Positions 1 to 64,000 of a stretch of 64,000 nt of DNA are shown here, in pieces. Each line of letters starts with the position of its first letter. The first letter of the stretch is position 1. Source of the DNA: Natranaeroarchaeum sulfidigenes (GTDB taxonomy: Archaea; Halobacteriota; Halobacteria; Halobacteriales; Natronoarchaeaceae); the NCBI RefSeq assembly GCF_017094485.1, contig NZ_CP064786.1, positions 2,356,001 through 2,420,000 of the forward strand, in the 5' to 3' direction. The notes under the pieces are model-generated. The model was not told where the DNA came from and did not search any database. It saw only the letters and a program-made list of their open reading frames with translations. The translations under genes were made by a program, and so were the position numbers.

Positions 1-89
1 ACAACGAGGGGATGGAAGACGACGAGATGAACGGCGAGGAAGAGGAGAACGGCGAGGAAGAGGAGAACGGCGAAGAAAACGACGTGTGA
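1..89 (+). CDS. C-terminal end of an acidic protein (5' truncated)
   Basis: Only the last 28 codons are in the window, ending in TGA at 87-89. The tail is almost entirely Glu, Asp, Asn and Gly, with a short E-E-E-E-N-G unit repeated twice. Low-complexity acidic tails of this kind are common on secreted or membrane-anchored haloarchaeal proteins, and a similar but longer composition occurs in the DUF4397 protein at 15.4-16.7 kb. The function cannot be told from this fragment. Confidence 0.6.
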   Translation, partial: NEGMEDDEMNGEEEENGEEEENGEENDV

Positions 90-152
90 ATACAACGCTT
101 ACCGACGTTTCTCGCCAGTAAACGGCAGTCACTGGGCCCTCGCGCTGGCGTA

Positions 153-1217
153 TCACGATTTTTTGATCCCTCGAAGCCGAGCGCGCCGAGCGGCGAGCAA
201 CCGCGTTACCGTCTTCCCCGGCCCTCCGTCAATCGGCCAACCATGCTGTCGCCACGACGGGGGCTCCGGTTCGAAGGCCGGACAGGAGCCGGAACACTCG
301 TTTGCAGTCTGAACGCGACAGTGCGAACCACACCAGGGGAGCACCTGCCCGTCGCGCTCGCGCGGGCCAAACCACCGACAATCCGGTCGCATCGTGTCGA
401 CAAAGGACCGCCAGCCGCGTTCGTAGGCTCGTTCTGCGATCCGATACCGGAGCGTCGCTTTCCGATCGGGCGAGACGTACTCGAACGTCGCCGCCGACTG
501 GTCGAACGCCGAGTCCCCCCCGCCACGGTCCGTGATCCGCGTTCCCGGTGTCGCCGGTTCGAGCGCCTGAGCGTGCCAGGCGATCGACGCCGAGAGCGCT
601 GTGGGGTCGACTTCCAGTACGCCCGCTTTCACGGGGAGGTCCTCGAACAGCACGGGTGAGACCGCGGCGTCGGTCGCGCGGGTTGCCACCCACGCCTCGT
701 CGGCCAACCCCAGTGCGACATCTCGTTCGAGCTGAGGCTGTAACGCTGTCGCCGCGCTCGCGTCCAGATCCGGCTTGTTCTCGATGGCGACGATTCGCTC
801 GACCCACTCGGGGTAGCGATACCGTCGCCGGATCTCGATTCGGTTTCCCGACTTCCGGACATCCAGAATCCCCCGGTCGTCGGCCGCATGGATCGTCTCG
901 CGGACGTAGCGCCACGGGTAGTCGGGCTCCGGAAGCGCGTCCCGATAGTACGTCCACTCCTCGGGCGCGGAGCGAAGCACGAAGCGCAGGTCGTCGTCCA
1001 GCCGTTCAGTACCGAGATTCGCACGACGTACGAGCGCCTCGCGGGTCGTTTCGACGACGATCGTATCCCAGCGTCGACGTTTCGTTCCCAACTGGCGCGC
1101 GACCAGTGCGACTGTGTCATCTGCAAGCGTGCCACCTGGCGGCCACTCGCGTTCCGCCCAGTAACAGACCCGAAGCTCGAAAGCGAACTCGGAGTCGTAC
1201 TGGATCTGCTCGGTCAC
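153..1217 (-). CDS. Cys-rich PD-(D/E)XK-like nuclease family protein, paralogue A (DUF5787-like)
   Basis: 354 residues if it starts at the GTG at 1217; a TTG two codons upstream is the alternative. It is homologous to the protein at 45073-46056. Shared blocks are an N-terminal Cys (C18), a D-T-I-V-V-E strand (51-56), and I-V-A-I-E-N-K-P-D-L (ENK at 146-148) followed by Q-L-E-R-D-V and a D-E-hydrophobic strand, which resembles the core of PD-(D/E)XK nucleases. The C-terminus holds C280, C296, C300, C308 and C312. One early Cys plus a late Cys cluster is the layout of Fe-S nucleases such as Cas4 and AddB. I believe Pfam lists this haloarchaeal family as DUF5787. The nuclease role is inferred. 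Confidence 0.8.
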   Translation of the reverse strand: MTEQIQYDSEFAFELRVCYWAEREWPPGGTLADDTVALVARQLGTKRRRWDTIVVETTREALVRRANLGTERLDDDLRFVLRSAPEEWTYYRDALPEPDYPWRYVRETIHAADDRGILDVRKSGNRIEIRRRYRYPEWVERIVAIENKPDLDASAATALQPQLERDVALGLADEAWVATRATDAAVSPVLFEDLPVKAGVLEVDPTALSASIAWHAQALEPATPGTRITDRGGGDSAFDQSAATFEYVSPDRKATLRYRIAERAYERGWRSFVDTMRPDCRWFGPRERDGQVLPWCGSHCRVQTANECSGSCPAFEPEPPSWRQHGWPIDGGPGKTVTRLLAARRARLRGIKKS

Positions 1218-1262
1218 GGTCAAACGAACGCGCGCCGGCCATCAAAACCGTTCCGCCGCTCG

Positions 1263-1754
1263 CTAGGACTCGTCACCGGCTCCCTCACGGACCTTCACCG
1301 CCATCCCGGTCTCGAAATCATACATCGCGTCGGCCGATAGCTCCGCCCGCCCGACCGCGAGCAGGTCACCGGTCTCGTGGACGACCAGCGCCTCATCGCC
1401 CGGGCGGAGGTCGTCGTCCACCTCGTCGATGAATTTGGCGAAGACGTTCTTGCCGTCGCGGACGAACGGCTCGCTCTCGTCGCCGACGACTACGCGATTG
1501 CGCGGCGGGGAGAGCGTGAGAAGCCGTCGACCCCCTTCGATACCGAGCGTGTACCGCCCGTCGACGTTCAGCGAGACGATCCGGTTCGACTCGCCGATTA
1601 CCTGCTGGGGCCTGCCCGAACTGCTGCGTTTGATCGTGAACCGTCCGTCTTCGGGAAACAGTGCTCGCCCTGCCCCGCCGCCGAACTGGTAGTCGGCGAC
1701 CGTCCGGAGCTGCTCACCGTCCTCGCCGAGTCCGGTGTTCGCGTCCTCGCTCAT
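1263..1754 (-). CDS. PUA-domain RNA-binding protein
   Basis: 163 residues. The C-terminal half (roughly 85-150) reads as a PUA fold: V-V-G-D-E-S-E-P-F-V, then K-N-V-F-A-K-F-I, then a D-D-D-L-R-P-G-D-E-A-L-V-V strand pair and L-L-A-V-G-R-A-E-L. PUA domains bind tRNA or rRNA and often accompany modification enzymes, but no enzyme domain is visible here. The N-terminal half resembles the pre-PUA region of haloarchaeal stand-alone PUA proteins. It lies 45 bp upstream of the nuclease-like gene on the same strand, so the two may be co-transcribed. A second stand-alone PUA gene lies at 6314-6793. The RNA target is unknown. Confidence 0.8.
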   Translation of the reverse strand: MSEDANTGLGEDGEQLRTVADYQFGGGAGRALFPEDGRFTIKRSSSGRPQQVIGESNRIVSLNVDGRYTLGIEGGRRLLTLSPPRNRVVVGDESEPFVRDGKNVFAKFIDEVDDDLRPGDEALVVHETGDLLAVGRAELSADAMYDFETGMAVKVREGAGDES

Positions 1755-1873
1755 TGTCGAGTGCAGGAGTTCGGTGCGTGAAAGCGCTTCGACATTCCAT
1801 AGCAGATCAGAACTGACACCTGCAGATTCTGCGAGTCGTTATCAACCCACAACGTATCAGCCAAAGGGGGAAA

Positions 1874-1882
1874 CCTATAAAC
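1874..1882 (+). promoter_or_regulatory. TATA-like box for the small membrane protein gene
   Basis: The AT-rich CCTATAAAC lies 28-36 nt upstream of the ATG at 1910, the spacing expected for a short-leader or leaderless archaeal transcript. Confidence 0.5.
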
Positions 1883-1909
1883 TAGAAGCCCTCACTGGCT
1901 GGTATACAA

Positions 1910-2086
1910 ATGGATACTACGAAAGTGGCGGTAGGTGCGGTCCTCATTGCGATCAGCAGCGTTATTCTTCTCGCAACCGGATCGCTCGACTCCGGAGTTC
2001 CCGCGATCCTCGCAGGTGTGGCCGCGATCGCGATGGCCGCTGGCTCCCTGCTCGTCGGGACGTCCGGCGAAGGGCGAGCGGTATAG
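1910..2086 (+). CDS. Small two-helix membrane protein
   Basis: 58 residues starting at the ATG at 1910. Two hydrophobic segments (about 6-25 and 29-50) are separated by a short S-L-D-S-G turn, and a polar tail follows, so it is probably a helical hairpin in the membrane. High-GC codon use and a TATA-like box at the right distance support a real gene. No family was recognised. It is flanked by minus-strand genes and is therefore a monocistronic unit. Confidence 0.65.
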   Translation: MDTTKVAVGAVLIAISSVILLATGSLDSGVPAILAGVAAIAMAAGSLLVGTSGEGRAV

Positions 2087-2115
2087 ACGGTAGAGCGGTT
2101 CTTCAGGTTCGCTAC

Positions 2116-2613
2116 TCAGAGCAGAAACGTCTCGGTCCGCTCGCTCAGATCGACGAAGGAGTCGGCGGCCTCTTTTAGCTCCTCGGCAGTCGAGGAGTCA
2201 AAGCCCATTACCTCGACGCGAACGCCCTCGTGACGCATGTGCGAGCAGAGCCGCGAGAAGTCGCCGTCACCGGTGCAGAGCACGATCGTATCGACGTGCT
2301 CGGCCAGCGTGACGGCGTCGAGGCTCATCCCGACGTCCCAGTCGGCCTTCTTCGAGCCGTCACTGAACGTCTTGATGTCTTTGATTTTGGTCTCGAAGCC
2401 AATGTCAGTGAGTGCGTCGAAAAAAGTCTCCTCCTCGGGCGAGTCCGCGCGGATGACGTACGCGATAGCGCGTGTCAGCTCCCGGTCCTGGACGCTCTTT
2501 TCGAGCAGCGAGGAGTAGTCGATATTGTTACTGTAGAGGCTCTGTGCGCTGTGATACAGGTTCTGGGCGTCGACGAGCACGGCGACGCGCTGGCCCGGAT
2601 GGATCTCGCTCAT
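2116..2613 (-). CDS. NYN domain (LabA/DUF88-type) protein, PIN-fold nuclease candidate
   Basis: 165 residues from the ATG at 2613; an upstream in-frame extension lacks protein-like composition. The N-terminus reads V-A-V-L-V-D-A-Q-N-L, the acidic first strand of NYN domains, and later A-D-W-D-V-G-M-S-L-D and L-C-T-G-D-G-D-F-S supply the other conserved Asp residues. NYN proteins share the PIN fold and are expected to be metal-dependent RNases, in archaea often standing alone. The gene follows htpX on the same strand after 49 bp. The substrate is unknown. Confidence 0.9.
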   Translation of the reverse strand: MSEIHPGQRVAVLVDAQNLYHSAQSLYSNNIDYSSLLEKSVQDRELTRAIAYVIRADSPEEETFFDALTDIGFETKIKDIKTFSDGSKKADWDVGMSLDAVTLAEHVDTIVLCTGDGDFSRLCSHMRHEGVRVEVMGFDSSTAEELKEAADSFVDLSERTETFLL

Positions 2614-2662
2614 GGCGGTTCTTGTGCGGGCCAGTACATAAACGGCGGGAGTCGGGTAGCGT

Positions 2663-3484
2663 CTACCGACGGTTTCGCAGCCGCGATATCCGCTCCTCGG
2701 TCGAGGGATGCGTCGAGAGGAGCTTCTTTGCGGCGCCACCCGAGATACAGAGTGCGGCGACGGAATCGTCCATTTCGGCGTTGGTGCGTTCTGCGCTCCG
2801 CTGGATCTTTTCGAGCGCGCGGGCAAGCGGTTCTCCGTTCCCGATCGCATCCGCGGCGTCGGCGTCGGCGACGTACTCGCGGTACCGCGAGATAGCCATG
2901 ACGAAGATCATCACGAGCATCTGCGTGATCATCCCCACGACGAAGGCGAGCACGTAGTTCGCAATGGATCGCTCACCGGTAAAGAGGACGACCCACTGGG
3001 CGGCGATACCGACGATCGCGGCGATCGACTGCCCGATGGTCATCGTCACGACGTCGCGGTTACGGATGTGGGCAAGCTCGTGGGCGATTACGCCGTTTAA
3101 CTCCTCGCGGTCGAGCACCTGCATCAGCTCGGTCGAGATTACAACCGTCCCCTTGCCCTTGCGGCCGGTTGCGAAGGCGTTGGGTGTGCCCATACTCGCG
3201 ACCATCAGCCTGGGCTTTTTGATCCCCATATCACGGGAGAGCGACTCCACCGTCTGGTGAATCTGGGGATACTCCTCTTCGGACATGTCTTCGGCCCCGA
3301 CACTTCGCAACGCCATCTTCGTTCCCAGCAGGTACTGGAACCCGATGAACGCGACCGTCAGCACCGCGACCAGCCAGAGGGGCCAGCCGAAGGCGACGAC
3401 TGCGACGAGTGCAGCCAGCGAGAAGAACGCAAACAGGATGGTGCTGACGATCGCCATCCGGATCTTGAGACCTATGTGTCGCAT
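2663..3484 (-). CDS. htpX: HtpX-like membrane zinc metalloprotease (M48)
   Basis: 273 residues. Two N-terminal transmembrane helices (about 9-32 and 35-54) are followed by a protease domain with H-E-L-A-H at 135-139 and a downstream E of the third zinc ligand in R-Y-R-E-Y-V-A-D-A-D-A. Two further hydrophobic stretches lie between them (about 146-195). HtpX degrades misfolded membrane proteins with its active site facing the cytoplasm. Length and motif order match the archaeal family. The start at 3484 lies 23-30 nt downstream of a TATA-like box, pointing to a leaderless transcript. Confidence 0.95.
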   Translation of the reverse strand: MRHIGLKIRMAIVSTILFAFFSLAALVAVVAFGWPLWLVAVLTVAFIGFQYLLGTKMALRSVGAEDMSEEEYPQIHQTVESLSRDMGIKKPRLMVASMGTPNAFATGRKGKGTVVISTELMQVLDREELNGVIAHELAHIRNRDVVTMTIGQSIAAIVGIAAQWVVLFTGERSIANYVLAFVVGMITQMLVMIFVMAISRYREYVADADAADAIGNGEPLARALEKIQRSAERTNAEMDDSVAALCISGGAAKKLLSTHPSTEERISRLRNRR

Positions 3485-3506
3485 ACCTGCGGGTAGCTGT
3501 CGACGA

Positions 3507-3514
3507 CCTATAAG
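3507..3514 (-). promoter_or_regulatory. TATA-like box for htpX
   Basis: On the minus strand the sequence reads CTTATAGG, 23-30 nt upstream of the htpX ATG at 3484, consistent with leaderless transcription. Confidence 0.5.
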
Positions 3515-3783
3515 TCATATGGCAGCGACACACTGTGACAACATTCGGCACACTCCCCGGGCTACAAACACAACGAATAAGTTTCGGGACTCGGACACTC
3601 TTTACTGTGTACGGACTCGTTCGGCGACTCGACTCGTCCGTGCGGACGTCGAGCGGGTGCGCCGTCGTCTTTCTGAAAAAACGCGGTCGATAGCGGCTCC
3701 CGGCGAGCGTAGCGAGTTCGTCGCGGGCCGGTCCTCGATCGCGGATGGATCGATTGATACCGACCGATCACAACATACCAGAC
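3515..3783. other. Divergent intergenic region htpX/dapA
   Basis: No convincing gene was seen. A weak TATA-like CGATTGATAC (3751-3760) lies 24-33 nt before the dapA ATG. An inverted repeat at about 3631-3655 pairs CTCGAC and GTCCG with CGGAC and GTCGAG around a TG loop and could fold in RNA. Small frames here on either strand overlap one another and lack a recognisable family. Confidence 0.4.
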
Positions 3784-4701
3784 ATGACACCGAACCCGTT
3801 CCACGGCGTTCTACCTGCGATGGTGACGCCGTTCAACGAGGACGAAAGCATCGATCACGACCAACTGCGAGCGGACGCCCAGCGACTCGAAACCGCTGGC
3901 GTCGACGGGCTGGTTCCCGTGGGCTCCACGGGTGAAAGCGCGACCCTGTCCCACGACGAGCACGTCGAGGTCGTCGAGACGGTCGTCGACGCCGTCGAGG
4001 ACGTACCGGTCATCGCGGGCACCGGGAGCAACAACACCCGCGAGGCGCTGGAGCTGTCCGAACGCGCAGCGGACGCTGGCGCTGACGGCCTCCTCCTTAT
4101 TTCGCCGTATTACAACAAGCCCGAACAGCAGGGGCTGATCGAGCACTATCGGGCGGTTGCCGACGCGGTCGACCTGCCACAGCTCCTGTACAACGTGCCA
4201 TCGCGGACGGGCCGAAACGTCGAGGCCGACACGGTCGTCGAACTCGCATCCCACGAGAACATCGCGGGCCTGAAAGCAGCCAGCGGCGACCTCAACCAGA
4301 TCTCGGAGGTCATCGAACGAACGCGAGACGAGGAGTTCACCGTCGTCTCGGGTGACGATGGGCTCACCCTCCCGATGCTCTCGATCGGGGCCAGTGGGGC
4401 AGTCAGCGTCGTCGCGAACGTCGAACCCGAGCGCACCTGCGCGATGGTCGGCGCAGCCCTTTCGGGTGACTACGAACGAGCGCGGGCGCTCCATCACGAA
4501 CTCGCGCCGCTGACACGGGCACTCTTTACCGAAACGAACCCGATCCCGGTCGCCGAGGCGATGCATATCCGAGGGCACGCGAAGCCGATCGTCCGATCCC
4601 CACTGACACGCCTCTCGGAGGAGCACCGTGATGAACTCGCCGCGGTGCTGGCGGATCTGGACAGTGAGCCAGCCGCGGACCTTGCGGAGGCCGACCGATG
4701 A
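3784..4701 (+). CDS. dapA: 4-hydroxy-tetrahydrodipicolinate synthase
   Basis: 305 residues. It condenses pyruvate with aspartate semialdehyde, the first committed step of diaminopimelate/lysine synthesis. The class I aldolase barrel carries P-V-G-S-T-G-E (46-52), the catalytic Tyr in L-Y-N-V-P-S-R-T-G (Y136) and the Schiff-base Lys in G-L-K-A-A-S-G-D (K164). The start is the ATG at 3784; an upstream frame extension overlaps promoter sequence and is rejected. The gene overlaps dapB by 4 bp (ATGA), so dapA-dapB-dapD form a coupled operon. Confidence 0.96.
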   Translation: MTPNPFHGVLPAMVTPFNEDESIDHDQLRADAQRLETAGVDGLVPVGSTGESATLSHDEHVEVVETVVDAVEDVPVIAGTGSNNTREALELSERAADAGADGLLLISPYYNKPEQQGLIEHYRAVADAVDLPQLLYNVPSRTGRNVEADTVVELASHENIAGLKAASGDLNQISEVIERTRDEEFTVVSGDDGLTLPMLSIGASGAVSVVANVEPERTCAMVGAALSGDYERARALHHELAPLTRALFTETNPIPVAEAMHIRGHAKPIVRSPLTRLSEEHRDELAAVLADLDSEPAADLAEADR

Positions 4702-5471
4702 GCGGCGACCCCACGCGGATCGCAGTCAACGGTGCGGCAGGCCGAATGGGTCAGACAGTCATCGAGACGGCGACGGACCGCGAGAATGTGGAGGTCGTCG
4801 TCGGCATCGACGTCGCGGACGCCGAGACGGTCGACGGTGTGCCGGTCGCCGACCCGGACGATGCTGTCGACGCCTTCGCGGAGTACGAACCGGACGCGCT
4901 GATCGACTTTACCGTCCCCGACGCGACACTGGGAATCGTCGACGCCTGCGTCGAGCACGGCGTCGCCGTCGTGGTGGGGACGACCGGATTCAACGAGGAC
5001 CAGCTGTCCTACTTGCGCCGGACCAGCGAATTCGTCCCGGTGCTCAAAGCGACGAACTTCTCACGAGGGATCCAGGTGCTTCTCAGAACCGTCAGTGAGG
5101 CGGTGGGCGCGCTCGACGGCTACGACCTCGAACTGATGGAGACACATCACAACCAGAAGATCGACGCGCCCTCTGGCACCGCGAAGACGATCCTTGAAAC
5201 CGTTCAGGAAGAGCGGGATGTTGACCCGGTCTACGGCCGCGAGGGACACGCCCCCCGCGAGGATGACGAGATCGGCGTCCTCGTCCGACGGGCGGGCGAC
5301 ATCCGCGGCGAGCACGAACTCGTGCTGGCGGGCAACGACGAGGTGTTCAGCCTCTCTCATCGCGCCGAGGATCGTGGCGTCTTCGCGGCAGGGGCACTCG
5401 ACGCCGCGGCGTGGGTCGCCGGTCGAAATCCTGACTGGTATACCTTCGGAGCGGTAATCGACGAGTCATGA
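4698..5471 (+). CDS. dapB: 4-hydroxy-tetrahydrodipicolinate reductase
   Basis: 257 residues. It reduces the DapA product with NAD(P)H to tetrahydrodipicolinate. Visible signatures are the Rossmann G-A-A-G-R-M-G near the N-terminus, G-T-T-G-F-N, the A-T-N-F-S-R-G segment, and E-T-H-H-N-Q-K-I-D-A-P-S-G-T-A containing the catalytic His and substrate Lys. It overlaps dapA at its start and dapD at its end by 4 bp each (ATGA junctions), which suggests translational coupling and balanced expression of the three enzymes. Confidence 0.96.
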   Translation: MSGDPTRIAVNGAAGRMGQTVIETATDRENVEVVVGIDVADAETVDGVPVADPDDAVDAFAEYEPDALIDFTVPDATLGIVDACVEHGVAVVVGTTGFNEDQLSYLRRTSEFVPVLKATNFSRGIQVLLRTVSEAVGALDGYDLELMETHHNQKIDAPSGTAKTILETVQEERDVDPVYGREGHAPREDDEIGVLVRRAGDIRGEHELVLAGNDEVFSLSHRAEDRGVFAAGALDAAAWVAGRNPDWYTFGAVIDES

Positions 5472-6298
5472 GTCTGCAGACAGACGTCGAAGACCTCTGG
5501 CAGCGCAAACAGGACGGACTGACGGCTGACGACGCGAGCGCGGAGGATCTTACGGTGCTCGACGAGTTCCTCGCCGCGCTGGAAGCGGGCGAAGTCCGGG
5601 CCGCGGAAAAGCAGGGCGGCGAGTGGATCGCCAACGAGTGGGTCAAGCAGGGCATCCTGCTCAACTTCGGCCTGCGCCACACCGCCGAACGCGAGTATGG
5701 CGGGGTCACCTACCACGATGTCCTCCCCCTGCGCAGGACTGACGACCTGAACGACCGCGGGACCCGAAACACCCCGGACGGGACGACGATCCGCCGCGGC
5801 GCGTATCTCGGCGAGGACTGCATCATGATGTCGCCGAGTTTCGTCAACATCGGCGCGCACGTCGGCGACGGCACCCTGATCGACTCCGCCGACACCGTCG
5901 GCTCCTGTGCCCAGATCGGCGAGAACGCCAAACTCGGTGCGAACACGCTGATCGGCGGCGTGCTCGAACCCGTCGAGGACGCCCCCGTGATCGTCGAGGA
6001 CAACGTCTCGCTCGGCGCTGGCTGTCGCGTCACTAGCGGCTTTGTCGTCGGCGAGAACAGCGTCGTCGGCGAGAACACCCTGCTCACCCCCCGGATTCCG
6101 GTCTACGATCTGGTCGAAGAGGAAGTGCTCTACGGCGAACTACCTGCGAACCGTCGCGCGTTCCAGCGCTTCGTCGAATCATCAGTGAGCGAGCACGACC
6201 TGATCGACGGCGGCGCGTTCAAGCCCGCGGTCGTCGCGACCCACATCGAGGAGGAGACGCTCGAAGCGACCGAACGCGAGGACGCGTTGCGAGAGTAA
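5468..6298 (+). CDS. dapD: 2,3,4,5-tetrahydropyridine-2,6-dicarboxylate N-succinyltransferase
   Basis: 276 residues. It succinylates tetrahydrodipicolinate, placing lysine synthesis on the succinylase branch. The central part (about 110-220) is a left-handed beta-helix of hexapeptide repeats such as V-N-I-G-A-H-V-G-D-G-T and C-A-Q-I-G-E-N-A-K-L-G-A-N. An N-terminal helical region and a short C-terminal segment complete the family layout. It is the last gene of the overlapping dap operon; lysA, dapE and dapF do not follow and must be elsewhere. Confidence 0.95.
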   Translation: MSLQTDVEDLWQRKQDGLTADDASAEDLTVLDEFLAALEAGEVRAAEKQGGEWIANEWVKQGILLNFGLRHTAEREYGGVTYHDVLPLRRTDDLNDRGTRNTPDGTTIRRGAYLGEDCIMMSPSFVNIGAHVGDGTLIDSADTVGSCAQIGENAKLGANTLIGGVLEPVEDAPVIVEDNVSLGAGCRVTSGFVVGENSVVGENTLLTPRIPVYDLVEEEVLYGELPANRRAFQRFVESSVSEHDLIDGGAFKPAVVATHIEEETLEATEREDALRE

Positions 6299-6313
6299 GC
6301 GCGGCTACGCCGG

Positions 6314-6793
6314 TCAGACGACGAACTCGTAGAGATCGTCGCCGACGTGGTGGACCGACTCGACGACTTTTCCCTGATCGCCGGCCATCTCCGCGCCCTC
6401 TACGAGCGCGCGCCCGATCGCAAGCACTTTGCCATGATTCTCTTCGGCGATCGCGACCAGATCGCCAGGATCGATGTCGTCGTCGGCCTCGACGATGCCG
6501 GGCCGCATCACGTCCGCGCCATCGCTGACGAAGGAGATCGCGCCGCTGTCGACCGTGACGACGTGTGTCTCGGGCTCGAAGCGGTTCGCACCACGGACGG
6601 TGAGAAACGGCTCGTCGTCGACGTACAGCACCGACGGCTCGCCGTCGACCAGCACGAGATCGAACTTCGAGTCGGCCAGTTCGACGAGTTCGTAGGTGTC
6701 GCCATCGACATCGACGCCCAGCCCCTCGGAGACGGCGGTCTCCAGTTCGGACACCCCGTCGCTGCGCAGGTGGTGTCGGGAGTTGATTTCCAT
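6314..6793 (-). CDS. PUA-domain RNA-binding protein (second copy)
   Basis: 159 residues from the ATG at 6793 (M-E-I-N-S-R-H-H-L-R). The N-terminal 75 residues form the pre-PUA region, and residues about 78-150 are a PUA domain: T-V-D-S-G-A-I-S-F-V-S-D-G-A-D-V-M-R-P-G-I, then D-I-D-P-G-D-L-V-A-I-A and K-V-L-A-I-G-R-A-L-V. This arrangement is that of the archaeal stand-alone PUA proteins related to eukaryotic MCT-1/Tma20, which act on ribosomes. It is a longer and more canonical relative of the protein at 1263-1754. It converges on dapD with 15 bp between the stops. Confidence 0.88.
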   Translation of the reverse strand: MEINSRHHLRSDGVSELETAVSEGLGVDVDGDTYELVELADSKFDLVLVDGEPSVLYVDDEPFLTVRGANRFEPETHVVTVDSGAISFVSDGADVMRPGIVEADDDIDPGDLVAIAEENHGKVLAIGRALVEGAEMAGDQGKVVESVHHVGDDLYEFVV

Positions 6794-6882
6794 ACTCCAC
6801 ACCAACGCCGGAGCCAGCATAAACGCCCCGGATGTTGACGACTCCGGCAAACGCTAAGTATGCGTCGCGCTAACGTAGAGCT

Positions 6883-7173
6883 ATGTGGGGTTCCCGGAAG
6901 GCAACACAGGAGTCAGTCACCTGCATCGCCTGTGGCTGTTCACTGCCGCGGTCGGAAGCGCGCGAATACGACAAGTACGGCGATCGGTGGGAGCGCGCGG
7001 GAAAAGAGTTTGAACACCTCTGCAAAGCCTGTGACCACGATCTCTGTCATCAGCCCCGCGAGGAACTCGAAGGCCTGCTCGTCGAGATCGACGCCGGGAG
7101 CCACAGCCAGGCGGAGTTCCTCTCGTGGTACAACGCCCTGGTCGAGGAACGCTACGGCAAGATCGAGGAGTAG
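6883..7173 (+). CDS. Small zinc-ribbon-like protein
   Basis: 96 residues. It has C-I-A-C near residue 14 and C-K-A-C-D-H-D-L-C near 47, enough for one treble or ribbon zinc site, followed by an acidic helical C-terminus rich in Glu and Trp. It resembles uncharacterised conserved haloarchaeal zinc proteins. It is divergent from the PUA gene (start codons 89 bp apart) and may share its promoter region. The function is unknown; nucleic-acid or protein binding is plausible. Confidence 0.75.
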   Translation: MWGSRKATQESVTCIACGCSLPRSEAREYDKYGDRWERAGKEFEHLCKACDHDLCHQPREELEGLLVEIDAGSHSQAEFLSWYNALVEERYGKIEE

Positions 7174-7231
7174 GCCTCGGCAGCCCTTCCAGGACCGTCG
7201 CGTCAGCCGAGTGGACGTGCCGTGGGGCGTC

Positions 7232-7272
7232 ACATTGTTGTGGTAGTCACATTATTTACAATGTAACATTGT
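7232..7272. promoter_or_regulatory. Palindromic operator-like site overlapping a TATA-like box
   Basis: A perfect palindrome, ACAATGT-A-ACATTGT, occupies 7258-7272, and another ACATTGT half-site sits at 7232-7238. The AT-rich stretch ATTATTTACAATG could serve as a TATA box firing rightward into the element that follows. No gene start lies nearby on either strand, so if the site is functional its target should be the adjacent non-coding element. Confidence 0.45.
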
Positions 7273-7284
7273 AACATCGCAGCA

Positions 7285-7600
7285 CGCATCGGGTCGTGGG
7301 GAACGAGTCTCACCGCTCCGCTGGCGAATGCGGTGGCGCGCGCTGGCGAGGCGTTCAGGCCGAGCCAGCACTGTGCGAGGGCGTCGCTGAACGGAGTGAA
7401 GCGACAAGGTTGGGGAGGACGAGGCTGTGTGGGTGGATCGAAAGGGGCCGCCGCGGTCGACGCGTCCGCTGCCCGCTAGCACTGCAGGCGAACGCAGTGA
7501 GCGGAAGCGCGCACGGCCGCAGAGGCGTCGACCGTGGCGGGGGCTTTCACAGTGTTGGCAGAGGTGCGGTCATAGCGAACTCCAGAGAGCGTGACGAGGC
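7285..7600. ncRNA. Gene-free structured element (candidate ncRNA or dispersed haloarchaeal element)
   Basis: This GC-rich stretch between convergent genes has open frames in several phases, none credible. It is rich in short hairpins: TCGCT..AGCGA near 7386-7406 and CACTGC-aggcgaac-GCAGTG near 7480-7499. The translated string R-S-E-A-T-R-L-G-R is, from memory, familiar from spurious hypothetical proteins in many haloarchaeal genomes, which suggests a conserved non-coding or repetitive element rather than a protein gene. The boundaries are approximate and the strand is not certain. Confidence 0.4.
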
Positions 7601-7631
7601 CTCTCGGGGACGCCGATTCTGTGTCGTACTC

Positions 7632-8690
7632 TCAGATCACGTCAGTCTGTCGCGCAACCTCTCGCGCCGCCGTCTCGTCGATGCCGTCGCCGAGGATCGT
7701 ATACCGATCGCGAATCTCATGAGCCGTCGTCAGCGCCTCGATAACCTCCTCGTCCTCGAGATCAAGTTCCGCGGCTGTCGTCGGCGCATCGATACTCGCC
7801 AGCGCGTTCCGAATCTCGCGCCAGAGCCCGTTCTCGCCGCCGTGTAGATAGGCGGTCATAATCGAGCCGACGCCGACCTGATGGCCGTGGCTCGCACGTC
7901 CCGGCGCGATCTGATCGAGCTGGTGGGAAAAGAGGTGTTCCGCGCCGCTGGCGGGCCGCGAGGAGCCGGCGATGCTCATGGCGACGCCCGAGGAGACCAG
8001 CGCTTTGACGACGATCCACGAGGACTCTTCGAGGCTGGGACGGATCGAGTCGGCGTTCCCCACCAGCATCTCGGCGGTCATCTCCGAGAGCGCAGCGGCG
8101 TACTGCGAGTAGGGTGCGTTCTTGAGCCGGTAGGCGAGCCGCCAGTCCATCACGGCGGTGTAGTTGCTGATGATGTCCGCACAGCCCGCAGTCGTCAGCT
8201 CCCAGGGGGCGTTCGCCAGAATCTCGGTGTCGGCGACGACCGCGAGCGGCGGCTCCGCAGCGACGCTGTGGCGGGTTCCCTCCTCGGGGACCGAGCCGCG
8301 GTTGCTGACGATACCGTCGTGGCTGGCGACGGTCGGCACGGAGACGAACCCGCGCCCGACGTCGTCGCTGGCCATCTTCGCGATATCGATGGCCTTCCCG
8401 CCGCCGAGGCCGATCAGAAAGCCCGGATCGACATCGCGGGCGCGCTGGATCACTCGCTCGATCGCGTCGAAGCTGGCGTCCTCGACGACGACGACCGCGG
8501 GCTCTTCGTCCCACGAAGAAAACTGTGCCTCGATCCGCTCGCCCGCGAGTTCGTAGGGGGTCGGGCTGGTGACGATCAGCGGCTGGCCGCGCAGGTGGAG
8601 CTCCTCGATGGCCTCTGCGGCCTGGTCGAGGACGCCGTGGCCGACGAGGACGTTCCGGGGCAGGCGGATCCACGTCGATTTGTCGAACAT
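7632..8690 (-). CDS. egsA: sn-glycerol-1-phosphate dehydrogenase
   Basis: 352 residues. It reduces dihydroxyacetone phosphate to sn-glycerol-1-phosphate, which sets the stereochemistry of archaeal ether lipids. Signatures are G-L-G-G-G-K-A-I-D for nucleotide binding (about 95), S-V-P-T-V-A-S-H-D-G, and the zinc-site region with G-S-S-R-P-A-S-G-A-E-H-L-F-S-H and S-H-G-H-Q-V-G. The start at 8690 sits 24-32 nt from a TTTTA-type TATA box; a TTG 72 bp upstream is less likely. It is monocistronic, downstream of the epimerase promoter region. Confidence 0.96.
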   Translation of the reverse strand: MFDKSTWIRLPRNVLVGHGVLDQAAEAIEELHLRGQPLIVTSPTPYELAGERIEAQFSSWDEEPAVVVVEDASFDAIERVIQRARDVDPGFLIGLGGGKAIDIAKMASDDVGRGFVSVPTVASHDGIVSNRGSVPEEGTRHSVAAEPPLAVVADTEILANAPWELTTAGCADIISNYTAVMDWRLAYRLKNAPYSQYAAALSEMTAEMLVGNADSIRPSLEESSWIVVKALVSSGVAMSIAGSSRPASGAEHLFSHQLDQIAPGRASHGHQVGVGSIMTAYLHGGENGLWREIRNALASIDAPTTAAELDLEDEEVIEALTTAHEIRDRYTILGDGIDETAAREVARQTDVI

Positions 8691-8713
8691 ACTCGAACGC
8701 TCTCGGGCCAGCG

Positions 8714-8722
8714 TAAAAGGGG
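8714..8722 (-). promoter_or_regulatory. TATA-like box for egsA
   Basis: CCCCTTTTA on the minus strand lies 24-32 nt before the ATG at 8690, the leaderless spacing seen repeatedly in this window. Confidence 0.45.
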
Positions 8723-8764
8723 TTTCTCCGGCGCGGGCCGTTGCCGCGATCGAACACTGCAAAG

Positions 8765-8795
8765 ACTGTAGTAATAAACTTCGAAAACTGTAGTA
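8765..8795. promoter_or_regulatory. Direct repeat ACTGTAGTA, two copies on one DNA face
   Basis: ACTGTAGTA occurs at 8765-8773 and 8787-8795, 22 bp apart start to start, about two helical turns. The pair lies upstream of the egsA TATA box and downstream of the epimerase stop, so it could be an activator site for egsA. Confidence 0.3.
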
Positions 8796-8811
8796 TTGTC
8801 ATATAGACCGC

Positions 8812-9819
8812 TCAGAGCGTGTCCAGTACGCCCAGCACCCGCTCGGTGTCTTCCCGATCCGGGCCGTTCTCCCGGCCCGTGCGGTCGCTGTCGAGATGAT
8901 CCTCGACGGCCCGACGATAGCCCTCCTCCACGCTGATCGGGTCCCAGCCCAGATCGGCGAGTTTCGCCGTCGAGAGGACGTGCGGATAGGATCGGTACAG
9001 CGGGAACTCCTCCATCTCGATCCCGGCGCTGGCCAGCTCGCGCTCGCCCGCGGTGACGACCTCGATGTCAGCATCGTCCACACCGGCCTCGGCGAGCGTT
9101 TCCGAGATCAGCTCGACCGTCTCGCCGAGCGTGAGCATCCGCCGGTCGCCGACGTTGTACGCCTCGCCGGGCTCGCCGTTCTCGGCGACGACGCGGAGCG
9201 CCTCGGCGACCGCGGAGACGGAGACACGGTGCCAGATGTTCGAGCCGTCGCCCGGAACGAGTACACGCTCGTGGTTCAGCACGCGATCGATCCAGTAGTC
9301 GGTCCGGGCGGTGTAATCGTGGGGGCCGTAGACGATGCATGGCCGGACGCTCATCGCGTTGACGCCCCGTTCTGCGGCGGCAAAGACGGCGCGGTCACCT
9401 TCGGCCTTCCGCGGGCCGTAGCTCTCGGGAGAGTCATCGACCGCCTGCTCGTCGGTGCACTCACAGAGCCGGGTTTCGCCCTCCCGTTTCGGAATCTCCT
9501 CGTCCCCGTAGGCCGAGCCACTGGAGATATATACGTAGGCATCGACATCGTCGAACACGCGTGTCGCCGTCCTGACCTCGCGTGGTTTGTACGCCACGCA
9601 GTCAATCACGACGTCCGGATCGAGCGCAGCGGCCTCCGAGAGATCAGCGTCGTCAGTGCGGTCGCCCTGCTGGTGGGAGACGGCTTCGGTATCGGCAAAC
9701 GGGTTGTCGTGGTTCCCCCGGTTGAACACCGTGACCTCGTAGTCGTGTGCCAGAAACTCCTCGACCGTGTGTCGTCCAATAAAGCGCGTCCCGCCAATGA
9801 CCAGTGCGTGATCGTCCAT
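8812..9819 (-). CDS. NAD-dependent epimerase/dehydratase family protein (extended SDR)
   Basis: 335 residues from the ATG at 9819. The N-terminal L-V-I-G-G-T-R-F-I-G-R-H is the dinucleotide-binding loop of extended short-chain dehydrogenases, followed by V-F-N-R-G. Y-I-S-S-G-S-A-Y-G and S-Y-G-P-R-K-A-E-G supply a Ser/Tyr-x3-Lys-like active site. Members act on nucleotide sugars or related metabolites, but a precise substrate cannot be assigned. It lies upstream of egsA on the same strand with 121 bp between them. Confidence 0.85.
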   Translation of the reverse strand: MDDHALVIGGTRFIGRHTVEEFLAHDYEVTVFNRGNHDNPFADTEAVSHQQGDRTDDADLSEAAALDPDVVIDCVAYKPREVRTATRVFDDVDAYVYISSGSAYGDEEIPKREGETRLCECTDEQAVDDSPESYGPRKAEGDRAVFAAAERGVNAMSVRPCIVYGPHDYTARTDYWIDRVLNHERVLVPGDGSNIWHRVSVSAVAEALRVVAENGEPGEAYNVGDRRMLTLGETVELISETLAEAGVDDADIEVVTAGERELASAGIEMEEFPLYRSYPHVLSTAKLADLGWDPISVEEGYRRAVEDHLDSDRTGRENGPDREDTERVLGVLDTL

Positions 9820-9905
9820 ATCTCTGGCTTCGACGCATCGCACAAAACACTGCCGAAGGGCCGGATTCGATGGGTTGGTTGTATATTCAGGCCCTGTTGT
9901 TTTAG

Positions 9906-9996
9906 GTAATGGCGATAAACATTACTACTGCATGGGTTCGGGCGGTCCGAACCCCGCAGGCTCTGACATGGCCTCAACACGGGGCGATGCCCCGTG
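9906..9996. repeat. Cluster of three perfect inverted repeats (structured DNA/RNA)
   Basis: Within 91 bp are GTAATG/CATTAC (9906-9925), GGGTTCGG/CCGAACCC with a 5-nt loop (9934-9954) and CACGGGGC/GCCCCGTG with a 3-nt loop (9978-9996). An open frame runs through, but hairpin-dense sequence of this type fits an ncRNA, a palindromic transposable-element end or a regulatory leader better than a coding region. Confidence 0.5.
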
Positions 9997-10023
9997 GTTT
10001 TCACGACGACACAAACACCAACA

Positions 10024-10032
10024 TAGTTATAC
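10024..10032 (+). promoter_or_regulatory. TATA-like box for the HTH-10 regulator
   Basis: TAGTTATAC lies 23-31 nt before the ATG at 10055, which supports that start over the longer upstream extension. Confidence 0.5.
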
Positions 10033-10054
10033 ATCTGGCTGTCATGTTGTTCGT

Positions 10055-10696
10055 ATGATCGTTGAGTTCTCGTTTGATGTTTCTACGTTGCAGTCGGCGC
10101 TCACGGAGAGTCCAGGGATGACCGTGGAGATGGACCACATGACATCGACGGATACCGTGGCGCTCCGGAAGTTCTTCTGGGCCAGAGGGGGAAACTTCGA
10201 GGCCTTCGAGTCCGGGCTCGAGGACGACCCGACAGTTCGTGATCCGAAACGGATCACCGAAGCACCGGACAGCCGATACTACCGGGTGATCTATCCCGAT
10301 CACCTTCCGGGGGTAGATGCGTACCGGGCGGTTGTCGAACTCGACGGAATGGTGCTCGACGCACGGACCGATGGCGACGGCTGGACAGGCCGGATACGGT
10401 ATCCGGACAGGGACGCCCTGAACGAGTGGTGTGAACGATGCGAGGGCGCTGGGATCACTGTTGACATCGAAGCGATCTACGATCAGGAGCGCCAGCCGCC
10501 CGAACACTCCTACGGTCTCACGCCCGGACAGCGTGAGGCGCTCGTTACCGCGGCCGAGTCTGGCTACTTCTCGATCCCGCGGGAGACGTCTCTGGCCGGT
10601 GTCGGCGAAGAACTCGGCGTCTCAAGTCAGTCGGCGTCCGAGCGACTCCGCCGGGGAATGATAACGCTGATCGAAAATACGCTCGACGAAGATTAG
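10055..10696 (+). CDS. HTH-10 family (bacterio-opsin activator-like) transcriptional regulator
   Basis: 213 residues. The N-terminal 150 residues form the variable sensor-like domain of Bat-type regulators, without a recognisable ligand motif. The C-terminal 55 residues (L-T-P-G-Q-R-E-A-L-V-T-A-A-E-S-G-Y-F, then T-S-L-A-G-V-G-E-E-L-G-V-S-S-Q-S-A-S-E-R-L-R-R-G) are a textbook HTH-10 domain. Longer in-frame extensions read through the inverted-repeat cluster and are rejected. Its stop overlaps the gltB stop by 4 bp on the opposite strand. Targets are unknown. Confidence 0.9.
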   Translation: MIVEFSFDVSTLQSALTESPGMTVEMDHMTSTDTVALRKFFWARGGNFEAFESGLEDDPTVRDPKRITEAPDSRYYRVIYPDHLPGVDAYRAVVELDGMVLDARTDGDGWTGRIRYPDRDALNEWCERCEGAGITVDIEAIYDQERQPPEHSYGLTPGQREALVTAAESGYFSIPRETSLAGVGEELGVSSQSASERLRRGMITLIENTLDED

Positions 10697-13600
10697 TCGT
10701 CGCTCGACGCGAGCCCGCCGGTCGCGGCACTCGCGTCCGGCGTCGCGCTGGACGGCAGCGTCTCGCGAACGTCTTTGGCACCGTCTTCGAGCACCCGTGC
10801 GTACGCGTCGGGCATGATCTTGACGAACGAATCGAGCAGGTCGTCCCAGTTCTCCAGTACCCACTCCGCCTTTTCGCTGTCCGTGTAGGCGGCGTGGTTC
10901 TCGATCAGTCGGCGGAGCATCGGGATGTCCGCGTCCTCGAGCTCGTGTTCGACCGAGACCATCCCGCGGTTGACCGACTCGGGAAACTCGCCGTCCTCGT
11001 CGAGGACGTATGCGATACCGCCGGACATCCCGGCCGCAAAGTTCCGGCCAGTGTCGCCGAGTACGGCGACGACGCCACCGGTCATGTACTCACAGCCGTG
11101 GTCACCGACGCCCTCGACGACGGCTTTGACCCCGGAGTTACGTACAGCGAACCGTTCACCCGCCATCCCGTTAACGTACAGTTCGCCCTGGGTCGCGCCG
11201 TACAGCGCGACGTTGCCGATCGCCATGTTTGCGGCGGGATCGTAGCTGACTTCCGGCGGCGTCGAAACGGCGATTTTTCCACCCGAGAGTCCCTTGCCGA
11301 CGTAGTCGTTGGCGCTCCCCGTCAAATGCATCGAGATACCGTCCGCGAGGAACGCACCGAAGCTCTGCCCGGCGGTACCGTGCAGGTCGACATCGATGGT
11401 GTCCTCGGGCAGCCCCTCGCCGCCGTATTCGGTCGAGACGGCGTTCGAGAGCGTCGCGCCGACCGCGCGGTCCGCGTTCGAGATCCCCGTATCGATGGCG
11501 ACCGGTTCACCGGTTTCGAGCGCCGGTGCCGCGGCCTCGATCAGGTCGTGATCGAGCTGTTCGTCGACCTCGTGGGTCTGCTCGCGGGTCTTGCGGCGCT
11601 GGTCGCCAGCCGGCTCGACGAGCATGTCCGAGAGGTCGACGTTTTTGGCTTTTGGATGCTCGACATCCGTGCGCTGGTCGAGCATGTCGACGCGGCCGAT
11701 CATCTCGTCGACAGTCTCGAAGCCGAGCTCGGCCATAATCTCGCGTAGCTCCTGGGCGATAAACGTCATGTAGTTGATGACGTTCTCGGGTTCGCCGGGG
11801 AACCGGTTCCGGAGCTCCTCGCGCTGGGTGGCGACGCCGACCGGGCAGGTGTTCTTGTGACACTGCCGGGCCATCACACAGCCCGAGGTGACGAGCGAGG
11901 CGGTCCCGAAGATGTACTCCTCGGCACCAAGCAGGGCAGCAACTGCCACGTCACGGCCGGTCTTCATGCCCCCGTCAGCGCTCACGCGGATCCGATCCCG
12001 GAGGTCGGTCTCGACCAGCATCTGATTGGCTTCGGCGAGGCCAAGCTCCCACGGCAGGCCAGCATTTTTGATCGAGGTGCGTGGGCTCGCGCCGGTGCCG
12101 CCGGAGTGACCCGAGATGTGGACCACGTCGGCGTTGGCCTTGGCGACGCCCGCCGCGATGGTGCCGATCCCCGCCTCCGAAACGAGTTTGACGTTGATGT
12201 CGGCGTCCGGGCTCGACGCCTTGAGATCGTGGATCAGCTGCTTGAGGTCCTCGATGGAGTAGATGTCGTGCAGCGGCGGCGGCGAGATGAGGCCGACGCC
12301 CGGCGTCGCATACCGGACGTGTGCGATCATCTCGTTGACCTTCATGCCGGGGAGGTGACCTCCCTCTCCGGGTTTCGACCCCTGTGCCATCTTGATCTGC
12401 AGTTCGTCGGCCTCCGAGAGGTAATGTGAGGTGACGCCGAAGCGACCCGAGGCGACCTGCTTTACATTGCACTCCTTTTCGGTGCCAAAGCGTTCTGGCG
12501 GCTCGCCGCCCTCGCCCGAGTTGCTCTTCCCGCCGATGCGGTTCATGGCGATCGAGTTGTTCTCGTGGGCTTCCGGCGAGAGCGATCCGAGACTCATCGC
12601 GGCCGTCGAGAACCGCTGGACGATCTCGTGGACCGGCTCGACGTCCTCGACGGGGATCGACTCACGTTCGTCAGTCTCGAATTCGAGCAGACCCCGAAGT
12701 GTCTGGAGTGTCTCCTGCTGTTCGTTGACCTCGGCGGCGAACTCCTTGTAACGGCCGTAGTCGCCCGAGCGGACGGACTGCTGGAGTTTGCCGACCGTAT
12801 CGGGGTTCCACTGGTGGTGGATTCCGTTCGAGCGGTGCTCGAACTCGCCATAGCGGTCGATTTCGGGCTCGTCGTCCCAGGCGTTCGTGTGTCGGTCGGT
12901 CAGGTCCTGTTCGATCTCCTCGAGGCCGATTCCCTCGGTTCGGGCCTCGGTGCCCTCGAAGTACTCGGCGACGAAGTCCGAATCCAGCCCGACGGCCTCG
13001 AAAATCTGCGCGCCCTGGTAGCTCTCGACTGTCGAGATGCCCATCTTCGCCATCGTCTTCAGCAGGCCGTCCTCGACGGCCCCGACGTAGGCGTCGACCG
13101 CCTCGCTGATGTCCGCGCCATCTTCACCCGCCACGATGTCGTCGATGGTGCGGTAGGCAAGGTAGGGATCGACCGCGTCAGCGCCGTAGCCGATCAGCGT
13201 CGCGAAGTGATGAACCTGTCGCGGGCCAGCGGACTCGACGACGAGTCCGGCGTGGTTGCGCAGGCCGTTCCGAACCAGGTGATGGTGGACAGCGCCGGTC
13301 GCCAGCAGCGCCGGGATCGGCACCCTGTCGGGACCGGTCGAGCGATCCGAGAGGACGAGAATCTCGTGGCCCGCCTCGATCGCCGCCTCGGCATCCGCAC
13401 GGACGTCCTCGACGGCCTCACGGAGGTCGGTGCCGCGTTCGTAGGTGATGTCGACAACAGCCGTCGACAGCCCCTCCCGGTCGCTTTCCTTGATTGCCGC
13501 CGTCTCGGCGTCGGTAAGGATCGGCGAGTCGACGACCAGTTGTCGTGCATGGGCAGGCGACTCGTCGAGCAGGTTGCGCTGGTGGCCGATCCGGCTTTCG

Positions 13601-15225
13601 AGGCTCGTCACCAGCTCCTCGCGGATGTAATCCAGCGGTGGGTTCGTCACCTGCGCGAACAGCTGTTTGAAGTAAGAGAACAGTGGGCGGTTGTAATCCG
13701 AGAGGACGGACAGCGGCGTGTCGTCGCCCATCGAGCCGACGGGATCTTTGCCGTCTTTCATCATCGGCTCGATCATGTTCTCCAGTTCGTCGTGGCTGTA
13801 CCCCTGTGTTGCCTGGTGCGATCGCAGTTCCTCGATATCGTTTCGGGGAACCAGATCGTCGAGGTCGGCGATATCGCCGATATGGACCTGCTGGTCGTCA
13901 ACCCACTCGCCGTACTTTGCGTCCGTGAGGTCGTCGAAGACCTCGTCGTCCGGGATGACGCGACCCTCTGCAGGGTCGGCGAGGAACAGCTGACCGGGCT
14001 GAAGCCGTCCACGCTCCTCGATGTCGCCGAAGTCCGGTTCGAGCGCCCCGGCCTCGCTGGCCATAATCAGCGTGTTGTCGGTCGTCACGTCGTACCGACA
14101 CGGGCGCAGACCGTTACGGTCGAGTACAGCACCGATCCGGTCGCCGTCAGTGGCACAGACCAGCGCTGGACCGTCCCACGGCTCGACCAGTGAAGCGTGG
14201 AAGTCGTACCAGTCCTTGCGGTCCTGACTCATGCTGTCGTCCCCACGCCAGGCCTCGGGTACGAGCATCCGCAGCGCGTGGGGGAGATCCCGACCGTCTT
14301 CGAGCAGGAGTTCGAGCGCGTTGTCGACGCTCGCCGTATCCGACTGCTCGGGGTCGTTGATGATCGGCTTGAGCGTCTCGATTTCCTCGCCCAGCCGGTC
14401 GCTTTCGAGGTCGGTCTCGCGGGCGCGCATCCAGTTGATGTTGCCCTGAATGGTGTTGAACTCGCCGTTGTGGATGATGTTCCGGTAGGGGTGTGCGAGA
14501 TGCCACGCACCGAGCGTGTTCGTGGAGAACCGGGCGTGAACCATCGCAAAGGTCGACTCGATGCGTTCGTCCTGCAGATCTGGGAAGTACTCGCCGACCT
14601 GATCGCCCTTGAGCAGTCCCTTGTAGACGAGTGTCTGGCGATCGAGCGAACAGACGTAAAATCGGTCGCTCCCGTCAGGCGATTCCGCTTCGACCCGGTT
14701 TTCGAGTTGGCGTCGGGCGGCGTAGAGCCTCGAATCGAACTCTTCGTCCGTGATCTCGGTCGACGGTGTGACGAAACACTGCCACGTTGCTGGCTCGGAG
14801 TCGAGTGCAGTTTTGCCGATCTCACTGTTGTCCGTCGGCACGGAACGCCAGTGGACGACATCGAGGTCGTATTCCGCGAGTTCGCTCTCGACAAACGCTT
14901 TCAGAGCTGACTGCGCGTCGCCGTCCTTCGGAAAGAAGACCGAGCCGACCGCATACCGTTCGGGTAGTTCGACGTCAACGACAGCATCGAAGAACTTCCG
15001 GGGCGTCTGGAGCATCACACCTGCCCCGTCTCCAGTATTCTCTTCTGCGCCAGTTGTTCCCCGATGTTCGAGGTTCTCCAGTAGTTCGACGCCGTCAGCG
15101 ACGACATCGTGTGAGCTTCCGTCATCGAGATCCATGACGACACCTACACCGCAGTTGGACCGCTCGTCAGTCGGGTCGGCGAGACCCCGCGACCGGTCCG
15201 TAATCGATTCACGTTGCTCAGACAT
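10693..15225 (-). CDS. gltB: Glutamate synthase, large subunit
   Basis: 1510 residues, the full length of GltB. It transfers the amide nitrogen of glutamine to 2-oxoglutarate. The class II glutaminase domain begins at Cys25 (R-S-N-C-G-V-G-V), so a 24-residue propeptide would be removed. Residues about 30-420 are the amidotransferase, then a central domain, then the FMN/Fe-S barrel (about 820-1220) with V-H-I-S-G-H-S-G-G-T-G-A-S-P and C-V-M-A-R-Q-C-H-K-N-T-C-P-V-G cluster cysteines, then the GXGXG domain with A-G-Q-S-F-G-A-F. No small subunit gene adjoins, so the electron donor (ferredoxin or another dehydrogenase) is encoded elsewhere. Confidence 0.97.
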   Translation of the reverse strand: MSEQRESITDRSRGLADPTDERSNCGVGVVMDLDDGSSHDVVADGVELLENLEHRGTTGAEENTGDGAGVMLQTPRKFFDAVVDVELPERYAVGSVFFPKDGDAQSALKAFVESELAEYDLDVVHWRSVPTDNSEIGKTALDSEPATWQCFVTPSTEITDEEFDSRLYAARRQLENRVEAESPDGSDRFYVCSLDRQTLVYKGLLKGDQVGEYFPDLQDERIESTFAMVHARFSTNTLGAWHLAHPYRNIIHNGEFNTIQGNINWMRARETDLESDRLGEEIETLKPIINDPEQSDTASVDNALELLLEDGRDLPHALRMLVPEAWRGDDSMSQDRKDWYDFHASLVEPWDGPALVCATDGDRIGAVLDRNGLRPCRYDVTTDNTLIMASEAGALEPDFGDIEERGRLQPGQLFLADPAEGRVIPDDEVFDDLTDAKYGEWVDDQQVHIGDIADLDDLVPRNDIEELRSHQATQGYSHDELENMIEPMMKDGKDPVGSMGDDTPLSVLSDYNRPLFSYFKQLFAQVTNPPLDYIREELVTSLESRIGHQRNLLDESPAHARQLVVDSPILTDAETAAIKESDREGLSTAVVDITYERGTDLREAVEDVRADAEAAIEAGHEILVLSDRSTGPDRVPIPALLATGAVHHHLVRNGLRNHAGLVVESAGPRQVHHFATLIGYGADAVDPYLAYRTIDDIVAGEDGADISEAVDAYVGAVEDGLLKTMAKMGISTVESYQGAQIFEAVGLDSDFVAEYFEGTEARTEGIGLEEIEQDLTDRHTNAWDDEPEIDRYGEFEHRSNGIHHQWNPDTVGKLQQSVRSGDYGRYKEFAAEVNEQQETLQTLRGLLEFETDERESIPVEDVEPVHEIVQRFSTAAMSLGSLSPEAHENNSIAMNRIGGKSNSGEGGEPPERFGTEKECNVKQVASGRFGVTSHYLSEADELQIKMAQGSKPGEGGHLPGMKVNEMIAHVRYATPGVGLISPPPLHDIYSIEDLKQLIHDLKASSPDADINVKLVSEAGIGTIAAGVAKANADVVHISGHSGGTGASPRTSIKNAGLPWELGLAEANQMLVETDLRDRIRVSADGGMKTGRDVAVAALLGAEEYIFGTASLVTSGCVMARQCHKNTCPVGVATQREELRNRFPGEPENVINYMTFIAQELREIMAELGFETVDEMIGRVDMLDQRTDVEHPKAKNVDLSDMLVEPAGDQRRKTREQTHEVDEQLDHDLIEAAAPALETGEPVAIDTGISNADRAVGATLSNAVSTEYGGEGLPEDTIDVDLHGTAGQSFGAFLADGISMHLTGSANDYVGKGLSGGKIAVSTPPEVSYDPAANMAIGNVALYGATQGELYVNGMAGERFAVRNSGVKAVVEGVGDHGCEYMTGGVVAVLGDTGRNFAAGMSGGIAYVLDEDGEFPESVNRGMVSVEHELEDADIPMLRRLIENHAAYTDSEKAEWVLENWDDLLDSFVKIMPDAYARVLEDGAKDVRETLPSSATPDASAATGGLASSDD

Positions 15226-15407
15226 TAGCGGTACTAGCCATCCGCTCGCATAAGACGCTACTCCTGAATGACTAATGGTTTTATAATTACATACAAGGCA
15301 ATATTAGGCATTTTATCTACATGGTTAATACTACCCATTGTGAACGGGCGCCACGGATAGGGCGGTGAACCGACGCTCAAAAAAATGACTGAATCCGGAG
15401 CAGTGTC
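15226..15407. promoter_or_regulatory. AT-rich intergenic region upstream of gltB
   Basis: A strongly AT-rich island at about 15272-15340 contrasts with the GC-rich surroundings. On the minus strand AATTATAAAACC (about 15276-15287) could be the gltB TATA box, giving a leader of roughly 25-30 nt. No coding region was seen. Confidence 0.45.
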
Positions 15408-16709
15408 TTAGATACTGTCGAAGATGCCGTCGTCGTCTTCGTCGTCATCGTCGTCACCGATGCCGTTGTCATCGTCGTCGTCACCGATTCCATTATCGTC
15501 GTCTTCGTCGTCGTCACCGATGCCGTTGTCGTCGTCTTCGTCGTCACCGATTCCATTATCGTCGTCTTCGTCGTCGTCACCGATGCCGTTGTCGTCCTCC
15601 TCGTCCTCTGGCATCTCCTCGACCTCCGACTCGGGTGTGAGAGCGTCGACGGTAAGCAACAGGTCGAAGCCTGTATCGACGTCGTTCCCGACACCGTTGT
15701 TCTCGTCGTTGTCACCGACGCCATTGTCGTCGTCCGTCCCAACCCCATTGTCGTCGTCACCGACGCCGTTGTCGTCGTCGTTGTCTTCGTCGTCCATCCC
15801 AACGCCGTTGTCCTCGGTTTCACCGTTCTCCTCTTCGAGGAAGCCGACAGCGAACGCCGAGTAGATCACACCTGCTTCGAGTGTGACATCGAAGTCCGCA
15901 ACCGATTCATCCTCGCCTGCTTCCCGAACTTCGAGGGTGTAGTCGCCCTCCTCGACATCGACGGCTCCGAAGTCGCCAAACGAGAGCCCCTCGACGAGGG
16001 GGTCATCGTCGGCGACAATGTCGACTTCCGGTGCATCGGGTGAGGCGTGGACCGCGCGTACCCGGCTCTCGCCGTCCTCCAGATCGTCGAGATCGACGTC
16101 GAGCACGAGGAGTTCGAGCTCCTGTTCGGCCCCTTCATCAACCTCGCCAACGACGGCGGCGGTCGCGACGCCAGCGGGGACGTCGATTTGCTCATCGATG
16201 ACTGCCTCTTCATCCACATCGACACCGTTGGCGTCATCAGATATCCCGACGTCGTCATCCTCGTCATCCTCACCAAAGCCGTTGTCGTCTTCGTCATCGT
16301 CGTCACCAAAGCCGTTGTCGTCTTCGTCATCGTCGTCACCAAAGCCGTTGTCGTCTTCGTCATCGTCGTCACCAAAGCCGTTGTCGTCTTCGTCGTCCTC
16401 ACCGACACCGTTGTCCTCAACGGGGACGACCTGCACCTGATACTCCCCCTCGAGTAGGACCAGGTAATCGCTGATGTCCCGGAACGCGACGCCTTCGAGG
16501 ACGCGCGCGCCGTTTACGTACACATCAACCTCCGGTGCGTCGGGCGAGGCATGAACCGTATTTACGGCAGCGAACGCCGGATCATCCTCATTGAGGTCGT
16601 TGTCCTCGTCGTCCTCATGTTCGTCTGCGAGCGATACGCCGGTTGCCGATAGCAGTGCCGCGGCGCCGGTGCCTGCGAGCACTGTTCGTCGTGTAATGGG
16701 TGTCGACAT
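15408..16709 (-). CDS. Tat-exported DUF4397 protein with three acidic repeat blocks
   Basis: 433 residues from the ATG at 16709. T-R-R-T-V-L-A-G followed by a hydrophobic Ala/Leu/Gly stretch is a twin-arginine signal. Two DUF4397 domains start at V-H-A-S-P-D-A-P-E-V-D (52-62 and 220-230). Acidic repeats interrupt them: a block of D-N-G-F-G-D-D-D-D-E-D units (about 98-150) inside domain 1, D-N-G-V-G units (299-343) inside domain 2, and D-N-G-I-G units (372-426) as the tail. DUF4397 is an exported adhesive-like fold of unknown role. The Asp/Asn/Gly spacing recalls calcium-binding loops, which is inference. No C-terminal anchor is visible. Confidence 0.9.
   Translation of the reverse strand: MSTPITRRTVLAGTGAAALLSATGVSLADEHEDDEDNDLNEDDPAFAAVNTVHASPDAPEVDVYVNGARVLEGVAFRDISDYLVLLEGEYQVQVVPVEDNGVGEDDEDDNGFGDDDDEDDNGFGDDDDEDDNGFGDDDDEDDNGFGEDDEDDDVGISDDANGVDVDEEAVIDEQIDVPAGVATAAVVGEVDEGAEQELELLVLDVDLDDLEDGESRVRAVHASPDAPEVDIVADDDPLVEGLSFGDFGAVDVEEGDYTLEVREAGEDESVADFDVTLEAGVIYSAFAVGFLEEENGETEDNGVGMDDEDNDDDNGVGDDDNGVGTDDDNGVGDNDENNGVGNDVDTGFDLLLTVDALTPESEVEEMPEDEEDDNGIGDDDEDDDNGIGDDEDDDNGIGDDDEDDDNGIGDDDDDNGIGDDDDDEDDDGIFDSI
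15424..15600. repeat. Tandem repeats coding the D-N-G-I-G tail
   Basis: Imperfect units of about 24-36 bp alternate between two spellings of the same peptide (ATTCCATTATC and ATGCCGTTGTC on the plus strand), showing a higher-order two-unit duplication at the 3' end of the DUF4397 gene. Confidence 0.7.
16279..16400. repeat. 33-bp perfect tandem repeat coding D-N-G-F-G units
   Basis: Three identical 33-bp copies begin at 16279, 16312 and 16345, with a diverging fourth from 16378. Perfect identity at the DNA level indicates recent expansion and possible copy-number variation between strains. Confidence 0.8.
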
Positions 16710-16866
16710 GACTGCATCCAAAGGTTTGACCGCGCCGGTAAAGACCGTAGTTAGTACTCCTGTGAAGATTTGGTTCGTTCGGGTATTCAGCGGCTACCAA
16801 CAGTTGGAGAACAACGGACCGATTCACTCGGATCCGTACGCGTTAGTGGAAAGGTAGTTGCCGACT

Positions 16867-18789
16867 CTAGAGGAACCGGAACGTTTCGAGGTTCTTCGGC
16901 GCGAACGTCCGGATGTTGTGTTCGTGATACAGCGCGGAGGAGAGGTCCTGTGTCGAGGACTCGTCGCCGTGGACACAGAGCACCTTCTCGGGACGCGGGT
17001 TCATCGTCTTCACGAAGTTCATCAGACCCTGTCGGTCGGCGTGACCCGAGAAGCCGTCGACCGTCTCGACGTCCATCTTGAGGCTGATTTTCGATCCACG
17101 GCCGCTCTCGCCGTCGTTGATGGGGACTTCGTCCCAGCCACTCTGGAGGCGACGGCCGAGCGTTCCCTGCGCCTGATAGCCGACGAAGGTGAGCGTGCTC
17201 TCCTCCTCGCTGGCGAGGTGGCGCAGCCAGGACATGATCGGGCCGCCGGTGACCATACCGGAGGTCGTGAGGATGATACAGGGGCCGCCGTCGGCGATCT
17301 CCTGTCGTTCGTCCTCGCCGGCGTCGATGTGGTTGAACTGATCGGCGAGGAACGGGTTCTTGTCCTCGTGGAAGATCCGATCGCGCAGGTCGTCACGCAG
17401 GTACTCGGGGTAAGTCGTATGGATCGCCGTCGCCTCCCAGATCATCCCGTCGAGATGGACCGGCATTTCGGGTATATCGCCGCTGCGCATCGCCTCTTCG
17501 AGGACGAGCATCATCTCCTGCGATCGGCCGACCGCGAACGCGGGGATCAACACCTTCCCACCACGGTCGTGGGTGTCGTTGATGACCTGTTTGAGCCGCT
17601 CCTCGGCGTCGTCCTGATCGGTCTGGTAGTCGTTCCGGCCGCCGTAGGTCGACTCCATCACGAGCGTCTCGACGCGCGGGAAGTCGTTGACTGCGCCGTT
17701 GAACAGACGGGTGTCGTCGTAGTGGATGTCGCCCGAAAACGCGACGTTGTAGAGCCCGTCGCCGATGTGGAAATGGGTGACTGCCGAGCCGAGGATGTGG
17801 CCCGCGTTGTGCATAGTGAGTTTGACGTCCGGCGCGATATCGGTGACGTCGCCGTACTCAAGCGGGATGGTGTGTTTGATCGCCTCCCGGACCTGCTCGG
17901 AGTCGTACGGTGGAGCCCGACCTTCTTTTGCGGCGACATCGAGGTAGTCCAGCTGGAGCAGCCCCATCAGGTCGCGAGTGGGTTCGGTCGTATAGATCGG
18001 CCCGTCGTAGCCGTACTTGAACAGGATCGGAATGAGCGCGGAGTGGTCCAGGTGGGCGTGTGTCAGGACGACTGCATCGAGGTTCTGCGCGCCAGCGCCG
18101 AGCGCCTCGGGCACCTGCAGATACGGCACTTCGCCCTCCGCACCGGGCTTGTCGCCACAGTCGATGAGAATGCGGGTCTCCGGCGTGCTCAGAATGAACG
18201 CCGCACGGCCGACCTCACGACAGCATCCAAGCGTCGTAATGCGAACGTACTCGTCGTCGGACATCTCCTCACGGTGGATCTGTCGCCCGACGCGTTCGAG
18301 GATGTCGCGGCGCTCGTCACGTTCCTGTTTGAGGAAGTTCCGGACGTTCGAGACCGTCGAGGACTCGATCGGCGGCGTCCGGACGACCTCGGGTGTCCAG
18401 CCGACTTCCTTGGTGATGTCCCGGAGCGTCGAGCCGTGGCGACCGATCACCATGCCTGGTTTCTCGGCCTCGATCACGACCTCGCCGGTGTCCTCGTGGA
18501 AGTCGAGATCCGTGACGCCCGCCTCGTCGGGGATGACCTTCATCACCTTCTCTCTGGCGTCACGTGGACGTTCGAGGGCATCGGGATCCGGTCGAACGGT
18601 AATTCGTTTACGCAGCTTGCTGGCGAGCTGTCGAATCAGGTCACCCTGACGCGCGAACTTCTTTGGATCACGCGTGTAGACGACGAGCTCCGGTCCCTCG
18701 TATTTGACATCGGAGACCGTGATATCCGCCGGCAATTCGCTGGTAATCGTTTCGTGTAGGTCGTCGAGTTGTCGATCAACGGAACTCAT
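16867..18789 (-). CDS. Archaeal KH/beta-CASP ribonuclease FttA (aCPSF1), transcription termination factor
   Basis: 640 residues from the ATG at 18789. The N-terminal KH region (1-140, with M-V-I-G-R-H-G at 113-119) is followed by a metallo-beta-lactamase core with T-H-A-H-L-D-H-S (243-250), a beta-CASP insert, and the late G-F-S-G-H-A-D and C-V-H-G motifs. FttA cleaves nascent RNA and ends transcription in archaea, taking the place of a Rho-like factor. Length and domain order match the essential archaeal orthologue. It is monocistronic with a 351-bp upstream region. Confidence 0.96.
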   Translation of the reverse strand: MSSVDRQLDDLHETITSELPADITVSDVKYEGPELVVYTRDPKKFARQGDLIRQLASKLRKRITVRPDPDALERPRDAREKVMKVIPDEAGVTDLDFHEDTGEVVIEAEKPGMVIGRHGSTLRDITKEVGWTPEVVRTPPIESSTVSNVRNFLKQERDERRDILERVGRQIHREEMSDDEYVRITTLGCCREVGRAAFILSTPETRILIDCGDKPGAEGEVPYLQVPEALGAGAQNLDAVVLTHAHLDHSALIPILFKYGYDGPIYTTEPTRDLMGLLQLDYLDVAAKEGRAPPYDSEQVREAIKHTIPLEYGDVTDIAPDVKLTMHNAGHILGSAVTHFHIGDGLYNVAFSGDIHYDDTRLFNGAVNDFPRVETLVMESTYGGRNDYQTDQDDAEERLKQVINDTHDRGGKVLIPAFAVGRSQEMMLVLEEAMRSGDIPEMPVHLDGMIWEATAIHTTYPEYLRDDLRDRIFHEDKNPFLADQFNHIDAGEDERQEIADGGPCIILTTSGMVTGGPIMSWLRHLASEEESTLTFVGYQAQGTLGRRLQSGWDEVPINDGESGRGSKISLKMDVETVDGFSGHADRQGLMNFVKTMNPRPEKVLCVHGDESSTQDLSSALYHEHNIRTFAPKNLETFRFL

Positions 18790-19140
18790 AGTGTAAACGT
18801 CATAGTAGCGTGGTTCGTCCCAGTGAACGCCGATCTCGCGGCAAGCGATGCCGAGACGTCCTGCAGCGACCGGATTCGGGCGGCCTGCGCAAATGCGCCA
18901 GTGACGGATGGGTACGACGAAACCGGCCCATGCCGTCGGATAGCCACAGGGTATGCATACTGAATGATCGGTGTCTCTGGGGGATATGCTCCTGGTATGT
19001 CGGGCTCCTCTCGCGGACTCCGCAAGAGGATCCAGGAAAAACCCGCTTACTCGGCTGTACTCGTCGCATCTTATAAAAATCTTCGCAATAACAGGGGAGA
19101 ATTGAGACAGTAACCGGACGTGACGCGGATCAGAGGGCTG
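18790..19140. other. Divergent intergenic region, promoters only
   Basis: No gene or RNA was recognised. A perfect GTATGCATAC palindrome sits at 18951-18960. A TATA-like box, CTTATAAAAATC (about 19070-19081), is oriented toward the hypothetical gene at 19141 and would give a leader of about 30-40 nt. Confidence 0.35.
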
Positions 19141-19671
19141 ATGACCGAGCATAAACCGATCCGGGCCGAACCGGGAGGCATGCGACTGACACCGGCCACC
19201 GTCGAGCGGGAGTACGAGTGGGTTCGTGCGCGTGACGACATCGTCGTCGACCTCATCAACGACGCGCGCTCTGATCTGGAAGCGATCTTCGAGACGGAGG
19301 TCGCTTCAGTCGACGCCGAGCAGTATCGTCAGGAAGTCGACGCCGTCTTCGCCGACGGTGATCTCGCCGTCAACGTCGCCGCGCTCGTTGCCATACTCCG
19401 CGAGCTCGACGTACAGGACGACTACCCCGGGTTCGTCATCGACGAACTACTCGGCCGGCGGCTCGCTGGCATGATCGCCGGTAACCAGCCGTTCTCCCTG
19501 CTCTGCGAGGCCACGTTTCATTACGCGGACATCCATCACCATCCCGAGAACGGCGATGCTGGTAGCGACGATCTCGACGCCGCGCTCGCAGCGGGCTTCC
19601 AGACGCGCCTGCCAGGCTGGGACTGGACGGAGGCGGAAAGTCCGTTTGCAGTAGCGTCCAGCCGGCAGTGA
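19141..19671 (+). CDS. Conserved-looking hypothetical protein
   Basis: 176 residues from the ATG at 19141; a GTG at 19120 and an internal ATG at 19180 are alternatives. It is acidic, soluble and mostly helical in appearance, without Cys pairs or transmembrane segments. A His-rich spot, H-Y-A-D-I-H-H-H, follows an F-S-L-L-C-E-A-T-F segment, and the C-terminus is W-D-W-rich. High-GC haloarchaeal codon use argues for a real gene. No family was recognised. It precedes the channel-like gene on the same strand by 61 bp. Confidence 0.7.
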   Translation: MTEHKPIRAEPGGMRLTPATVEREYEWVRARDDIVVDLINDARSDLEAIFETEVASVDAEQYRQEVDAVFADGDLAVNVAALVAILRELDVQDDYPGFVIDELLGRRLAGMIAGNQPFSLLCEATFHYADIHHHPENGDAGSDDLDAALAAGFQTRLPGWDWTEAESPFAVASSRQ

Positions 19672-19732
19672 CGATTTCTAACCTTCCTCAAAAATCAGGC
19701 AATTTTTCATCGATGAGTCCTTCACGTGGGCT

Positions 19733-20488
19733 GTGACGCCTGCCGCCAAGGGACCGCTCGCGAACCGACCGTTTCTCCGGCGAGCACTACCGCCAGTAGG
19801 TTCGCTCGTAGCGGTTGTACTTGCCTCGATCGGCGGGTTCGTCCTCCTCGCAGATGTCGGGCCCATCGAGGCCGCCTATTGGCTCATCAGTCCGGCGAAC
19901 ATCGGCATCCACTTCCGGGAGCACGCCGGCCCCGAAACGATCGTCAAGGCCTTTGCCGTCACGAGCCGGGTCGCCCTCGTCGTGGCGAGCCTCTGGATCG
20001 GTCAGACAGTCGTCGCGGCGCTCTTTGGCGGACAGATCACGGAGGAGCTCAAACGCGTGCAACAGGAACGAACAATCGCAAACCTGGAAAATCACACCGT
20101 CGTCTGTGGGTACGGGATGTTCGGGCGAACCGTCGTCGAACAACTGGAGGCCGTCGGGCGGGATATCGTCGTCATCGAACGCGAGCAAGACGTCGTCGTT
20201 CGCGCCGAGCGGGACGGTCACCTCGTCGTCGACGGCGACGCGATCCGAGAGGCAGTACAGCGACGCGCCGCGGTCGACACCGCCGAAACGATCGTTGCAG
20301 GTATCGACGACACGAACGCCAACATCCAGATCGCTATCGTCGCGCGCGAGCTCGCCCCCCGGGCGGAACTCATCGTCCGCATCGGTGATGGCGAGTACGA
20401 GCAGTTAGCACGCCGTGCTGGCGCGGACACCGTCGTCATCCCCGAAATAATGAGTGGAAAAGACGTTGCCGAGGAACTACGCGGGTAG
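19733..20488 (+). CDS. Channel-like membrane protein with TrkA-N/RCK NAD-binding domain
   Basis: 251 residues from a GTG at 19733. Two hydrophobic helices (about 22-42 and 75-100) flank a P-loop-like segment, then R-Q-Q/V-Q-Q-E-R linker sequence leads to a TrkA-N domain beginning H-T-V-V-C-G-Y-G-M-F-G-R (about 122-133), followed by V-V-I-E-R for the NAD ribose. The layout is that of two-helix RCK potassium channels, but no T-x-G-Y-G-D selectivity filter is seen between the helices. It may be a diverged channel or a ligand-sensing relative. Confidence 0.85.
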   Translation: MTPAAKGPLANRPFLRRALPPVGSLVAVVLASIGGFVLLADVGPIEAAYWLISPANIGIHFREHAGPETIVKAFAVTSRVALVVASLWIGQTVVAALFGGQITEELKRVQQERTIANLENHTVVCGYGMFGRTVVEQLEAVGRDIVVIEREQDVVVRAERDGHLVVDGDAIREAVQRRAAVDTAETIVAGIDDTNANIQIAIVARELAPRAELIVRIGDGEYEQLARRAGADTVVIPEIMSGKDVAEELRG

Positions 20489-20603
20489 AGCAACCCGACC
20501 GGTCACCCACTCGACGGACGAGCCGACGTTTCGAGGGGGTCAACGGGAGACTCGTTCGCCCGGATCGGTTCGTCTATTACCCCGGGCGGACACACACCCT
20601 ACA

Positions 20604-22055
20604 ATGAGCGAGCAAGAACTCGGTATCACCGAGAGCAAGGAGTACGCGACCGGCGACTGGTACGCCGAAGTCGTCCAGAAGGCGAAACTCGCGGATTATG
20701 CCCCCATGGGCGGATTTATCGTCACACGCCCACGGGGATATGCACTCTGGGAAGCACTACAGGATCGGCTCGACGGCTGGTTCAAAGAGACCGGCGTGAC
20801 CAACGCCTACTTCCCGATGTTCATCCCCGAAAGCTTCCTCGAACGGGAGAAAGACATCGTCGAAGGGTTCGATCCCGAGGTCGCCTGGGTCACCCACGGC
20901 GGTCACGACGAACTCGAAGAGCGCCTCGCCGTCCGCCCGACCAGCGAGAGTATCATCGCCCCTTTCATGGCCGAGTGGACGCGCAGCCATCGGGACCTCC
21001 CCTTGCGCCTGAACCAGTGGTGTAGCGTGGTCCGGTGGGAAGCCACCGAGACCAAACCCTTCTTCCGCACCAAGGAGTTCCTCTGGCAGGAGGGCCACAC
21101 CGCCCACGAGGACGAGGGCGGAGCCTGGGACGAGACGATGCTCCGGCTCGATCAGTACGAGCAGCTGTTCGAGGACGTCCTCGCGATTCCGGTCATGCGC
21201 GGCCGCAAGCCCGAACACGACAAGTTCCCCGGCGCACACACCACGACGACGGTCGAGGCGCTGATGCCCGACGGGAAGTCCGTCCAGAGCGCGACAAGTC
21301 ACTACCTCGGAACGAGCTTTGCCGAAGCGTTCGATCTCACCTACACCGACGAGAACGAGGACGAACAGGTCGCTCACACCACCTCGTGGGGACTGTCGTG
21401 GCGCTCGCTGGGCGCGCTGATCATGACCCACAGCGACGATCAGGGGCTCGTCCTCCCCCCTACCATCGCACCCACACAGGTCGCGATCGTCCCCATCTGG
21501 CAGGAAGACACGAAAGACGACGTGCTGGAGTACGCCGAGGAGATCGCCGACGAGCTCGAGGCGGCAGGCATCTCCGTCGAACTGGACGACCGGGACGAGC
21601 GCAATCCCGGTTTCAAGTTCAACGAACACGAGCTAAACGGCGTCCCGGTCCGCTTCGAGATCGGCCCCCACGAGGTCGAGGACGAAGAAGTCACGATCGT
21701 CCACCGTCCCGACGGCGAATCGATCGTCGAGGATCGCGAGGATATCGCCGAGACGGCCGAGGAACACTTCGACGACGTGTACGACAAACTGTACGACGCC
21801 GCCGAGGAGAACTTAGAGGAAAACGTCCGCGAGGCCGAGAGCCCGCCCGAGATCCTCGGGACCATCGGCCAGCACGGCGGCTACGTCGAATGTGGCTGGT
21901 GTGGTGACGAGGCCTGCGAGACCGTGATCAAAGACGAGATCGCCGCCGAAATCGTCATGTGCCCGCTCGATCGTGACGAGGAGCCGGTCCACGACAAGTG
22001 TGCGATCTGTGACGATCCCGCCGAGGAGACGGCGTACTTCGCGCGAACGTACTGA
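20604..22055 (+). CDS. proS: Prolyl-tRNA synthetase (archaeal/eukaryotic type)
   Basis: 483 residues from the ATG at 20604; the in-frame extension upstream overlaps the previous gene and is rejected. It charges tRNA-Pro. Class II motifs are visible: motif 2 in R-L-N-Q-W-C-S-V-V-R-W-E with T-K-P-F-F-R-T-K-E-F, the H-T-A-H proline pocket, and motif 3 in T-S-W-G-L-S-W-R-S. The C-terminal domain carries C-G-W-C-G-D-E-A-C and a further C-A-I-C pair, the zinc-binding extension of this type, and ends in the conserved Tyr. Confidence 0.97.
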   Translation: MSEQELGITESKEYATGDWYAEVVQKAKLADYAPMGGFIVTRPRGYALWEALQDRLDGWFKETGVTNAYFPMFIPESFLEREKDIVEGFDPEVAWVTHGGHDELEERLAVRPTSESIIAPFMAEWTRSHRDLPLRLNQWCSVVRWEATETKPFFRTKEFLWQEGHTAHEDEGGAWDETMLRLDQYEQLFEDVLAIPVMRGRKPEHDKFPGAHTTTTVEALMPDGKSVQSATSHYLGTSFAEAFDLTYTDENEDEQVAHTTSWGLSWRSLGALIMTHSDDQGLVLPPTIAPTQVAIVPIWQEDTKDDVLEYAEEIADELEAAGISVELDDRDERNPGFKFNEHELNGVPVRFEIGPHEVEDEEVTIVHRPDGESIVEDREDIAETAEEHFDDVYDKLYDAAEENLEENVREAESPPEILGTIGQHGGYVECGWCGDEACETVIKDEIAAEIVMCPLDRDEEPVHDKCAICDDPAEETAYFARTY

Positions 22056-22059
22056 ACCC

Positions 22060-22139
22060 GCGAATTCGCCTCGATATTCCTGAATTCACGGATCGACATG
22101 GCGGATGCCACGGGGCACTCCGGAAATCGAAACGTTTCG
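22060..22139. promoter_or_regulatory. Three palindromes between proS and the nfeD gene
   Basis: GCGAATTCGC (22060-22069), TGAATTCA (22081-22088) and CGAAACGTTTCG (22128-22139) are perfect palindromes within 80 bp. The last lies 96 bp upstream of the NfeD ATG and could be an operator for the membrane cluster. Confidence 0.3.
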
Positions 22140-22234
22140 TGATCACAAGAGTGCACAGGTCTCTCGAACGACTCCTTGAGGGAGGGGACTTAGCGCGTGA
22201 AAACAGTTAATCCACCGCATCCCCAAAGACGAGT

Positions 22235-22864
22235 ATGGTCTTGCAGGCTATCGACGCGCCGACGCTACTCGTGATCGCAGGGATCATCCTGCTTATGATG
22301 GAAGCGATGGCTCCCGGCGCGAACTTCATCGTCCTCGGCGTCGCCCTGCTGGTGGCGGGATTGCTGGGACTAGCTATCGGTGGCGTACTCGGGGGGCCCG
22401 TCTCGACGCTCGCCCTGGCCGGGATGGTGCTCGTGACCGGCGCTGTCGCCCTGTTTATTTATCGTGAGTTCGATCTCTATGGCGGTACGGAGGCGGGGCA
22501 GACGAGTAACTCGGACTCGCTTACCGGCCAAACTGGCTACGTCACCGAGCGAGTTACGAAAACTGACGGACAGATCAAACTCGAAGAAGGGGGGTTCAAT
22601 CCCTTCTACCAGGCTCGCAGTATGGATCAGGAGATCGAGGAGGGAACGGAAGTGATCGTCGTGGATCCCGGCGGGGGCAACGTGCTCACCGTCGACTCGT
22701 TCGAGCATCTCGACGAAGACGAGATCGACCGGGCGCTCGCTCGCGACCGCGAACTCGGCGAGAGTGACGTCGAACCGGAAGGTGGCGATGAAGACGAAGC
22801 AGAAGCTGTCGACTCGCCTCCGGCAGAGTCCGATAGCACCGAAACCGAACGAGCGACAGAATGA
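22235..22864 (+). CDS. NfeD-like membrane protein
   Basis: 209 residues. Three to four transmembrane helices occupy residues about 8-78, then an OB-fold domain (about 92-160) with L-T-G-Q-T-G-Y-V-T-E and I-E-E-G-T-E-V-I-V-V-D-P-G-G-G-N-V-L-T-V. The tail is acidic and disordered. NfeD proteins pair with stomatin-type SPFH proteins in membrane microdomains; the SPFH gene follows 73 bp downstream and supports the pairing. No serine protease domain is attached, so this is the short NfeD1b-like form. Confidence 0.9.
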   Translation: MVLQAIDAPTLLVIAGIILLMMEAMAPGANFIVLGVALLVAGLLGLAIGGVLGGPVSTLALAGMVLVTGAVALFIYREFDLYGGTEAGQTSNSDSLTGQTGYVTERVTKTDGQIKLEEGGFNPFYQARSMDQEIEEGTEVIVVDPGGGNVLTVDSFEHLDEDEIDRALARDRELGESDVEPEGGDEDEAEAVDSPPAESDSTETERATE

Positions 22865-22937
22865 GACGCTGCCAGTCCTGACTGGTCTGTGATACGAAAC
22901 GAGAAGTATTTTTACGTCCGGATCCGCAATTATTTAT

Positions 22938-24080
22938 ATGGCAGTCACAATTGCCCTGATCGGACTTGGTCCAACCTTGCTGGTCGGACTCGTCCTGTTG
23001 CTCGCGATCGTAACGGTTGCAAGCATGGTCGAGATCGTCGATGCGTACGAAAAGCGTGCACTGACGGTCTTTGGCGAGTACCGAAAACTCCTCCAGCCCG
23101 GTATCAACTTCGTCCCGCCGTTCGTCTCGCGGACGTACGCGTTCGACATGCGTACACAGACGCTTGATGTCCCACGACAGGAGGCGATCACCCGTGACAA
23201 CTCCCCGGTGACCGCCGACGCCGTCGTCTACATCAAGGTGATGGACGCCAAGAAGGCGTTCCTCGAAGTGGACAACTACAAGAAGGCCGTCTCGAACCTC
23301 GCCCAGACCACCCTCCGTGCCGTGCTGGGTGACATGGAACTCGACGACACGCTGAACAAACGCCAGGAGATCAACGCGAAGATCCGAAAGGAACTCGACG
23401 AACCCACCGACGAGTGGGGGATCCGCGTCGAGTCAGTCGAGGTCCGCGAGGTCAACCCCTCCAAGGACGTCCAGCAGGCAATGGAGAAACAGACATCCGC
23501 GGAACGGCGTCGCCGTGCGATGATTCTGGAAGCACAGGGTGAACGACGGAGCGCCGTCGAGAAGGCAGAAGGTGACAAGCAGTCCAACATCATCCGCGCG
23601 CAGGGTGAGAAACAGAGCCAGATCCTCGAAGCACAGGGTGACTCGATTTCGACCGTGCTTCGCGCGAAATCCGCCGAATCGATGGGCGAACGCGCTATTA
23701 TCGATCAGGGGATGGAGACGTTAGAAGAGATCGGCAAGGGCGAATCGACGACCTTCGTCATGCCTCAGGAGCTCACATCCATGATCGGCCGCTACGGCAA
23801 ACACCTCTCGGGGAGTGATGTCCAGCAGCAGACCAGCGCCCTCGACAGTCTGGACTTCGACGACGACACGGCCGAACTGCTCGGCCTGAACGACATCGAG
23901 GAGATCCTCGGCGAGATCGACGAGGAAGCCGAGATGGATATCGAAGCGATGGAAGAAGAGGCCCAGAAGATCAAGGAAGGCAAGGCAGGCACCGGCATCA
24001 AAAGCGCCGACGAAGTGATCGACGAAATGGACGAGGAGATCGAAGAAGGTAACGTCGAACTCGAAGACGAAGTGCAGTAA
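22938..24080 (+). CDS. SPFH/band-7 (stomatin-like) membrane scaffold protein
   Basis: 380 residues. One N-terminal transmembrane helix (about 5-32) is followed by the SPFH domain (V-D-A-Y-E-K-R-A-L-T-V-F-G-E-Y and D-N-S-P-V-T-A-D-A-V-V-Y-I-K-V, to about 185). A coiled-coil stretch with repeated E-A-Q-G-E, K-A-E-G-D and R-A-Q-G-E heptads (about 190-240) should drive oligomerisation. The acidic C-terminus is halophile-specific. It forms a cluster with the NfeD gene before it and the winged-helix gene 45 bp after it. Confidence 0.94.
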   Translation: MAVTIALIGLGPTLLVGLVLLLAIVTVASMVEIVDAYEKRALTVFGEYRKLLQPGINFVPPFVSRTYAFDMRTQTLDVPRQEAITRDNSPVTADAVVYIKVMDAKKAFLEVDNYKKAVSNLAQTTLRAVLGDMELDDTLNKRQEINAKIRKELDEPTDEWGIRVESVEVREVNPSKDVQQAMEKQTSAERRRRAMILEAQGERRSAVEKAEGDKQSNIIRAQGEKQSQILEAQGDSISTVLRAKSAESMGERAIIDQGMETLEEIGKGESTTFVMPQELTSMIGRYGKHLSGSDVQQQTSALDSLDFDDDTAELLGLNDIEEILGEIDEEAEMDIEAMEEEAQKIKEGKAGTGIKSADEVIDEMDEEIEEGNVELEDEVQ

Positions 24081-24125
24081 CCCACCCGAAGCGGTTTTAT
24101 TACGCAGTCCTCTATACCGCAGTAG

Positions 24126-24743
24126 ATGCCAGAGCGTCCGGTCGACGAGGGCAAGCGCGCAACGTTGCGCCGATTCGCTGCACTTGGAGCGGCTAGCCCG
24201 CTCGCCGGGATGGCAGCGGGGTCCGAAGAAGACCGAGAGGGCCGAAGCGAGCGTCGGTCCGCGATAGCGGGCTACCTTTCAACGACACCGGGCGCTCACT
24301 TCTCGAAAATCCGTGACGACCTCCAGCTAGGTACTGGTGAAGCCCAGCACCATCTCCGCGAACTCGTCGATTCCGGACGTGTCGAGACCCGCCGTGACGG
24401 CGACTACAGGCGGTACTTCCCCGCCAACCGGTTTTCCACGTTCGAGCAGGTAGCACTGGGCTTTCTCCGGCGAGAAACGCCTCGGGGCATGATCATCGAA
24501 CTGCTCCGCGATCCCGATGCGACAGGCAGTACGCTTGCCACAGCGCTCGAGGTATCACAGCCGACGGTGAGCAAGTATGCCAAAAAGCTGGAAGAAGCCG
24601 GACTGCTCGCACGCGAAGACGGCTATGCGGTCGTCGAACCCGAGACCGTACTGACTATTGTCGTTCGGTACGCCGACTCGTTTGGCCCGGATGCTCAGGC
24701 GCTGGCTGCCGATGCGGACGAACTGATCCGCTTCGATCCCTAG
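24126..24743 (+). CDS. Double winged-helix transcriptional regulator of the NfeD/SPFH cluster
   Basis: 205 residues. Two winged-helix domains are visible: one at about 42-100 (A-H-F-S-K-I-R-D-D-L-Q-L-G-T-G-E-A-Q-H-H-L) and one at about 115-165 (T-L-A-T-A-L-E-V-S-Q-P-T-V-S-K-Y-A-K-K-L). Tandem HTH regulators of this kind are common in haloarchaea. Its position just after the SPFH gene suggests it senses membrane state or autoregulates the cluster. It overlaps the convergent DUF7123 gene by 4 bp at the stops. Confidence 0.88.
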   Translation: MPERPVDEGKRATLRRFAALGAASPLAGMAAGSEEDREGRSERRSAIAGYLSTTPGAHFSKIRDDLQLGTGEAQHHLRELVDSGRVETRRDGDYRRYFPANRFSTFEQVALGFLRRETPRGMIIELLRDPDATGSTLATALEVSQPTVSKYAKKLEEAGLLAREDGYAVVEPETVLTIVVRYADSFGPDAQALAADADELIRFDP

Positions 24744-24997
24744 ACTGTTACTTTCCAGGTCGTACTCGACGAGTAACCCCACTTCTCGACGTCGATATCC
24801 GCCTCCCCCTCCTGAATTGCGGTCATGTTTGCGCCGACTTCTTTGGCCGTCATATCCAGCGCTTTGCCGATGTTCCGGGACTTGAAGTAGGTTTTTGTGG
24901 CTCCTTTCTCGCGGAGGTACGCGAGGATCCGGTGTTGTTTCTCGTTCAGGTCGAGGTTCAGTCCGTCGGCGGCAGTCGTCGCGGCGGTCGTGCTCAT
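24740..24997 (-). CDS. Small winged-helix-like protein (DUF7123-like)
   Basis: 85 residues from the ATG at 24997. L-N-E-K-Q-H-R-I-L-A-Y-L-R-E-K, then Y-F-K-S-R-N-I-G-K-A-L-D-M-T-A-K-E-V-G-A-N-M, then W-G-Y-S-S-S-T-T-W-K-V matches the haloarchaeal family I know as DUF7123, with a compact winged-helix appearance and a basic recognition helix. It is probably a DNA-binding protein. It converges with the regulator gene by a 4-bp overlap. Confidence 0.85.
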   Translation of the reverse strand: MSTTAATTAADGLNLDLNEKQHRILAYLREKGATKTYFKSRNIGKALDMTAKEVGANMTAIQEGEADIDVEKWGYSSSTTWKVTV

Positions 24998-25124
24998 ACT
25001 ACAGTACAGGGACAGAACTGACTTAGCGGGTTTGGTACGGTCAGTTAATCCGATGCAGTCTGGTGGTTTTCGTCTACCGAATGCCACGAACTGACGCTTC
25101 GGAACATCCCGTTGGTACGTCTGG

Positions 25125-25646
25125 CTAACGCACGTACTCGTCGGTGACGAACGGACCGATCGCGCCCGCGACTGCGTGGACCAGTGCCGACTGGCGCGAA
25201 ATAGTGTCGCCAGTCAGGACGCCCGCCGCACCTTCCTGTCTGGCGACGTTCTCTCGATCGAGTTCGTCGTCCAGAATCGGACCCAGTTCCTCGCCCGTTT
25301 GGAGTCGCTCACCGACACGTCCCGGGAGCGGGAGCGTCGGCCCGCCGCCACGAACCAGCCGATCGCCGTCGGTCACGGCAGCCCACATGATCAACGAAAC
25401 TCCGGGTATCTCGTCGATCTCCTCGACGCCTCCCTCGATGCCGACCCCGAGATCGTAGTGTCCGGCATCGAGCGCACGTCGGGCACGGTTCTCCGCTCCC
25501 TCGATCGTCTCCGCACGACCCCAGGGCTGTTCGGGGACGCCCGAGTCGACAGCAATCCCCTCGACCTGGACACCCGGAAGATCCGAGAACGCGTCCTCGA
25601 CCGCGCTGATCTTGACCGGATTCGTACTGCCGACGCCGACGTTCAT
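25125..25646 (-). CDS. Inosine/xanthosine triphosphatase (DUF84, YjjX family)
   Basis: 173 residues from the ATG at 25646. G-S-T-N-P-V-K-I-S-A-V near the N-terminus, V-P-E-Q-P-W-G-R-A-E-T-I-E-G-A-E-N-R-A and L-G-V-G-I-E-G-G-V are the signatures of the DUF84 phosphatases, which hydrolyse deaminated purine triphosphates and protect nucleic acids. The start overlaps the aroC stop by one base (TGATG), indicating coupled translation. A second, unrelated house-cleaning pyrophosphatase is at 54942-55481. Confidence 0.93.
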   Translation of the reverse strand: MNVGVGSTNPVKISAVEDAFSDLPGVQVEGIAVDSGVPEQPWGRAETIEGAENRARRALDAGHYDLGVGIEGGVEEIDEIPGVSLIMWAAVTDGDRLVRGGGPTLPLPGRVGERLQTGEELGPILDDELDRENVARQEGAAGVLTGDTISRQSALVHAVAGAIGPFVTDEYVR

Positions 25647-26797
25647 CACTCGTTGCGCGGGTTGCTCGGGTGGTAGTCGGTATCGTACTCGCCCGGCTGG
25701 TCGTCGACACGGTCAGGGTTGATCCGACCGGAGAGCAACATGAAGTCCACGAGCGTCAGCGCCAGCATCGCCTCGACGACCGGGACGCCCCGTGGCGGCA
25801 GGACGGGATCGTGTCGCCCGATCACTTTCTCGTCTTTGAGTTCACCCGTTTCCCAGTCGGCGGTCTGCTGGGTCTTCGGAATCGAGGTTGGAGCGTGAAG
25901 CGTCACCTCACCGTAGATCGGCTCGCCGCTGGAGATACCACCCTGAATCCCGCCGTGGTCATTTTCGACCGGAACGGGGGTGCCCTCGTCGTCGAACGTC
26001 CAGTCGTCGTTTCGCTCCTTGCCGGTCCACTCGGCGGCCTCGGTACCGAGGCCGAACTCGAAAGCAGTCGTTGCGGGGACCGACATCATGGCCTGTCCAA
26101 GCCGTGCGGACAGCGAGTCAAAGCGTGGCGCCCCGAGACCGACCGGAACGCCGCGGGCCTCGAAGTAGATCGAGCCCCCGATCGAGTCGCCCTCCTCCTG
26201 GTAGCTCTCGATTAACTCCTGCATCTCCGCTGCGGCGTCGGGATCAGCACAGCGGACGTCGTTGTCCTCGCTGTGTTCGAGCATCTGCTCGAAGGAGACT
26301 TCGGGTGCTTCGATGTCACCGATCTGGTTGACGTGAGCTTTGAGCTCGATTCCCTCGTTCGCGAGCAGTTTCTTTGCCACCGCACCGGCGGCGACCCAGT
26401 TCACGGTCTCTCGCGCCGAGGAACGCCCGCCCCCGCCCCAGTTTCGCGTACCGAACTTCGCCGAGTAGGTAAAGTCGCCGTGAGACGGACGGGGCGCGGT
26501 GATGAAGGGTTCGTACTTGCCCGACCGGGCGTCCTTGTTCTGGATGACCATGCCGATGGGCGTGCCGGTGGTATAGCCGTCCTGAATCCCGCTTTTGATC
26601 GAGACGGCGTCGGGTTCGCCCCTGGACGTCGAGATCATCGACTGACCGGGTTTGCGCCGGTCGAGATCGCCCTGAATGTCGTCCTCGGAGAGTTCCAGCC
26701 CCGCGGGACAGCCCGAGATAGTGACGCCCATCGCCTCGCCGTGACTTTCGCCGAACGTGGTCACCTGGAAGAGGCGACCGAACCGATTCCCGTTCAT
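25646..26797 (-). CDS. aroC: Chorismate synthase
   Basis: 383 residues from the ATG at 26797. It converts EPSP to chorismate, the last step of the shikimate route, using reduced flavin. Signatures are F-G-E-S-H-G-E-A near the N-terminus, R-R-K-P-G-Q-S, G-G-G-R-S-S-A-R-E-T in the middle, and the late D-R-H-D-P-like G-R-H-D-P-V-L-P-P-R. Length matches the family. The gene reads into the DUF84 gene by a 1-bp overlap. Confidence 0.97.
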   Translation of the reverse strand: MNGNRFGRLFQVTTFGESHGEAMGVTISGCPAGLELSEDDIQGDLDRRKPGQSMISTSRGEPDAVSIKSGIQDGYTTGTPIGMVIQNKDARSGKYEPFITAPRPSHGDFTYSAKFGTRNWGGGGRSSARETVNWVAAGAVAKKLLANEGIELKAHVNQIGDIEAPEVSFEQMLEHSEDNDVRCADPDAAAEMQELIESYQEEGDSIGGSIYFEARGVPVGLGAPRFDSLSARLGQAMMSVPATTAFEFGLGTEAAEWTGKERNDDWTFDDEGTPVPVENDHGGIQGGISSGEPIYGEVTLHAPTSIPKTQQTADWETGELKDEKVIGRHDPVLPPRGVPVVEAMLALTLVDFMLLSGRINPDRVDDQPGEYDTDYHPSNPRNE

Positions 26798-26823
26798 TAC
26801 CTCTCTCTGGGGGGGCCGGGCAT

Positions 26824-26985
26824 TTAGGTTTTGCAATCCCCGCAAAGGGAACTGTGGTGCGTTCGGGAGTACTCGATCAGTTTCCCGTCGGTGTTCTCTG
26901 AGACCAGTACGTACCGGTAACCGGTACGTTCTACGAGAGACCCGGTCAGTAATCGCCGAGTCGCGCCTGCCCACCCGATCCACCA
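26824..26985 (-). pseudogene. Startless coding-like fragment between udg and aroC
   Basis: An open frame of 53 codons ends in TAA at 26824-26826 and has no ATG, GTG or TTG. Its C-terminal part reads like a real protein with haloarchaeal codon use: Y-R-Y-V-L-V-S-E-N-T-D-G-K-L-I-E-Y-S-R, then H-H-S-S-L-C-G-D-C, a possible half of a zinc site. It may be the tail of a decayed small zinc-protein gene, a gene with a non-standard start, or chance. No family was recognised. Confidence 0.35.
26909..26929. promoter_or_regulatory. Perfect 10-bp inverted repeat with 1-bp centre
   Basis: ACGTACCGGT, a single A, then ACCGGTACGT form a perfect palindrome 112 bp upstream of the aroC ATG. It could be an operator for aroC, although it lies inside the startless open frame. 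Confidence 0.4.
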
Positions 26986-27539
26986 CTACCACCGAGATCC
27001 GCCGCGGTAGCGATGGTCTCCTCGAAGGTGTCGCGCTGGCTCCGGTCGTACAGCGTGGCTGCGGGATGCACCGACAGCAGGACGCGGTGTGACCTCCCGC
27101 CGATCCGAACGTCCTCGATGCGTCCGGCTTCCGACGTGATTCCCACGGATCGCCCCAGAACGTGCTCGCTGGGGACTTTCCCGAGCGTGACGACGATCTG
27201 TGGATCGATACGTTCGAGTTCCCGGTCCAGATACGGCCTGCAGTTGTTCAGTTCCTCGTCGGTCGGATCGCGGTTCTCTGGCGGGCGACAGCGCACGCAG
27301 TTCGTGATCCTGACGTCCGCGCGTGCAAGTCCGACGTCTCGCAGCGCCTCGTCGAGTACGTCGCCGCTCCGGCCGACGAACGGTTCGCCGCGTTCGTCCT
27401 CGGTTGCACCGGGTGCTTCCCCGACGAAGACGATGTCAGCATCTTCGGGGCCGACGCCGTTGACTATCCGGCTACGGGAGTCACACAGTTCGGGACAGCG
27501 TTCGCAGGCAGTCACCGTGGTGCCGTCCATCTGTTCCAT
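26946..27539 (-). CDS. Type IV (Fe-S) uracil-DNA glycosylase
   Basis: 197 residues from the ATG at 27539. It removes uracil from DNA. C-E-R-C-P-E-L-C near the N-terminus and later N-C-V-R-C-R-P-P carry cluster cysteines. Motif A is V-G-E-A-P-G-A-T-E-D-E-R-G-E-P-F-V-G-R-S-G and motif B is V-H-P-A-A-T-L. The Gly/Ser-rich tail is typical of haloarchaeal members. High-GC halophiles facing cytosine deamination commonly carry several such glycosylases. Confidence 0.94.
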   Translation of the reverse strand: MEQMDGTTVTACERCPELCDSRSRIVNGVGPEDADIVFVGEAPGATEDERGEPFVGRSGDVLDEALRDVGLARADVRITNCVRCRPPENRDPTDEELNNCRPYLDRELERIDPQIVVTLGKVPSEHVLGRSVGITSEAGRIEDVRIGGRSHRVLLSVHPAATLYDRSQRDTFEETIATAADLGGSGGSGGQARLGDY

Positions 27540-27636
27540 ACTCCCAGACAGGGCCGCGTTCACTAAGGGGTACGGATCGCCATCGAAACACAGCAGTCGC
27601 TACGTCGGATTGCGGTCGCACTATGGGTCGAGAGAA

Positions 27637-27801
27637 CTACTCCTGATGATCCACGTCGACGCTTTCCCGTAGCTCGTCAAGCGCGTCGGATTCGGCCAGC
27701 TCTTCGAGCCGCTCCTGGAAGTGATCCTCGCAGAGTCCGACCTTGATACCGTCGGACTCGGCGGCGACGGAAGCGGTCTCGTCACAGTAGTGGCACTGCA
27801 T
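27637..27801 (-). CDS. Small zinc-finger protein (DUF6757-like)
   Basis: 54 residues, too short to show in most gene calls. It opens with M-Q-C-H-Y-C-D-E-T and has one further Cys before E-D-H-F, giving a C-x2-C...C-x3-H zinc site, and then an acidic helix rich in Glu and Leu. This is the layout of a conserved haloarchaeal mini-protein family. Codon use is strongly GC3-biased. It lies between the PHP gene and udg on the same strand. The function is unknown. Confidence 0.8.
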   Translation of the reverse strand: MQCHYCDETASVAAESDGIKVGLCEDHFQERLEELAESDALDELRESVDVDHQE

Positions 27802-27855
27802 ACCTGCCGATAGGGGCCGACACCGTTTGAAGCCTGCGTTATCGGAGCCGACGAA

Positions 27856-28650
27856 TCAACCCTCAGTACGTCCGAGCGCTGTGGCAATCGGTCGGTACCC
27901 GTCCTCGTCGAGTCCTGCTCGCCCGAGTTCCATTTCGTGCGCGTCGGTACCCCCAGTTGCGATCAGATCGTGGTCGCGGATCACCCGGTCGACAGGTGCA
28001 GTATCAACCGGGCGACCGTACGGATAGAACCGCTCCACTGCGTCGAGATCGGCTGTCAACGCCAGCGCCGCCTCGGGCTCGGCATAGCGCAGCGGATGTG
28101 CCAGCCCAACCAGCCCACACGCGTCGTCCAGAAGCTGCCGTCCCTCTTCGAACGGCGTCACGTCCCGGGCGACGAAACACGGCCCATCGTTGCCGATCAA
28201 CTCGTCGAACGCATCCTCGTAGGATAGCCCCGTTTCCGGGTGTGCCTCGATCGCCCGCGCGAGGTGTGGCCGACCAAAGCCTTCCTCGACGGTGAGACCG
28301 AGATCCACACCGAGTCGGTCTTCACACCGCTCGACCATCGCCCGCCCGCGCCCGATCCGGTCGCGCTGGATCCGATCGAGTTCCGTAGTTAGCTCGGTGG
28401 TCCCCCGTGCACCGTAGCCCAGCAGGTCGACGCGCTGGCCGCGCGGCGTCTCGACGCGAAGCTCGATCCCCCTCACGACGGTGAGATTGTCGATGACGTC
28501 GACCGGCGGCTCGATGTCGGGGTGGAGCCGGTCGTGATCGGTGACCGCGACGACGGAGACGCCTGCTTCGCGTGCGGCGGCAGAGAGCGTGTCAAGCGTT
28601 AGCGAGCCGTCCGAGCGCGTCGTGTGGGCGTGGAGATCCGCATAGATCAT
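27856..28650 (-). CDS. PHP-domain metal-dependent phosphoesterase (TrpH-like)
   Basis: 264 residues from the ATG at 28650. The metal-binding motifs of the PHP superfamily appear in order: D-L-H-A-H-T-T-R-S-D-G-S (5-16), T-D-H-D (about 36-39), G-I-E-L-R, G-L-A-H-P-L-R-Y and G-T-D-A-H-E near the C-terminus. Relatives hydrolyse 3',5'-bisphosphonucleotides or act as 5'-3' exonucleases on short RNA. Length fits stand-alone PHP proteins. The substrate cannot be assigned. Confidence 0.92.
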   Translation of the reverse strand: MIYADLHAHTTRSDGSLTLDTLSAAAREAGVSVVAVTDHDRLHPDIEPPVDVIDNLTVVRGIELRVETPRGQRVDLLGYGARGTTELTTELDRIQRDRIGRGRAMVERCEDRLGVDLGLTVEEGFGRPHLARAIEAHPETGLSYEDAFDELIGNDGPCFVARDVTPFEEGRQLLDDACGLVGLAHPLRYAEPEAALALTADLDAVERFYPYGRPVDTAPVDRVIRDHDLIATGGTDAHEMELGRAGLDEDGYRPIATALGRTEG

Positions 28651-28726
28651 ATATCCGCTTTCGCCCCCGGGCCGATGACCGTTCCGGTCCACAGCGCTTG
28701 TTACCCCTCGGCACGCACTCGCCTGT

Positions 28727-29080
28727 ATGGCCGACGCCGACGCGACCATCCGCGCGTTCTACGCCGCCCTCGATGAGCACCGCTACGACGATCTCACCGA
28801 CCTGCTCGTCCCCGGATTCACGCACTATCGACCCGATCGGACTTTCGAGGGTCGGGACGCGTTCGTCTCGTTCATGCGCGAGGACCGACCGATGACCGAC
28901 ACGACCCACGAGATAGAAAGGGTGTTTACGAACGGGAACGGAGCCGCCGTGCAGGGGCAACTGCTCGACTCGCACGGAGAGTCGCTCTTTCGGTTCGCGG
29001 ATATCCACACCGTCACAGACGGGCGGATCGAGAGCGTCCGGACGTACACGCAGGGGCATCCGGAACGGGTCGAATCCTGA
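28727..29080 (+). CDS. NTF2-like/SnoaL-like protein
   Basis: 117 residues. I-R-A-F-Y-A-A-L-D-E-H-R-Y-D-D-L-T-D-L-L at the N-terminus and the later F-R-F-A-D-I-H-T-V-T-D-G-R-I-E-S-V-R-T-Y fit the cone-like NTF2 fold used by SnoaL-type isomerases and many binding proteins. The candidate catalytic Asp/His residues are present but do not define a reaction. It is divergent from the PHP gene with 76 bp between starts. Confidence 0.85.
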   Translation: MADADATIRAFYAALDEHRYDDLTDLLVPGFTHYRPDRTFEGRDAFVSFMREDRPMTDTTHEIERVFTNGNGAAVQGQLLDSHGESLFRFADIHTVTDGRIESVRTYTQGHPERVES

Positions 29081-29123
29081 AACTGGTAGCGGCTCGTATC
29101 TCTGAGAAGGGGTCGAAGAGGGA

Positions 29124-30506
29124 CTACTCGCGCTCGCCCGCACCGAGTGCCGACTCGCCGACAGGGTCGTGTCCTTCGATACGCTCTGTGCCGCCCATGT
29201 AGGGGCGCAACGCTTCGGGAACCGTGACGGTACCGTCCTCGTTCTGGTAGTACTCCATGATCGCAACCATAACCCGTGGGACGGCGAGCCCGGAGGCGTT
29301 GAGCGTGTGGAGATACTCCGCCGACTCGTGGCGTTCTGGCCGGTAGCGCAGGCCAGCCCGTCTTGCCTGGAAGTCCTCGAAGTTCGACGCCGAGGAGACT
29401 TCGAGCCAGCGCCCTCCCTCCGCGGGGCCGTCTTCCATGTCGTCCGCCGGAGCCCACACCTCGATGTCGTACTTTCTGGCCTGCGTGAAGCCCATATCTC
29501 CCGTACACATCTCCAGCACTCGATACGGGAGGCCGAGCCGTTCGAGTACCGCCGTAGCCTCCTCGACGATCGAGTCGAGACGATCGTAACTCGACTCCGG
29601 GCGAACGAAATTGACGAGTTCGACCTTGTGGAACTGGTGGACACGGACGTATCCCCGCGTCTCCGTTCCGTGTTCGCCAGCCTCGCGGCGGAAGTTCGGC
29701 GAGAACGCCTGATGTTTGACCGGAAGGTCGTCGTCCAGCAGAATTTCGTCGCGGTACATGTTGGTGACTGGCACCTCGGCGGTCGGTAGTAGCCAGAGGT
29801 CGTCCTCGTCGTACTCGTCGTCCTGTCGCGCGCCGACGCGGTAGGCGTCCTCCGCGAACTTCGGCAACTGCCCGGTGCCCTCCATCGACGCGGAGTTGAC
29901 AGGGATGGGTGGAAGCACATCGAGATACCCCTGCTCGCGGTGGACGTCCAGCATGAACTGGATGAGGGCATGCTCCAGCATGGCTCCCTCTCCTTTGATG
30001 AACTGGAAGCCGCCACCAGTGACCTTTGCACCGCGCTCGAAATCGAGTACGTCGAGTTCCTCTCCCAGATCGTAGTGGGGAACGAGGTCGTCGGGAAGTT
30101 CGCGGCGGTCCTCGAAGCCCCATCGGTCGACCTCGACGTTGTCGCTCTCGTCGTCGCCGACCGGCGCGTCCTCGTGGGGGATGTTGGGGAGTTCGAGCAT
30201 CCGTTCGTCGATCTCGGATTTGAGCTCGTCGGCGCGAGCTTCGACGCTCTCCAGTTCGTCTTTGAGTTCCTGGGAGCGCTCGATCGCTGCTTGCGCTTTC
30301 TCCTCTTCACCGGCCTGTTTGTACTCACCGATCTGGCGACTGACCTCGTTCCGGTCGTGACGAAGGTCGTCGCCGCGTGCTTTCAGCTCGCGCCACTCTT
30401 CGTCGAGCGCGATAATCTCGTCGACGTCGACGTCGTCGACGCCTTTTACGTCGACTGCCCGGCGGACCTGTTCGGGGTCCTCCCGGAGCATGGTTCTATC
30501 GAGCAT
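29124..30506 (-). CDS. serS: Seryl-tRNA synthetase (bacterial/eukaryotic type)
   Basis: 460 residues from the ATG at 30506 (M-L-D-R-T-M-L-R-E-D-P-E), matching the usual N-terminus; longer upstream frames and an ATG at 30491 are less likely. It charges tRNA-Ser and also supplies Ser-tRNA for selenocysteine where used. The N-terminal coiled-coil arm (about 30-110, E/K/R-rich) precedes the class II core with T-A-E-V-P-V-T-N-M-Y, F-R-R-E-A-G (motif 2) and the late motif 3 region N-A-S-G-L-A-V-P-R. Confidence 0.96.
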   Translation of the reverse strand: MLDRTMLREDPEQVRRAVDVKGVDDVDVDEIIALDEEWRELKARGDDLRHDRNEVSRQIGEYKQAGEEEKAQAAIERSQELKDELESVEARADELKSEIDERMLELPNIPHEDAPVGDDESDNVEVDRWGFEDRRELPDDLVPHYDLGEELDVLDFERGAKVTGGGFQFIKGEGAMLEHALIQFMLDVHREQGYLDVLPPIPVNSASMEGTGQLPKFAEDAYRVGARQDDEYDEDDLWLLPTAEVPVTNMYRDEILLDDDLPVKHQAFSPNFRREAGEHGTETRGYVRVHQFHKVELVNFVRPESSYDRLDSIVEEATAVLERLGLPYRVLEMCTGDMGFTQARKYDIEVWAPADDMEDGPAEGGRWLEVSSASNFEDFQARRAGLRYRPERHESAEYLHTLNASGLAVPRVMVAIMEYYQNEDGTVTVPEALRPYMGGTERIEGHDPVGESALGAGERE

Positions 30507-30576
30507 TCTTGCGAGTTGCTTCAGGTGCGCGCGGCAAAACCGTGTCGATGCACCGACTCCGAGATCGGCGAGTGAA

Positions 30577-30867
30577 TCAGAACCGATTCCTGATCGATGC
30601 GAGAAGGCCGCCGTCATCGGAGTCATTATCCGAGTCGTCCGACCCACCATCCGAATCGTTCGAGCCGCCATCCGTCTTCGCCTCTGCGGATGATCCGGCG
30701 TCGCCACCGCGGTCGAACAGCCCACGGAGACTGGCCAGCGGGCCACTGTTGCTCCCAGCCACGGAGCCCTGCGAGTTCGCCGTCGACCCCATTAGATCCG
30801 CGCCACAGTCCCCACACTCGGTCGCCTTCGGCCCGACTTCCGCCTCGCACTCGTGACAATAACGCAT
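30577..30867 (-). CDS. Zinc-ribbon protein with disordered acidic linker
   Basis: 96 residues from the ATG at 30867. A compact zinc ribbon, M-R-Y-C-H-E-C-E-A-E-V-G-P-K-A-T-E-C-G-D-C-G-A-D-L, occupies the first 25 residues. The rest is Gly/Ser/Asn/Asp-rich and ends in L-L-A-S-I-R-N-R-F. Similar zinc-ribbon proteins in haloarchaea are uncharacterised. It precedes serS on the same strand by 70 bp and is divergent from the MBL gene. Confidence 0.8.
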   Translation of the reverse strand: MRYCHECEAEVGPKATECGDCGADLMGSTANSQGSVAGSNSGPLASLRGLFDRGGDAGSSAEAKTDGGSNDSDGGSDDSDNDSDDGGLLASIRNRF

Positions 30868-30965
30868 TGGGTCGAGTATGTTCTCCCAATTCCCATAAGC
30901 GTTTCTCACGCAAGAAACTCGGTGAGTCGAGTAACCTCTTTTACCCTGCCACACGGTCTTCCGAT

Positions 30966-31877
30966 ATGGCCGCAGGCGACGTCACCGAAGTGACGATGGG
31001 TTCGTGTACCGACCTCTATTACGTCGACACCGGGATGTACGACTCGCCGAGCTACGGCGCGGTGTACGTTCTCGACGCCGAACGTCCCGCAGTCGTCGAT
31101 ACCGGGATCGGGACGAACTACGAGTACGTGAAGGATGCCATCGGCACGGTCGGGATTACCACCGAGGAGATTAAGGTGATCGCGCCCACGCACGTTCATC
31201 TCGACCACGCCGGAGGGGCGGGCTTTCTTGCCGCGGACTGTCCGAACGCGGACGTCTACACTCACGAGATCGGGGTGCCGCATCTCGCCGACCCAGCACG
31301 GCTGGTAGAGGGAACTAAAGCTGCTGTCGGCGATCAGTGGCAGTACTACACCGATCCGAAACCGGTTCCCGAGGACCGTCTCCGGGCGCTCACCGATGGC
31401 GACGTGATCGATCTGGGCGATCACGAACTTCGAGTCCACCACGCGCCGGGTCATGCGCCCCATCAGATCATCTTCGAGGATCCGGCGAACGACGCGGTCT
31501 TTACCGCCGACGCTGCCGGGATTTATGTACCTGAACTGGAACGGATCGAACCGACCTCGCCGCCGTCGAACTTCGACCTCGAAACCGCGCTGGACGACAT
31601 CGAGACGCTCCGGGAGATCGATCCGGAGACGCTGCTGTTTGCCCACTTCGGACCAGCGCCGACCGCCGACCTGCTCGATGAGTACGAGACTGTCCTCACC
31701 GAGTGGGTCGAAGAAGTCGAGGAGAAGCGCAAAGTCCTCGGCAACGACGACGCCGTCGTGGACCACTTCGTCGACGGCGTCGACGAGGATCTGATCCAGG
31801 TCTGGGGCGAGCACAAGACCCGCGCGGAGACCGCAATGAACGTCCGGGGCGTACTCGGCTATCTTGATCGGCTGTAA
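30966..31877 (+). CDS. MBL-fold metallo-hydrolase
   Basis: 303 residues. The metal-binding motif T-H-V-H-L-D-H-A-G-G sits at about 74-83; later metal ligands are H-H-A-P-G-H-A-P, the Asp in F-T-A-D-A-A-G-I-Y, and a final His in F-A-H-F-G. This is the glyoxalase-II-like branch of the beta-lactamase fold, with a helical C-terminal extension (about 230-300). The substrate is unknown. It is followed after 63 bp by an acyl-CoA synthetase gene with its own promoter. Confidence 0.9.
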   Translation: MAAGDVTEVTMGSCTDLYYVDTGMYDSPSYGAVYVLDAERPAVVDTGIGTNYEYVKDAIGTVGITTEEIKVIAPTHVHLDHAGGAGFLAADCPNADVYTHEIGVPHLADPARLVEGTKAAVGDQWQYYTDPKPVPEDRLRALTDGDVIDLGDHELRVHHAPGHAPHQIIFEDPANDAVFTADAAGIYVPELERIEPTSPPSNFDLETALDDIETLREIDPETLLFAHFGPAPTADLLDEYETVLTEWVEEVEEKRKVLGNDDAVVDHFVDGVDEDLIQVWGEHKTRAETAMNVRGVLGYLDRL

Positions 31878-31909
31878 AACAACTCCAAACTGCGACTACG
31901 TTCATGCTG

Positions 31910-31918
31910 TTTTATTAT
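31910..31918 (+). promoter_or_regulatory. TATA-like box for acyl-CoA synthetase 1
   Basis: TTTTATTAT lies 23-31 nt before the ATG at 31941, which favours that start over the ATGs at 31917 and 31920, since those overlap the box. Confidence 0.5.
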
Positions 31919-31940
31919 GATGGTCAACAGTCACACAGAT

Positions 31941-33932
31941 ATGAACTGGAGGGACGCCGAAGCGGAGTTCGACGATCACGTGACCGAGCTGACCACGTTG
32001 CCGCGGCTGTTCGAGGCGGCAGCCGAGCGCCACACCGATCGACCCGCCCAGCAGTACAAGGGTGGCGTCTACGATCGCTCGCTGACCGAGACCGTGCTCC
32101 CCGAAGCGCCCGACGACGAGTTCCGGGCCATCCCATACGCCGAGCTGCGCGATATCGTGCACCATCTCGCAGCAGGGTTCCGTGATCTCGGTGTCGTGGA
32201 CGGCACTCGTGTTGGTCTCTTTGCCGACACCCGCATGGAGTGGGCACAGACCGACTTCGCCGTGCTCGCGGCGGGCGGCGTCGTCACAACAGTCTACACA
32301 GGCTCCTCACCACATCAGGCCCAGTACTTGCTCGACGACCCGGGGGCAGCGGGTGTCGTCGTCGAGAACGAGGAACTGCTCGATCGGGTTCTCTCCGTCG
32401 AGGACGAGTTGGATCTGGAGTTCATCGTCGTGATTGACGAATTCAACCAGCGCGACGACGCGTACGACCGTGAAGACATCTACACGCTCGCGGAGGTCCA
32501 CGACCGCGGCGCGGATCTCTACGATCCCGAGGAGTACGAGGGGTGGCTCGACGAGCGTGACGTGGAGGATCTCGCCAGTCTGATATACACGTCGGGTACC
32601 ACGGGCAAGCCCAAGGGCGTCCAGTTGACCCACGCCAACTTCCGGTCGAACGTCAATCAGGTGTACAGGCGGTACGGCCCCCGCCCGGACAAGGGCGATA
32701 CGCCGGTCATCGACGAACACACCAGAACCGTTTCCTTCCTGCCGCTCGCACACGTTTTCGAGCGGATGGCCGGGCACTTCCTCATGTTCGGCGTCGGGGC
32801 CTGCGTCGCCTACGCCGAGAGCTCCGACACCATTCAGGCGGACTTCGAACAGGTCGGGCCGACGACCGCGACGAGTGTACCCCGCGTCTACGAGAAAATG
32901 TACGATGCGATCCGCGAGCAGGCCCAGGAATCCGACATCAAAGCCCGAATCTTCGCGTGGGCGACCGACGTAGGACAGACGTATCACGAGACCGACGACC
33001 CCGGTTTCGTCCTCGAGACGAAGCGGACCGTGGCGGACAGACTCGTTTTCAGCACGGTCAAGGAGGCGCTTGGTGGAAATATCGAATTCTTCATCAGCGG
33101 CGGCGGCAGCCTCTCGGCCGAACTCTGTGCACTGTATCACGGGATGGGCCTGCCGATCATGGAGGGGTACGGCCTGACCGAGACCTCGCCCGTCGTCGCC
33201 GTCAACCCGCCCGAGGAGCCGAAGGTCGGGACGATCGGTCCTCCGGTCGTCGACGTCGACGTCCGGATCGACGAGAGTCTCGCAGGCGACGAGTTCGCGG
33301 ATCTACCCGGCGAGGTCGGTGAGTTGCTCGTTCGGGGGCCCAACGTCACCGAGGGGTACTGGGAGAAGCCCGACGCCACCGCGGGTGCGTTCACCGAGCT
33401 AGAGAGTGAGGCGGCCTCTGCTGATGGCGGGGACACCGAGACCGACCGCTGGTTCCGGACAGGTGACATCGTCCATCTACGTCCGGACGACTACATCGAG
33501 TTCAAAGAGCGAGCAAAACAGATCATGGTGCTCTCGACCGGCAAAAACGTCGCGCCAGCCCCGATCGAGGACGCTTTCGCCTCTAGCGAGGTCGTCGAGC
33601 AGTGCATGGTCGTCGGCGACAGCCGGAAGTTCGTTGGCGCGCTGATCGCGCCGAACGTAGATGGGATCCGCTCGTGGGCTGAGGAGGAAGGAATTGACCT
33701 ACCCGCCAGTCACAGTGCGCTTATCGAGGACGACCGCGTCCGCGAGCGGATTCAGGAGGAAGTAGACACGGTCAACGAAAACTTCGAGTCCTACGAGACG
33801 ATCAAGAAGTTCCGCCTCGTCTCCGAGGAGTTCACCGAGGATAACGACCTGATGACGCCGACGATGAAGAAGAAGCGACGGAACATCATCGACCGCTTCG
33901 AGGCACAGATCGAGGATATGTACGAGGACTGA
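31941..33932 (+). CDS. Long-chain fatty-acid--CoA ligase (AMP-binding), copy 1
   Basis: 663 residues from the ATG at 31941, chosen by alignment with its neighbour copy and by promoter spacing. It activates fatty acids to acyl-CoA through an acyl-adenylate. The P-loop Y-T-S-G-T-T-G-K-P-K-G lies at about 216-226, G-Y-G-L-T-E-T-S-P follows near 410, and the hinge/C-terminal region has W-F-R-T-G-D-I-V and S-T-G-K-N-V-A-P-A-P-I-E. It is about two-thirds identical in appearance to the gene at 34041, so the pair is a tandem duplication. Confidence 0.94.
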   Translation: MNWRDAEAEFDDHVTELTTLPRLFEAAAERHTDRPAQQYKGGVYDRSLTETVLPEAPDDEFRAIPYAELRDIVHHLAAGFRDLGVVDGTRVGLFADTRMEWAQTDFAVLAAGGVVTTVYTGSSPHQAQYLLDDPGAAGVVVENEELLDRVLSVEDELDLEFIVVIDEFNQRDDAYDREDIYTLAEVHDRGADLYDPEEYEGWLDERDVEDLASLIYTSGTTGKPKGVQLTHANFRSNVNQVYRRYGPRPDKGDTPVIDEHTRTVSFLPLAHVFERMAGHFLMFGVGACVAYAESSDTIQADFEQVGPTTATSVPRVYEKMYDAIREQAQESDIKARIFAWATDVGQTYHETDDPGFVLETKRTVADRLVFSTVKEALGGNIEFFISGGGSLSAELCALYHGMGLPIMEGYGLTETSPVVAVNPPEEPKVGTIGPPVVDVDVRIDESLAGDEFADLPGEVGELLVRGPNVTEGYWEKPDATAGAFTELESEAASADGGDTETDRWFRTGDIVHLRPDDYIEFKERAKQIMVLSTGKNVAPAPIEDAFASSEVVEQCMVVGDSRKFVGALIAPNVDGIRSWAEEEGIDLPASHSALIEDDRVRERIQEEVDTVNENFESYETIKKFRLVSEEFTEDNDLMTPTMKKKRRNIIDRFEAQIEDMYED

Positions 33933-34005
33933 CTCGGTTTTGTAACCCCGTATTCGACATGTGTCGTGTTCTCTGGGGGTGAGGCGCGGTGAAATAACCC
34001 ACCCG

Positions 34006-34018
34006 ATTTATTATTATC
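34006..34018 (+). promoter_or_regulatory. TATA-like box for acyl-CoA synthetase 2
   Basis: ATTTATTATTATC lies 23-35 nt before the ATG at 34041. The second copy therefore has its own promoter and is not only expressed by read-through from the first. Confidence 0.5.
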
Positions 34019-34040
34019 GAATGGGATTGTCAGATAGATC

Positions 34041-36050
34041 ATGAGCTGGCGACAGGCCGAACGGGAGTACACTGACGATGTAACGGGCATGACCACTATC
34101 CCTCGGCTGTTCGCCGAGACGGTCGAGCGGAACGCTGACCGGCCAGCACAGCGCTACAAGGGCGGTATCTACGATCGATCGCTGGCTGGGCCGGTAGTCG
34201 AGGCGGCACCGGACGGTGAGTTCACAGAAATTACGTACGACGAGATGGCGAAGGTCGTTCGACGACTCGCCGCGGGGTTCCACGAACTAGGGGTCGAGGC
34301 CGGTGATCGTGTCGCCATCTTCGGTGACACTCGCATGGAGTGGGCACAGAGCGACTTTGCGCTCCTCTCGGCGGGTGCGGTCGTGACGACTATCTATGAA
34401 AGCTCCTCGGAGGCACAGGTCGAGTACCTGCTCGACGATCCCGACGCGACGGGTGTGGTCGTCGAGAATCAGGATCACCTCGAACGCGTACTCTCGGTTG
34501 CCGACGGGCTCGATCTGGAGTTCATCGTGTCGATGGACGAACTGGATCAGGAGTATCAGGACCGAACGGACGAGGGGATATACACGCTCGCGGAGGTCCA
34601 CACGCTCGGCGAGAGGGCGTTCGATCCAGACGTCTTCGAGGGGTGGATCGACGAGCAGGAGGTCGATGATCTCGCAACCCTGATCTACACCTCCGGAACC
34701 ACGGGCCAGCCCAAAGGCGTCAAGCTCACCCACCGGAACCTCCGGGCGAACGTCAACCAGACGTACAGACGATACGCTCCCCGGCCAGACAAGACCGCGG
34801 ACCTGCCGACGCTCGATACAGATACTGACACCGTCTCCTTCCTCCCACTTGCACACGTCTACGAACGCACTGTCGGCCACTTCCTGATGTTCGCGGTCGG
34901 CGCGACCGTCGCCTACGCGGAAAGCACCGACACGCTCAAAGACGACTTTCAGGCGGTCCGCCCGACAGCCTCGACGAGCGTGCCACGGGTCTACGAAAAG
35001 ATGTACGACGCGATCCGCGAGCAGGCCCAGGAGTCCGATATCAAAGCGCGGATCTTCGAGTGGGCAACAGAGGTAAGCAAATCCTACCAGCAGGCCCAGT
35101 CACCGGGGATCGGCCTCAGGACGAAGATGAAGATCGCCGACACGCTCGTGTTCTCGGACGTCCGTGACGCCCTCGGTGGCAATATCGAGATCATGAACTC
35201 CGGCGGCGGGACGCTCTCGCCCGATCTCTGTCGACTCTATCACGGGATGGGTTTGCCGATCTACGAGGGCTATGGGCTGACCGAGACCTCCCCGGTCGTC
35301 TCGACGAACCCGGCGGAGGACACCAAGATCGGCACGATCGGCCTCCCGCTGCCCGACGTCGAGGTCAAGATCGACACCTCCGTGGTCCCCCGCCAGCAGT
35401 TCGACGACGCGATGGGTAAGATCGGCGAGTTGCTCGTGCAGGGACCGAACGTCGCCGAGGGATACTGGGAGAAACCCGAGGCCACCGAGGAGGCGTTCGT
35501 CGAGGACGAGGACGGGCGCTGGTTCCGAACCGGCGACATCGTCCAGCAACGCCCCGATGACTACCTGGTCTTCCGCGAGCGCGCGAAACAGCTACTCGTG
35601 CTCTCGACGGGGAAAAACGTCGCTCCTGCCCCCATCGAGGACGCCTTCGCCTCGAACCAGCTGGTCGAGCAGTGTTTCGTCGTCGGCGACGGCCGAAAGT
35701 TCGTCGGCGCGTTGCTGGTGCCGAACGTGGAGCGGGTCCGCGAGTGGGCGGACGGCGAGGGGATCGACCTTCCCGACGATACGGGAGAACTCTGTCGTGA
35801 CGAGCGCGTCGTCGAGCGAATCCAGCGAGAAGTCGACGCGGTCAACGAGGACTTCGAGCACCACGAGCAGATCAAACAGTTCCGACTCGTGCCGATCGAG
35901 TTCACCGAGGATAACGACCTGCTGACGCCGACGATGAAGAAGAAACGCCGGAACATCTTCGACATGTACGCCGACGAGATCGAATCGATCTACGCGGATC
36001 CCGATCCGGACGCCAGCGGCGGCGCGGCGACCCCCGCCGAATCGGAGTAG
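34041..36050 (+). CDS. Long-chain fatty-acid--CoA ligase (AMP-binding), copy 2
   Basis: 669 residues. It has the same domain layout as copy 1, with Y-T-S-G-T-T-G-Q-P-K-G at about 216-226, G-Y-G-L-T-E-T-S-P and S-T-G-K-N-V-A-P-A-P-I-E. It differs by a short insertion in the region before W-F-R-T-G-D and by an Ala/Pro/Ser-rich tail. Separate promoters and sequence divergence suggest that the copies differ in chain-length preference or expression, which is inference. A thiolase gene at 49.5 kb could belong to the same catabolic capacity. Confidence 0.94.
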   Translation: MSWRQAEREYTDDVTGMTTIPRLFAETVERNADRPAQRYKGGIYDRSLAGPVVEAAPDGEFTEITYDEMAKVVRRLAAGFHELGVEAGDRVAIFGDTRMEWAQSDFALLSAGAVVTTIYESSSEAQVEYLLDDPDATGVVVENQDHLERVLSVADGLDLEFIVSMDELDQEYQDRTDEGIYTLAEVHTLGERAFDPDVFEGWIDEQEVDDLATLIYTSGTTGQPKGVKLTHRNLRANVNQTYRRYAPRPDKTADLPTLDTDTDTVSFLPLAHVYERTVGHFLMFAVGATVAYAESTDTLKDDFQAVRPTASTSVPRVYEKMYDAIREQAQESDIKARIFEWATEVSKSYQQAQSPGIGLRTKMKIADTLVFSDVRDALGGNIEIMNSGGGTLSPDLCRLYHGMGLPIYEGYGLTETSPVVSTNPAEDTKIGTIGLPLPDVEVKIDTSVVPRQQFDDAMGKIGELLVQGPNVAEGYWEKPEATEEAFVEDEDGRWFRTGDIVQQRPDDYLVFRERAKQLLVLSTGKNVAPAPIEDAFASNQLVEQCFVVGDGRKFVGALLVPNVERVREWADGEGIDLPDDTGELCRDERVVERIQREVDAVNEDFEHHEQIKQFRLVPIEFTEDNDLLTPTMKKKRRNIFDMYADEIESIYADPDPDASGGAATPAESE

Positions 36051-36088
36051 TGGGGAACCGTTAGGCTGCTCGGGCCCAATGAGCGGCT

Positions 36089-36733
36089 ATGACCATTTTC
36101 GATCTCTCCCAGCCCCTCGACGAGGACGTTCCCGTGTACCCTGGCGATCCAACTGTCTCACTCAACCCGCACGCAAGCCACGATGCCGACGGCTACCGTG
36201 TCACCGCACTCTCCCTCGGAAGCCACAGCGGCACACACATCGACGCGCCCGCCCACACCGAACCGAACGGGGTGACGCTGGATTCGTTCCCCGTCGAGAC
36301 GTTCTCGATGGACGCAGTGAAACTGGACTGCACCGGGTATAGAGCCGGTGAGCCGATCCCACCCACCGTCCTGCCGACCGATCCGGACGCCGACGCGCTC
36401 GTCTTTCATACCGGCTGGGACGCCCACTGGCCCGACGAGCGGTATCTCGACCATCCCTATCTCGCGCCCGAGACGGCCCGACGTGTCGCCGACATGGACT
36501 GTCACGCCGGCATCGACGCACTAAACGTCGATCCAACAGGCAGCGAATCGCAAGCGCCGGGGGATTCGGCAGGCGTCCCGGCCCACCATGCGATACTCGG
36601 GACTGGAAAGCTGATCGTCGAGAACCTCACCAATCTCGAAGTGGTACCCTCGGAGTTTCGCCTTGACGTGTCGCCGCTTCCACTGACCGAGGCGGATGCC
36701 GCCCCGGCGCGCGCGATCGGTCGAAGCGAGTAA
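36089..36733 (+). CDS. Cyclase family protein (kynurenine formamidase-like hydrolase)
   Basis: 214 residues. S-L-G-S-H-S-G-T-H-I-D-A-P-A-H is the metal-binding signature of the cyclase/KynB family (H-x-G-T-H-x-D-x-P-x-H). The N-terminal D-L-S-Q-P-L-D-E-D-V-P-V-Y-P-G-D-P and late H-H-A-I-L-G-T-G also match. Members hydrolyse N-formylkynurenine or cyclise polyketide-like substrates; nothing nearby points to tryptophan breakdown. It follows copy 2 of the acyl-CoA synthetase after 38 bp and may be co-transcribed. Confidence 0.9.
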   Translation: MTIFDLSQPLDEDVPVYPGDPTVSLNPHASHDADGYRVTALSLGSHSGTHIDAPAHTEPNGVTLDSFPVETFSMDAVKLDCTGYRAGEPIPPTVLPTDPDADALVFHTGWDAHWPDERYLDHPYLAPETARRVADMDCHAGIDALNVDPTGSESQAPGDSAGVPAHHAILGTGKLIVENLTNLEVVPSEFRLDVSPLPLTEADAAPARAIGRSE

Positions 36734-36749
36734 CGACGGTCAACCTGCG

Positions 36750-38348
36750 CTACTGGTATCGACCACGCCCTTCGATCTCGCGTAACTGGTCGAGAACTCG
36801 CTGCTCGCCTGCCGCCGCGTAGCCGTCCTCGAACGCAGCGCGCATCGCGGAGGGGTCCGCTGCGGTGCCATCCAGACTCTGCTCGAAGACGTGCAGATCC
36901 ATCGCGTAGTCTTCGACGTGATCGGAGTAATAACCCAGCCCGAAGTCGATCATGTAGACGCGCCTGTCGTCGATGCGAATGTTCCGGGTCGTCGGGTCAC
37001 CGTGGACGATCCCGGCGGCGTGCAGGGCCGCGAGGTGTTTGCCCACCGTCCTGACGCGCTCTTCGGTCAGGTCGGCCTGCAGGTCCGATCGCCCCACGCG
37101 CTCGAAGGTGATCGTCGCCTCCCGCCGGTCGACGTCCAGCACGAGCGGCGTCGGCACGCCATTTCGCCGCGCCTCGCTGGTGAGGCGGGCCTCGAGCGTC
37201 GTCCGCTCCCGCCGGAGGCGGGCGTCGAGGTCCGGGTGGCGGTACGTCTTGGGAGCTCGTTCTTTGTAGACGCGGTCGCCCTCGATCCGGACCGTCGCTT
37301 CCGCGCCCTGCTGGCGATCCGATTCGACCGCTCCGCGCGCGACGCTTTCCTCATCGCGCCACGTTACCGGCACCTGGTCGGGACGGAAATCCGAGTCGAT
37401 CCCAGACTCGTCGATCCCGATTGTATCACCCGCTTCGTACATCGTCGCGCCGAGGACAGCGATCATCCCGGCGTTGTCCCGCAGGAAGCGCGGTTCCGGG
37501 GCGTAAAACTGTGCACCGCGTTGCTCGCACATCAGCGCAAGCATCTCCCGCAGTCGCTCGTTCTGTCCGACGCCGCCGCCGAGAACGAGTTCGTCGCTAC
37601 CGGTCAGCGAGAGCGCCCGCTCGGCGACCTCGGTCAGCATGGCGAATATCGTCTCCTGCAGGCCGACACAGACGTCCTCGACCGGGGTCCCCCCGTCGTA
37701 CTCCTGTTTTGCGGCGCTCATGATCCCCGAAAACGAGAAGTCCATCCCCTTCACAACGTAGGGAAGTTCGGTGTACTCACCGTCCCGAGCCGCCTCCTCG
37801 ACTTTCGGCCCGCCAGGATGGGACCAGCCGACGTGGCGGGTGAACTTGTCGATGGCGTTGCCAGCACCGGTATCCATCGTCTCGCCGAGGACCTGATACC
37901 GGCCATTATGAAAACCCAGTACGTGGGCGTTCGCGCCGCTGGCGTTCAGACAGACCGGGGAATCAAAGCCCGATCGATGACGACCGATCTCAAGGTGTGC
38001 AACCATGTGGTTGACACCGATCAGGGGAACGTCGAGCGACTGGGCAAGCGCACGTGCGGCGGTTCCGACGATCCGGAGACACGGTCCGAGACCGGGACCT
38101 CGTGAAAAGGCGACCGCGTCGATGGGCGGATCGTCGTCGCTCAGGCCCGCGGCATGATCGAGCGCCGTCCCGACGACCTTCGGGATCGCGTTGTGCATGT
38201 GCTCGGCGGCCTCGCTCGGATCGATGCCGCCGCTCTCGGGCTGGTAGGCGTCCGTCTCGATAGAAACACCCTCCCCGGGATCATAGACGGCTGCGCTGGC
38301 TGCCCAGGCTGTGCCTTCGATTCCGAGAACGCGCGGTCGGTCACTCAC
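36750..38348 (-). CDS. Kae1-Bud32 fusion: tRNA t6A synthesis ATPase and associated kinase
   Basis: 532 residues from a GTG at 38348. Residues 1-325 are Kae1/TsaD (G-I-E-G-T-A at the start, metal motif N-H-M-V-A-H-L-E at about 120-127). Residues about 345-532 are the small kinase Bud32, with H-G-D-P-T-T-R-N and the metal-binding I-D-F-G-L-G-Y-Y-S. Both belong to the KEOPS complex that makes t6A37 on ANN-decoding tRNAs. The fusion is the usual form in euryarchaea. Downstream of the two ribosomal protein genes, with 20 bp to rps27ae. Confidence 0.96.
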   Translation of the reverse strand: MSDRPRVLGIEGTAWAASAAVYDPGEGVSIETDAYQPESGGIDPSEAAEHMHNAIPKVVGTALDHAAGLSDDDPPIDAVAFSRGPGLGPCLRIVGTAARALAQSLDVPLIGVNHMVAHLEIGRHRSGFDSPVCLNASGANAHVLGFHNGRYQVLGETMDTGAGNAIDKFTRHVGWSHPGGPKVEEAARDGEYTELPYVVKGMDFSFSGIMSAAKQEYDGGTPVEDVCVGLQETIFAMLTEVAERALSLTGSDELVLGGGVGQNERLREMLALMCEQRGAQFYAPEPRFLRDNAGMIAVLGATMYEAGDTIGIDESGIDSDFRPDQVPVTWRDEESVARGAVESDRQQGAEATVRIEGDRVYKERAPKTYRHPDLDARLRRERTTLEARLTSEARRNGVPTPLVLDVDRREATITFERVGRSDLQADLTEERVRTVGKHLAALHAAGIVHGDPTTRNIRIDDRRVYMIDFGLGYYSDHVEDYAMDLHVFEQSLDGTAADPSAMRAAFEDGYAAAGEQRVLDQLREIEGRGRYQ

Positions 38349-38368
38349 AACAGGCGTCGGTCACCGAG

Positions 38369-38503
38369 TCAGTCCCACTCGGTGTAGCCGCAAGCACCGC
38401 AGTGCTGGCGGTCGCCGTGGTCGGCCAGAAACGCGTCGCCACACCGCGGACACTGCTCGTTGTCGGTCGTTCCGTCGTCGTTGTAGAGTTCGTGTCGGGG
38501 CAT
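38369..38503 (-). CDS. 30S ribosomal protein S27ae (eS31)
   Basis: 44 residues, a very short gene. Two Cys pairs, C-P-R-C-G and C-G-A-C-G-Y, form the zinc finger typical of archaeal S27ae, and the N-terminus [10 protein letters not shown] is halophile-like. It starts directly after the rps24e stop (no gap) and precedes kae1-bud32, the conserved archaeal gene order. Confidence 0.95.
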
Positions 38504-38818
38504 TCAGGCTTCCTCCGCTTCTTCGGCTTCGGCCTCGCCGAGTTCGATCTTGTTGCGTTCGAGCATGTGGTCCTGCTCGACGTCCTGTGCGTGGTCGGCG
38601 CTCTCGTAAACTTTCGCCTTGCCGATCGTCTTTCGCATCCCGAACTTGGTGTCGAGCTTGCGGACAACGACCTCACTGGCGTCCTTGTTGAGCTTCGCCG
38701 CGAGGCTGTCGCGGACGGAGAGGCGCTCGGGGGTGGCTTCTTCGTGAACGATCTGGAAAGTCACGTCGGTACGGTGCAACATCGGATTCTCGTCTTCGTC
38801 TAGGATTTCGACGTCCAT
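38504..38818 (-). CDS. rps24e: 30S ribosomal protein S24e (eS24)
   Basis: 104 residues. V-T-F-Q-I-V-H-E-E-A-T-P-E-R-L-S-V-R-D-S-L and V-V-R-K-L-D-T-K-F-G-M-R-K-T-I-G-K-A-K-V-Y are the conserved strands and helices of eS24, followed by an acidic Glu/Ala tail. First gene of the rps24e-rps27ae-kae1/bud32 unit; the upstream 205 bp contains its promoter and that of the divergent regulator. Confidence 0.96.
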   Translation of the reverse strand: MDVEILDEDENPMLHRTDVTFQIVHEEATPERLSVRDSLAAKLNKDASEVVVRKLDTKFGMRKTIGKAKVYESADHAQDVEQDHMLERNKIELGEAEAEEAEEA

Positions 38819-38990
38819 GTGTACTCAGTTGCATATTACTCCCGCTGAAACGGGTAAAAGGATTTCGAACGCGTCGCCGTAGCAGTCGATCCGTTCCTGA
38901 GATCTGTCTTTCAGGAGGCGACAGTATCGGTCGGCAGGTATCCAGCGTATCTCCCGTCACTTAAAATACTGTTGTCTAATCAACCCTGTA

Positions 38991-39000
38991 GCATAATATG
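38991..39000 (+). promoter_or_regulatory. TATA-like box for the DUF7344 gene
   Basis: GCATAATATG lies 24-33 nt before the ATG at 39024, favouring that start over the GTG at 39015. Confidence 0.45.
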
Positions 39001-39023
39001 GCCGTCGGAGATATGTGATACAG

Positions 39024-39386
39024 ATGTCTGGTGACGATCTTTCCGGTCGACGCTGCGAAAGCGACCGTATCGCAGAGCAGCCTGTTTCGATCGACGAAGT
39101 ATTACAACGCCATGGTATAACACCTTTTCTCGACGCGCCAGCCGAGTTACACACTATTCTGAGCTCACCGTTTCGGAAGTGTGTCCTCATCGAACTCGCC
39201 CAAGCAGATGGCCCACTCACACCGGAAGAGCTTGCTCGGCGCGTCGTCGAATACGAGGAAGTCGAAGTGACGACTCGGTCGAAAGCCCTCGTTCGTCTGC
39301 ATCACATTCATCTCCCGAAGTTACGATCGTGTGGGGCCGTCAAAAAGAATAACTATTCTAATGACTATGTCATTGAAGTCGTGTGA
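39024..39386 (+). CDS. DUF7344-like winged-helix protein
   Basis: 120 residues. L-S-S-P-F-R-K-C-V-L-I-E-L-A-Q-A-D-G-P-L-T-P-E-E-L-A-R-R-V, then a V-R-L-H-H-I-H-L-P-K-L segment followed by a short wing with K-K-N-N-Y-S, is the layout of the haloarchaeal winged-helix family I know as DUF7344. It is probably a DNA-binding regulator. It reads toward the AT tract and the HTH-10 gene that follow. The base composition at its 3' end drops in GC content, which is unusual in this window. Confidence 0.78.
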   Translation: MSGDDLSGRRCESDRIAEQPVSIDEVLQRHGITPFLDAPAELHTILSSPFRKCVLIELAQADGPLTPEELARRVVEYEEVEVTTRSKALVRLHHIHLPKLRSCGAVKKNNYSNDYVIEVV

Positions 39387-39427
39387 TGATGTGGTTAATT
39401 TCATGTAATTGTGTTTAAAACAATGAG

Positions 39428-39469
<42 letters not shown>

Positions 39470-39480
39470 CTACTTCCAGT

Positions 39481-40128
39481 ATGTCTGTTCTCGCAGATGT
39501 CTCAGTAGCTCCAACAGCGCTCCCTCTTGGAGACTTGTTGACGTCGGAGCCCGTATCACGGATCGAGTTCGAGCGGGCAGTACACTTCAGCACACAGCCG
39601 GTACAGTTCCTCTGGATAACCAGTACCTCCCCTGACGAGACGATCTCACGGATTCGTTCGCTGGACTCGGTGGTCGGTGCACTGCCGTATGGTTCAGTTG
39701 AGAACTCGTCGCTCGTTCGCGTAGAGTGGTCGCCCGACTTTCACACTGACTTCGTTCGGCTGCTTTCCGAGCGAGGTATTGTCGTGGTTGAAGCTGTCGG
39801 CGAGCATAGGTCGTGGTCGCTGCGGCTTCGGGGCCCGGACGATGGGTCGCTGCGACGTCTCTACGACGACTGTACATCGTCTCACATCCAGTTTGAAATC
39901 GAACAGCTCCACACGGTTCCCGGCCCGATGCGTGGCTGTGCAATGACTGACAAACAGCTCGAAGCGGTCACCGCCGCGTTCGAGGAGGGGTTTTTCGATG
40001 TTCCTCGTCGGACGACGCTCGGCGAACTATCCGATCGATTCGACATTTCCGAACAGGCCCTCTCGAAGTTGATTCGACGCGGCGTCCGGTCCGTCCTCTC
40101 GGAGCATCTATCCGCCGGGGCGGAGTGA
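39481..40128 (+). CDS. HTH-10 family (bacterio-opsin activator-like) regulator
   Basis: 215 residues from the ATG at 39481; the GTG at 39466 adds five residues. The sensor-like N-terminal region (1-155) includes V-Q-F-L-W-I-T-S-T-S and V-E-W-S-P-D-F. The C-terminal HTH-10 domain reads M-T-D-K-Q-L-E-A-V-T-A-A-F-E-E-G-F-F, then T-L-G-E-L-S-D-R-F-D-I-S-E-Q-A-L-S-K-L-I-R-R-G. It is a distant relative of the regulator at 10055. Its promoter lies in the AT repeat, so expression may vary with repeat length. Targets are unknown. Confidence 0.9.
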   Translation: MSVLADVSVAPTALPLGDLLTSEPVSRIEFERAVHFSTQPVQFLWITSTSPDETISRIRSLDSVVGALPYGSVENSSLVRVEWSPDFHTDFVRLLSERGIVVVEAVGEHRSWSLRLRGPDDGSLRRLYDDCTSSHIQFEIEQLHTVPGPMRGCAMTDKQLEAVTAAFEEGFFDVPRRTTLGELSDRFDISEQALSKLIRRGVRSVLSEHLSAGAE

Positions 40129-40133
40129 GTCGA

Positions 40134-40694
40134 TTACTCCAGTAGCGCCCACAGCCGCTCGTGGTCGCCGTCCATGCGAGATAGTAGGTCACGGAACTCC
40201 ATTTTCCGTTCCTCGGTGACCCGTACATTGACCATTCCTTCGTCCGGTTGGCCGTAGACAACCGATGCCCCAACCGGGGCGGCGAGCACCGCCGGTACCG
40301 CCGCGAGGTCCTCTTCGCCATCGACGACGATCGTCGTCGCCTCCGCACGGTCGAGGGCGTTCACGAGGGCATAGAGCAGCTCCGCGCTGAGCGTTCCGGC
40401 CGGGTTCACCGCCTCGATCTGATTCGGCAAGGCATCGACCGTCTCCCTAACCTCGTCGTCGACCTCGCGGCGCTTCGTTCGCCCGTCGACGAGCACGACA
40501 TCGGGCTGGACGCCGACACGCTCGAAATGATAGGTGACGATATCCCCGACGGCGATCAGCGGCGAGCCAGCGTCTTCGAGAAGGAGTTGCGGATCAGTGT
40601 ACACTGGGCCCAGTGGCTCTTTGAACGCCGACCGAAGCTCCTCGGGCAGTGTGACGACGACATCTGTATCGTCGCGATCGTCGTCCGGAGACAC
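40134..40694 (-). CDS. GTP-dependent dephospho-CoA kinase (DUF359)
   Basis: 186 residues from a GTG at 40694. V-T-L-P-E-E-L-R-S-A-F-K-E-P-L-G-P-V-Y near the start, I-A-V-G-D-I-V-T-Y-H-F, V-V-L-V-D-G-R-T-K-R and V-V-D-G-E-E-D-L match the archaeal DUF359 family shown to phosphorylate dephospho-CoA with GTP, the last step of CoA synthesis. It starts one base after the spt4 stop, in the conserved euryarchaeal arrangement at the end of the rpo7-spt4 operon. Confidence 0.93.
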   Translation of the reverse strand: MSPDDDRDDTDVVVTLPEELRSAFKEPLGPVYTDPQLLLEDAGSPLIAVGDIVTYHFERVGVQPDVVLVDGRTKRREVDDEVRETVDALPNQIEAVNPAGTLSAELLYALVNALDRAEATTIVVDGEEDLAAVPAVLAAPVGASVVYGQPDEGMVNVRVTEERKMEFRDLLSRMDGDHERLWALLE

Positions 40695-40695
40695 G

Positions 40696-40893
40696 TTACC
40701 GGACTTTCAGCGCGTACGCGCCCGGCTCGGTCACTTCCATCTCCGTTGCGATCTGGCTTTCCTCGGGATGGGCGATAAACACGTAGCCCGCCCAGTCCTC
40801 GGTGAGGCTGCTGGAGCCACAGGCAACGCAGTTCTGCTCGTCCGGATCGTTAACGCGGTGACACTCCCGACAGACGAGACGATCCTCGGCCAT
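40696..40893 (-). CDS. spt4: Transcription elongation factor Spt4
   Basis: 65 residues. Two zinc Cys pairs, C-R-E-C and C-V-A-C, and the T-E-D-W-A-G-Y-V-F-I-A-H-P core are the archaeal Spt4 signatures; Spt4 binds Spt5 and raises RNA polymerase processivity. The start overlaps the rpo7 stop by one base (TAATG), indicating coupled translation. Confidence 0.96.
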   Translation of the reverse strand: MAEDRLVCRECHRVNDPDEQNCVACGSSSLTEDWAGYVFIAHPEESQIATEMEVTEPGAYALKVR

Positions 40894-41465
40894 TAGCTCT
40901 CACCGGCTTGCGCCTGTCGCTTGCTCCGCTCGTCTTCGAGCCAGCCGTGCTTGCCCAGTCCCGGCTGTTTGGCGGTGAGTCCGATCTTCGAGTCCCGGGG
41001 GTTGCGCTCGTCGATACTCTTGGTGACGATCCGTGCCCGGACGGCGTCGTCGACGGCGAGTGCCTGGTCCGACTCGTTCGAGGCGAGGCGCTGGTTCTCG
41101 GCGTCGTAGGCGAGATACTCGTCGGAGATCTGCGAGACGTGGAGCAGCCCGTCGACCGGCCCGATGCCGACGAACGCGCCGAACTCGACGACCTCGACGA
41201 CGGTTCCGTCGACGACCTCCTGCATCTGCGGATCGAACGTGACGGCGTCGAACTCGGCCTCGTAGTAGACGCCCGGACGGTTCGGAAGTACCGCGCCGTC
41301 GCCGATATCGTGGACATCGACGACGCTGACGACGGAGCCGACCTCCTCGTCCATCCGGCCTTCGAGTTTGTCCTGCAGCAGTTTCTTCACGAGATCCGGC
41401 GTAACGTTTGCCAGCTCCCGCGGCGGTACTTCGACTGTATCCTTTAGTCTGACCCGTTTGTACAT
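40893..41465 (-). CDS. rpo7: DNA-directed RNA polymerase subunit Rpo7 (E')
   Basis: 190 residues. It forms the stalk of archaeal RNA polymerase with Rpo4. The N-terminal tip domain (1-78: M-Y-K-R-V-R-L-K-D-T-V-E-V-P-P) is followed by an S1/OB domain with E-F-G-A-F-V-G-I-G-P-V-D-G-L-L-H-V-S-Q-I (about 95-112). The C-terminal extension is basic and Gly-rich. It sits between the PIN gene and spt4 in the aif2g operon with almost no intergenic space. Confidence 0.96.
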   Translation of the reverse strand: MYKRVRLKDTVEVPPRELANVTPDLVKKLLQDKLEGRMDEEVGSVVSVVDVHDIGDGAVLPNRPGVYYEAEFDAVTFDPQMQEVVDGTVVEVVEFGAFVGIGPVDGLLHVSQISDEYLAYDAENQRLASNESDQALAVDDAVRARIVTKSIDERNPRDSKIGLTAKQPGLGKHGWLEDERSKRQAQAGES

Positions 41466-41467
41466 GG

Positions 41468-41854
41468 CTATGGTTGAGTGATTGCGAGTTTGTTCTTGCC
41501 CCTTAAACCAATTACTGCAACGGACGCGTCGAGCGCCCGTTGTTGAAGAGGCTGGTCGTTCGTGACGACGTACTCGGCCGTGCCCTCACGGGCGAGTTCG
41601 ACGACCGCATCGTCGGCGTACGTCGCGTCCGTGTCGAGGATGAGACACCGTTCTGTCGCCAGGTCGTGTCCGACGCTCGCCGCGATACCTTCGTTGCCGC
41701 CCTTCTCGGAGAGCTTTCGAAGCTCCTCGACGACTGCCTGTGGGGTTACCGGCTCGTACCCATCGAGTAACCGATTGAGCTCGTCGAACAGCCGAACATC
41801 GAGTTCAACTGGCATCATGAATGCGTTCGTGTCGACAGCGACTGTCGGTGCCAT
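41468..41854 (-). CDS. PIN-domain ribonuclease (Fcf1/Utp24-like archaeal family)
   Basis: 128 residues. The PIN acidic residues appear in V-A-V-D-T-N-A-F, V-V-E-E-L, I-L-D-T-D-A-T-Y-A-D-D and V-T-N-D-Q. Stand-alone PIN proteins located between aIF2-gamma and Rpo7 genes are conserved in euryarchaea and are thought to act in rRNA processing rather than as toxins. The gene lies 6 bp after aif2g and 2 bp before rpo7, so it belongs to the housekeeping operon. Confidence 0.9.
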   Translation of the reverse strand: MAPTVAVDTNAFMMPVELDVRLFDELNRLLDGYEPVTPQAVVEELRKLSEKGGNEGIAASVGHDLATERCLILDTDATYADDAVVELAREGTAEYVVTNDQPLQQRALDASVAVIGLRGKNKLAITQP

Positions 41855-41860
41855 CGCCGA

Positions 41861-43093
41861 TTATCCTTTGAGCGTTCCAACGCCGATCAGCCGCCAGCGC
41901 GCACCGACGCGACGGTTGATCGCGATCTTGTCCCCTTCGGCCGCGCAGACCGGGCGTTTGAGTTTGAGTTCGCACTCGTCGCCGCGTGCGCTGGTGACGG
42001 CTCCGACTGTGGTCGCCGTGCCGACTGTCAGCATCAGTGGTTCACCGGTGCTGATCTCGTCGACACTGCCGCTTTCCTGCCCGACGATCCGGTCGAGCAG
42101 GTCGACTTCCATCTCGAAGCTCTCCCACGTGGGCGGGAGCGTTCCGGAGGGACCGGCGACCTGTCCGGCGAGCGCGTCGCCTTTCGTGAGACTGGGGTCG
42201 AGGCCGGTTCCGACGCCGAGCAGTCCACCCGGCGAGACACGATCTACCGTTTCGCCGCCCGCCTGTAGCGATCGGATCTCCGTTTCGATGGGCTGGTACT
42301 CCGATTGACCTCCCTCTTCGACCTCACGGCCGGGACGGATCTCTATCGTTTCGCCGTTTTCGAGTTCGCCTTTCGAGAGGCTGCCACCGATGACGCCGCC
42401 GGTCAGGTCCTCCCAGGTGGTGCCCGGACGGTTGATATCGAAACTTCGGGCGACGTGCATCGTTGCATCGGCATCGGGATCGCGCTCGGGCGTCGGGATC
42501 TCCTCCTCGATCGCTCCGATCAGCACATCCATATTGACGTCCTGACCGGCGCTGATCGGGACGACGGGGGCGTCTTCGGCGACTGTCCCCTCAACGAACT
42601 CCTGAATCTCATCGTAGTTCTCGCGGGCGCGGTCGGCGTCGACCAGATCGATTTTGTTCTGGGCAATAACGATGTTATCGATACCGATGATATCGAGCGC
42701 CATCAGGTGCTCTTCGGTCTGTGGCTGTGGGACTGGTTCGCTTGCACTCACGACCAGCACCGCACCGTCCATGATCGACGCACCGGAAAGCATCGTCGCC
42801 ATCAGCGTTTCGTGGCCCGGGGCATCGACAAAGGAGACCGTGCGCATGATCTCGCTTTCCTCACCGTCCGGTCCTGTTTCCTCGACGGTATAACACTCGG
42901 GCTCGTCACGGTCCGGGAACCGCCGGAAGGTCGCATCGGCGTAACCGAGACGGATCGAGATACCCCGCTTCATCTCCTCGGAGTGCTGGTCCGTCCACTC
43001 GCCGGACAGTGCCTGTACGAGCGTCGTTTTGCCGTGGTCGACGTGGCCGACGAGTCCGATGTTCACCTCCGGTTGTCGTTTGTTATCTGACAT
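41861..43093 (-). CDS. eif2g: Translation initiation factor aIF2 subunit gamma
   Basis: 410 residues. The GTPase core has G-H-V-D-H-G-K-T-T (16-24), the switch-II D-A-P-G-H-E and N-K-I-D. Domains II and III follow, with [10 protein letters not shown] and the late [15 protein letters not shown]. With the alpha and beta subunits it delivers initiator tRNA to the ribosome. It heads the aif2g-PIN-rpo7-spt4-kinase operon. Confidence 0.97.
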
Positions 43094-43206
43094 ATGAGAC
43101 AGTAATCTTGGTAGTGATTCGCCCCGAACGCCTGATAAACCTACTGTTCTCGACCCGACTGACGGACGCCTGCGCCGATTTCCCGTGAAGCGGGAACACC
43201 TACAAC

Positions 43207-43217
43207 CTTTTATTTAA
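43207..43217 (+). promoter_or_regulatory. TATA-like box ahead of the lactate permease leader ORF
   Basis: CTTTTATTTAA lies 23-33 nt before the ATG at 43240 and about 100 nt before the permease ATG, so a leaderless transcript would begin at the short ORF. Confidence 0.5.
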
Positions 43218-43239
43218 TCTCGTGGCAAAGGGGACGATT

Positions 43240-43323
43240 ATGTCGTCTCAACGTGGCAATCTGGTCAGGTATGACGCGAGGAGTTTTGACGGTAAGAGAG
43301 CGGTCAAACGGGTGATCCGATGA
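43240..43323 (+). CDS. 27-codon leader ORF overlapping the lactate permease start
   Basis: 27 residues, basic (six Arg and two Lys): M-S-S-Q-R-G-N-L-V-R, then Y-D-A-R-S-F-D-G-K-R-A-V-K-R-V-I-R. Its TGA overlaps the permease ATG as ATGA, and a TATA-like box sits at leaderless distance upstream. It could translate as a coupling leader, control permease translation, or encode a micropeptide. It may equally be a chance frame in a 5' leader; nothing shows selection on the peptide. Confidence 0.45.
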   Translation: MSSQRGNLVRYDARSFDGKRAVKRVIR

Positions 43324-45011
43324 CCGACGTGACGCTCGTGCTAGCGGCGCTTGCACCGCTGCTCGTCGTCGCAGTCTTGCTCGTTGGGTTGCTCTGGCCA
43401 GCGGTCAGATCGATGCCCGTGGCGTGGGCAACGGCGGCCGTCGTCGCAGGGGTCTTCTGGGGAATGCCGCTGGACTGGATCGCAGCGACGACGCTCTGGG
43501 GAGTCATGCTCGCCATCGAGATCCTCTGGATCGTCTTCGGCGCGCTCGTGCTGTTGTACACGCTAATGCGCGCCGGTGCGATCGATCGGATCAACGAGGG
43601 GTTCGCCGCAATCAGCGAGGACCGACGAGTTCAGATCGTGCTGCTCGGCTTCTTCATGGCCACGTTCCTCGAAGGCGTTGCTGGCTTCGGGACCCCCGCA
43701 GCGGTCGTCGCACCGCTCTTGCTCGCACTGGGCTTCCCGGCGATGGCCGCGGTGATCGCAGCGCTGATCGGCCACGCCATCGCGACGACGTTCGGTGCCG
43801 TCGGGGTTCCTGTCCGACCCGGGACACTCGATCCGATTTCGGCGCTCAGCGGAGTTTCCCCCGCGGAAGCCGCCGACATCGTCGCGCAGGCGGCCGGCTC
43901 CGCTGCGGTCTATCAGTCCCTTATTGGTGTGTTTATGCCGCTTATGGCCGTCGGTATGGTCGTGTACTTCTTCGGCGACCCGGAGGAGCGATCGCTCGCG
44001 CCGGTCAAACCCGTCGTCCCGCTCTGTCTGTTCGCTGGGGTCGCCTTTGTCGTCCCCTTCGCGTTAACGGCGCTCTTTATCGGTCCCGAGCTCCCCTCGA
44101 TCATCGGTTCGATGGTGGGGATCACGGTTACCATTGCGGTGCTTCGTGCTGGCTACTTTGTCCCAGAGGAAGAGTGGACGTTCCCGGAGCGTGACGAGTG
44201 GCCCGACCACTGGGTCGGCTCCGTCGAACCCGGAGGAGGCAACGGCACGGGTTCCGAAGCGACTGGTGGCGATAGCCCGTCGATGTCGCTTGCCCGAGCG
44301 TGGGCCCCGTACCTGATCCTGGTCGTCCTGTTGATCATCACCCGTGATTTCACGCCGATCGGCGAGGTCCTCTCACAGGCCGCCGTCTTCACCCCAGAAT
44401 GGGACGGTATCCTCGGTACTGAGGTCACGAACAGCATTGACTGGGCCTACGTTCCGGGCACTTGGCTGGTGCTGAGTGCGCTTATCGCCATCCCTCTGTT
44501 CGATCTCGACGGGTCGGAAGTCGCCGGTGCGTGGCGCGAGGCCGGACAGAAGATCGTTTCGCCCGCTATCGCGCTGGTGTTTGTCATCGGGATGGTCGGC
44601 ATCATGCTCGAATCCGGACAGTATCCAGATGCACCTGGCGGCGATAGCATGATGGTCGTGTTGGCCGACGGGACCGCCACGGTGTTCGGCGACATATACA
44701 CAGTCGTCGCCGTCCCGATCGGCGTCCTTGGCACGTTCATCACGGGATCGATCACGGTTTCGAACATCACCTTCAGCGGCCTCCAGTACGAGGTCGCGAC
44801 CCAGGCAGGCCTCCCACAGCACCTGATCGTCGGTGGACAGATGATCGGTGCTGCGATCGGGAACGTGATCGCGATCCACAACGTCATCGCCGCGCTAGCG
44901 ACGGTCGGGCTCGTCGGACAGGAAGGTCGGGTGATACGACTGAACCTCATCCCGGTACTGTTCTATATCATTATGGGGGCGATCGTCATCTCGATCGCCG
45001 TCATGATATAG
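43320..45011 (+). CDS. L-lactate permease (LctP family)
   Basis: 563 residues with about 12-14 hydrophobic helices. F-L-E-G-V-A-G-F-G-T-P-A-A-V and I-T-G-S-I-T-V-S-N-I-T-F are conserved signatures of lactate permeases, which import lactate or glycolate with protons or Na+. A hydrophilic acidic loop (about 300-325) is Gly/Asn-rich. No lactate dehydrogenase gene adjoins, so oxidation must be encoded elsewhere. Its translation may be coupled to the leader ORF. Confidence 0.93.
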   Translation: MTDVTLVLAALAPLLVVAVLLVGLLWPAVRSMPVAWATAAVVAGVFWGMPLDWIAATTLWGVMLAIEILWIVFGALVLLYTLMRAGAIDRINEGFAAISEDRRVQIVLLGFFMATFLEGVAGFGTPAAVVAPLLLALGFPAMAAVIAALIGHAIATTFGAVGVPVRPGTLDPISALSGVSPAEAADIVAQAAGSAAVYQSLIGVFMPLMAVGMVVYFFGDPEERSLAPVKPVVPLCLFAGVAFVVPFALTALFIGPELPSIIGSMVGITVTIAVLRAGYFVPEEEWTFPERDEWPDHWVGSVEPGGGNGTGSEATGGDSPSMSLARAWAPYLILVVLLIITRDFTPIGEVLSQAAVFTPEWDGILGTEVTNSIDWAYVPGTWLVLSALIAIPLFDLDGSEVAGAWREAGQKIVSPAIALVFVIGMVGIMLESGQYPDAPGGDSMMVVLADGTATVFGDIYTVVAVPIGVLGTFITGSITVSNITFSGLQYEVATQAGLPQHLIVGGQMIGAAIGNVIAIHNVIAALATVGLVGQEGRVIRLNLIPVLFYIIMGAIVISIAVMI

Positions 45012-45072
45012 ACGCGCGACCGTCCTGATTTTGGCACGCGACCTTTTTGTTTGACCGCGCCAACCCACGATC

Positions 45073-46056
45073 GTGAGCGAGTTTGCGTTCGAGCTATCGC
45101 TGTGTGCCCACCTCGAAACGACGACGGACTCGATCGTCGCTCGACAGCTCGGCGGCGGCGTCGCCGCACCCGGCAAACGCGTGCTCGATACCGTGCTCGT
45201 CGAGCAGGGTCCGGCCTTCGACGCTCGCGCGGCGATCACGCCCAATACCATTCCCGATGCCGCCATCGAGAGCGACGCCGGGCTGGGTCGTTTCCGCGAC
45301 CGTGGGCGCGTGCTCGCCGGGCCGCCACGCCGTGTGAAATCGGTCGTCGAGCGCGCCGTCGAGGCGGGCTTTTTCGAGCGAGAGCGCCGGGATGGACGCG
45401 AGTACGTCAGACAGGTCGCCCGGTATCCCGACGACTGGTTCGGCCGAATCATCGCGGTGGAGAACAAACCGGACCTCGGACGTCCGGGCGCACTGGAGAC
45501 ACAGTTACGGAAGGATGTCAGCCTCGGGCTGGTCGACGAGGTCGTGCTGGCCACGGAAAGCTACGTCACCGGCGCACACCTGAATCGGCTGCCGGAGCCG
45601 GTCGGTGTCTGGCGATTCGACCCCGACTCAGTCGGCGACGACCCGATCGAGGTGGTCCGCGAACCGACGCCGCTTCCGACCGACACTGGGGGAATCGAAC
45701 TGCTGGAGCGTCACGCCGGACGCGCAGACATCACGACCGTCTCGCCCGAGGAGAAAGCCCGTGCTCGACGCCGCATCGCCGAGCGCGCGTACGGCAAGGG
45801 CTGGCGAACCTACGAGTTCCCGGAGTGTGCTAACGCGAGTACAGCAGCCCGTGGGGACTGCCACTGCCTCCCCCACTGCTCGTGGTACGACCGACTGGTC
45901 GACCCTGCAAGCGACTGCGGGCTGGACTGTCCGGGCTACGAGGCAGCCGACCCACCCGAAGTCGATCTCCACGCCGAGCGCGCCGAGACATCACCGTGGA
46001 TCGCTGAGCCCGACGGAAGACAGCGACGACAGGCAGGACTGGACCGGTTCGGCTGA
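45073..46056 (+). CDS. Cys-rich PD-(D/E)XK-like nuclease family protein, paralogue B (DUF5787-like)
   Basis: 327 residues from a GTG at 45073. It shares with the protein at 153-1217 an N-terminal Cys (C11 in F-E-L-S-L-C), the D-T-V-L-V-E strand (39-44), I-I-A-V-E-N-K-P-D-L (ENK at 129-131), E-T-Q-L-R-K-D-V-S-L-G-L-V-D-E (141-155), a R-R-R-I-A-E-R-A-Y helix, and a C-terminal Cys cluster (C251, C262, C264, C268, C281, C285 with C-G-L-D-C-P). Conservation of ExK and cysteines across divergent paralogues supports a catalytic, perhaps Fe-S or zinc-stabilised, enzyme. The substrate is unknown; the nuclease role is inferred. Confidence 0.82.
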   Translation: MSEFAFELSLCAHLETTTDSIVARQLGGGVAAPGKRVLDTVLVEQGPAFDARAAITPNTIPDAAIESDAGLGRFRDRGRVLAGPPRRVKSVVERAVEAGFFERERRDGREYVRQVARYPDDWFGRIIAVENKPDLGRPGALETQLRKDVSLGLVDEVVLATESYVTGAHLNRLPEPVGVWRFDPDSVGDDPIEVVREPTPLPTDTGGIELLERHAGRADITTVSPEEKARARRRIAERAYGKGWRTYEFPECANASTAARGDCHCLPHCSWYDRLVDPASDCGLDCPGYEAADPPEVDLHAERAETSPWIAEPDGRQRRQAGLDRFG

Positions 46057-46060
46057 TCAC

Positions 46061-46243
46061 TCACTCGCGCAGTTCGTCCGCGTAGTACCAGAACAGCCCG
46101 AGTACTGCGGCCAGTCCGAGCGCAAAGATCGCCAGTTCGATCGGGTGGATAAACTCATCAAAAGCGATTGCGGCCACCGCGTAACAGACGGCCCCCACGG
46201 CGAGCAAAACGAGAAAGCGCGTCGAATCCGAGGCCCACGTCAT
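46061..46243 (-). CDS. Small two-helix membrane protein
   Basis: 60 residues. Two transmembrane helices (about 9-28 and 34-53) with a short D-E-F-I-H-P loop and a charged C-terminus, A-D-E-L-R-E. It converges with the nuclease-like gene (4 bp between stops) and lies 38 bp after the PhnP-like gene on the same strand. No family was recognised. Confidence 0.7.
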   Translation of the reverse strand: MTWASDSTRFLVLLAVGAVCYAVAAIAFDEFIHPIELAIFALGLAAVLGLFWYYADELRE

Positions 46244-46281
46244 CGACTGACCGTTGCCACCGAGCGCATATCGGCGTTTCC

Positions 46282-47106
46282 CTACAGCGAGAAGCGCTCG
46301 CCGTCGACCGCCAGCGGTTCCTCGAAGGCTTCGTCGACGGGGTAGTAGTGGGCGACGTGTACCAGCCGGGTGTGCTCGGCATCGAGGTCGTCGGCCAGCG
46401 CGATCGCCCCCTCTCGGGTCATGTGTTTGCTCCCAAACGTCCGGGGGGTCCCCTCGTCGTCGTGATGGTCGCCGCCCGCAGGATGCCCCTCGCAGAGATG
46501 TGCGGGGACGATCCCGTCTGCAAGCAACAGGTCGGGATCGGCCATCGCCGCCCGCGAGTCGTCGGGGATCGCATAGTTCGTATCGCCCGAAAGCGTTAGC
46601 TTCGCGCCCGTTTCGGGATCCTCGACCACGACGCCGTAACAGAGCAATGGCGGGTGATCGACCGGAACGAGCGTCACGTCGAATCCGCAGGTCCGGACGG
46701 GCTCGAACGGCGCCGTTGGCTGGACCTCGATCGCGTCGAGATAGCTGTACTTCCGGTCGACGGTTTCGGCGACGCTCTCGCCGGTGACCGGGTCTGTCTC
46801 GTTGGCGGCGTAGACCGGTGCGTCCCGGAGGAGTCGGTAGACGTTTCCGAGGCCATCGAGGTGATCAAAGTGGACGTGCGTGATGACGATGGCGTCGGGC
46901 AGGTCGACACCCTCGCGCTCGAACTGGCGGCGAAAGTCGGGGCTGGCGTCGATCAGCAGGGACTCGTCGGTCCGCTCGTTCTGGATGTAGACGGAAAAAC
47001 GGGTACGCTCGATGCCGTGCTTGCGGGCGTACTCGCAGGTATCACATCGACAGTCGAGCGTCGGCGTCCCCGTCGTATCGCCCGTTCCGAGGAGGGTCAC
47101 CTGCAT
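46282..47106 (-). CDS. PhnP-like MBL-fold metallo-hydrolase
   Basis: 274 residues. G-T-G-D-T-T-G-T-P-T-L-D-C-R-C-D-T-C at the N-terminus is the PhnP signature with structural zinc cysteines, T-H-V-H-F-D-H-L-D-G is the catalytic metal motif, and L-S-G-D-T-N-Y follows. PhnP acts on cyclic phosphate sugars; relatives have other phosphodiester substrates. No phosphonate genes are present. A Cys/His-rich insertion, H-P-A-G-G-D-H-H-D-D, may add a metal site. It lies 4 bp after the AAA ATPase gene and is probably co-transcribed. Confidence 0.9.
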   Translation of the reverse strand: MQVTLLGTGDTTGTPTLDCRCDTCEYARKHGIERTRFSVYIQNERTDESLLIDASPDFRRQFEREGVDLPDAIVITHVHFDHLDGLGNVYRLLRDAPVYAANETDPVTGESVAETVDRKYSYLDAIEVQPTAPFEPVRTCGFDVTLVPVDHPPLLCYGVVVEDPETGAKLTLSGDTNYAIPDDSRAAMADPDLLLADGIVPAHLCEGHPAGGDHHDDEGTPRTFGSKHMTREGAIALADDLDAEHTRLVHVAHYYPVDEAFEEPLAVDGERFSL

Positions 47107-47110
47107 CCTG

Positions 47111-48466
47111 TCAGTGATCGTGGCTGTGGTCGTGATCGTGCGAATGTCCGTCCGTGCTCCCGCCGTCGCCGCTGATGTCGCCGCCCGCGACCAGCGCCTC
47201 GTGATCGCCGTCCATCATATCCATGTTTTTCAGGTTGTCCCGTTCCTCGAAGTCCTCGACGGCGTCGATCAGATCCTGCTGGGTCAGATTGGTCCGGTTC
47301 TCGGTCAGCGCATCGAGGACAGCCTCGCGCAGCACCATCCGGAGATCGCTCCCGGTTAGCCCCTCGGTGATCTCGGCGACGGCGTCCGGATCGAACTCGT
47401 TGATCTCCATCGCGTGGGTGATCACGCGGAGGATGTCCGAGCGCATCCCACGATCGGGCTTCGGGAAGTTGACGATTTCGTCGAAGCGGCGCCATGCAGC
47501 GGCGTCGAGCTGGTCCGGGTGGTTCGTCGCGCCGATCAGCAGAACCTCGTCCTCGATGAGGCTCACCTCGTCGATCGACTTGAGCAGGGTGTTGACCGCG
47601 CGCTTGATTGCAGCGTGCTCGTCCGACGAGCGCGTCTTGGCGACGAAGTCGAACTCGTCCATAAAGAGGATACACGGCGAGAGCCGCTTTGCCACCTCGA
47701 AGACCTTCTCGACGTTTTTCGCCGTCTCGCCGAGATACTGGCTCGTAATCATCGATAGCTTCACCTCGACGAAGGGCAGGTCGAGTTCGTGGGACAACCC
47801 GCGTGCCGCGGTCGTCTTCCCGGTTCCCGGCGGGCCGACAAAGAGGAGTTTTCCGATCTCGCGTAATCCGATCTCCGCGAGGTACTCACGGTGCTCGATC
47901 GCCTTGACGACCTTGTGAATCTCGTTTTCCTGATCGGGCGTCAACACGAGATCGTCGAGTGTCATCTCGATCTCCTCGGGAGCCCGGACATCGACGAGAT
48001 CGAGCAGCTCCTCTTCGTCCTCGTCGAAGAACTCCTCTAGCAGGCTGTCGATCCAGACCCGATCGGCCTGGATGGGTCGGTTGGCCTTCCGCGCCCGATC
48101 GTAATCAACATCCTCGAAGTCGCCCTCGAACGCGTACGCGAGGGTTGGGTTCGACTGAATCCGTCCGGCATCGACGCGGTCACGGAACCAGTTCTCCGCC
48201 ATCTGGCGGTCGGTCAGCGAGATCGAGCCCGAGAACTCGTCGCGCTCGGTGAACATCAGCTCCGAGACGGCGTCCCAGGGCTGGTCAATGCCCGTTGCCG
48301 TTCGTGCGGTGCTATTCGTCGCCGACAGCGGTCGCTCTATCTCGCCATCGCTCCAGAACACCTGTCGATACCGGGGTGGCAGGTCGTTCTCGTCAAGGGA
48401 TCGGTTGTCGGTGTACAGCCGCGTCGTCAGCAGGAACTCGACGACGTCTATCGACGCATCGCTCAT
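47111..48466 (-). CDS. AAA ATPase with His-rich C-terminal tail
   Basis: 451 residues. The N-terminal 170 residues are specific to a haloarchaeal group. The AAA module has Walker A G-P-P-G-T-G-K-T-T (211-219), Walker B C-I-L-F-M-D-E-F-D (about 263-271) and the sensor/arginine-finger region A-T-N-H-P-D-Q-L-D-A-A-A-W-R-R-F-D. The tail ends in alternating His and Asp (G-H-S-H-D-H-D-H-S-H-D-H), a likely metal-binding patch. It lacks the coiled coil and HbYX end of PAN, so a proteasome role is not indicated. A remodelling function is plausible. Confidence 0.9.
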   Translation of the reverse strand: MSDASIDVVEFLLTTRLYTDNRSLDENDLPPRYRQVFWSDGEIERPLSATNSTARTATGIDQPWDAVSELMFTERDEFSGSISLTDRQMAENWFRDRVDAGRIQSNPTLAYAFEGDFEDVDYDRARKANRPIQADRVWIDSLLEEFFDEDEEELLDLVDVRAPEEIEMTLDDLVLTPDQENEIHKVVKAIEHREYLAEIGLREIGKLLFVGPPGTGKTTAARGLSHELDLPFVEVKLSMITSQYLGETAKNVEKVFEVAKRLSPCILFMDEFDFVAKTRSSDEHAAIKRAVNTLLKSIDEVSLIEDEVLLIGATNHPDQLDAAAWRRFDEIVNFPKPDRGMRSDILRVITHAMEINEFDPDAVAEITEGLTGSDLRMVLREAVLDALTENRTNLTQQDLIDAVEDFEERDNLKNMDMMDGDHEALVAGGDISGDGGSTDGHSHDHDHSHDH

Positions 48467-48521
48467 TCTAGGAGAGGTTCGTGTGGCCGGATGTTAAGCG
48501 CGTCGAAGACCCCCGACCGAT

Positions 48522-49358
48522 CTACCAGGACCGGTCGTCGTCCTGCCTGTCGTCGACGCTCTCGTCGTCCTGCCTGTCGTCGACGCTCTCGTCGTCGGCT
48601 CCCCACTCGTTGTCGGATGCCGTGTCGTCTGACTCCCAGTTATTCAGTTCTTCCCCCTGCTGTCCCCAGCCCGCGTCGCCGCCCGGTTCCGGGTCGTCCC
48701 AGCTGCTCGACGTCGAACTCGACTCCCACGTTTCGTCTTCCGGCGTCCCGTCCGAAAGCGCCGATCCCTTTCGGAACTGCTGGACCATCGCTCCGATACC
48801 GAGCGAAGAGACGATCAACGCGATGAGCCCGCCCGCAACCGGGATCGAGGTGCCAATCGCCGTCACGACGAAGCCGACAAGAAACGCAAGCCAGAGCGTC
48901 TTCGTGGATGGCGGGCGTTCGGTTCGACCGGCGAACTCCGCAAGCAGGAAGCGCCCGATCAGGATGTCGACGAGCACTGCACCGACGAAAGAGACCAGAA
49001 CGAGCGCGAGCAGGAGTGGAATCCCGACGAGAGCGCCAATAAACGTCAGTATGAGCACGAGGCTGACGATGAAGACACCGATAACGGTCCCGAACCCGAT
49101 CAGGGCAGTCGTTATGGGCTCGTCACGCATATGCTGGTTCGTCGATCGGGTGTACTCCGGGGTGAGGTGGATAAGGACGGCGGCGATCAGCCCGAAGAAT
49201 ACGAACGAGGCGGCGAGTCCTGCGAGCATCGCCGTCGTCGATAGTTCGTCGAATGCCACGGCGATCTCTTCGGGGTTCTGTTGGGTCGCACTCGTAACTC
49301 CGGAAAACAGCACGAGAGCACAGGTTGATGCGATCGCATGGAGGGCGGATCGTCTCAT
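48522..49358 (-). CDS. Exported/membrane protein with C-terminal acidic repeats
   Basis: 278 residues. A hydrophobic N-terminus (signal-like, ending about S-A-T-Q-Q) is followed by four to five further membrane helices (about 45-65, 85-130, 155-185). The C-terminal 80 residues are Ser/Glu/Trp-rich and end with two perfect D-D-E-S-V-D-D-R-Q repeats. Similar haloarchaeal proteins are annotated only as membrane or bactofilin-like proteins; no function can be assigned. It precedes the AAA gene on the same strand by 56 bp. Confidence 0.75.
   Translation of the reverse strand: MRRSALHAIASTCALVLFSGVTSATQQNPEEIAVAFDELSTTAMLAGLAASFVFFGLIAAVLIHLTPEYTRSTNQHMRDEPITTALIGFGTVIGVFIVSLVLILTFIGALVGIPLLLALVLVSFVGAVLVDILIGRFLLAEFAGRTERPPSTKTLWLAFLVGFVVTAIGTSIPVAGGLIALIVSSLGIGAMVQQFRKGSALSDGTPEDETWESSSTSSSWDDPEPGGDAGWGQQGEELNNWESDDTASDNEWGADDESVDDRQDDESVDDRQDDDRSW
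48537..48590. repeat. 27-bp perfect tandem duplication
   Basis: Two identical 27-bp copies (48537-48563 and 48564-48590) encode the D-D-E-S-V-D-D-R-Q repeats at the C-terminus of the membrane protein. The reading frame is preserved, so copy number could vary. Confidence 0.75.
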
Positions 49359-49446
49359 AAATCATATTCCTCCCGTATCGAATATAAGGATGGTGATCAC
49401 GTCAGAGTGAGTGAACTCGCCGACCAACCCCTTCCAGTTCTAACCG

Positions 49447-49454
49447 GTTTTAAG
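49447..49454 (+). promoter_or_regulatory. TATA-like box for the thiolase gene
   Basis: GTTTTAAG lies 25-32 nt before the ATG at 49479, supporting that start over the in-frame ATG at 49458. Confidence 0.45.
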
Positions 49455-49478
49455 TTCATGAACGACGATTCAAGATAC

Positions 49479-50621
49479 ATGTCCGACGAGACGACTCCGG
49501 TCATTGCTGCGGCGTATCGCACACCACAGGGCAAAGAAGACGGCGTTTTCGCCGATCTGCGGAGTGAAGACCTTTCGGTTCCGCTGATCGACCACATACT
49601 CGAAGAAACTGGCCTCAGCGGCGCGGAGATCGACGACCTGCTCTGGGGCTGTGCACAGCAGCGCGACGAGCAGGGTAACAACATGGCGCGCGTGATCGCC
49701 TTGCTCTCCGAGCTGGGGGAATCGGTCCCCGCGTCGACGATCAACCGCTGGTGTGCCTCCTCCATGCAGTCGGTCATCTCGGCAGCCGACGCCGTCGCGG
49801 CTGGAAACCGCGACGCAGTGATTGCGGGCGGTGTCGAGTCCATGAGCCGCGTCCCAATGGGGGAGAACACGCACAACGTCCATCCACGACTCGCCGAACT
49901 GTACAACATCGGCGAACTACAGATGGGAATGACCGCCGAGAAGGTCTCGGAAGAACACGGCGTCTCCCGCGAGGAACAGGACGAGTACGCCCTGCAGAGC
50001 CAGCAACGGGCCCACGAGGCGACCGAGTCGGGACGGTTCGACGACGAGATCGTACCGATCGACACGGACGAGGGAACCGTGACCGAGGACGAGGGGATCC
50101 GCCCGGACACCTCTCTGGAGAAACTCGCGGGACTGCCGACCGTGTTCAAATCCGACGGGACGGTGACGCCAGGGAACGCCTCACAGGTCAGCGACGGCGC
50201 AGCGGCGACGCTCGTGACGAGTAAAGCCTTCGCCGATGAGCACGACCTCGATGTCCTCGCGGAAGTCGGCGCGAACAACGTCGCGGGCGTCGATCCAACG
50301 GTGATGGGAATCGGCCCGGTCCCGGCGACCCGTGGCTTGCTCGACCGTGCTGACCGGGACATCGAGGACTACGACCTCGTCGAACTCAACGAGGCCTTCG
50401 CCAGCCAGGCCGTCTACTCCCGGGACGAGCTGGGGATCGATCCCGAGCAGTTCAACGTTAACGGCGGCGCAATCGCGATCGGGCATCCACTCGGTGCGAG
50501 CGGTGCACGCCTGCCCGTGACGCTCATCCACGAGATGCAAAAGCGTGACGCAGAGCGCGGACTGGCGACGCTCTGTGTGGGCTTCGGTCAGGGTGCGGCG
50601 ATCGAGTTCGAGCGTCCCTGA
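49479..50621 (+). CDS. Acetyl-CoA acyltransferase (thiolase)
   Basis: 380 residues. The nucleophile is C92 in N-R-W-C-A-S-S-M-Q-S, the general-base His is in G-H-P-L-G-A-S-G-A-R (about 333) and the second Cys in L-C-V-G-F-G-Q-G (about 367). It cleaves 3-ketoacyl-CoA or condenses acetyl-CoA. G-G-V-E-S-M-S-R-V-P-M-G is the usual thiolase segment. A role in fatty-acid breakdown fits the two acyl-CoA synthetases at 32-36 kb, though the genes are not adjacent. It converges with the eut operon, 26 bp between stops. Confidence 0.95.
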   Translation: MSDETTPVIAAAYRTPQGKEDGVFADLRSEDLSVPLIDHILEETGLSGAEIDDLLWGCAQQRDEQGNNMARVIALLSELGESVPASTINRWCASSMQSVISAADAVAAGNRDAVIAGGVESMSRVPMGENTHNVHPRLAELYNIGELQMGMTAEKVSEEHGVSREEQDEYALQSQQRAHEATESGRFDDEIVPIDTDEGTVTEDEGIRPDTSLEKLAGLPTVFKSDGTVTPGNASQVSDGAAATLVTSKAFADEHDLDVLAEVGANNVAGVDPTVMGIGPVPATRGLLDRADRDIEDYDLVELNEAFASQAVYSRDELGIDPEQFNVNGGAIAIGHPLGASGARLPVTLIHEMQKRDAERGLATLCVGFGQGAAIEFERP

Positions 50622-50647
50622 CCCGGTCGAGGTCGAGCGTCTCTGAA

Positions 50648-52111
50648 TCACTCGTCGAACGCTAGCGTTTTTATTGCAACCGGGACTGCGCCGCCGCGCC
50701 GCATCGGCGTTCCAATGTCCAGATAATCGCCCACGTCGACCGTCAGTTCATCGATAGCCACCACCGTCCGCCCCTCCACCCGCCGGGCGAGTCCCTGCCC
50801 GAGCACTTTCGCGCAGTTCTGCCTCGTCACCACGACGAGCGGTAGTTCGGGCGGAAGTGGCGCGTACGCCTCCGCGAGCGCTGCCGCAAGCGACTCGATC
50901 CGATCGTAGGAGAGGGAGCCGACGTCCGAGATAGCGAGTGCGAACCCCAGTTCCGCCTCGTGGCGCTCCCGAGCCGTTTCGACAGCCGAACGGAGCACGT
51001 CGGCGAGTTCCGATCGCTCACAGTCCAGTTTGCCGACCGGGAACACCGGAAGATTCCGGAGCGGTCCCTCGCTCTCTATGTGGACCGTGTTGCCGCTGAA
51101 TCGCGTCGTCCGGGTGCCTGCGCCCACGACAGTCGCCCTGATGTCCTCCTCCAGCGTGACGACCGGGAGTTTCTCGGCGGCCCGCTCCGCGAGAGCAGCG
51201 GCGAGCAGGGGACCCAGATCCGCATACGCGAGCCAGTCGCCAGTCGCCAAGTCCGAATCGCTCGTGGCTGGTCCGACGGTATCGCTCTCCGCCACTAGCA
51301 GCCGTCCGACCCCACCGCTGAATGCCACGGCATCGAGTGGAATCGACTCAGCAGGGAGCGAGCCGATCGCAAGGTCAAGCGTCGACTCGTCGTACGGCGG
51401 CCCGATCAGCGCATCGATTACCCGATCGGCCATCGCACCGGCTACCGCGACCAGCGTCTCCCGATCAGGGATCATATCGACCGCCAGTTCCAGCCCCTCC
51501 GTCTGGGCGAGCCCTTCCACGGGGTCGGCAACGGCGCTGACCGTGCCGTCCTCGTCGAATCGCACGAGCCGTCCGCCGACGTCGAGACAGAGCGTATCTC
51601 GGACGCCCGCTGCGTCGAACACCGCGATGTTCGTCGTTCCGCCCCCGACGTCGACGTTGGCGACCGTTTCTTCGCGTTCCGTGGCCCGATGTGCTGCTCC
51701 GGATCCCTGCCCGGCGAGTACGGCTTCCAGTTCGGGACCGGCCGTCGCGACCACGAACTCGCCGGTCGACTCCGCGATACGGTGTGCGAGCGGTTCGGCG
51801 TTCGCCGCGCGTGCCGTCTCCCCGGTGACGATGATCGCGCCCGTGTCGATATCCTCGACGCCCGCGGCGCGGAGCTCCGCGTCGACGATCTCCACGACTG
51901 CATCGACGTCGATCGTTGCAGGATCGAGCAGAGGTGTCTCCCGGATCTCCCCACGGTGGACGATCTCGCGGTCGGTCACTCCCAGTCGGGTCGCGCCGCC
52001 GGAGGAGACGTCCTCGACCGAGAGTTCGCTGACGATAACCTGTGTCGTGGTCGTCCCGACATCGATGCCGACGCTGGTCAGGCGCTCGGGCTCGCGCGTG
52101 GCCGAAGCCAT
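50648..52111 (-). CDS. eutA: Ethanolamine ammonia-lyase reactivating factor EutA-like
   Basis: 487 residues. G-I-D-V-G-T-T-T-T-Q-V-I-V at the N-terminus and later N-V-D-V-G-G-G-T-T-N-I-A-V-F are phosphate-binding motifs of the actin/Hsp70-like ATPase fold. EutA exchanges damaged cobalamin on ethanolamine ammonia-lyase for fresh adenosylcobalamin. It follows eutC after 6 bp, and the eutB-eutC-eutA order supports the assignment. The long Ala/Asp-rich composition is a halophile feature. Confidence 0.93.
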   Translation of the reverse strand: MASATREPERLTSVGIDVGTTTTQVIVSELSVEDVSSGGATRLGVTDREIVHRGEIRETPLLDPATIDVDAVVEIVDAELRAAGVEDIDTGAIIVTGETARAANAEPLAHRIAESTGEFVVATAGPELEAVLAGQGSGAAHRATEREETVANVDVGGGTTNIAVFDAAGVRDTLCLDVGGRLVRFDEDGTVSAVADPVEGLAQTEGLELAVDMIPDRETLVAVAGAMADRVIDALIGPPYDESTLDLAIGSLPAESIPLDAVAFSGGVGRLLVAESDTVGPATSDSDLATGDWLAYADLGPLLAAALAERAAEKLPVVTLEEDIRATVVGAGTRTTRFSGNTVHIESEGPLRNLPVFPVGKLDCERSELADVLRSAVETARERHEAELGFALAISDVGSLSYDRIESLAAALAEAYAPLPPELPLVVVTRQNCAKVLGQGLARRVEGRTVVAIDELTVDVGDYLDIGTPMRRGGAVPVAIKTLAFDE

Positions 52112-52117
52112 TGCGTC

Positions 52118-52924
52118 TCAGGCGGCCTCCTGGAACTCCCGGTCGTCCTCACGCAGTTCGAGGCCGCTGCACTCCCGTTCGCACATTTCCTCGACGAGAT
52201 CAGCGATCTGTGCTCCGGCCTCGATCGGGGGGAGGCCACCGTCGTGGATGTTCGAGATAACCGACTTCTTCGACGTCGGCGTCCCTCGCTCCGGTCCGTA
52301 CACCATGTAGGCGCTGAGGCTTTCTGCGCTGGCCAGTCCGGGTCGCTCGCCGATCAGGTTGACACAGCAGTCGGCGTCGAGTTCCTCCCCGATGGCGTCC
52401 ATCACGTCGACGCGACCGTACTCGACGAACACGGGCGTTCCGACGTCCAGCCCGCGGTCCGCCAGCCCATCCAGCAATACCGGCAGGAGTTCGGGGACGT
52501 TCGTCTCGACCGCGGTCGAACTCAACCCGTCGCTGACGACGATCTGTACCTGTGGACTCGTCGCACAGTCCGCCCGGAGCCGGGAAACGGTCTCCTCGGA
52601 GACATCCCGGCCCAGGTCCGGCCGGGCGAGGTATTCGTCCTTGTCAGCGACACGGGACTGGATCTTCAGGAGTCCGAGTTCGTCGACGACGGCCTCGTCG
52701 ACGTGGGTCAACACGGCGTCCCGGGCGAGCCCGTGATCAGATCGGAACTCCAGTAGCGTCTCCGTCCGCGGTCTGGGACCGGATCGCCCCACGCCGAGCC
52801 GTGACGGGTTCCGGGTCGTGATGCGTTCGAGGGCCTCCCTGTCGCTCGGGTTGTCGATCGGCCTCGCCGTCGATCGGTCTCGGCTGGACTGTTCGCCGTC
52901 GGTGTCGTTGGTTTCTGATGCCAT
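52118..52924 (-). CDS. eutC: Ethanolamine ammonia-lyase small subunit
   Basis: 268 residues from the ATG at 52924. The N-terminal 35 residues are disordered and acidic. T-R-N-P-S-R-L-G-V-G-R-S-G-P-R-P-R-T, V-V-S-D-G-L-S-S-T-A-V, L-I-G-E-R-P-G-L and S-N-I-H-D-G-G-L-P-P-I-E-A-G match EutC, which binds the adenosylcobalamin with EutB. It starts 2 bp after the eutB stop. Confidence 0.95.
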   Translation of the reverse strand: MASETNDTDGEQSSRDRSTARPIDNPSDREALERITTRNPSRLGVGRSGPRPRTETLLEFRSDHGLARDAVLTHVDEAVVDELGLLKIQSRVADKDEYLARPDLGRDVSEETVSRLRADCATSPQVQIVVSDGLSSTAVETNVPELLPVLLDGLADRGLDVGTPVFVEYGRVDVMDAIGEELDADCCVNLIGERPGLASAESLSAYMVYGPERGTPTSKKSVISNIHDGGLPPIEAGAQIADLVEEMCERECSGLELREDDREFQEAA

Positions 52925-52926
52925 GG

Positions 52927-54288
52927 TTACGTGAAGATCGTGGGATCGCCCGCTCGGTCGGTCAGTCTGCCCGCTTCCATGATGCCCATCGTTTCGAGCC
53001 ACTCCTCGAACGCCGGTGCCGGACGCAGGTCGAAAATCTCCCAGAGTGCAGCGGCGTCGTGGTAGCTGTTCGACTGGTAGTTGAGCATTACGTCGTCGCC
53101 CATCGGCACGGTGATGAAGTAGTTGGCACCCCCAGCGGCCAGCAACACGGCCAGATTCTCGATATCGTTCTGGTCGGCCTGGATGTGGTTCGTGTAGCAG
53201 GCATCGATACCCATCGAGATACCGTGGAGCTTGCCCATAAACACGTCTTCCAGTCCAGCCCGGGTTACCTGCTGGCCGTCGTAGAGATACTCCGGTCCGA
53301 TGAAGCCGACGACTGTATTGACAATGAACGGGTCGTATCGCTTTGCGAGCCCGTAACACCGGGATTCCAGCGTGACCTGATCGACGTCCTCGTGGGCGTC
53401 TCCCGACAGCTCCGCACCCTGGCCCGTCTCGAAGTACATCACGTTCGGCCCCGATGCGGTGCAGCGTCGCTGGGCGAGGTCGTGTGCCTCGTCGAGGAGC
53501 TCGACATCGACGCCGAACTCGTCGTTTCCGGCTTCCGTCCCGGCGAGACTCTGGAAGACGAGATCTGCGGGCGCGCCCTCCCGAAGCGCATCCATCTGGG
53601 TCGTGATGTGGGAGAGACAGCAGTTCTGCGTCGGCACCTCCCACTCCTCGATGAACTCGTGTGTGGCCTCGAGAATCCGGGTCACGTTGGCGACGCCGTC
53701 CTCGACCGGATTGATACCGATCACGGCGTCACCTGCGCCATATGCGAGTCCCTCCCGTGTCGCATCGAGGATGTTGTCGACGTTGTCGGACGGATCGTTG
53801 GGCTGGAGTCGGAACGAGAGCGTCCCCTCTTCCCCGATTGTGTTGTTACACCGAGCAGTGATCGTCATCTTCGAGGACGCCAGCACGAGATCCATATTGG
53901 ACATGAGCTTCGTCACTGCGGCGATCATCTCGCTCGTGAGCCCGGGGCGTATCGCCCGTATCTCGCGGTCGGTCGTCGTACTGTCGACCAGAAACTCCCG
54001 GAGATCGGCAACTGTCCACTCCCTGATACGGTCGTACACCGGCTCCCTGACGGCGTCCTGGATGACCCGCGTCACCTCGTCTTCCTCATAGGGTACGACC
54101 GGATTCTCGCGGAGCGTTTCGAGCGTTGTCTCCGCTAGCGTCCGCTTTGCGGCGACTCGCTCGGCGTCCGAGTCGGCCGCCAGCCCCGCGAGTTCGTCCC
54201 CCGTTTTTCGCTCGTTAGCTTTCGCAAGTACCGTCCGGATCGAGTCGAGTTCCGGACGAACTCCCCCTGTCGTTGCGTCCGTTGACAT
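52927..54288 (-). CDS. eutB: Ethanolamine ammonia-lyase large subunit
   Basis: 453 residues from the ATG at 54288; longer upstream frames are rejected. It converts ethanolamine to acetaldehyde and ammonia with adenosylcobalamin. The barrel carries T-I-G-E-E-G-T-L-S-F-R-L-Q-P-N, G-D-A-V-I-G-I-N-P, N-C-C-L-S-H-I-T-T-Q, S-L-A-G-T-E-A-G-N and Y-F-E-T-G-Q-G-A-E-L-S. No shell, aldehyde dehydrogenase or transporter genes are in the window, so ethanolamine would serve as a nitrogen source or in an open-cytosol pathway. Confidence 0.96.
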   Translation of the reverse strand: MSTDATTGGVRPELDSIRTVLAKANERKTGDELAGLAADSDAERVAAKRTLAETTLETLRENPVVPYEEDEVTRVIQDAVREPVYDRIREWTVADLREFLVDSTTTDREIRAIRPGLTSEMIAAVTKLMSNMDLVLASSKMTITARCNNTIGEEGTLSFRLQPNDPSDNVDNILDATREGLAYGAGDAVIGINPVEDGVANVTRILEATHEFIEEWEVPTQNCCLSHITTQMDALREGAPADLVFQSLAGTEAGNDEFGVDVELLDEAHDLAQRRCTASGPNVMYFETGQGAELSGDAHEDVDQVTLESRCYGLAKRYDPFIVNTVVGFIGPEYLYDGQQVTRAGLEDVFMGKLHGISMGIDACYTNHIQADQNDIENLAVLLAAGGANYFITVPMGDDVMLNYQSNSYHDAAALWEIFDLRPAPAFEEWLETMGIMEAGRLTDRAGDPTIFT

Positions 54289-54627
54289 ACGGTAGATAAC
54301 GTGACTTCCACTCTTGGGTGTTTGCCATATGTTACCAAACCATGCTTGTTGATCGGAAATCAACGTTGCACTCGCGCCCGGATTCCTCCTCGATTCGCGA
54401 CCATCGGAATCACTCTCCCGGCTGTCGGTCGTTCTCCGGTCCGACCGGTCACTGTGCAATCCAGACATTTATGTGCCATTCCGCGACCAGACCCCCTGTG
54501 CTCTAACCGAACTGCTGTGACGCTGGCCTGCGCGGGTGTTCGATACACTGCGTCACACTGTCCGTACGTATCGACTGTTCGCCCCATGACACCAACGTTG
54601 ATTACGCTCCCGACCCTAACATCTCGT
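54289..54627. other. Divergent intergenic region eutB/DUF5808 gene
   Basis: About 340 bp with no convincing gene or RNA. A frame on the plus strand runs into the DUF5808-like gene but lacks protein-like composition. Promoters for eutB (minus) and the next gene (plus) must lie here; no clear cobalamin-riboswitch-like box was seen. Confidence 0.4.
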
Positions 54628-54903
54628 ATGGCCGACAAACCGACATCCGGTGAGATCCTCGGCGTACCGTACAACTTCGACCGCCCGAACATGCGACGGC
54701 TCATCTCGTCGTACTGGGAGCCAGGCGAGGGGATGCTCGTCGAGAAGCCGTTCGGGATCGGCTACACGCTGAACCTCGCCAACTGGCGCTCGTGGGTGGT
54801 TCTGGCCGTCGCCGGCGCGCTCCTGTGGCATGAAAGCGGGAGCGGTGAGGATACCGACGAGACCGACGAAGAACCGGTCGAAGTCATCGTCGACGACGAC
54901 TAA
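54628..54903 (+). CDS. DUF5808-like small membrane-associated protein
   Basis: 91 residues from the ATG at 54628. I-L-G-V-P-Y-N-F-D-R-P-N, W-E-P-G-E-G-M-L-V-E-K-P-F-G-I-G-Y-T-L-N-L-A-N match the domain I know as DUF5808, followed by one hydrophobic helix (about 54-68) and an acidic tail. The domain otherwise appears fused to membrane proteins. The function is unknown. It lies 38 bp before the RdgB-like gene on the same strand. Confidence 0.82.
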   Translation: MADKPTSGEILGVPYNFDRPNMRRLISSYWEPGEGMLVEKPFGIGYTLNLANWRSWVVLAVAGALLWHESGSGEDTDETDEEPVEVIVDDD

Positions 54904-54941
54904 CCGACGCCTATTTTCCCCGGGACTACCGACCGGGGTGT

Positions 54942-55481
54942 ATGATCCAGTTCGTCACCAGCAACGAGGGGAAGGTTCGAGAAGCGCGTGAATACCTCCC
55001 CGAAACGGTTCGGCAGGTCAACTACGACTACACCGAGATCCAGAGCGACGACCTCGAAGCGATCGTTAGCCAGGGTGCACGGGAGGCCTACCGCGAGATC
55101 GACGGCGACGAACCGGTACTGGTCGACGACACTGGGCTGTTCATCGACACATTCGACGGCTTTCCGGGCCCATACTCGGCGTTCGTCGAGGATACGCTGG
55201 GTATCGAGCGCGTCCAGCGACTGGTCGAGTCCGAGGAAAACCACCGCGCCGCGTTCCGAACCGTGCTGGGCTACTGCGACGGTAACACCGTCGAGACCTT
55301 CGAGGGAAGTCTTCGAGGTAGGATCGTCCCGCCGCGCGGAGATGGTGGCTTCGGCTACGACCCCATCTTCGAGCACGACGGCCGGACGCTCGCCGAGCTA
55401 TCCACTGAGGAGAAAAACGCGATTTCCCATCGTGCTCGGGCACTGGCGACCTTTGCGGACTGGCTAGCTGTACAGAAGTGA
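54942..55481 (+). CDS. Non-canonical purine NTP pyrophosphatase (RdgB/HAM1)
   Basis: 179 residues. F-V-T-S-N-E-G-K-V-R-E-A at the N-terminus, L-V-D-D-T-G-L-F-I, F-P-G-P-Y-S-A and the late G-G-F-G-Y-D-P-I-F with E-K-N-A-I-S-H-R are the HAM1 signatures. It removes ITP, dITP and XTP from the nucleotide pool. It complements the DUF84 phosphatase at 25.1 kb. The stop is directly next to the convergent PIN gene stop. Confidence 0.96.
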   Translation: MIQFVTSNEGKVREAREYLPETVRQVNYDYTEIQSDDLEAIVSQGAREAYREIDGDEPVLVDDTGLFIDTFDGFPGPYSAFVEDTLGIERVQRLVESEENHRAAFRTVLGYCDGNTVETFEGSLRGRIVPPRGDGGFGYDPIFEHDGRTLAELSTEEKNAISHRARALATFADWLAVQK

Positions 55482-55970
55482 TCAGTCCCGGGGATCCCGG
55501 TCCGGCCCCGGGTACTCCGCGTCGTGGAGTGCCTCATAGAGGCTCTCGGGATCGAAGACCGTGGCGAACGCCTTCGGGTGTCTGACGCTCACCGTGACGT
55601 GGCTCTGTAGCGACGCCCCCGCCTGTGCACTACTCAACCGGTCGTCGAACGAGAGAACGTGTGCCGCGCGGCCGCGGTACGCGCTGGCCAGTGCTGGATG
55701 ATCATCCGGTGGATGGTCGACGGGGACGCGTTCCCGCTCGATCCGATCCCGCCACTCCTCGGCTAGCTGTTTGGTCGCGAACCGTCCGATCAGCACCGTA
55801 GCGTCGTCCAGCAGTTGGTCGCTCGCCACCAGTTCGACCCAGGAGTGAGACCGGACGTAATCGAGTGCATCTCGGGCAGGGCCCCCCACGAGGAGATCGG
55901 CCGCCAGCACGTCGGCATCCGCGACGACACTGGCCGGGTCGACGTCCATCTCGGTGTGTCGGTTACTCAT
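55482..55970 (-). CDS. PIN-domain-like protein (DUF7384-like), toxin candidate
   Basis: 162 residues from the ATG at 55970; an ATG at 55949 is the alternative. S-V-V-A-D-A-D-V-L-A-A-D-L at 14-26 supplies a PIN-like first acidic strand, D-Q-L-L-D-D-A is next, and L-S-F-D-D-R-L-S-S supplies a late acidic site. A conserved haloarchaeal family of this appearance is listed as DUF7384. The start is embedded in the last codons of the 34-residue ORF (8-bp overlap), the layout of a toxin-antitoxin pair. Nuclease activity and toxicity are inferred. Confidence 0.8.
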   Translation of the reverse strand: MSNRHTEMDVDPASVVADADVLAADLLVGGPARDALDYVRSHSWVELVASDQLLDDATVLIGRFATKQLAEEWRDRIERERVPVDHPPDDHPALASAYRGRAAHVLSFDDRLSSAQAGASLQSHVTVSVRHPKAFATVFDPESLYEALHDAEYPGPDRDPRD

Positions 55971-56067
55971 CTGCCGGTGTCGCTCGGCGCTCCGTGAGCG
56001 CATCCAAAAGCTCCGATTCACCCACCGCCCATTCCTCTGCGTGTTCGAACAGCGCTGCCCAGTTCAT
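55963..56067 (-). CDS. 34-residue ORF overlapping the PIN gene, antitoxin candidate
   Basis: 34 residues: M-N-W-A-A-L-F-E-H-A-E-E-W-A-V-G-E-S-E-L, then L-D-A-L-T-E-R-R-A-T-P-A-D-E. It is acidic, helical in appearance and Trp/Leu-rich, suited to packing against a partner. Its stop overlaps the PIN start by 8 bp and a TATA-like box lies 21-30 nt upstream. It is shorter than VapB antitoxins and has no DNA-binding domain. Codon use matches the surroundings. Confidence 0.7.
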   Translation of the reverse strand: MNWAALFEHAEEWAVGESELLDALTERRATPADE

Positions 56068-56087
56068 ACGTGCACAAGGATATCAGC

Positions 56088-56097
56088 TATCAAAAAC
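56088..56097 (-). promoter_or_regulatory. TATA-like box for the 34-residue ORF/PIN pair
   Basis: GTTTTTGATA on the minus strand lies 21-30 nt before the ATG at 56067, implying one leaderless transcript for both genes. Confidence 0.45.
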
Positions 56098-56118
56098 GGA
56101 CCGGCATCCTGCCACACT

Positions 56119-56147
56119 CAAACGGATATCCAGCAGAGGACCGTTTG
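56119..56147. promoter_or_regulatory. Inverted repeat CAAACGG/CCGTTTG upstream of the PIN pair
   Basis: Perfect 7-bp arms are separated by 15 bp (56119-56125 and 56141-56147) with outer CACAC/GTGTG half-matches. It sits just upstream of the TATA-like box, where an autoregulatory operator would be, but could also be the 3' end structure of the winged-helix gene. Confidence 0.4.
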
Positions 56148-56163
56148 AATGAGGTGTGTCCCA

Positions 56164-56445
56164 CTATTCGGCACAGGCACCGGGTTCGGCACACCCATCC
56201 GCACGCACCATGGCGTCCTCGTCAATCTCGTAGAGACTCTGTCTCGCGTCCGCAAAGTAGACATCTTCGTCGACAATCCCTATATCCTCGAGTCGTTCCA
56301 GGGCGTAGCGAACGGTTCGAGCCGATAGCATCGATTCCTCGACTATCTGTTTCTGTGTCAGGGGACCGTCGTACTCCAGTACTTTGAATACGAGCTTTGC
56401 GCTCGGCGGTAGGTCTTCGATATGTTCCCCGTCAGTGCCAGCCAT
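56164..56445 (-). CDS. Winged-helix (MarR-like) regulator, short
   Basis: 93 residues. L-P-P-S-A-K-L-V-F-K-V-L-E-Y-D-G-P-L-T-Q-K-Q-I-V-E-E-S-M-L-S-A-R-T-V-R-Y-A-L is a compact winged-helix DNA-binding domain, followed by Y-F-A-D-A-R-Q-S-L-Y-E-I and a Cys-containing tail (C-A-E-P-G-A-C-A-E). The two tail cysteines could respond to redox or metal. Upstream lies an imperfect palindrome next to its TATA box, so autoregulation is likely. Confidence 0.88.
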   Translation of the reverse strand: MAGTDGEHIEDLPPSAKLVFKVLEYDGPLTQKQIVEESMLSARTVRYALERLEDIGIVDEDVYFADARQSLYEIDEDAMVRADGCAEPGACAE

Positions 56446-56469
56446 CGTTGTGCGTGAAGTTGTGCCAGA

Positions 56470-56503
56470 GGCATAAAGATTGATGGGTTACCATCTGGTG
56501 ACC
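56470..56503 (-). promoter_or_regulatory. TATA-like box and palindromic operator of the winged-helix gene
   Basis: GGTTACCATCTGGTGACC (56486-56503) is an 18-bp palindrome with one mismatched pair. It abuts the TATA-like ATCTTTATGC (56471-56480 region, minus strand), which lies 26-35 nt from the ATG at 56445. A regulator bound there would block the factor-B recognition element. Confidence 0.5.
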
Positions 56504-56659
56504 GCGGTCCAGTTTGTCCCTGTTGTGGGCTGTTACATCGGGAGCAGCCCCAGCTACCATGTCTGTATGTTCTCCTGAATACGTTCCCAGCAACTGAGAA
56601 CCGCGTCGGGTCTTCAAGTGTCGATAGCCCCGAGATGTAGCTGTACGAGGCAGAACACG

Positions 56660-57226
56660 ATGTCAACCAAAGCCCAAAACCGACTCGAAAGCCAGTACGC
56701 GGGAATCAACCTCGAAGGCCAGCCACACGCCCTCAGCGCGTGGTTCGTCGTCTTGCTCCGGGCCATGATCGGCGGCATGATCCTCTTTGCCGGCCTCGGC
56801 AAGTACGCCTTCGTTCCCGGCGGCGAGGCCTTCGACGCCGGCGGCTACCTCGCCAACGTCGACGCCGTCAGCCCCGCCAGCGGCCTCTTCGCACTCATGG
56901 CCGAAAGCGCCCTGTTCATGGAATTCGTCAACGTGATCGTCCCACTCACCCAGGTCCTGATCGGCCTCGCGCTCATCACCGGCGCGTTCGTCCGCCTGGC
57001 CGCCCTCGGCGGTGCCATGCAGATGGCGCTGTTCTACCTCGGCGGCTGGCCCACCGAGTGGCTCGCCATCTTCGACTCCACGCTCATTTACATGGTCGTC
57101 TTCCTCGCAGTGGCCGCCTTCGGCGCAGGCCGAATCCTCGGCCTCGACAAACACATCGAACAACTCGACATCGGCGGCGAACCACTCATCGAGAAGTACC
57201 CCGCCGCAAAGTACATCCTCGGCTAA
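56660..57226 (+). CDS. DoxX-family membrane protein
   Basis: 188 residues from the ATG at 56660. Four helices (about 22-45, 70-95, 100-125, 130-155) and L-L-R-A-M-I-G-G-M-I-L-F-A-G-L-G-K-Y match DoxX. Family members include the thiosulfate:quinone oxidoreductase subunit DoxD and actinobacterial complexes with superoxide dismutase, but the substrate here is unknown. It is a monocistronic gene; the convergent/divergent regulator at 56.2 kb may control it, which is speculative. Confidence 0.9.
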   Translation: MSTKAQNRLESQYAGINLEGQPHALSAWFVVLLRAMIGGMILFAGLGKYAFVPGGEAFDAGGYLANVDAVSPASGLFALMAESALFMEFVNVIVPLTQVLIGLALITGAFVRLAALGGAMQMALFYLGGWPTEWLAIFDSTLIYMVVFLAVAAFGAGRILGLDKHIEQLDIGGEPLIEKYPAAKYILG

Positions 57227-57385
57227 ACTGAGGACCACATTCGGCTCCATCGGGAAAGTTGAATACAACCGCTGGGGGTCCCGCGACTCGCGGCTCCTTT
57301 TGACGCCACTGATCGAGATCGCAGTGCAGCCAGACGCCAGCGCCGGAACGAACGCCTTTTTACCGGTGATATCCGACTATGCAGT

Positions 57386-57697
57386 ATGTCGACCGAAACT
57401 GCCAGCCCGAAGGCCCAGCACCTCCGGGCGGTAACGATCACGACGATCACCGCACTTGCGGGCGTCGCCGCGGCGTTCGGGTCGCTGTACGTCGGCGGTC
57501 CGGGAGCCGAGGCCGCGGGTGACGGTATGGCCCAGCTCATCGTGGTCGTCGCGATCATCGCACAGATCCCCCTCTACGACCTGCTCGGTTACGACGACTT
57601 CGGGGGTGCGAAGGATTACCTCTTTGTTGCGTTCATGACCTTCGCCTTCTGGTTCGTCACGTGGGGCATTATGCTGACGACCGGCCTTTCGCTCTAA
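57386..57697 (+). CDS. EMC6-like membrane protein
   Basis: 103 residues. Three hydrophobic segments (about 15-40, 48-66, 78-100) and the conserved polar L-Y-D-L-L-G-Y-D-D-F-G-G-A-K-D-Y loop fit the archaeal relatives of EMC6, a subunit of a membrane-protein insertion complex. It lies 1 bp before the ABCE1 gene, so the two are co-transcribed, linking membrane protein biogenesis to ribosome recycling, a link that is inference. Confidence 0.82.
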   Translation: MSTETASPKAQHLRAVTITTITALAGVAAAFGSLYVGGPGAEAAGDGMAQLIVVVAIIAQIPLYDLLGYDDFGGAKDYLFVAFMTFAFWFVTWGIMLTTGLSL

Positions 57698-57698
57698 C

Positions 57699-59513
57699 AT
57701 GGCCGACGACAGCATTGCAGTCGTCGACCTCGAACGGTGTCAGCCGGACCGGTGTAACTACGAGTGCAAGAACTACTGCCCACCGAACCGTACTGGCAAG
57801 GAGTGTATCACGCTCCGTGGCGAGGAGACTCGCGAGGGCCAGCCCGATCAGGTCCACATCTCGGAGGAAATCTGTCTGGGCGAAACCTGCGGGATCTGCG
57901 TCGAAAAGTGCCCATTTGACGCCATCGAGATCATCAATCTCCCCCAGGAACTCGACGACGATCCGGCTCATCGCTACGGGGAGAACGCGTTCTCACTGTA
58001 CGGGCTGCCGGTCCCCGAAGAGGGCAAAGTAACTGGTATCCTCGGCCCGAACGGCATCGGGAAAACGACGGCTGTCCGCATCCTTGCGGGCGAGATGGTG
58101 CCCAATCAGGGTAACCACGAGTCGCCACCGGACTGGGACGACGTTCTGGAACGGTATCGCGGGACGGAGCTACAGGACTACATCGCCGCAGTCCGCGACG
58201 GCAACGTCGAGGTCTCCCGGAAGCCCCAGTACGTCGACGAGATACCCGGCCAGTTCGACGGGAACACGCGCGAACTGCTCGAACATACGGACGAGCGGGG
58301 CGAGCTCGACTACCTGATCGATCGCATGGAGATCGGTCCCGTGATGGATCAGGACATCGACAGCATCTCCGGCGGAGAGCTTCAACGGGTCGCCATTGCG
58401 GCCTGTCTCGCTCGTGAAGCGGACTTCTATTTCCTCGACGAGATCACGCCGTATCTCGACATCGGCCAGCGGATGACCGTTGCCCGGCTGATCCGCGAAC
58501 TCGCCGACGAGGAAAACAAGTCGATGCTGGTCGTCGAGCACGACCTGGCGATCCTCGACTTGCTCGCCGATTCCCTGCACGTCGCCTACGGTAGCCCGGG
58601 CGCGTACGGTGTCGTCACAACGCCGAAGTCGGTCCGCAACGGCATCAACGAGTATCTCGCAGGCTACCTCGACAACGAAAACATGCGGATTCGGCCGAGC
58701 CCAATCGAATTCGAGGAACACGCCCCGCGGCCCGTCAACCGTGCCCAGACGCTCGCGGAGTATCCCGACCTTACCAAAAGCTACGGCGAGGACGAGTTCA
58801 GCCTCGACGTCGAGGGCGGGACGATCCGGAAAAACGAGGTGCTGGGAATCGTCGGCCCGAACGGCATCGGGAAATCGACGTTCGCGAAGATGCTCACCGG
58901 GTCTATAGAGCCCGACGAAGGGGATATTGACGTCGCGCTCGACATCTCGTACAAGCCCCAGTACATCGATATCGACCAGCCGATGCGCGTCGATGCCTTT
59001 CTCTCGTCGATCACCGACCAATTCGGCTCGTCGTACTGGGACACCGAGATCGCCCAGCCCCTTCAGCTGGAGCGGATCATGGAGCAGAACCTGACCGACC
59101 TCTCCGGCGGCGAGCGCCAGCGGGTCGCCATCGCGGCCTGTCTATCGGACTCGGCTGATCTGTACCTGCTCGACGAGCCGTCGGCTCACCTCGACGTCGA
59201 ACAGCGTGTTCAGGCCGCAAGCGCGATCCGGCGGTACGCCGAACAGCAGAGTGCAACCGTGATGGTCATCGACCACGACATCTACATGATGGATCTACTG
59301 GCGGACCGGCTGATGGTGTTCGATGGCGAGCCCGCCGAACACGGTCGTGCAGGCCAGCCCCAGGCGATGCGGTCGGGCATGAACGAGTTCCTCTCGAACC
59401 TCGATATCACGTTCCGCCGCGACGAGCGCGTCGGGCGACCCCGGATCAACAAGCCCGAGAGCCAGCTGGACCGCGAGCAGAAACGCGAAGGCGAATACTA
59501 CTACTCTCTCTGA
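57699..59513 (+). CDS. Ribosome recycling ATPase ABCE1/Rli1
   Basis: 604 residues. The N-terminal 75 residues carry two 4Fe-4S clusters (C-Q-P-D-R-C-N-Y-E-C-K-N-Y-C and C-G-I-C-V-E-K-C-P). Two ABC domains follow, with Walker A G-P-N-G-I-G-K-T-T (about 113) and G-P-N-G-I-G-K-S-T (about 390), and signatures S-G-G-E-L-Q-R and S-G-G-E-R-Q-R. ABCE1 splits ribosomes after termination. Length and order match the archaeal orthologue. Confidence 0.97.
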   Translation: MADDSIAVVDLERCQPDRCNYECKNYCPPNRTGKECITLRGEETREGQPDQVHISEEICLGETCGICVEKCPFDAIEIINLPQELDDDPAHRYGENAFSLYGLPVPEEGKVTGILGPNGIGKTTAVRILAGEMVPNQGNHESPPDWDDVLERYRGTELQDYIAAVRDGNVEVSRKPQYVDEIPGQFDGNTRELLEHTDERGELDYLIDRMEIGPVMDQDIDSISGGELQRVAIAACLAREADFYFLDEITPYLDIGQRMTVARLIRELADEENKSMLVVEHDLAILDLLADSLHVAYGSPGAYGVVTTPKSVRNGINEYLAGYLDNENMRIRPSPIEFEEHAPRPVNRAQTLAEYPDLTKSYGEDEFSLDVEGGTIRKNEVLGIVGPNGIGKSTFAKMLTGSIEPDEGDIDVALDISYKPQYIDIDQPMRVDAFLSSITDQFGSSYWDTEIAQPLQLERIMEQNLTDLSGGERQRVAIAACLSDSADLYLLDEPSAHLDVEQRVQAASAIRRYAEQQSATVMVIDHDIYMMDLLADRLMVFDGEPAEHGRAGQPQAMRSGMNEFLSNLDITFRRDERVGRPRINKPESQLDREQKREGEYYYSL

Positions 59514-59875
59514 TACGAACACCGTTACTCGGTGTTCTAAGCGGAGCTTACTGGGGTATCTGGGGTCTCTGCACGCTGGACCATACCCCCTCTCGTTTGT
59601 CAGCACGGTGCTATCCAACGCGGTATTGCTCTCCTGATAGCAGTCAATTATCAGCCCGATGGAAGGCGGTAGACATGAAATACTACGAATAAGCGCTTGC
59701 TTCGCGCGTCAGCGCTCACCACCCGTTCGAACAGGTAGGTTCACTGATCGGGTCGGTTGTCCGTAACTCGGACGCAGGTATCCGTAACCAATCAGTGGTA
59801 AGAACCGTGGGAGTTCGATACATCGCTCGGCAATCCGCGAAAAGCGTTTTTATTATACTCCGATCTTACCCGGAC
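59514..59875. other. Intergenic region upstream of the beta-helix gene
   Basis: About 360 bp without a recognisable gene or RNA. A TATA-like TTTTTATTATAC (59847-59858) lies about 20-28 nt before the next ATG. Composition is noticeably less GC-rich than the flanking genes. Confidence 0.45.
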
Positions 59876-61066
59876 ATGGCAGAGGATACTGATACTGACG
59901 TACCGTCAATCGAAACCTACAGTCGCCGCTCGTATCTGTCCGGGATCGCCGGTGGAAGTCTCTTGCTCGGTACGTCCGCCCTACTGTTCGGCGCGAAGGG
60001 TTCCGACGACACTGAGGAACCGATTGCACTCGAAGAAACGGGGGGGTTCCAGGCCGAGGAACCAGAACCAGTACAGGATTCGGACGTAATCGATCTCGGG
60101 GAAGAGGGAGTATCGGAAGGTGACGACATCGGAGCGTGGCTCTCGGAGTATATCGAAGACGGGGTAGAGATCATCGTCCCAGCTGGTAGGTATGACTACT
60201 CGACAAGTGCGTTCACTAGGGACCTAGATGATGGCTATGCCGACGTTACAGTCCGGGGGGAGGGGGAGTTCGGAGATGTTATCTTCGATCACGGCGATGG
60301 CTACAACTTCTCTGAGGTACTCTCCGCGAACGGCGGGGATATCCTGCTCGATAACGTCGTCTGGCGCGGCGTCTCGGGAGGTAACGGGAACATAACCGTC
60401 CAGGCGTCTGAGGACAACGAAGTGAGGCTTCGACGCGTTGCGCGTCCCGACGGAAGCGACGAGCACGGAGAAGGAGTGTTCGTACGACCCGAACACGCAG
60501 GTGTCGCCGTACTCGAACACTGCTGGTTCGAGTCGTTTACCGATAACGGGCTATACGCCAGCGCGCCGGGAGGGTCCAACGGGAATGACGGAGAAATCAA
60601 GGTGGTCGGTGGGCTCTACAAGAACAACAACATCGCGAACATCCGTATTAGCGGTACGAACTCGACGGTGGAGAGTGCAACAGTCGTGCTAACTACCCAG
60701 CACGACGACAAGTGGGGGACCGATCGAAGTGTCAACATGCGAGGTATCTGGATTCGGGAAGGAACCGAGAGTACGGGTAGAAACATTACGATTCAGGACT
60801 GTGACGTCTACAACGAGCTTCCGTACGCTCCGATCGAAATCAACCCCCGTGACGGTGGGGGGAGCGGCATCATCTCGGACACTCGCGTGTACAACGAAAG
60901 CGACGGAGTTCCGGCAATCGGGCATCTCGGTGGGGAGTGGGAGACCGATGGAGTCGCTATCACCGGGGATGGAGACACCACCAACGAGATCGATACTGAC
61001 AGTTGCAACGCCCCCGAGTGCGCACAGGCATCGCCTGTCGCAGTCGAACCAATCGGTGATCGGTGA
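59876..61066 (+). CDS. Tat-exported right-handed beta-helix protein
   Basis: 396 residues from the ATG at 59876. Y-S-R-R-S-Y-L-S-G-I-A-G-G-S-L-L-L-G is a twin-arginine signal. The mature part (about 95-390) has regularly spaced short strands with Asn turns, for example L-L-D-N-V-V-W-R-G-V-S and I-T-I-Q-D-C-D-V-Y-N-E, as in pectate-lyase-like helices that bind or cut polysaccharides. No catalytic Asp/Arg set is clear, so a binding role is equally possible. Codon use is somewhat less GC-biased than in neighbouring genes. Confidence 0.8.
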   Translation: MAEDTDTDVPSIETYSRRSYLSGIAGGSLLLGTSALLFGAKGSDDTEEPIALEETGGFQAEEPEPVQDSDVIDLGEEGVSEGDDIGAWLSEYIEDGVEIIVPAGRYDYSTSAFTRDLDDGYADVTVRGEGEFGDVIFDHGDGYNFSEVLSANGGDILLDNVVWRGVSGGNGNITVQASEDNEVRLRRVARPDGSDEHGEGVFVRPEHAGVAVLEHCWFESFTDNGLYASAPGGSNGNDGEIKVVGGLYKNNNIANIRISGTNSTVESATVVLTTQHDDKWGTDRSVNMRGIWIREGTESTGRNITIQDCDVYNELPYAPIEINPRDGGGSGIISDTRVYNESDGVPAIGHLGGEWETDGVAITGDGDTTNEIDTDSCNAPECAQASPVAVEPIGDR

Positions 61067-61070
61067 TACC

Positions 61071-61289
61071 ATGGACGGAGCAACGCGGCGTGACTGGGAG
61101 CGACTTCGTATGGACCCCGACATCGAAACCGACCTCGGCTACGAGCCAGCGGAACTCGATGTTGTGACGGTTGATCGACCGGATCGTGATCAGCGGCTCT
61201 TTCTCCCCGCTGACGAGGATGCACTGCACGAGGATGCGTTTATAGTCGCCGACTCCGACGCAGTCTGTGATCTCGTAGAGTACATTTAG
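61071..61289 (+). CDS. Small conserved-looking protein upstream of moxR
   Basis: 72 residues from the ATG at 61071, 4 bp after the beta-helix gene stop. It is highly acidic (many Asp/Glu), with M-D-P-D-I-E-T-D-L-G-Y-E-P-A-E-L-D-V and an R-L-F-L-P-A-D-E-D segment. It has no membrane helix and no Cys pair. It resembles small haloarchaeal proteins of unknown function. The position suggests co-transcription with the beta-helix gene. Confidence 0.7.
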   Translation: MDGATRRDWERLRMDPDIETDLGYEPAELDVVTVDRPDRDQRLFLPADEDALHEDAFIVADSDAVCDLVEYI

Positions 61290-61355
61290 ACCGGCTCTAG
61301 TCGGTGTATTCCGTCACAAAGACTTTTACTCAGGGAACCGAACAGGACATAGCTC

Positions 61356-61379
61356 AACCCGCGCCTGCCGGGTGCGGGG
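61356..61379 (+). promoter_or_regulatory. Hairpin just before the moxR start codon
   Basis: CCCGC and GCGGG arms enclose an inner GCC/GGT pairing directly upstream of the ATG at 61380. If transcribed from the TTTTACTC box near 61322, the short leader would fold onto the start region. A second ATG at 61395 lies outside the stem. Confidence 0.3.
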
Positions 61380-62378
61380 ATGAACCCTGAAACAATGACG
61401 GATGCTAACTCTCCCGACGTATTCGAGCCCTCACAGCAGTCCACCGATGTGAAGCCCGTCCCGATAGAAGAGATCCAGCCGCTCGCATCCTCGATCGTCG
61501 ACAACGTGAAACGAGTGATCGTCGGTCAAGACGACGTGATCGAACATGTGGTCGTGACGATGCTCGCTCGGGGTCACGTGCTGCTTGAAGACGTCCCGGG
61601 CGTCGGCAAGACGATGCTCGCCCGGTCGATCGCCCGGTCTGTTGACTGTCGGTTTAAACGTGTCCAGTTTACGCCCGACCTCCTCCCGACTGATATTACC
61701 GGCGTAAACGTATTCAACAAGCAGCGACGTGAGTTCGAGTTTCAACCGGGGCCAGTGTTCGCAAACGTCGTCCTCGGCGATGAGATCAACCGCGCTCCGC
61801 CCAAGACCCAGAGTGCCTTGCTCGAAGCCATGGAAGAACAGCAAGTGACGGTCGACGGCGAGACACGCCCGTTGCCGCGGCCATACACCGTGATCGCGAC
61901 ACAGAACGCGGTCGAACCCGATCGGACCTACGATCTGCCGCTCGCGGAGATCGACCGTTTTACAAAGAAACTCCAGCTGGGGTATCCGGAGCCCGACGAC
62001 GAGGCCGAAATGCTCGATCGGGTCGTCGGGACGCATCCGATCGAATCGCTCGCCCCGGTCACCGACACGGCGACGCTCGTGGGCGCCCGACAGGCGGTCG
62101 CGGAAGTCACGATCGAGGCACCCATACGTGAGTACGCGACGCGACTTGCGACGTACACGCGCGAGCACGCGGAACTCGGTGCCAGCCCCCGTGCAACTGT
62201 CTCCCTCCTCCGTGCAGCACAGGCACGGGCGGCGTTCTCCGGACGGGAGTACGTCCTCCCCGACGACATCAAGACGGAAGCGCCGGTCGTGTTCTCACAC
62301 CGGATCCGAACCCGCGACGGGAGCAGATCGGGTACGGATGTCGTCGAGAATGCACTCACATCGGTACCAGTCGAATGA
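61380..62378 (+). CDS. MoxR-family AAA ATPase
   Basis: 332 residues; an ATG at 61395 is the alternative start. Walker A reads L-L-E-D-V-P-G-V-G-K-T-M-L-A (about 68-81), Walker B is V-V-L-G-D-E-I-N-R-A-P-P-K-T-Q-S-A-L-L-E-A-M, and A-T-Q-N-A-V-E is sensor 1. MoxR ATPases act as chaperones for partner proteins encoded beside them; here DUF58 and transglutaminase-like genes follow, the standard gene order. Confidence 0.95.
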   Translation: MNPETMTDANSPDVFEPSQQSTDVKPVPIEEIQPLASSIVDNVKRVIVGQDDVIEHVVVTMLARGHVLLEDVPGVGKTMLARSIARSVDCRFKRVQFTPDLLPTDITGVNVFNKQRREFEFQPGPVFANVVLGDEINRAPPKTQSALLEAMEEQQVTVDGETRPLPRPYTVIATQNAVEPDRTYDLPLAEIDRFTKKLQLGYPEPDDEAEMLDRVVGTHPIESLAPVTDTATLVGARQAVAEVTIEAPIREYATRLATYTREHAELGASPRATVSLLRAAQARAAFSGREYVLPDDIKTEAPVVFSHRIRTRDGSRSGTDVVENALTSVPVE

Positions 62379-62391
62379 GGGGTCGTTGTCG

Positions 62392-63453
62392 ATGAAGCCA
62401 ACACTTCGCGGCGTTGTCGTAATCGCCTTGATCGGCGGGGGCGTCTATATGGCCGCAGAGTTCGGCCCCCGGGCGCTCAATGCCGTCGTCGGGCCGGCAC
62501 TCATCGCACTCATCATCGCCGCCGTACAGGTCGGCATCGCAAATAAACCCCGGGTCGAGCGTCGGCTTCCGGAACCGGAGACCGCCGGCACGGAGGTGAC
62601 TGTAGAGCTGGCCATAGAGACGGCCTCGCCGACCAGTGCAACGGTGTACGACCGCGTCGGTAACGGACTGACTGCTATCGGCAACCGTCTCACGACGACG
62701 ATCGGAAACGGAACGCTCTCCTACGACCTCCGTCTGGACGAGCGCGGCGACCACGAGATCGGTCCACTTGCTGTCGAAATTACGGACGTACTGGGGCTTT
62801 TCAGCCGTCAGTTCGAGTTCGAGGAGATCGACCGATTGCTCGTGTATCCGCCAGCCTATCGACTTGACCTCACAGGCACCGATCTGGTAGTCTTCTCGAC
62901 GGTCGATCGGTCCTACGGCAATGATGAGTTCGCCCATCTCCGGGAGTATCAGCGAGGTGACACGCTTCGGGATGTCGACTGGAAGGCGAGTGCAAAACGC
63001 CCGGACGAGGGGCTCGTCGTCGGGGAATTCGACGATAGCAGTCGGCAGGAGACAGTACGAATAGCGGTCGATACCGACGCCGGTGACCCTGACGACCTCG
63101 CGGCAGCCGCCGCAAGCGTTGCATGTCACCTCCTCGATACCGGTTTTGAGGTCGGCCTTGGGACCCCCACGGCGACGGTCGCTCCCGAAAGTGGCGGCGA
63201 GCACCGACGATCGATCCTGACGGCACTCGCTCGGCTTTCCGACGGAAAACTGGCCGACGAAACACTGGAGCATGCTGACCTGATCATCTCGACCGAGGGG
63301 GAGGAAGTGACAATTCGAGCGGAGCACACAACGGTTGCATTCGATGAACTCGTCACTGGGGGCAGGACTGAACCAGTCAGGGATGGTTCCCAGATCTCTG
63401 AAGCGGATCGGGGCGCTTTCGGCAGGACGGCAACCGGGGTGGGAGCGACGTGA
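62392..63453 (+). CDS. DUF58 domain-containing membrane protein
   Basis: 353 residues from the ATG at 62392. Two N-terminal helices (about 8-22 and 28-48) are followed by a beta-rich region and the DUF58 motif R-E-Y-Q-R-G-D-T-L-R-D-V-D-W-K-A-S-A-K-R, then a von Willebrand-A-like part (E-T-V-R-I-A-V-D-T-D). MoxR and DUF58 proteins work together, probably in assembling surface structures. It overlaps the next gene by 4 bp (GTGA). Confidence 0.94.
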   Translation: MKPTLRGVVVIALIGGGVYMAAEFGPRALNAVVGPALIALIIAAVQVGIANKPRVERRLPEPETAGTEVTVELAIETASPTSATVYDRVGNGLTAIGNRLTTTIGNGTLSYDLRLDERGDHEIGPLAVEITDVLGLFSRQFEFEEIDRLLVYPPAYRLDLTGTDLVVFSTVDRSYGNDEFAHLREYQRGDTLRDVDWKASAKRPDEGLVVGEFDDSSRQETVRIAVDTDAGDPDDLAAAAASVACHLLDTGFEVGLGTPTATVAPESGGEHRRSILTALARLSDGKLADETLEHADLIISTEGEEVTIRAEHTTVAFDELVTGGRTEPVRDGSQISEADRGAFGRTATGVGAT

Positions 63454-64000
63454 GTACGACGACCACTGAGCGACTCGGTACTCTGGTTCCGGAAGACCTG
63501 GAGCTTACCTCCGCATACCGATATCTCGCACTCGGATCGATTCTGGTGTTGACTGTGTCGTACACGACCGTGTTGCGGGATATCGCCGTCGTCGTGGGGG
63601 AATCCTCCCAGGTCGTTACCGCGGTGATGCTGACGCTAATGGTCGCGACGATCCTTGCAAAACTCGTTGCGGAGCGCACTGCGTTGTTACTCGCCGGGAG
63701 TTTACTGATTATCGGCTACGGCTGGTATCTCGCGATGTCGCCGGGGACGACCGAGACAGTAATCAGCTCGTGGGACATCCTGTTGAACGACGCACTCTCC
63801 CTGCTTACTGGCCTGTCGCTGATCCAGATCACGGACGCCGAAGTGTGGGCGACCGGCACCGCACCCGCCCCCGTCTTCCTGTCGTGGTATCTGGCAGTTC
63901 GCGGTCGATATATTGGGAGTACCGTCGTTGGTGGGGGTGCCCTGTTGATGCTCGTGCTTACCGGCGACGCCCCGGCAATGACGACGCTGATCGGCGTCCT
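63450..64000 (+). CDS. Transglutaminase-like membrane protein, N-terminal part (cut by window end)
   Basis: 183 residues are visible from a GTG at 63450; the stop is beyond the window. At least five hydrophobic helices are seen (about 25-45, 50-70, 75-95, 110-130, 140-175), as in the N-terminal membrane region of TgpA/DUF3488 transglutaminases. The catalytic Cys-His-Asp domain would lie further on and is not seen. Assignment rests on gene order with moxR and DUF58 and on the multi-helix start. Confidence 0.75.
   Translation, partial: MSTTTTERLGTLVPEDLELTSAYRYLALGSILVLTVSYTTVLRDIAVVVGESSQVVTAVMLTLMVATILAKLVAERTALLLAGSLLIIGYGWYLAMSPGTTETVISSWDILLNDALSLLTGLSLIQITDAEVWATGTAPAPVFLSWYLAVRGRYIGSTVVGGGALLMLVLTGDAPAMTTLIGV

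Follow-up and report, generated by a model that had tools for sequence, protein, structure and literature searches.

A gene of Natranaeroarchaeum sulfidigenes encodes a two-domain DUF4397 protein in which, on a reading that we hold with slightly better than even confidence, the hairpin turns and C-terminus of a Tat-exported sandwich have been grown by tandem duplication into disordered polyanionic spacers. Our analyses establish the architecture of the protein, the insertion sites (in a structural model), the turnover of the inserted tracts and the recurrence of inserts at the same hairpins in relatives, and this recurrence across DUF4397 relatives is what is new here. The gene lies in a 64,000-nucleotide stretch of the genome which we refer to as the window (contig NZ_CP064786.1, positions 2,356,001 to 2,420,000 of the forward strand), and all positions given below are those of the window unless stated otherwise.

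A DUF4397 protein split by acidic repeats

The original prediction had the coordinates and frame of the gene right and recognised its product as a DUF4397 protein, an assignment supported by Pfam (PF14344, 127.6 bits, the curated cut-off being 30.6), with the match falling into three stretches because the repeat blocks split the domains. No Pfam family besides DUF4397 was found at E-values up to 1, NCBIfam returned no families at the same threshold, and a sequence search of the PDB gave no matches. The gene and its features are as follows:

15408..16709, minus strand: DUF4397 tandem-domain protein gene (433 aa, from an ATG at 16709 to a stop at 15408)
16623..16709, minus strand: putative Tat-type signal, residues 1–29, MSTPITRRTVLAGTGAAALLSATGVSLA-D, without a lipobox Cys (by-eye reading of the sequence)
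16098..16574, minus strand: DUF4397 domain 1, residues 46–204, split by block 1 (Pfam and AlphaFold model)
16215..16415, minus strand: block 1, acidic NG[F/V] repeats, residues 99–165, 57% D+E, in the domain 1 hairpin between strands 5 and 6
16270..16394, minus strand: 125-bp exact period-33 tandem repeat within block 1
15639..16070, minus strand: DUF4397 domain 2, residues 214–357, split by block 2 (Pfam and AlphaFold model)
15672..15818, minus strand: block 2, acidic NGVG repeats, residues 298–346, 41% D+E, in the domain 2 hairpin between strands 7 and 8
15411..15596, minus strand: C-terminal NGIG tail, residues 372–433, 60% D+E, with a 63-bp higher-order unit

Lysine and cysteine are absent from the protein, and its count of K+R minus D+E is -161. 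Its N-terminus, read by eye, carries an RR motif and a hydrophobic stretch, and we take the RR of MSTPITRRTVLAGTGAAALLSATGVSLA to be a twin-arginine motif. Inspection of the sequence found neither a lipobox cysteine nor a C-terminal membrane anchor, and the C-terminal end consists of acidic repeats. The protein had been described as a surface protein. The Tat-type signal agrees with this, but as no membrane anchor turned up, we go no further than calling the protein putatively exported.

The gene is flanked by gltB (10693–15225) and a beta-CASP/CPSF-type RNase gene (16867–19152), both named from their sequences and all on the same strand. Long serine-rich open frames lie opposite the repeats on the plus strand (15424–15864 and 16018–16440), and these most likely just mirror the GAC-rich coding strand and are not genes. 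The genome also encodes a DUF4397 paralog, just beyond the window edge, that has a lipobox-like LAGC and lacks loop inserts. The C-terminal end of this paralog occupies window positions 1–89 (G000:C1:2355187-2356089), some 15 kb from our gene, and has an NGEEEE-repeat tail with an 18-bp tandem unit at 29–77.

The blocks are recent local expansions of DNA

Block 1 consists of NGVG, four NGFG and NGVD units in that order, block 2 of five NGVG units, and the tail of five NGIG units. The earlier description of block 2 and the tail by their NGVG and NGIG units holds, while that of block 1 as NGFG only was slightly too simple, as NGVG and NGVD units flank the NGFG array. The three perfect 33-bp copies reported for block 1 were found inside the 125-bp period-33 stretch, where the longest exact self-repeat is 92 bp at an offset of 33 and the Tandem Repeats Finder score of 253 is well above chance. 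The 63-bp higher-order unit of the tail array goes beyond what had been noticed before, and here the NGIG codons alternate between AACGGCATCGGT and AATGGAATCGGT. Units are between 7 and 13 residues long in the different blocks, and the repeats are therefore without a fixed register. The blocks are recent local expansions of DNA.

Two other tandem repeats in the window are recorded here for completeness. A predicted membrane protein (48522–49358, minus strand) has a DDESVDDRQ tail encoded by a 27-bp perfect tandem repeat at 48535–48596, and an (AT)17.5 run at 39431–39465 lies between open frames 39015–39386 and 39466–40128, the second of which ends in a helix-turn-helix-like sequence.

Insertion sites in the predicted structure

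An AlphaFold model of the 433-aa protein, built from an input alignment of the window protein and 49 tandem-domain rows from the profile-scan loci, has eight strands in each domain, with pLDDT values of about 95 in the folded cores and mostly 40–60 for block and tail residues. Block 1 (99–165) is placed between strands 88–96 and 171–177, and the equivalent turn in domain 2 comprises residues 264–268 only. Block 2 (298–346) is placed between strand 281–288 and the last strand, 349–357, which still forms after the insert (pLDDT about 87). In the model both blocks are thus inside domains at inter-strand turns, as had been proposed, and not at domain boundaries, and the DUF4397 fold is predicted to be intact despite the inserts, although this is a model and not a solved structure.

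The best structural match among the 995 chains aligned was the PepT2 extracellular domain, with a Z-score of 16.6 over 178 residues and covering both domains (PepT-type match 5a9i_A, rmsd 3.1 over 178 aligned residues), which we take as likeness of fold without any claim of membership. Next came PepT1, HGSNAT with a Z-score of 12.8 and AlgF domains with Z-scores of about 10, and weak matches to transthyretin and cholesterol-dependent cytolysin domains (Z 7–8) were taken as reflecting a common beta-sandwich arrangement. AlgF and HGSNAT work in acetylation systems, AlgF in the O-acetylation of alginate. The AlgF N- and C-terminal domains and the HGSNAT luminal domain are single-domain fold matches, but no catalytic or pathway link to the window protein was seen. 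The PepT1 and PepT2 extracellular domain shares with the model a tandem immunoglobulin-like, eight-strand sandwich in which both domains superpose (fold described in PMC4597091). However, sequence identity to the window protein is only about 12–13%, the PepT domain sits within a transporter, and acidic repeats are absent from the description of the domain as far as the available part of PMC4597091 goes.

The same source gives the sheet orders of the PepT extracellular domain as 4-1-7-8 and 3-2-5-6. If this strand order is carried over to the DUF4397 model on the strength of the fold match, turns 2-3, 5-6 and 7-8 would be intra-sheet hairpins, and connections 1-2, 3-4, 4-5 and 6-7 would cross between the sheets. 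We also considered whether the permissive turns might all be at one pole of the sandwich, but dropped the idea over the direction of strands 4 and 5; only turns 5-6 and 7-8 arguably share a pole.

Turnover of the repeats between close relatives

The ortholog in the one same-genus genome compared is 419 aa long, with 85% identity to the window protein and all three blocks present. Identity is 97% for core 1 and 88% for core 2, with dN/dS values of 0.09 and 0.18, respectively, and the repeats are too diverged for reliable alignment. Unit numbers, spacings and third residues all differ between the two proteins: block 1 of the ortholog has NGVD, NGVG, NGVG and NGFS plus DVGM units, block 2 has NGIG plus NGFG, and the tail mixes NGI with NGV units but is mostly I, while the inserts keep a D/E content of 48–57%. 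The rule that each block has its own third residue therefore applies to the window genome but breaks down in the ortholog (V/V/V/F in block 1, I/F in block 2 and I with V in the tail), and the block-specific residue is the product of recent local homogenisation and not a conserved trait. This one comparison shows fast turnover of the tracts under what the dN/dS values indicate is purifying selection on the core, and the repeats are not identical in the two genomes.

Two sister-genus genomes (G003 and G005) have a homolog close to gltB and in the same orientation, apparently separated from it by one more ORF, and their gltB is 84% and 83% identical to that of the window. These homologs have a short turn at the block 1 site and nothing at the block 2 site, and as these positional orthologs are free of inserts, the inserts most likely arose in the genus of the window. 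The view that the blocks are separate local expansions is upheld by the exact DNA periodicity, the fast turnover against the ortholog and the insert-free orthologs of the sister genus.

Inserts recur in the same hairpins across the family

When the named genomes were first scanned with the full-length protein, no match was obtained, five of the six search patterns coming from acidic, low-complexity stretches, and a second scan with the family alignment identified 80 loci out of 210 relatives. For a census of inserts, 290 DUF4397 domains from 129 open frames were aligned to a profile in which long insertions carried a low penalty, and those scoring at least 40 were kept (277 domains in 127 frames, leaving out the 13 of 290 which scored under 40). 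Because the search for domains relied on the HxSPDAP motif, which is located at the 1-2 connection, this connection is outside the count; the frames came from similarity searches and the frequencies are not population estimates.

Inserts of at least 12 residues were found in turns 2-3 (3 inserts), 5-6 (8, one of them judged an alignment artefact) and 7-8 (8), and none was found in the 3-4, 4-5 or 6-7 connections of the 277 domains. The artefact is a 14-residue insert in L066 at profile position 55 which is ordinary strand sequence, and six further insertions of at least 12 residues after the last strand were regarded as tails and not counted as turns. The 18 accepted inserts are in nine proteins and all within the three intra-sheet hairpins. 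The carriers are the window gene and its ortholog (L002), L021 (of the same family as the window gene), L062, L078 (Natronorubrum sulfidifaciens), L096 (Haloterrigena salina), two L095 proteins (Halobacteriales archaeon QS_6_71_20) and L133 (Halobaculum litoreum), which by our reading of their N-termini, made without a tree, may represent about five independent lineages. A second AlphaFold model, of L078, also has folded cores, with disordered inserts in turn 7-8 of domain 1 and in turns 5-6 and 7-8 of domain 2.

D+E content ranges from 15 to 58% across the 18 inserts, and K or R is present in just one. Inserts from the two L095 proteins and L096 have up to eight N-x-S/T sites each, compared with none in the inserts of the window gene, and these sequon-rich versions are possible N-glycosylation brushes. 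The haloarchaeal tandem-domain proteins share two consecutive domains, the conserved HxSPDAPxVDV motif, a putative export signal and acidic linkers or tails with the window protein, which differs in having large intra-domain acidic arrays where most relatives have short turns (277 domains). Further afield, three Bacillales DUF4397 proteins (L139, L143 and L147) have a PQTG-like motif near the C-terminal end, which suggests sortase-type anchoring. Neither these repeats nor insert hot spots in the DUF4397/PepT-type fold were described in the results of our literature search. DUF4397 is mentioned in a Halorubrum archaellin by one paper and in a chitinase by another, neither of which gives a function in the text available.

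The repeat unit in other haloarchaeal proteins

A degenerate DNA pattern for DNG-x-GDDD was found in five of 392 genomes of the order, with eight occurrences in the window's own genome, all in the 15408–16709 gene, and three in the same-genus genome, in the ortholog. In the other three genomes the pattern is in unrelated proteins, named here from their sequences: an AMP-ligase-like protein whose C-terminal tail has five DNG[F/L]G units in tandem (G206; L169, G206:C18:827500-831500), an acidic protein in which repeated beta-like segments alternate with several DENGVDTDDD arrays (G093; L170, G093:C1:910500-915500), and an acidic protein of largely disordered look (G104). The unit is therefore not tied to DUF4397 or to export, and descent of the three blocks from one ancestral motif, as originally envisaged, is not established. 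As the AMP-ligase-like protein is apparently intracellular, its tail also speaks against any role confined to the cell surface.

Halobacteria are enriched in acidic low-complexity regions, with 34% acidic residues compared to 15% in other archaea (PMC6821194), and the chemistry of the blocks is therefore ordinary for the group. The acid-rich tracts surveyed there resemble those of the window protein, but inserts within the hairpins of one fold are not described in the available part of that survey. Their placement is less ordinary than their chemistry, as turns of the same kinds have grown repeatedly within a single fold.

Spacers, by-products or brushes

We propose that tandem duplication of DNA would have lengthened one hairpin turn per domain and the C-terminus into disordered polyanionic tracts, on a protein of two tandem immunoglobulin/transthyretin-like DUF4397 beta-sandwich domains whose Tat export is predicted from the signal sequence. 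Intra-sheet hairpin turns may tolerate insertion in that they could lengthen without disturbing the sandwich, and purifying selection would hold the folded core while the tracts turn over. The tracts may then act as hydrated acidic spacers, keeping the protein soluble and the conserved core off neighbouring surfaces in brine.

The blocks might instead have arisen neutrally through slippage or recombination in GAC-rich DNA and simply be tolerated by the turns, having no function, and we regard this as the less probable but still a serious account. Exact recent DNA copies and high turnover between species speak for it, the DNGxGDDD unit is found in unrelated proteins including the AMP-ligase-like one, and the closest family members manage without inserts. 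Against this, both genomes of the genus keep all three blocks, the inserts of the ortholog are still 48–57% D/E, and NG units bearing a hydrophobic residue have been retained. Relatives have also repeatedly gained hydrophilic inserts that are nearly free of K and R, yet inserts that break the fold or export would be lost anyway.

A broader reading, which we offer only tentatively and think unlikely at present, is that the three intra-sheet DUF4397 hairpins are recurrent growth points which selection, repeatedly and in separate haloarchaeal lineages, expands by tandem duplication into length-tunable hydrophilic brushes, either acidic or rich in N-glycosylation sites, with the inter-sheet connections staying fixed. 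It is more doubtful still that the inserts are adaptive, lineage-specific brushes on a shared adhesion or docking core, whose length and chemistry (acid or N-glycan sites) would be adjusted to the niche or to pressure from phages. Such tuning would fit the repeated growth seen at homologous hairpins and the varied chemistry, including the sequon-rich versions, but few lineages have been sampled.

Specific calcium- or magnesium-binding loops that fold on binding (EF-hand, thrombospondin-3 or RTX-like) are very improbable: the composition is rich in Asp, Asn and Gly and block 1 units read D-x-D-x-N-G-x-x-D, but the units of 7 to 13 residues have no fixed register and their spacing, once likened to calcium-binding loops, fits the pattern of such loops no more often than shuffled linkers do. 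EF-hand and thrombospondin-3 loops have a characteristic spacing of acidic ligands, and we counted units with D/N/S at positions 1 and 3 and D/N/S/T/E at position 9 around N-G, shuffling the linkers 2000 times. Six of 16 units fitted in the window protein against a shuffled mean of 7.2 (reached or exceeded in 1743/2000 shuffles), and five of 12 in the ortholog against 5.2 (1382/2000), and we rejected this reading as the ligand spacing is no better than composition gives. The RTX repeat is a fixed 9-residue GGxGxDxUx unit, and it too was rejected for units of varying length with NG rather than GG and the lack of any Pfam match besides DUF4397 (E up to 1). Non-specific binding of counter-ions is likely for any polyanion.

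Returning to the acidic spacers that we favour, the window protein provides a natural case in which the predicted fold is kept while hairpin turns gain 50 or more disordered, highly charged residues by tandem duplication, and insertion-accepting turns can now be named for the widespread and uncharacterised DUF4397 fold. These may serve as a guide to loop insertions in salt-tolerant scaffolds, and the distinction between selected spacers and tolerated noise in haloarchaeal exported proteins becomes testable by simple deletions. Should the hairpins prove to be recurrent growth points, DUF4397 proteins would offer a modular and evolvable surface coating over one conserved core.
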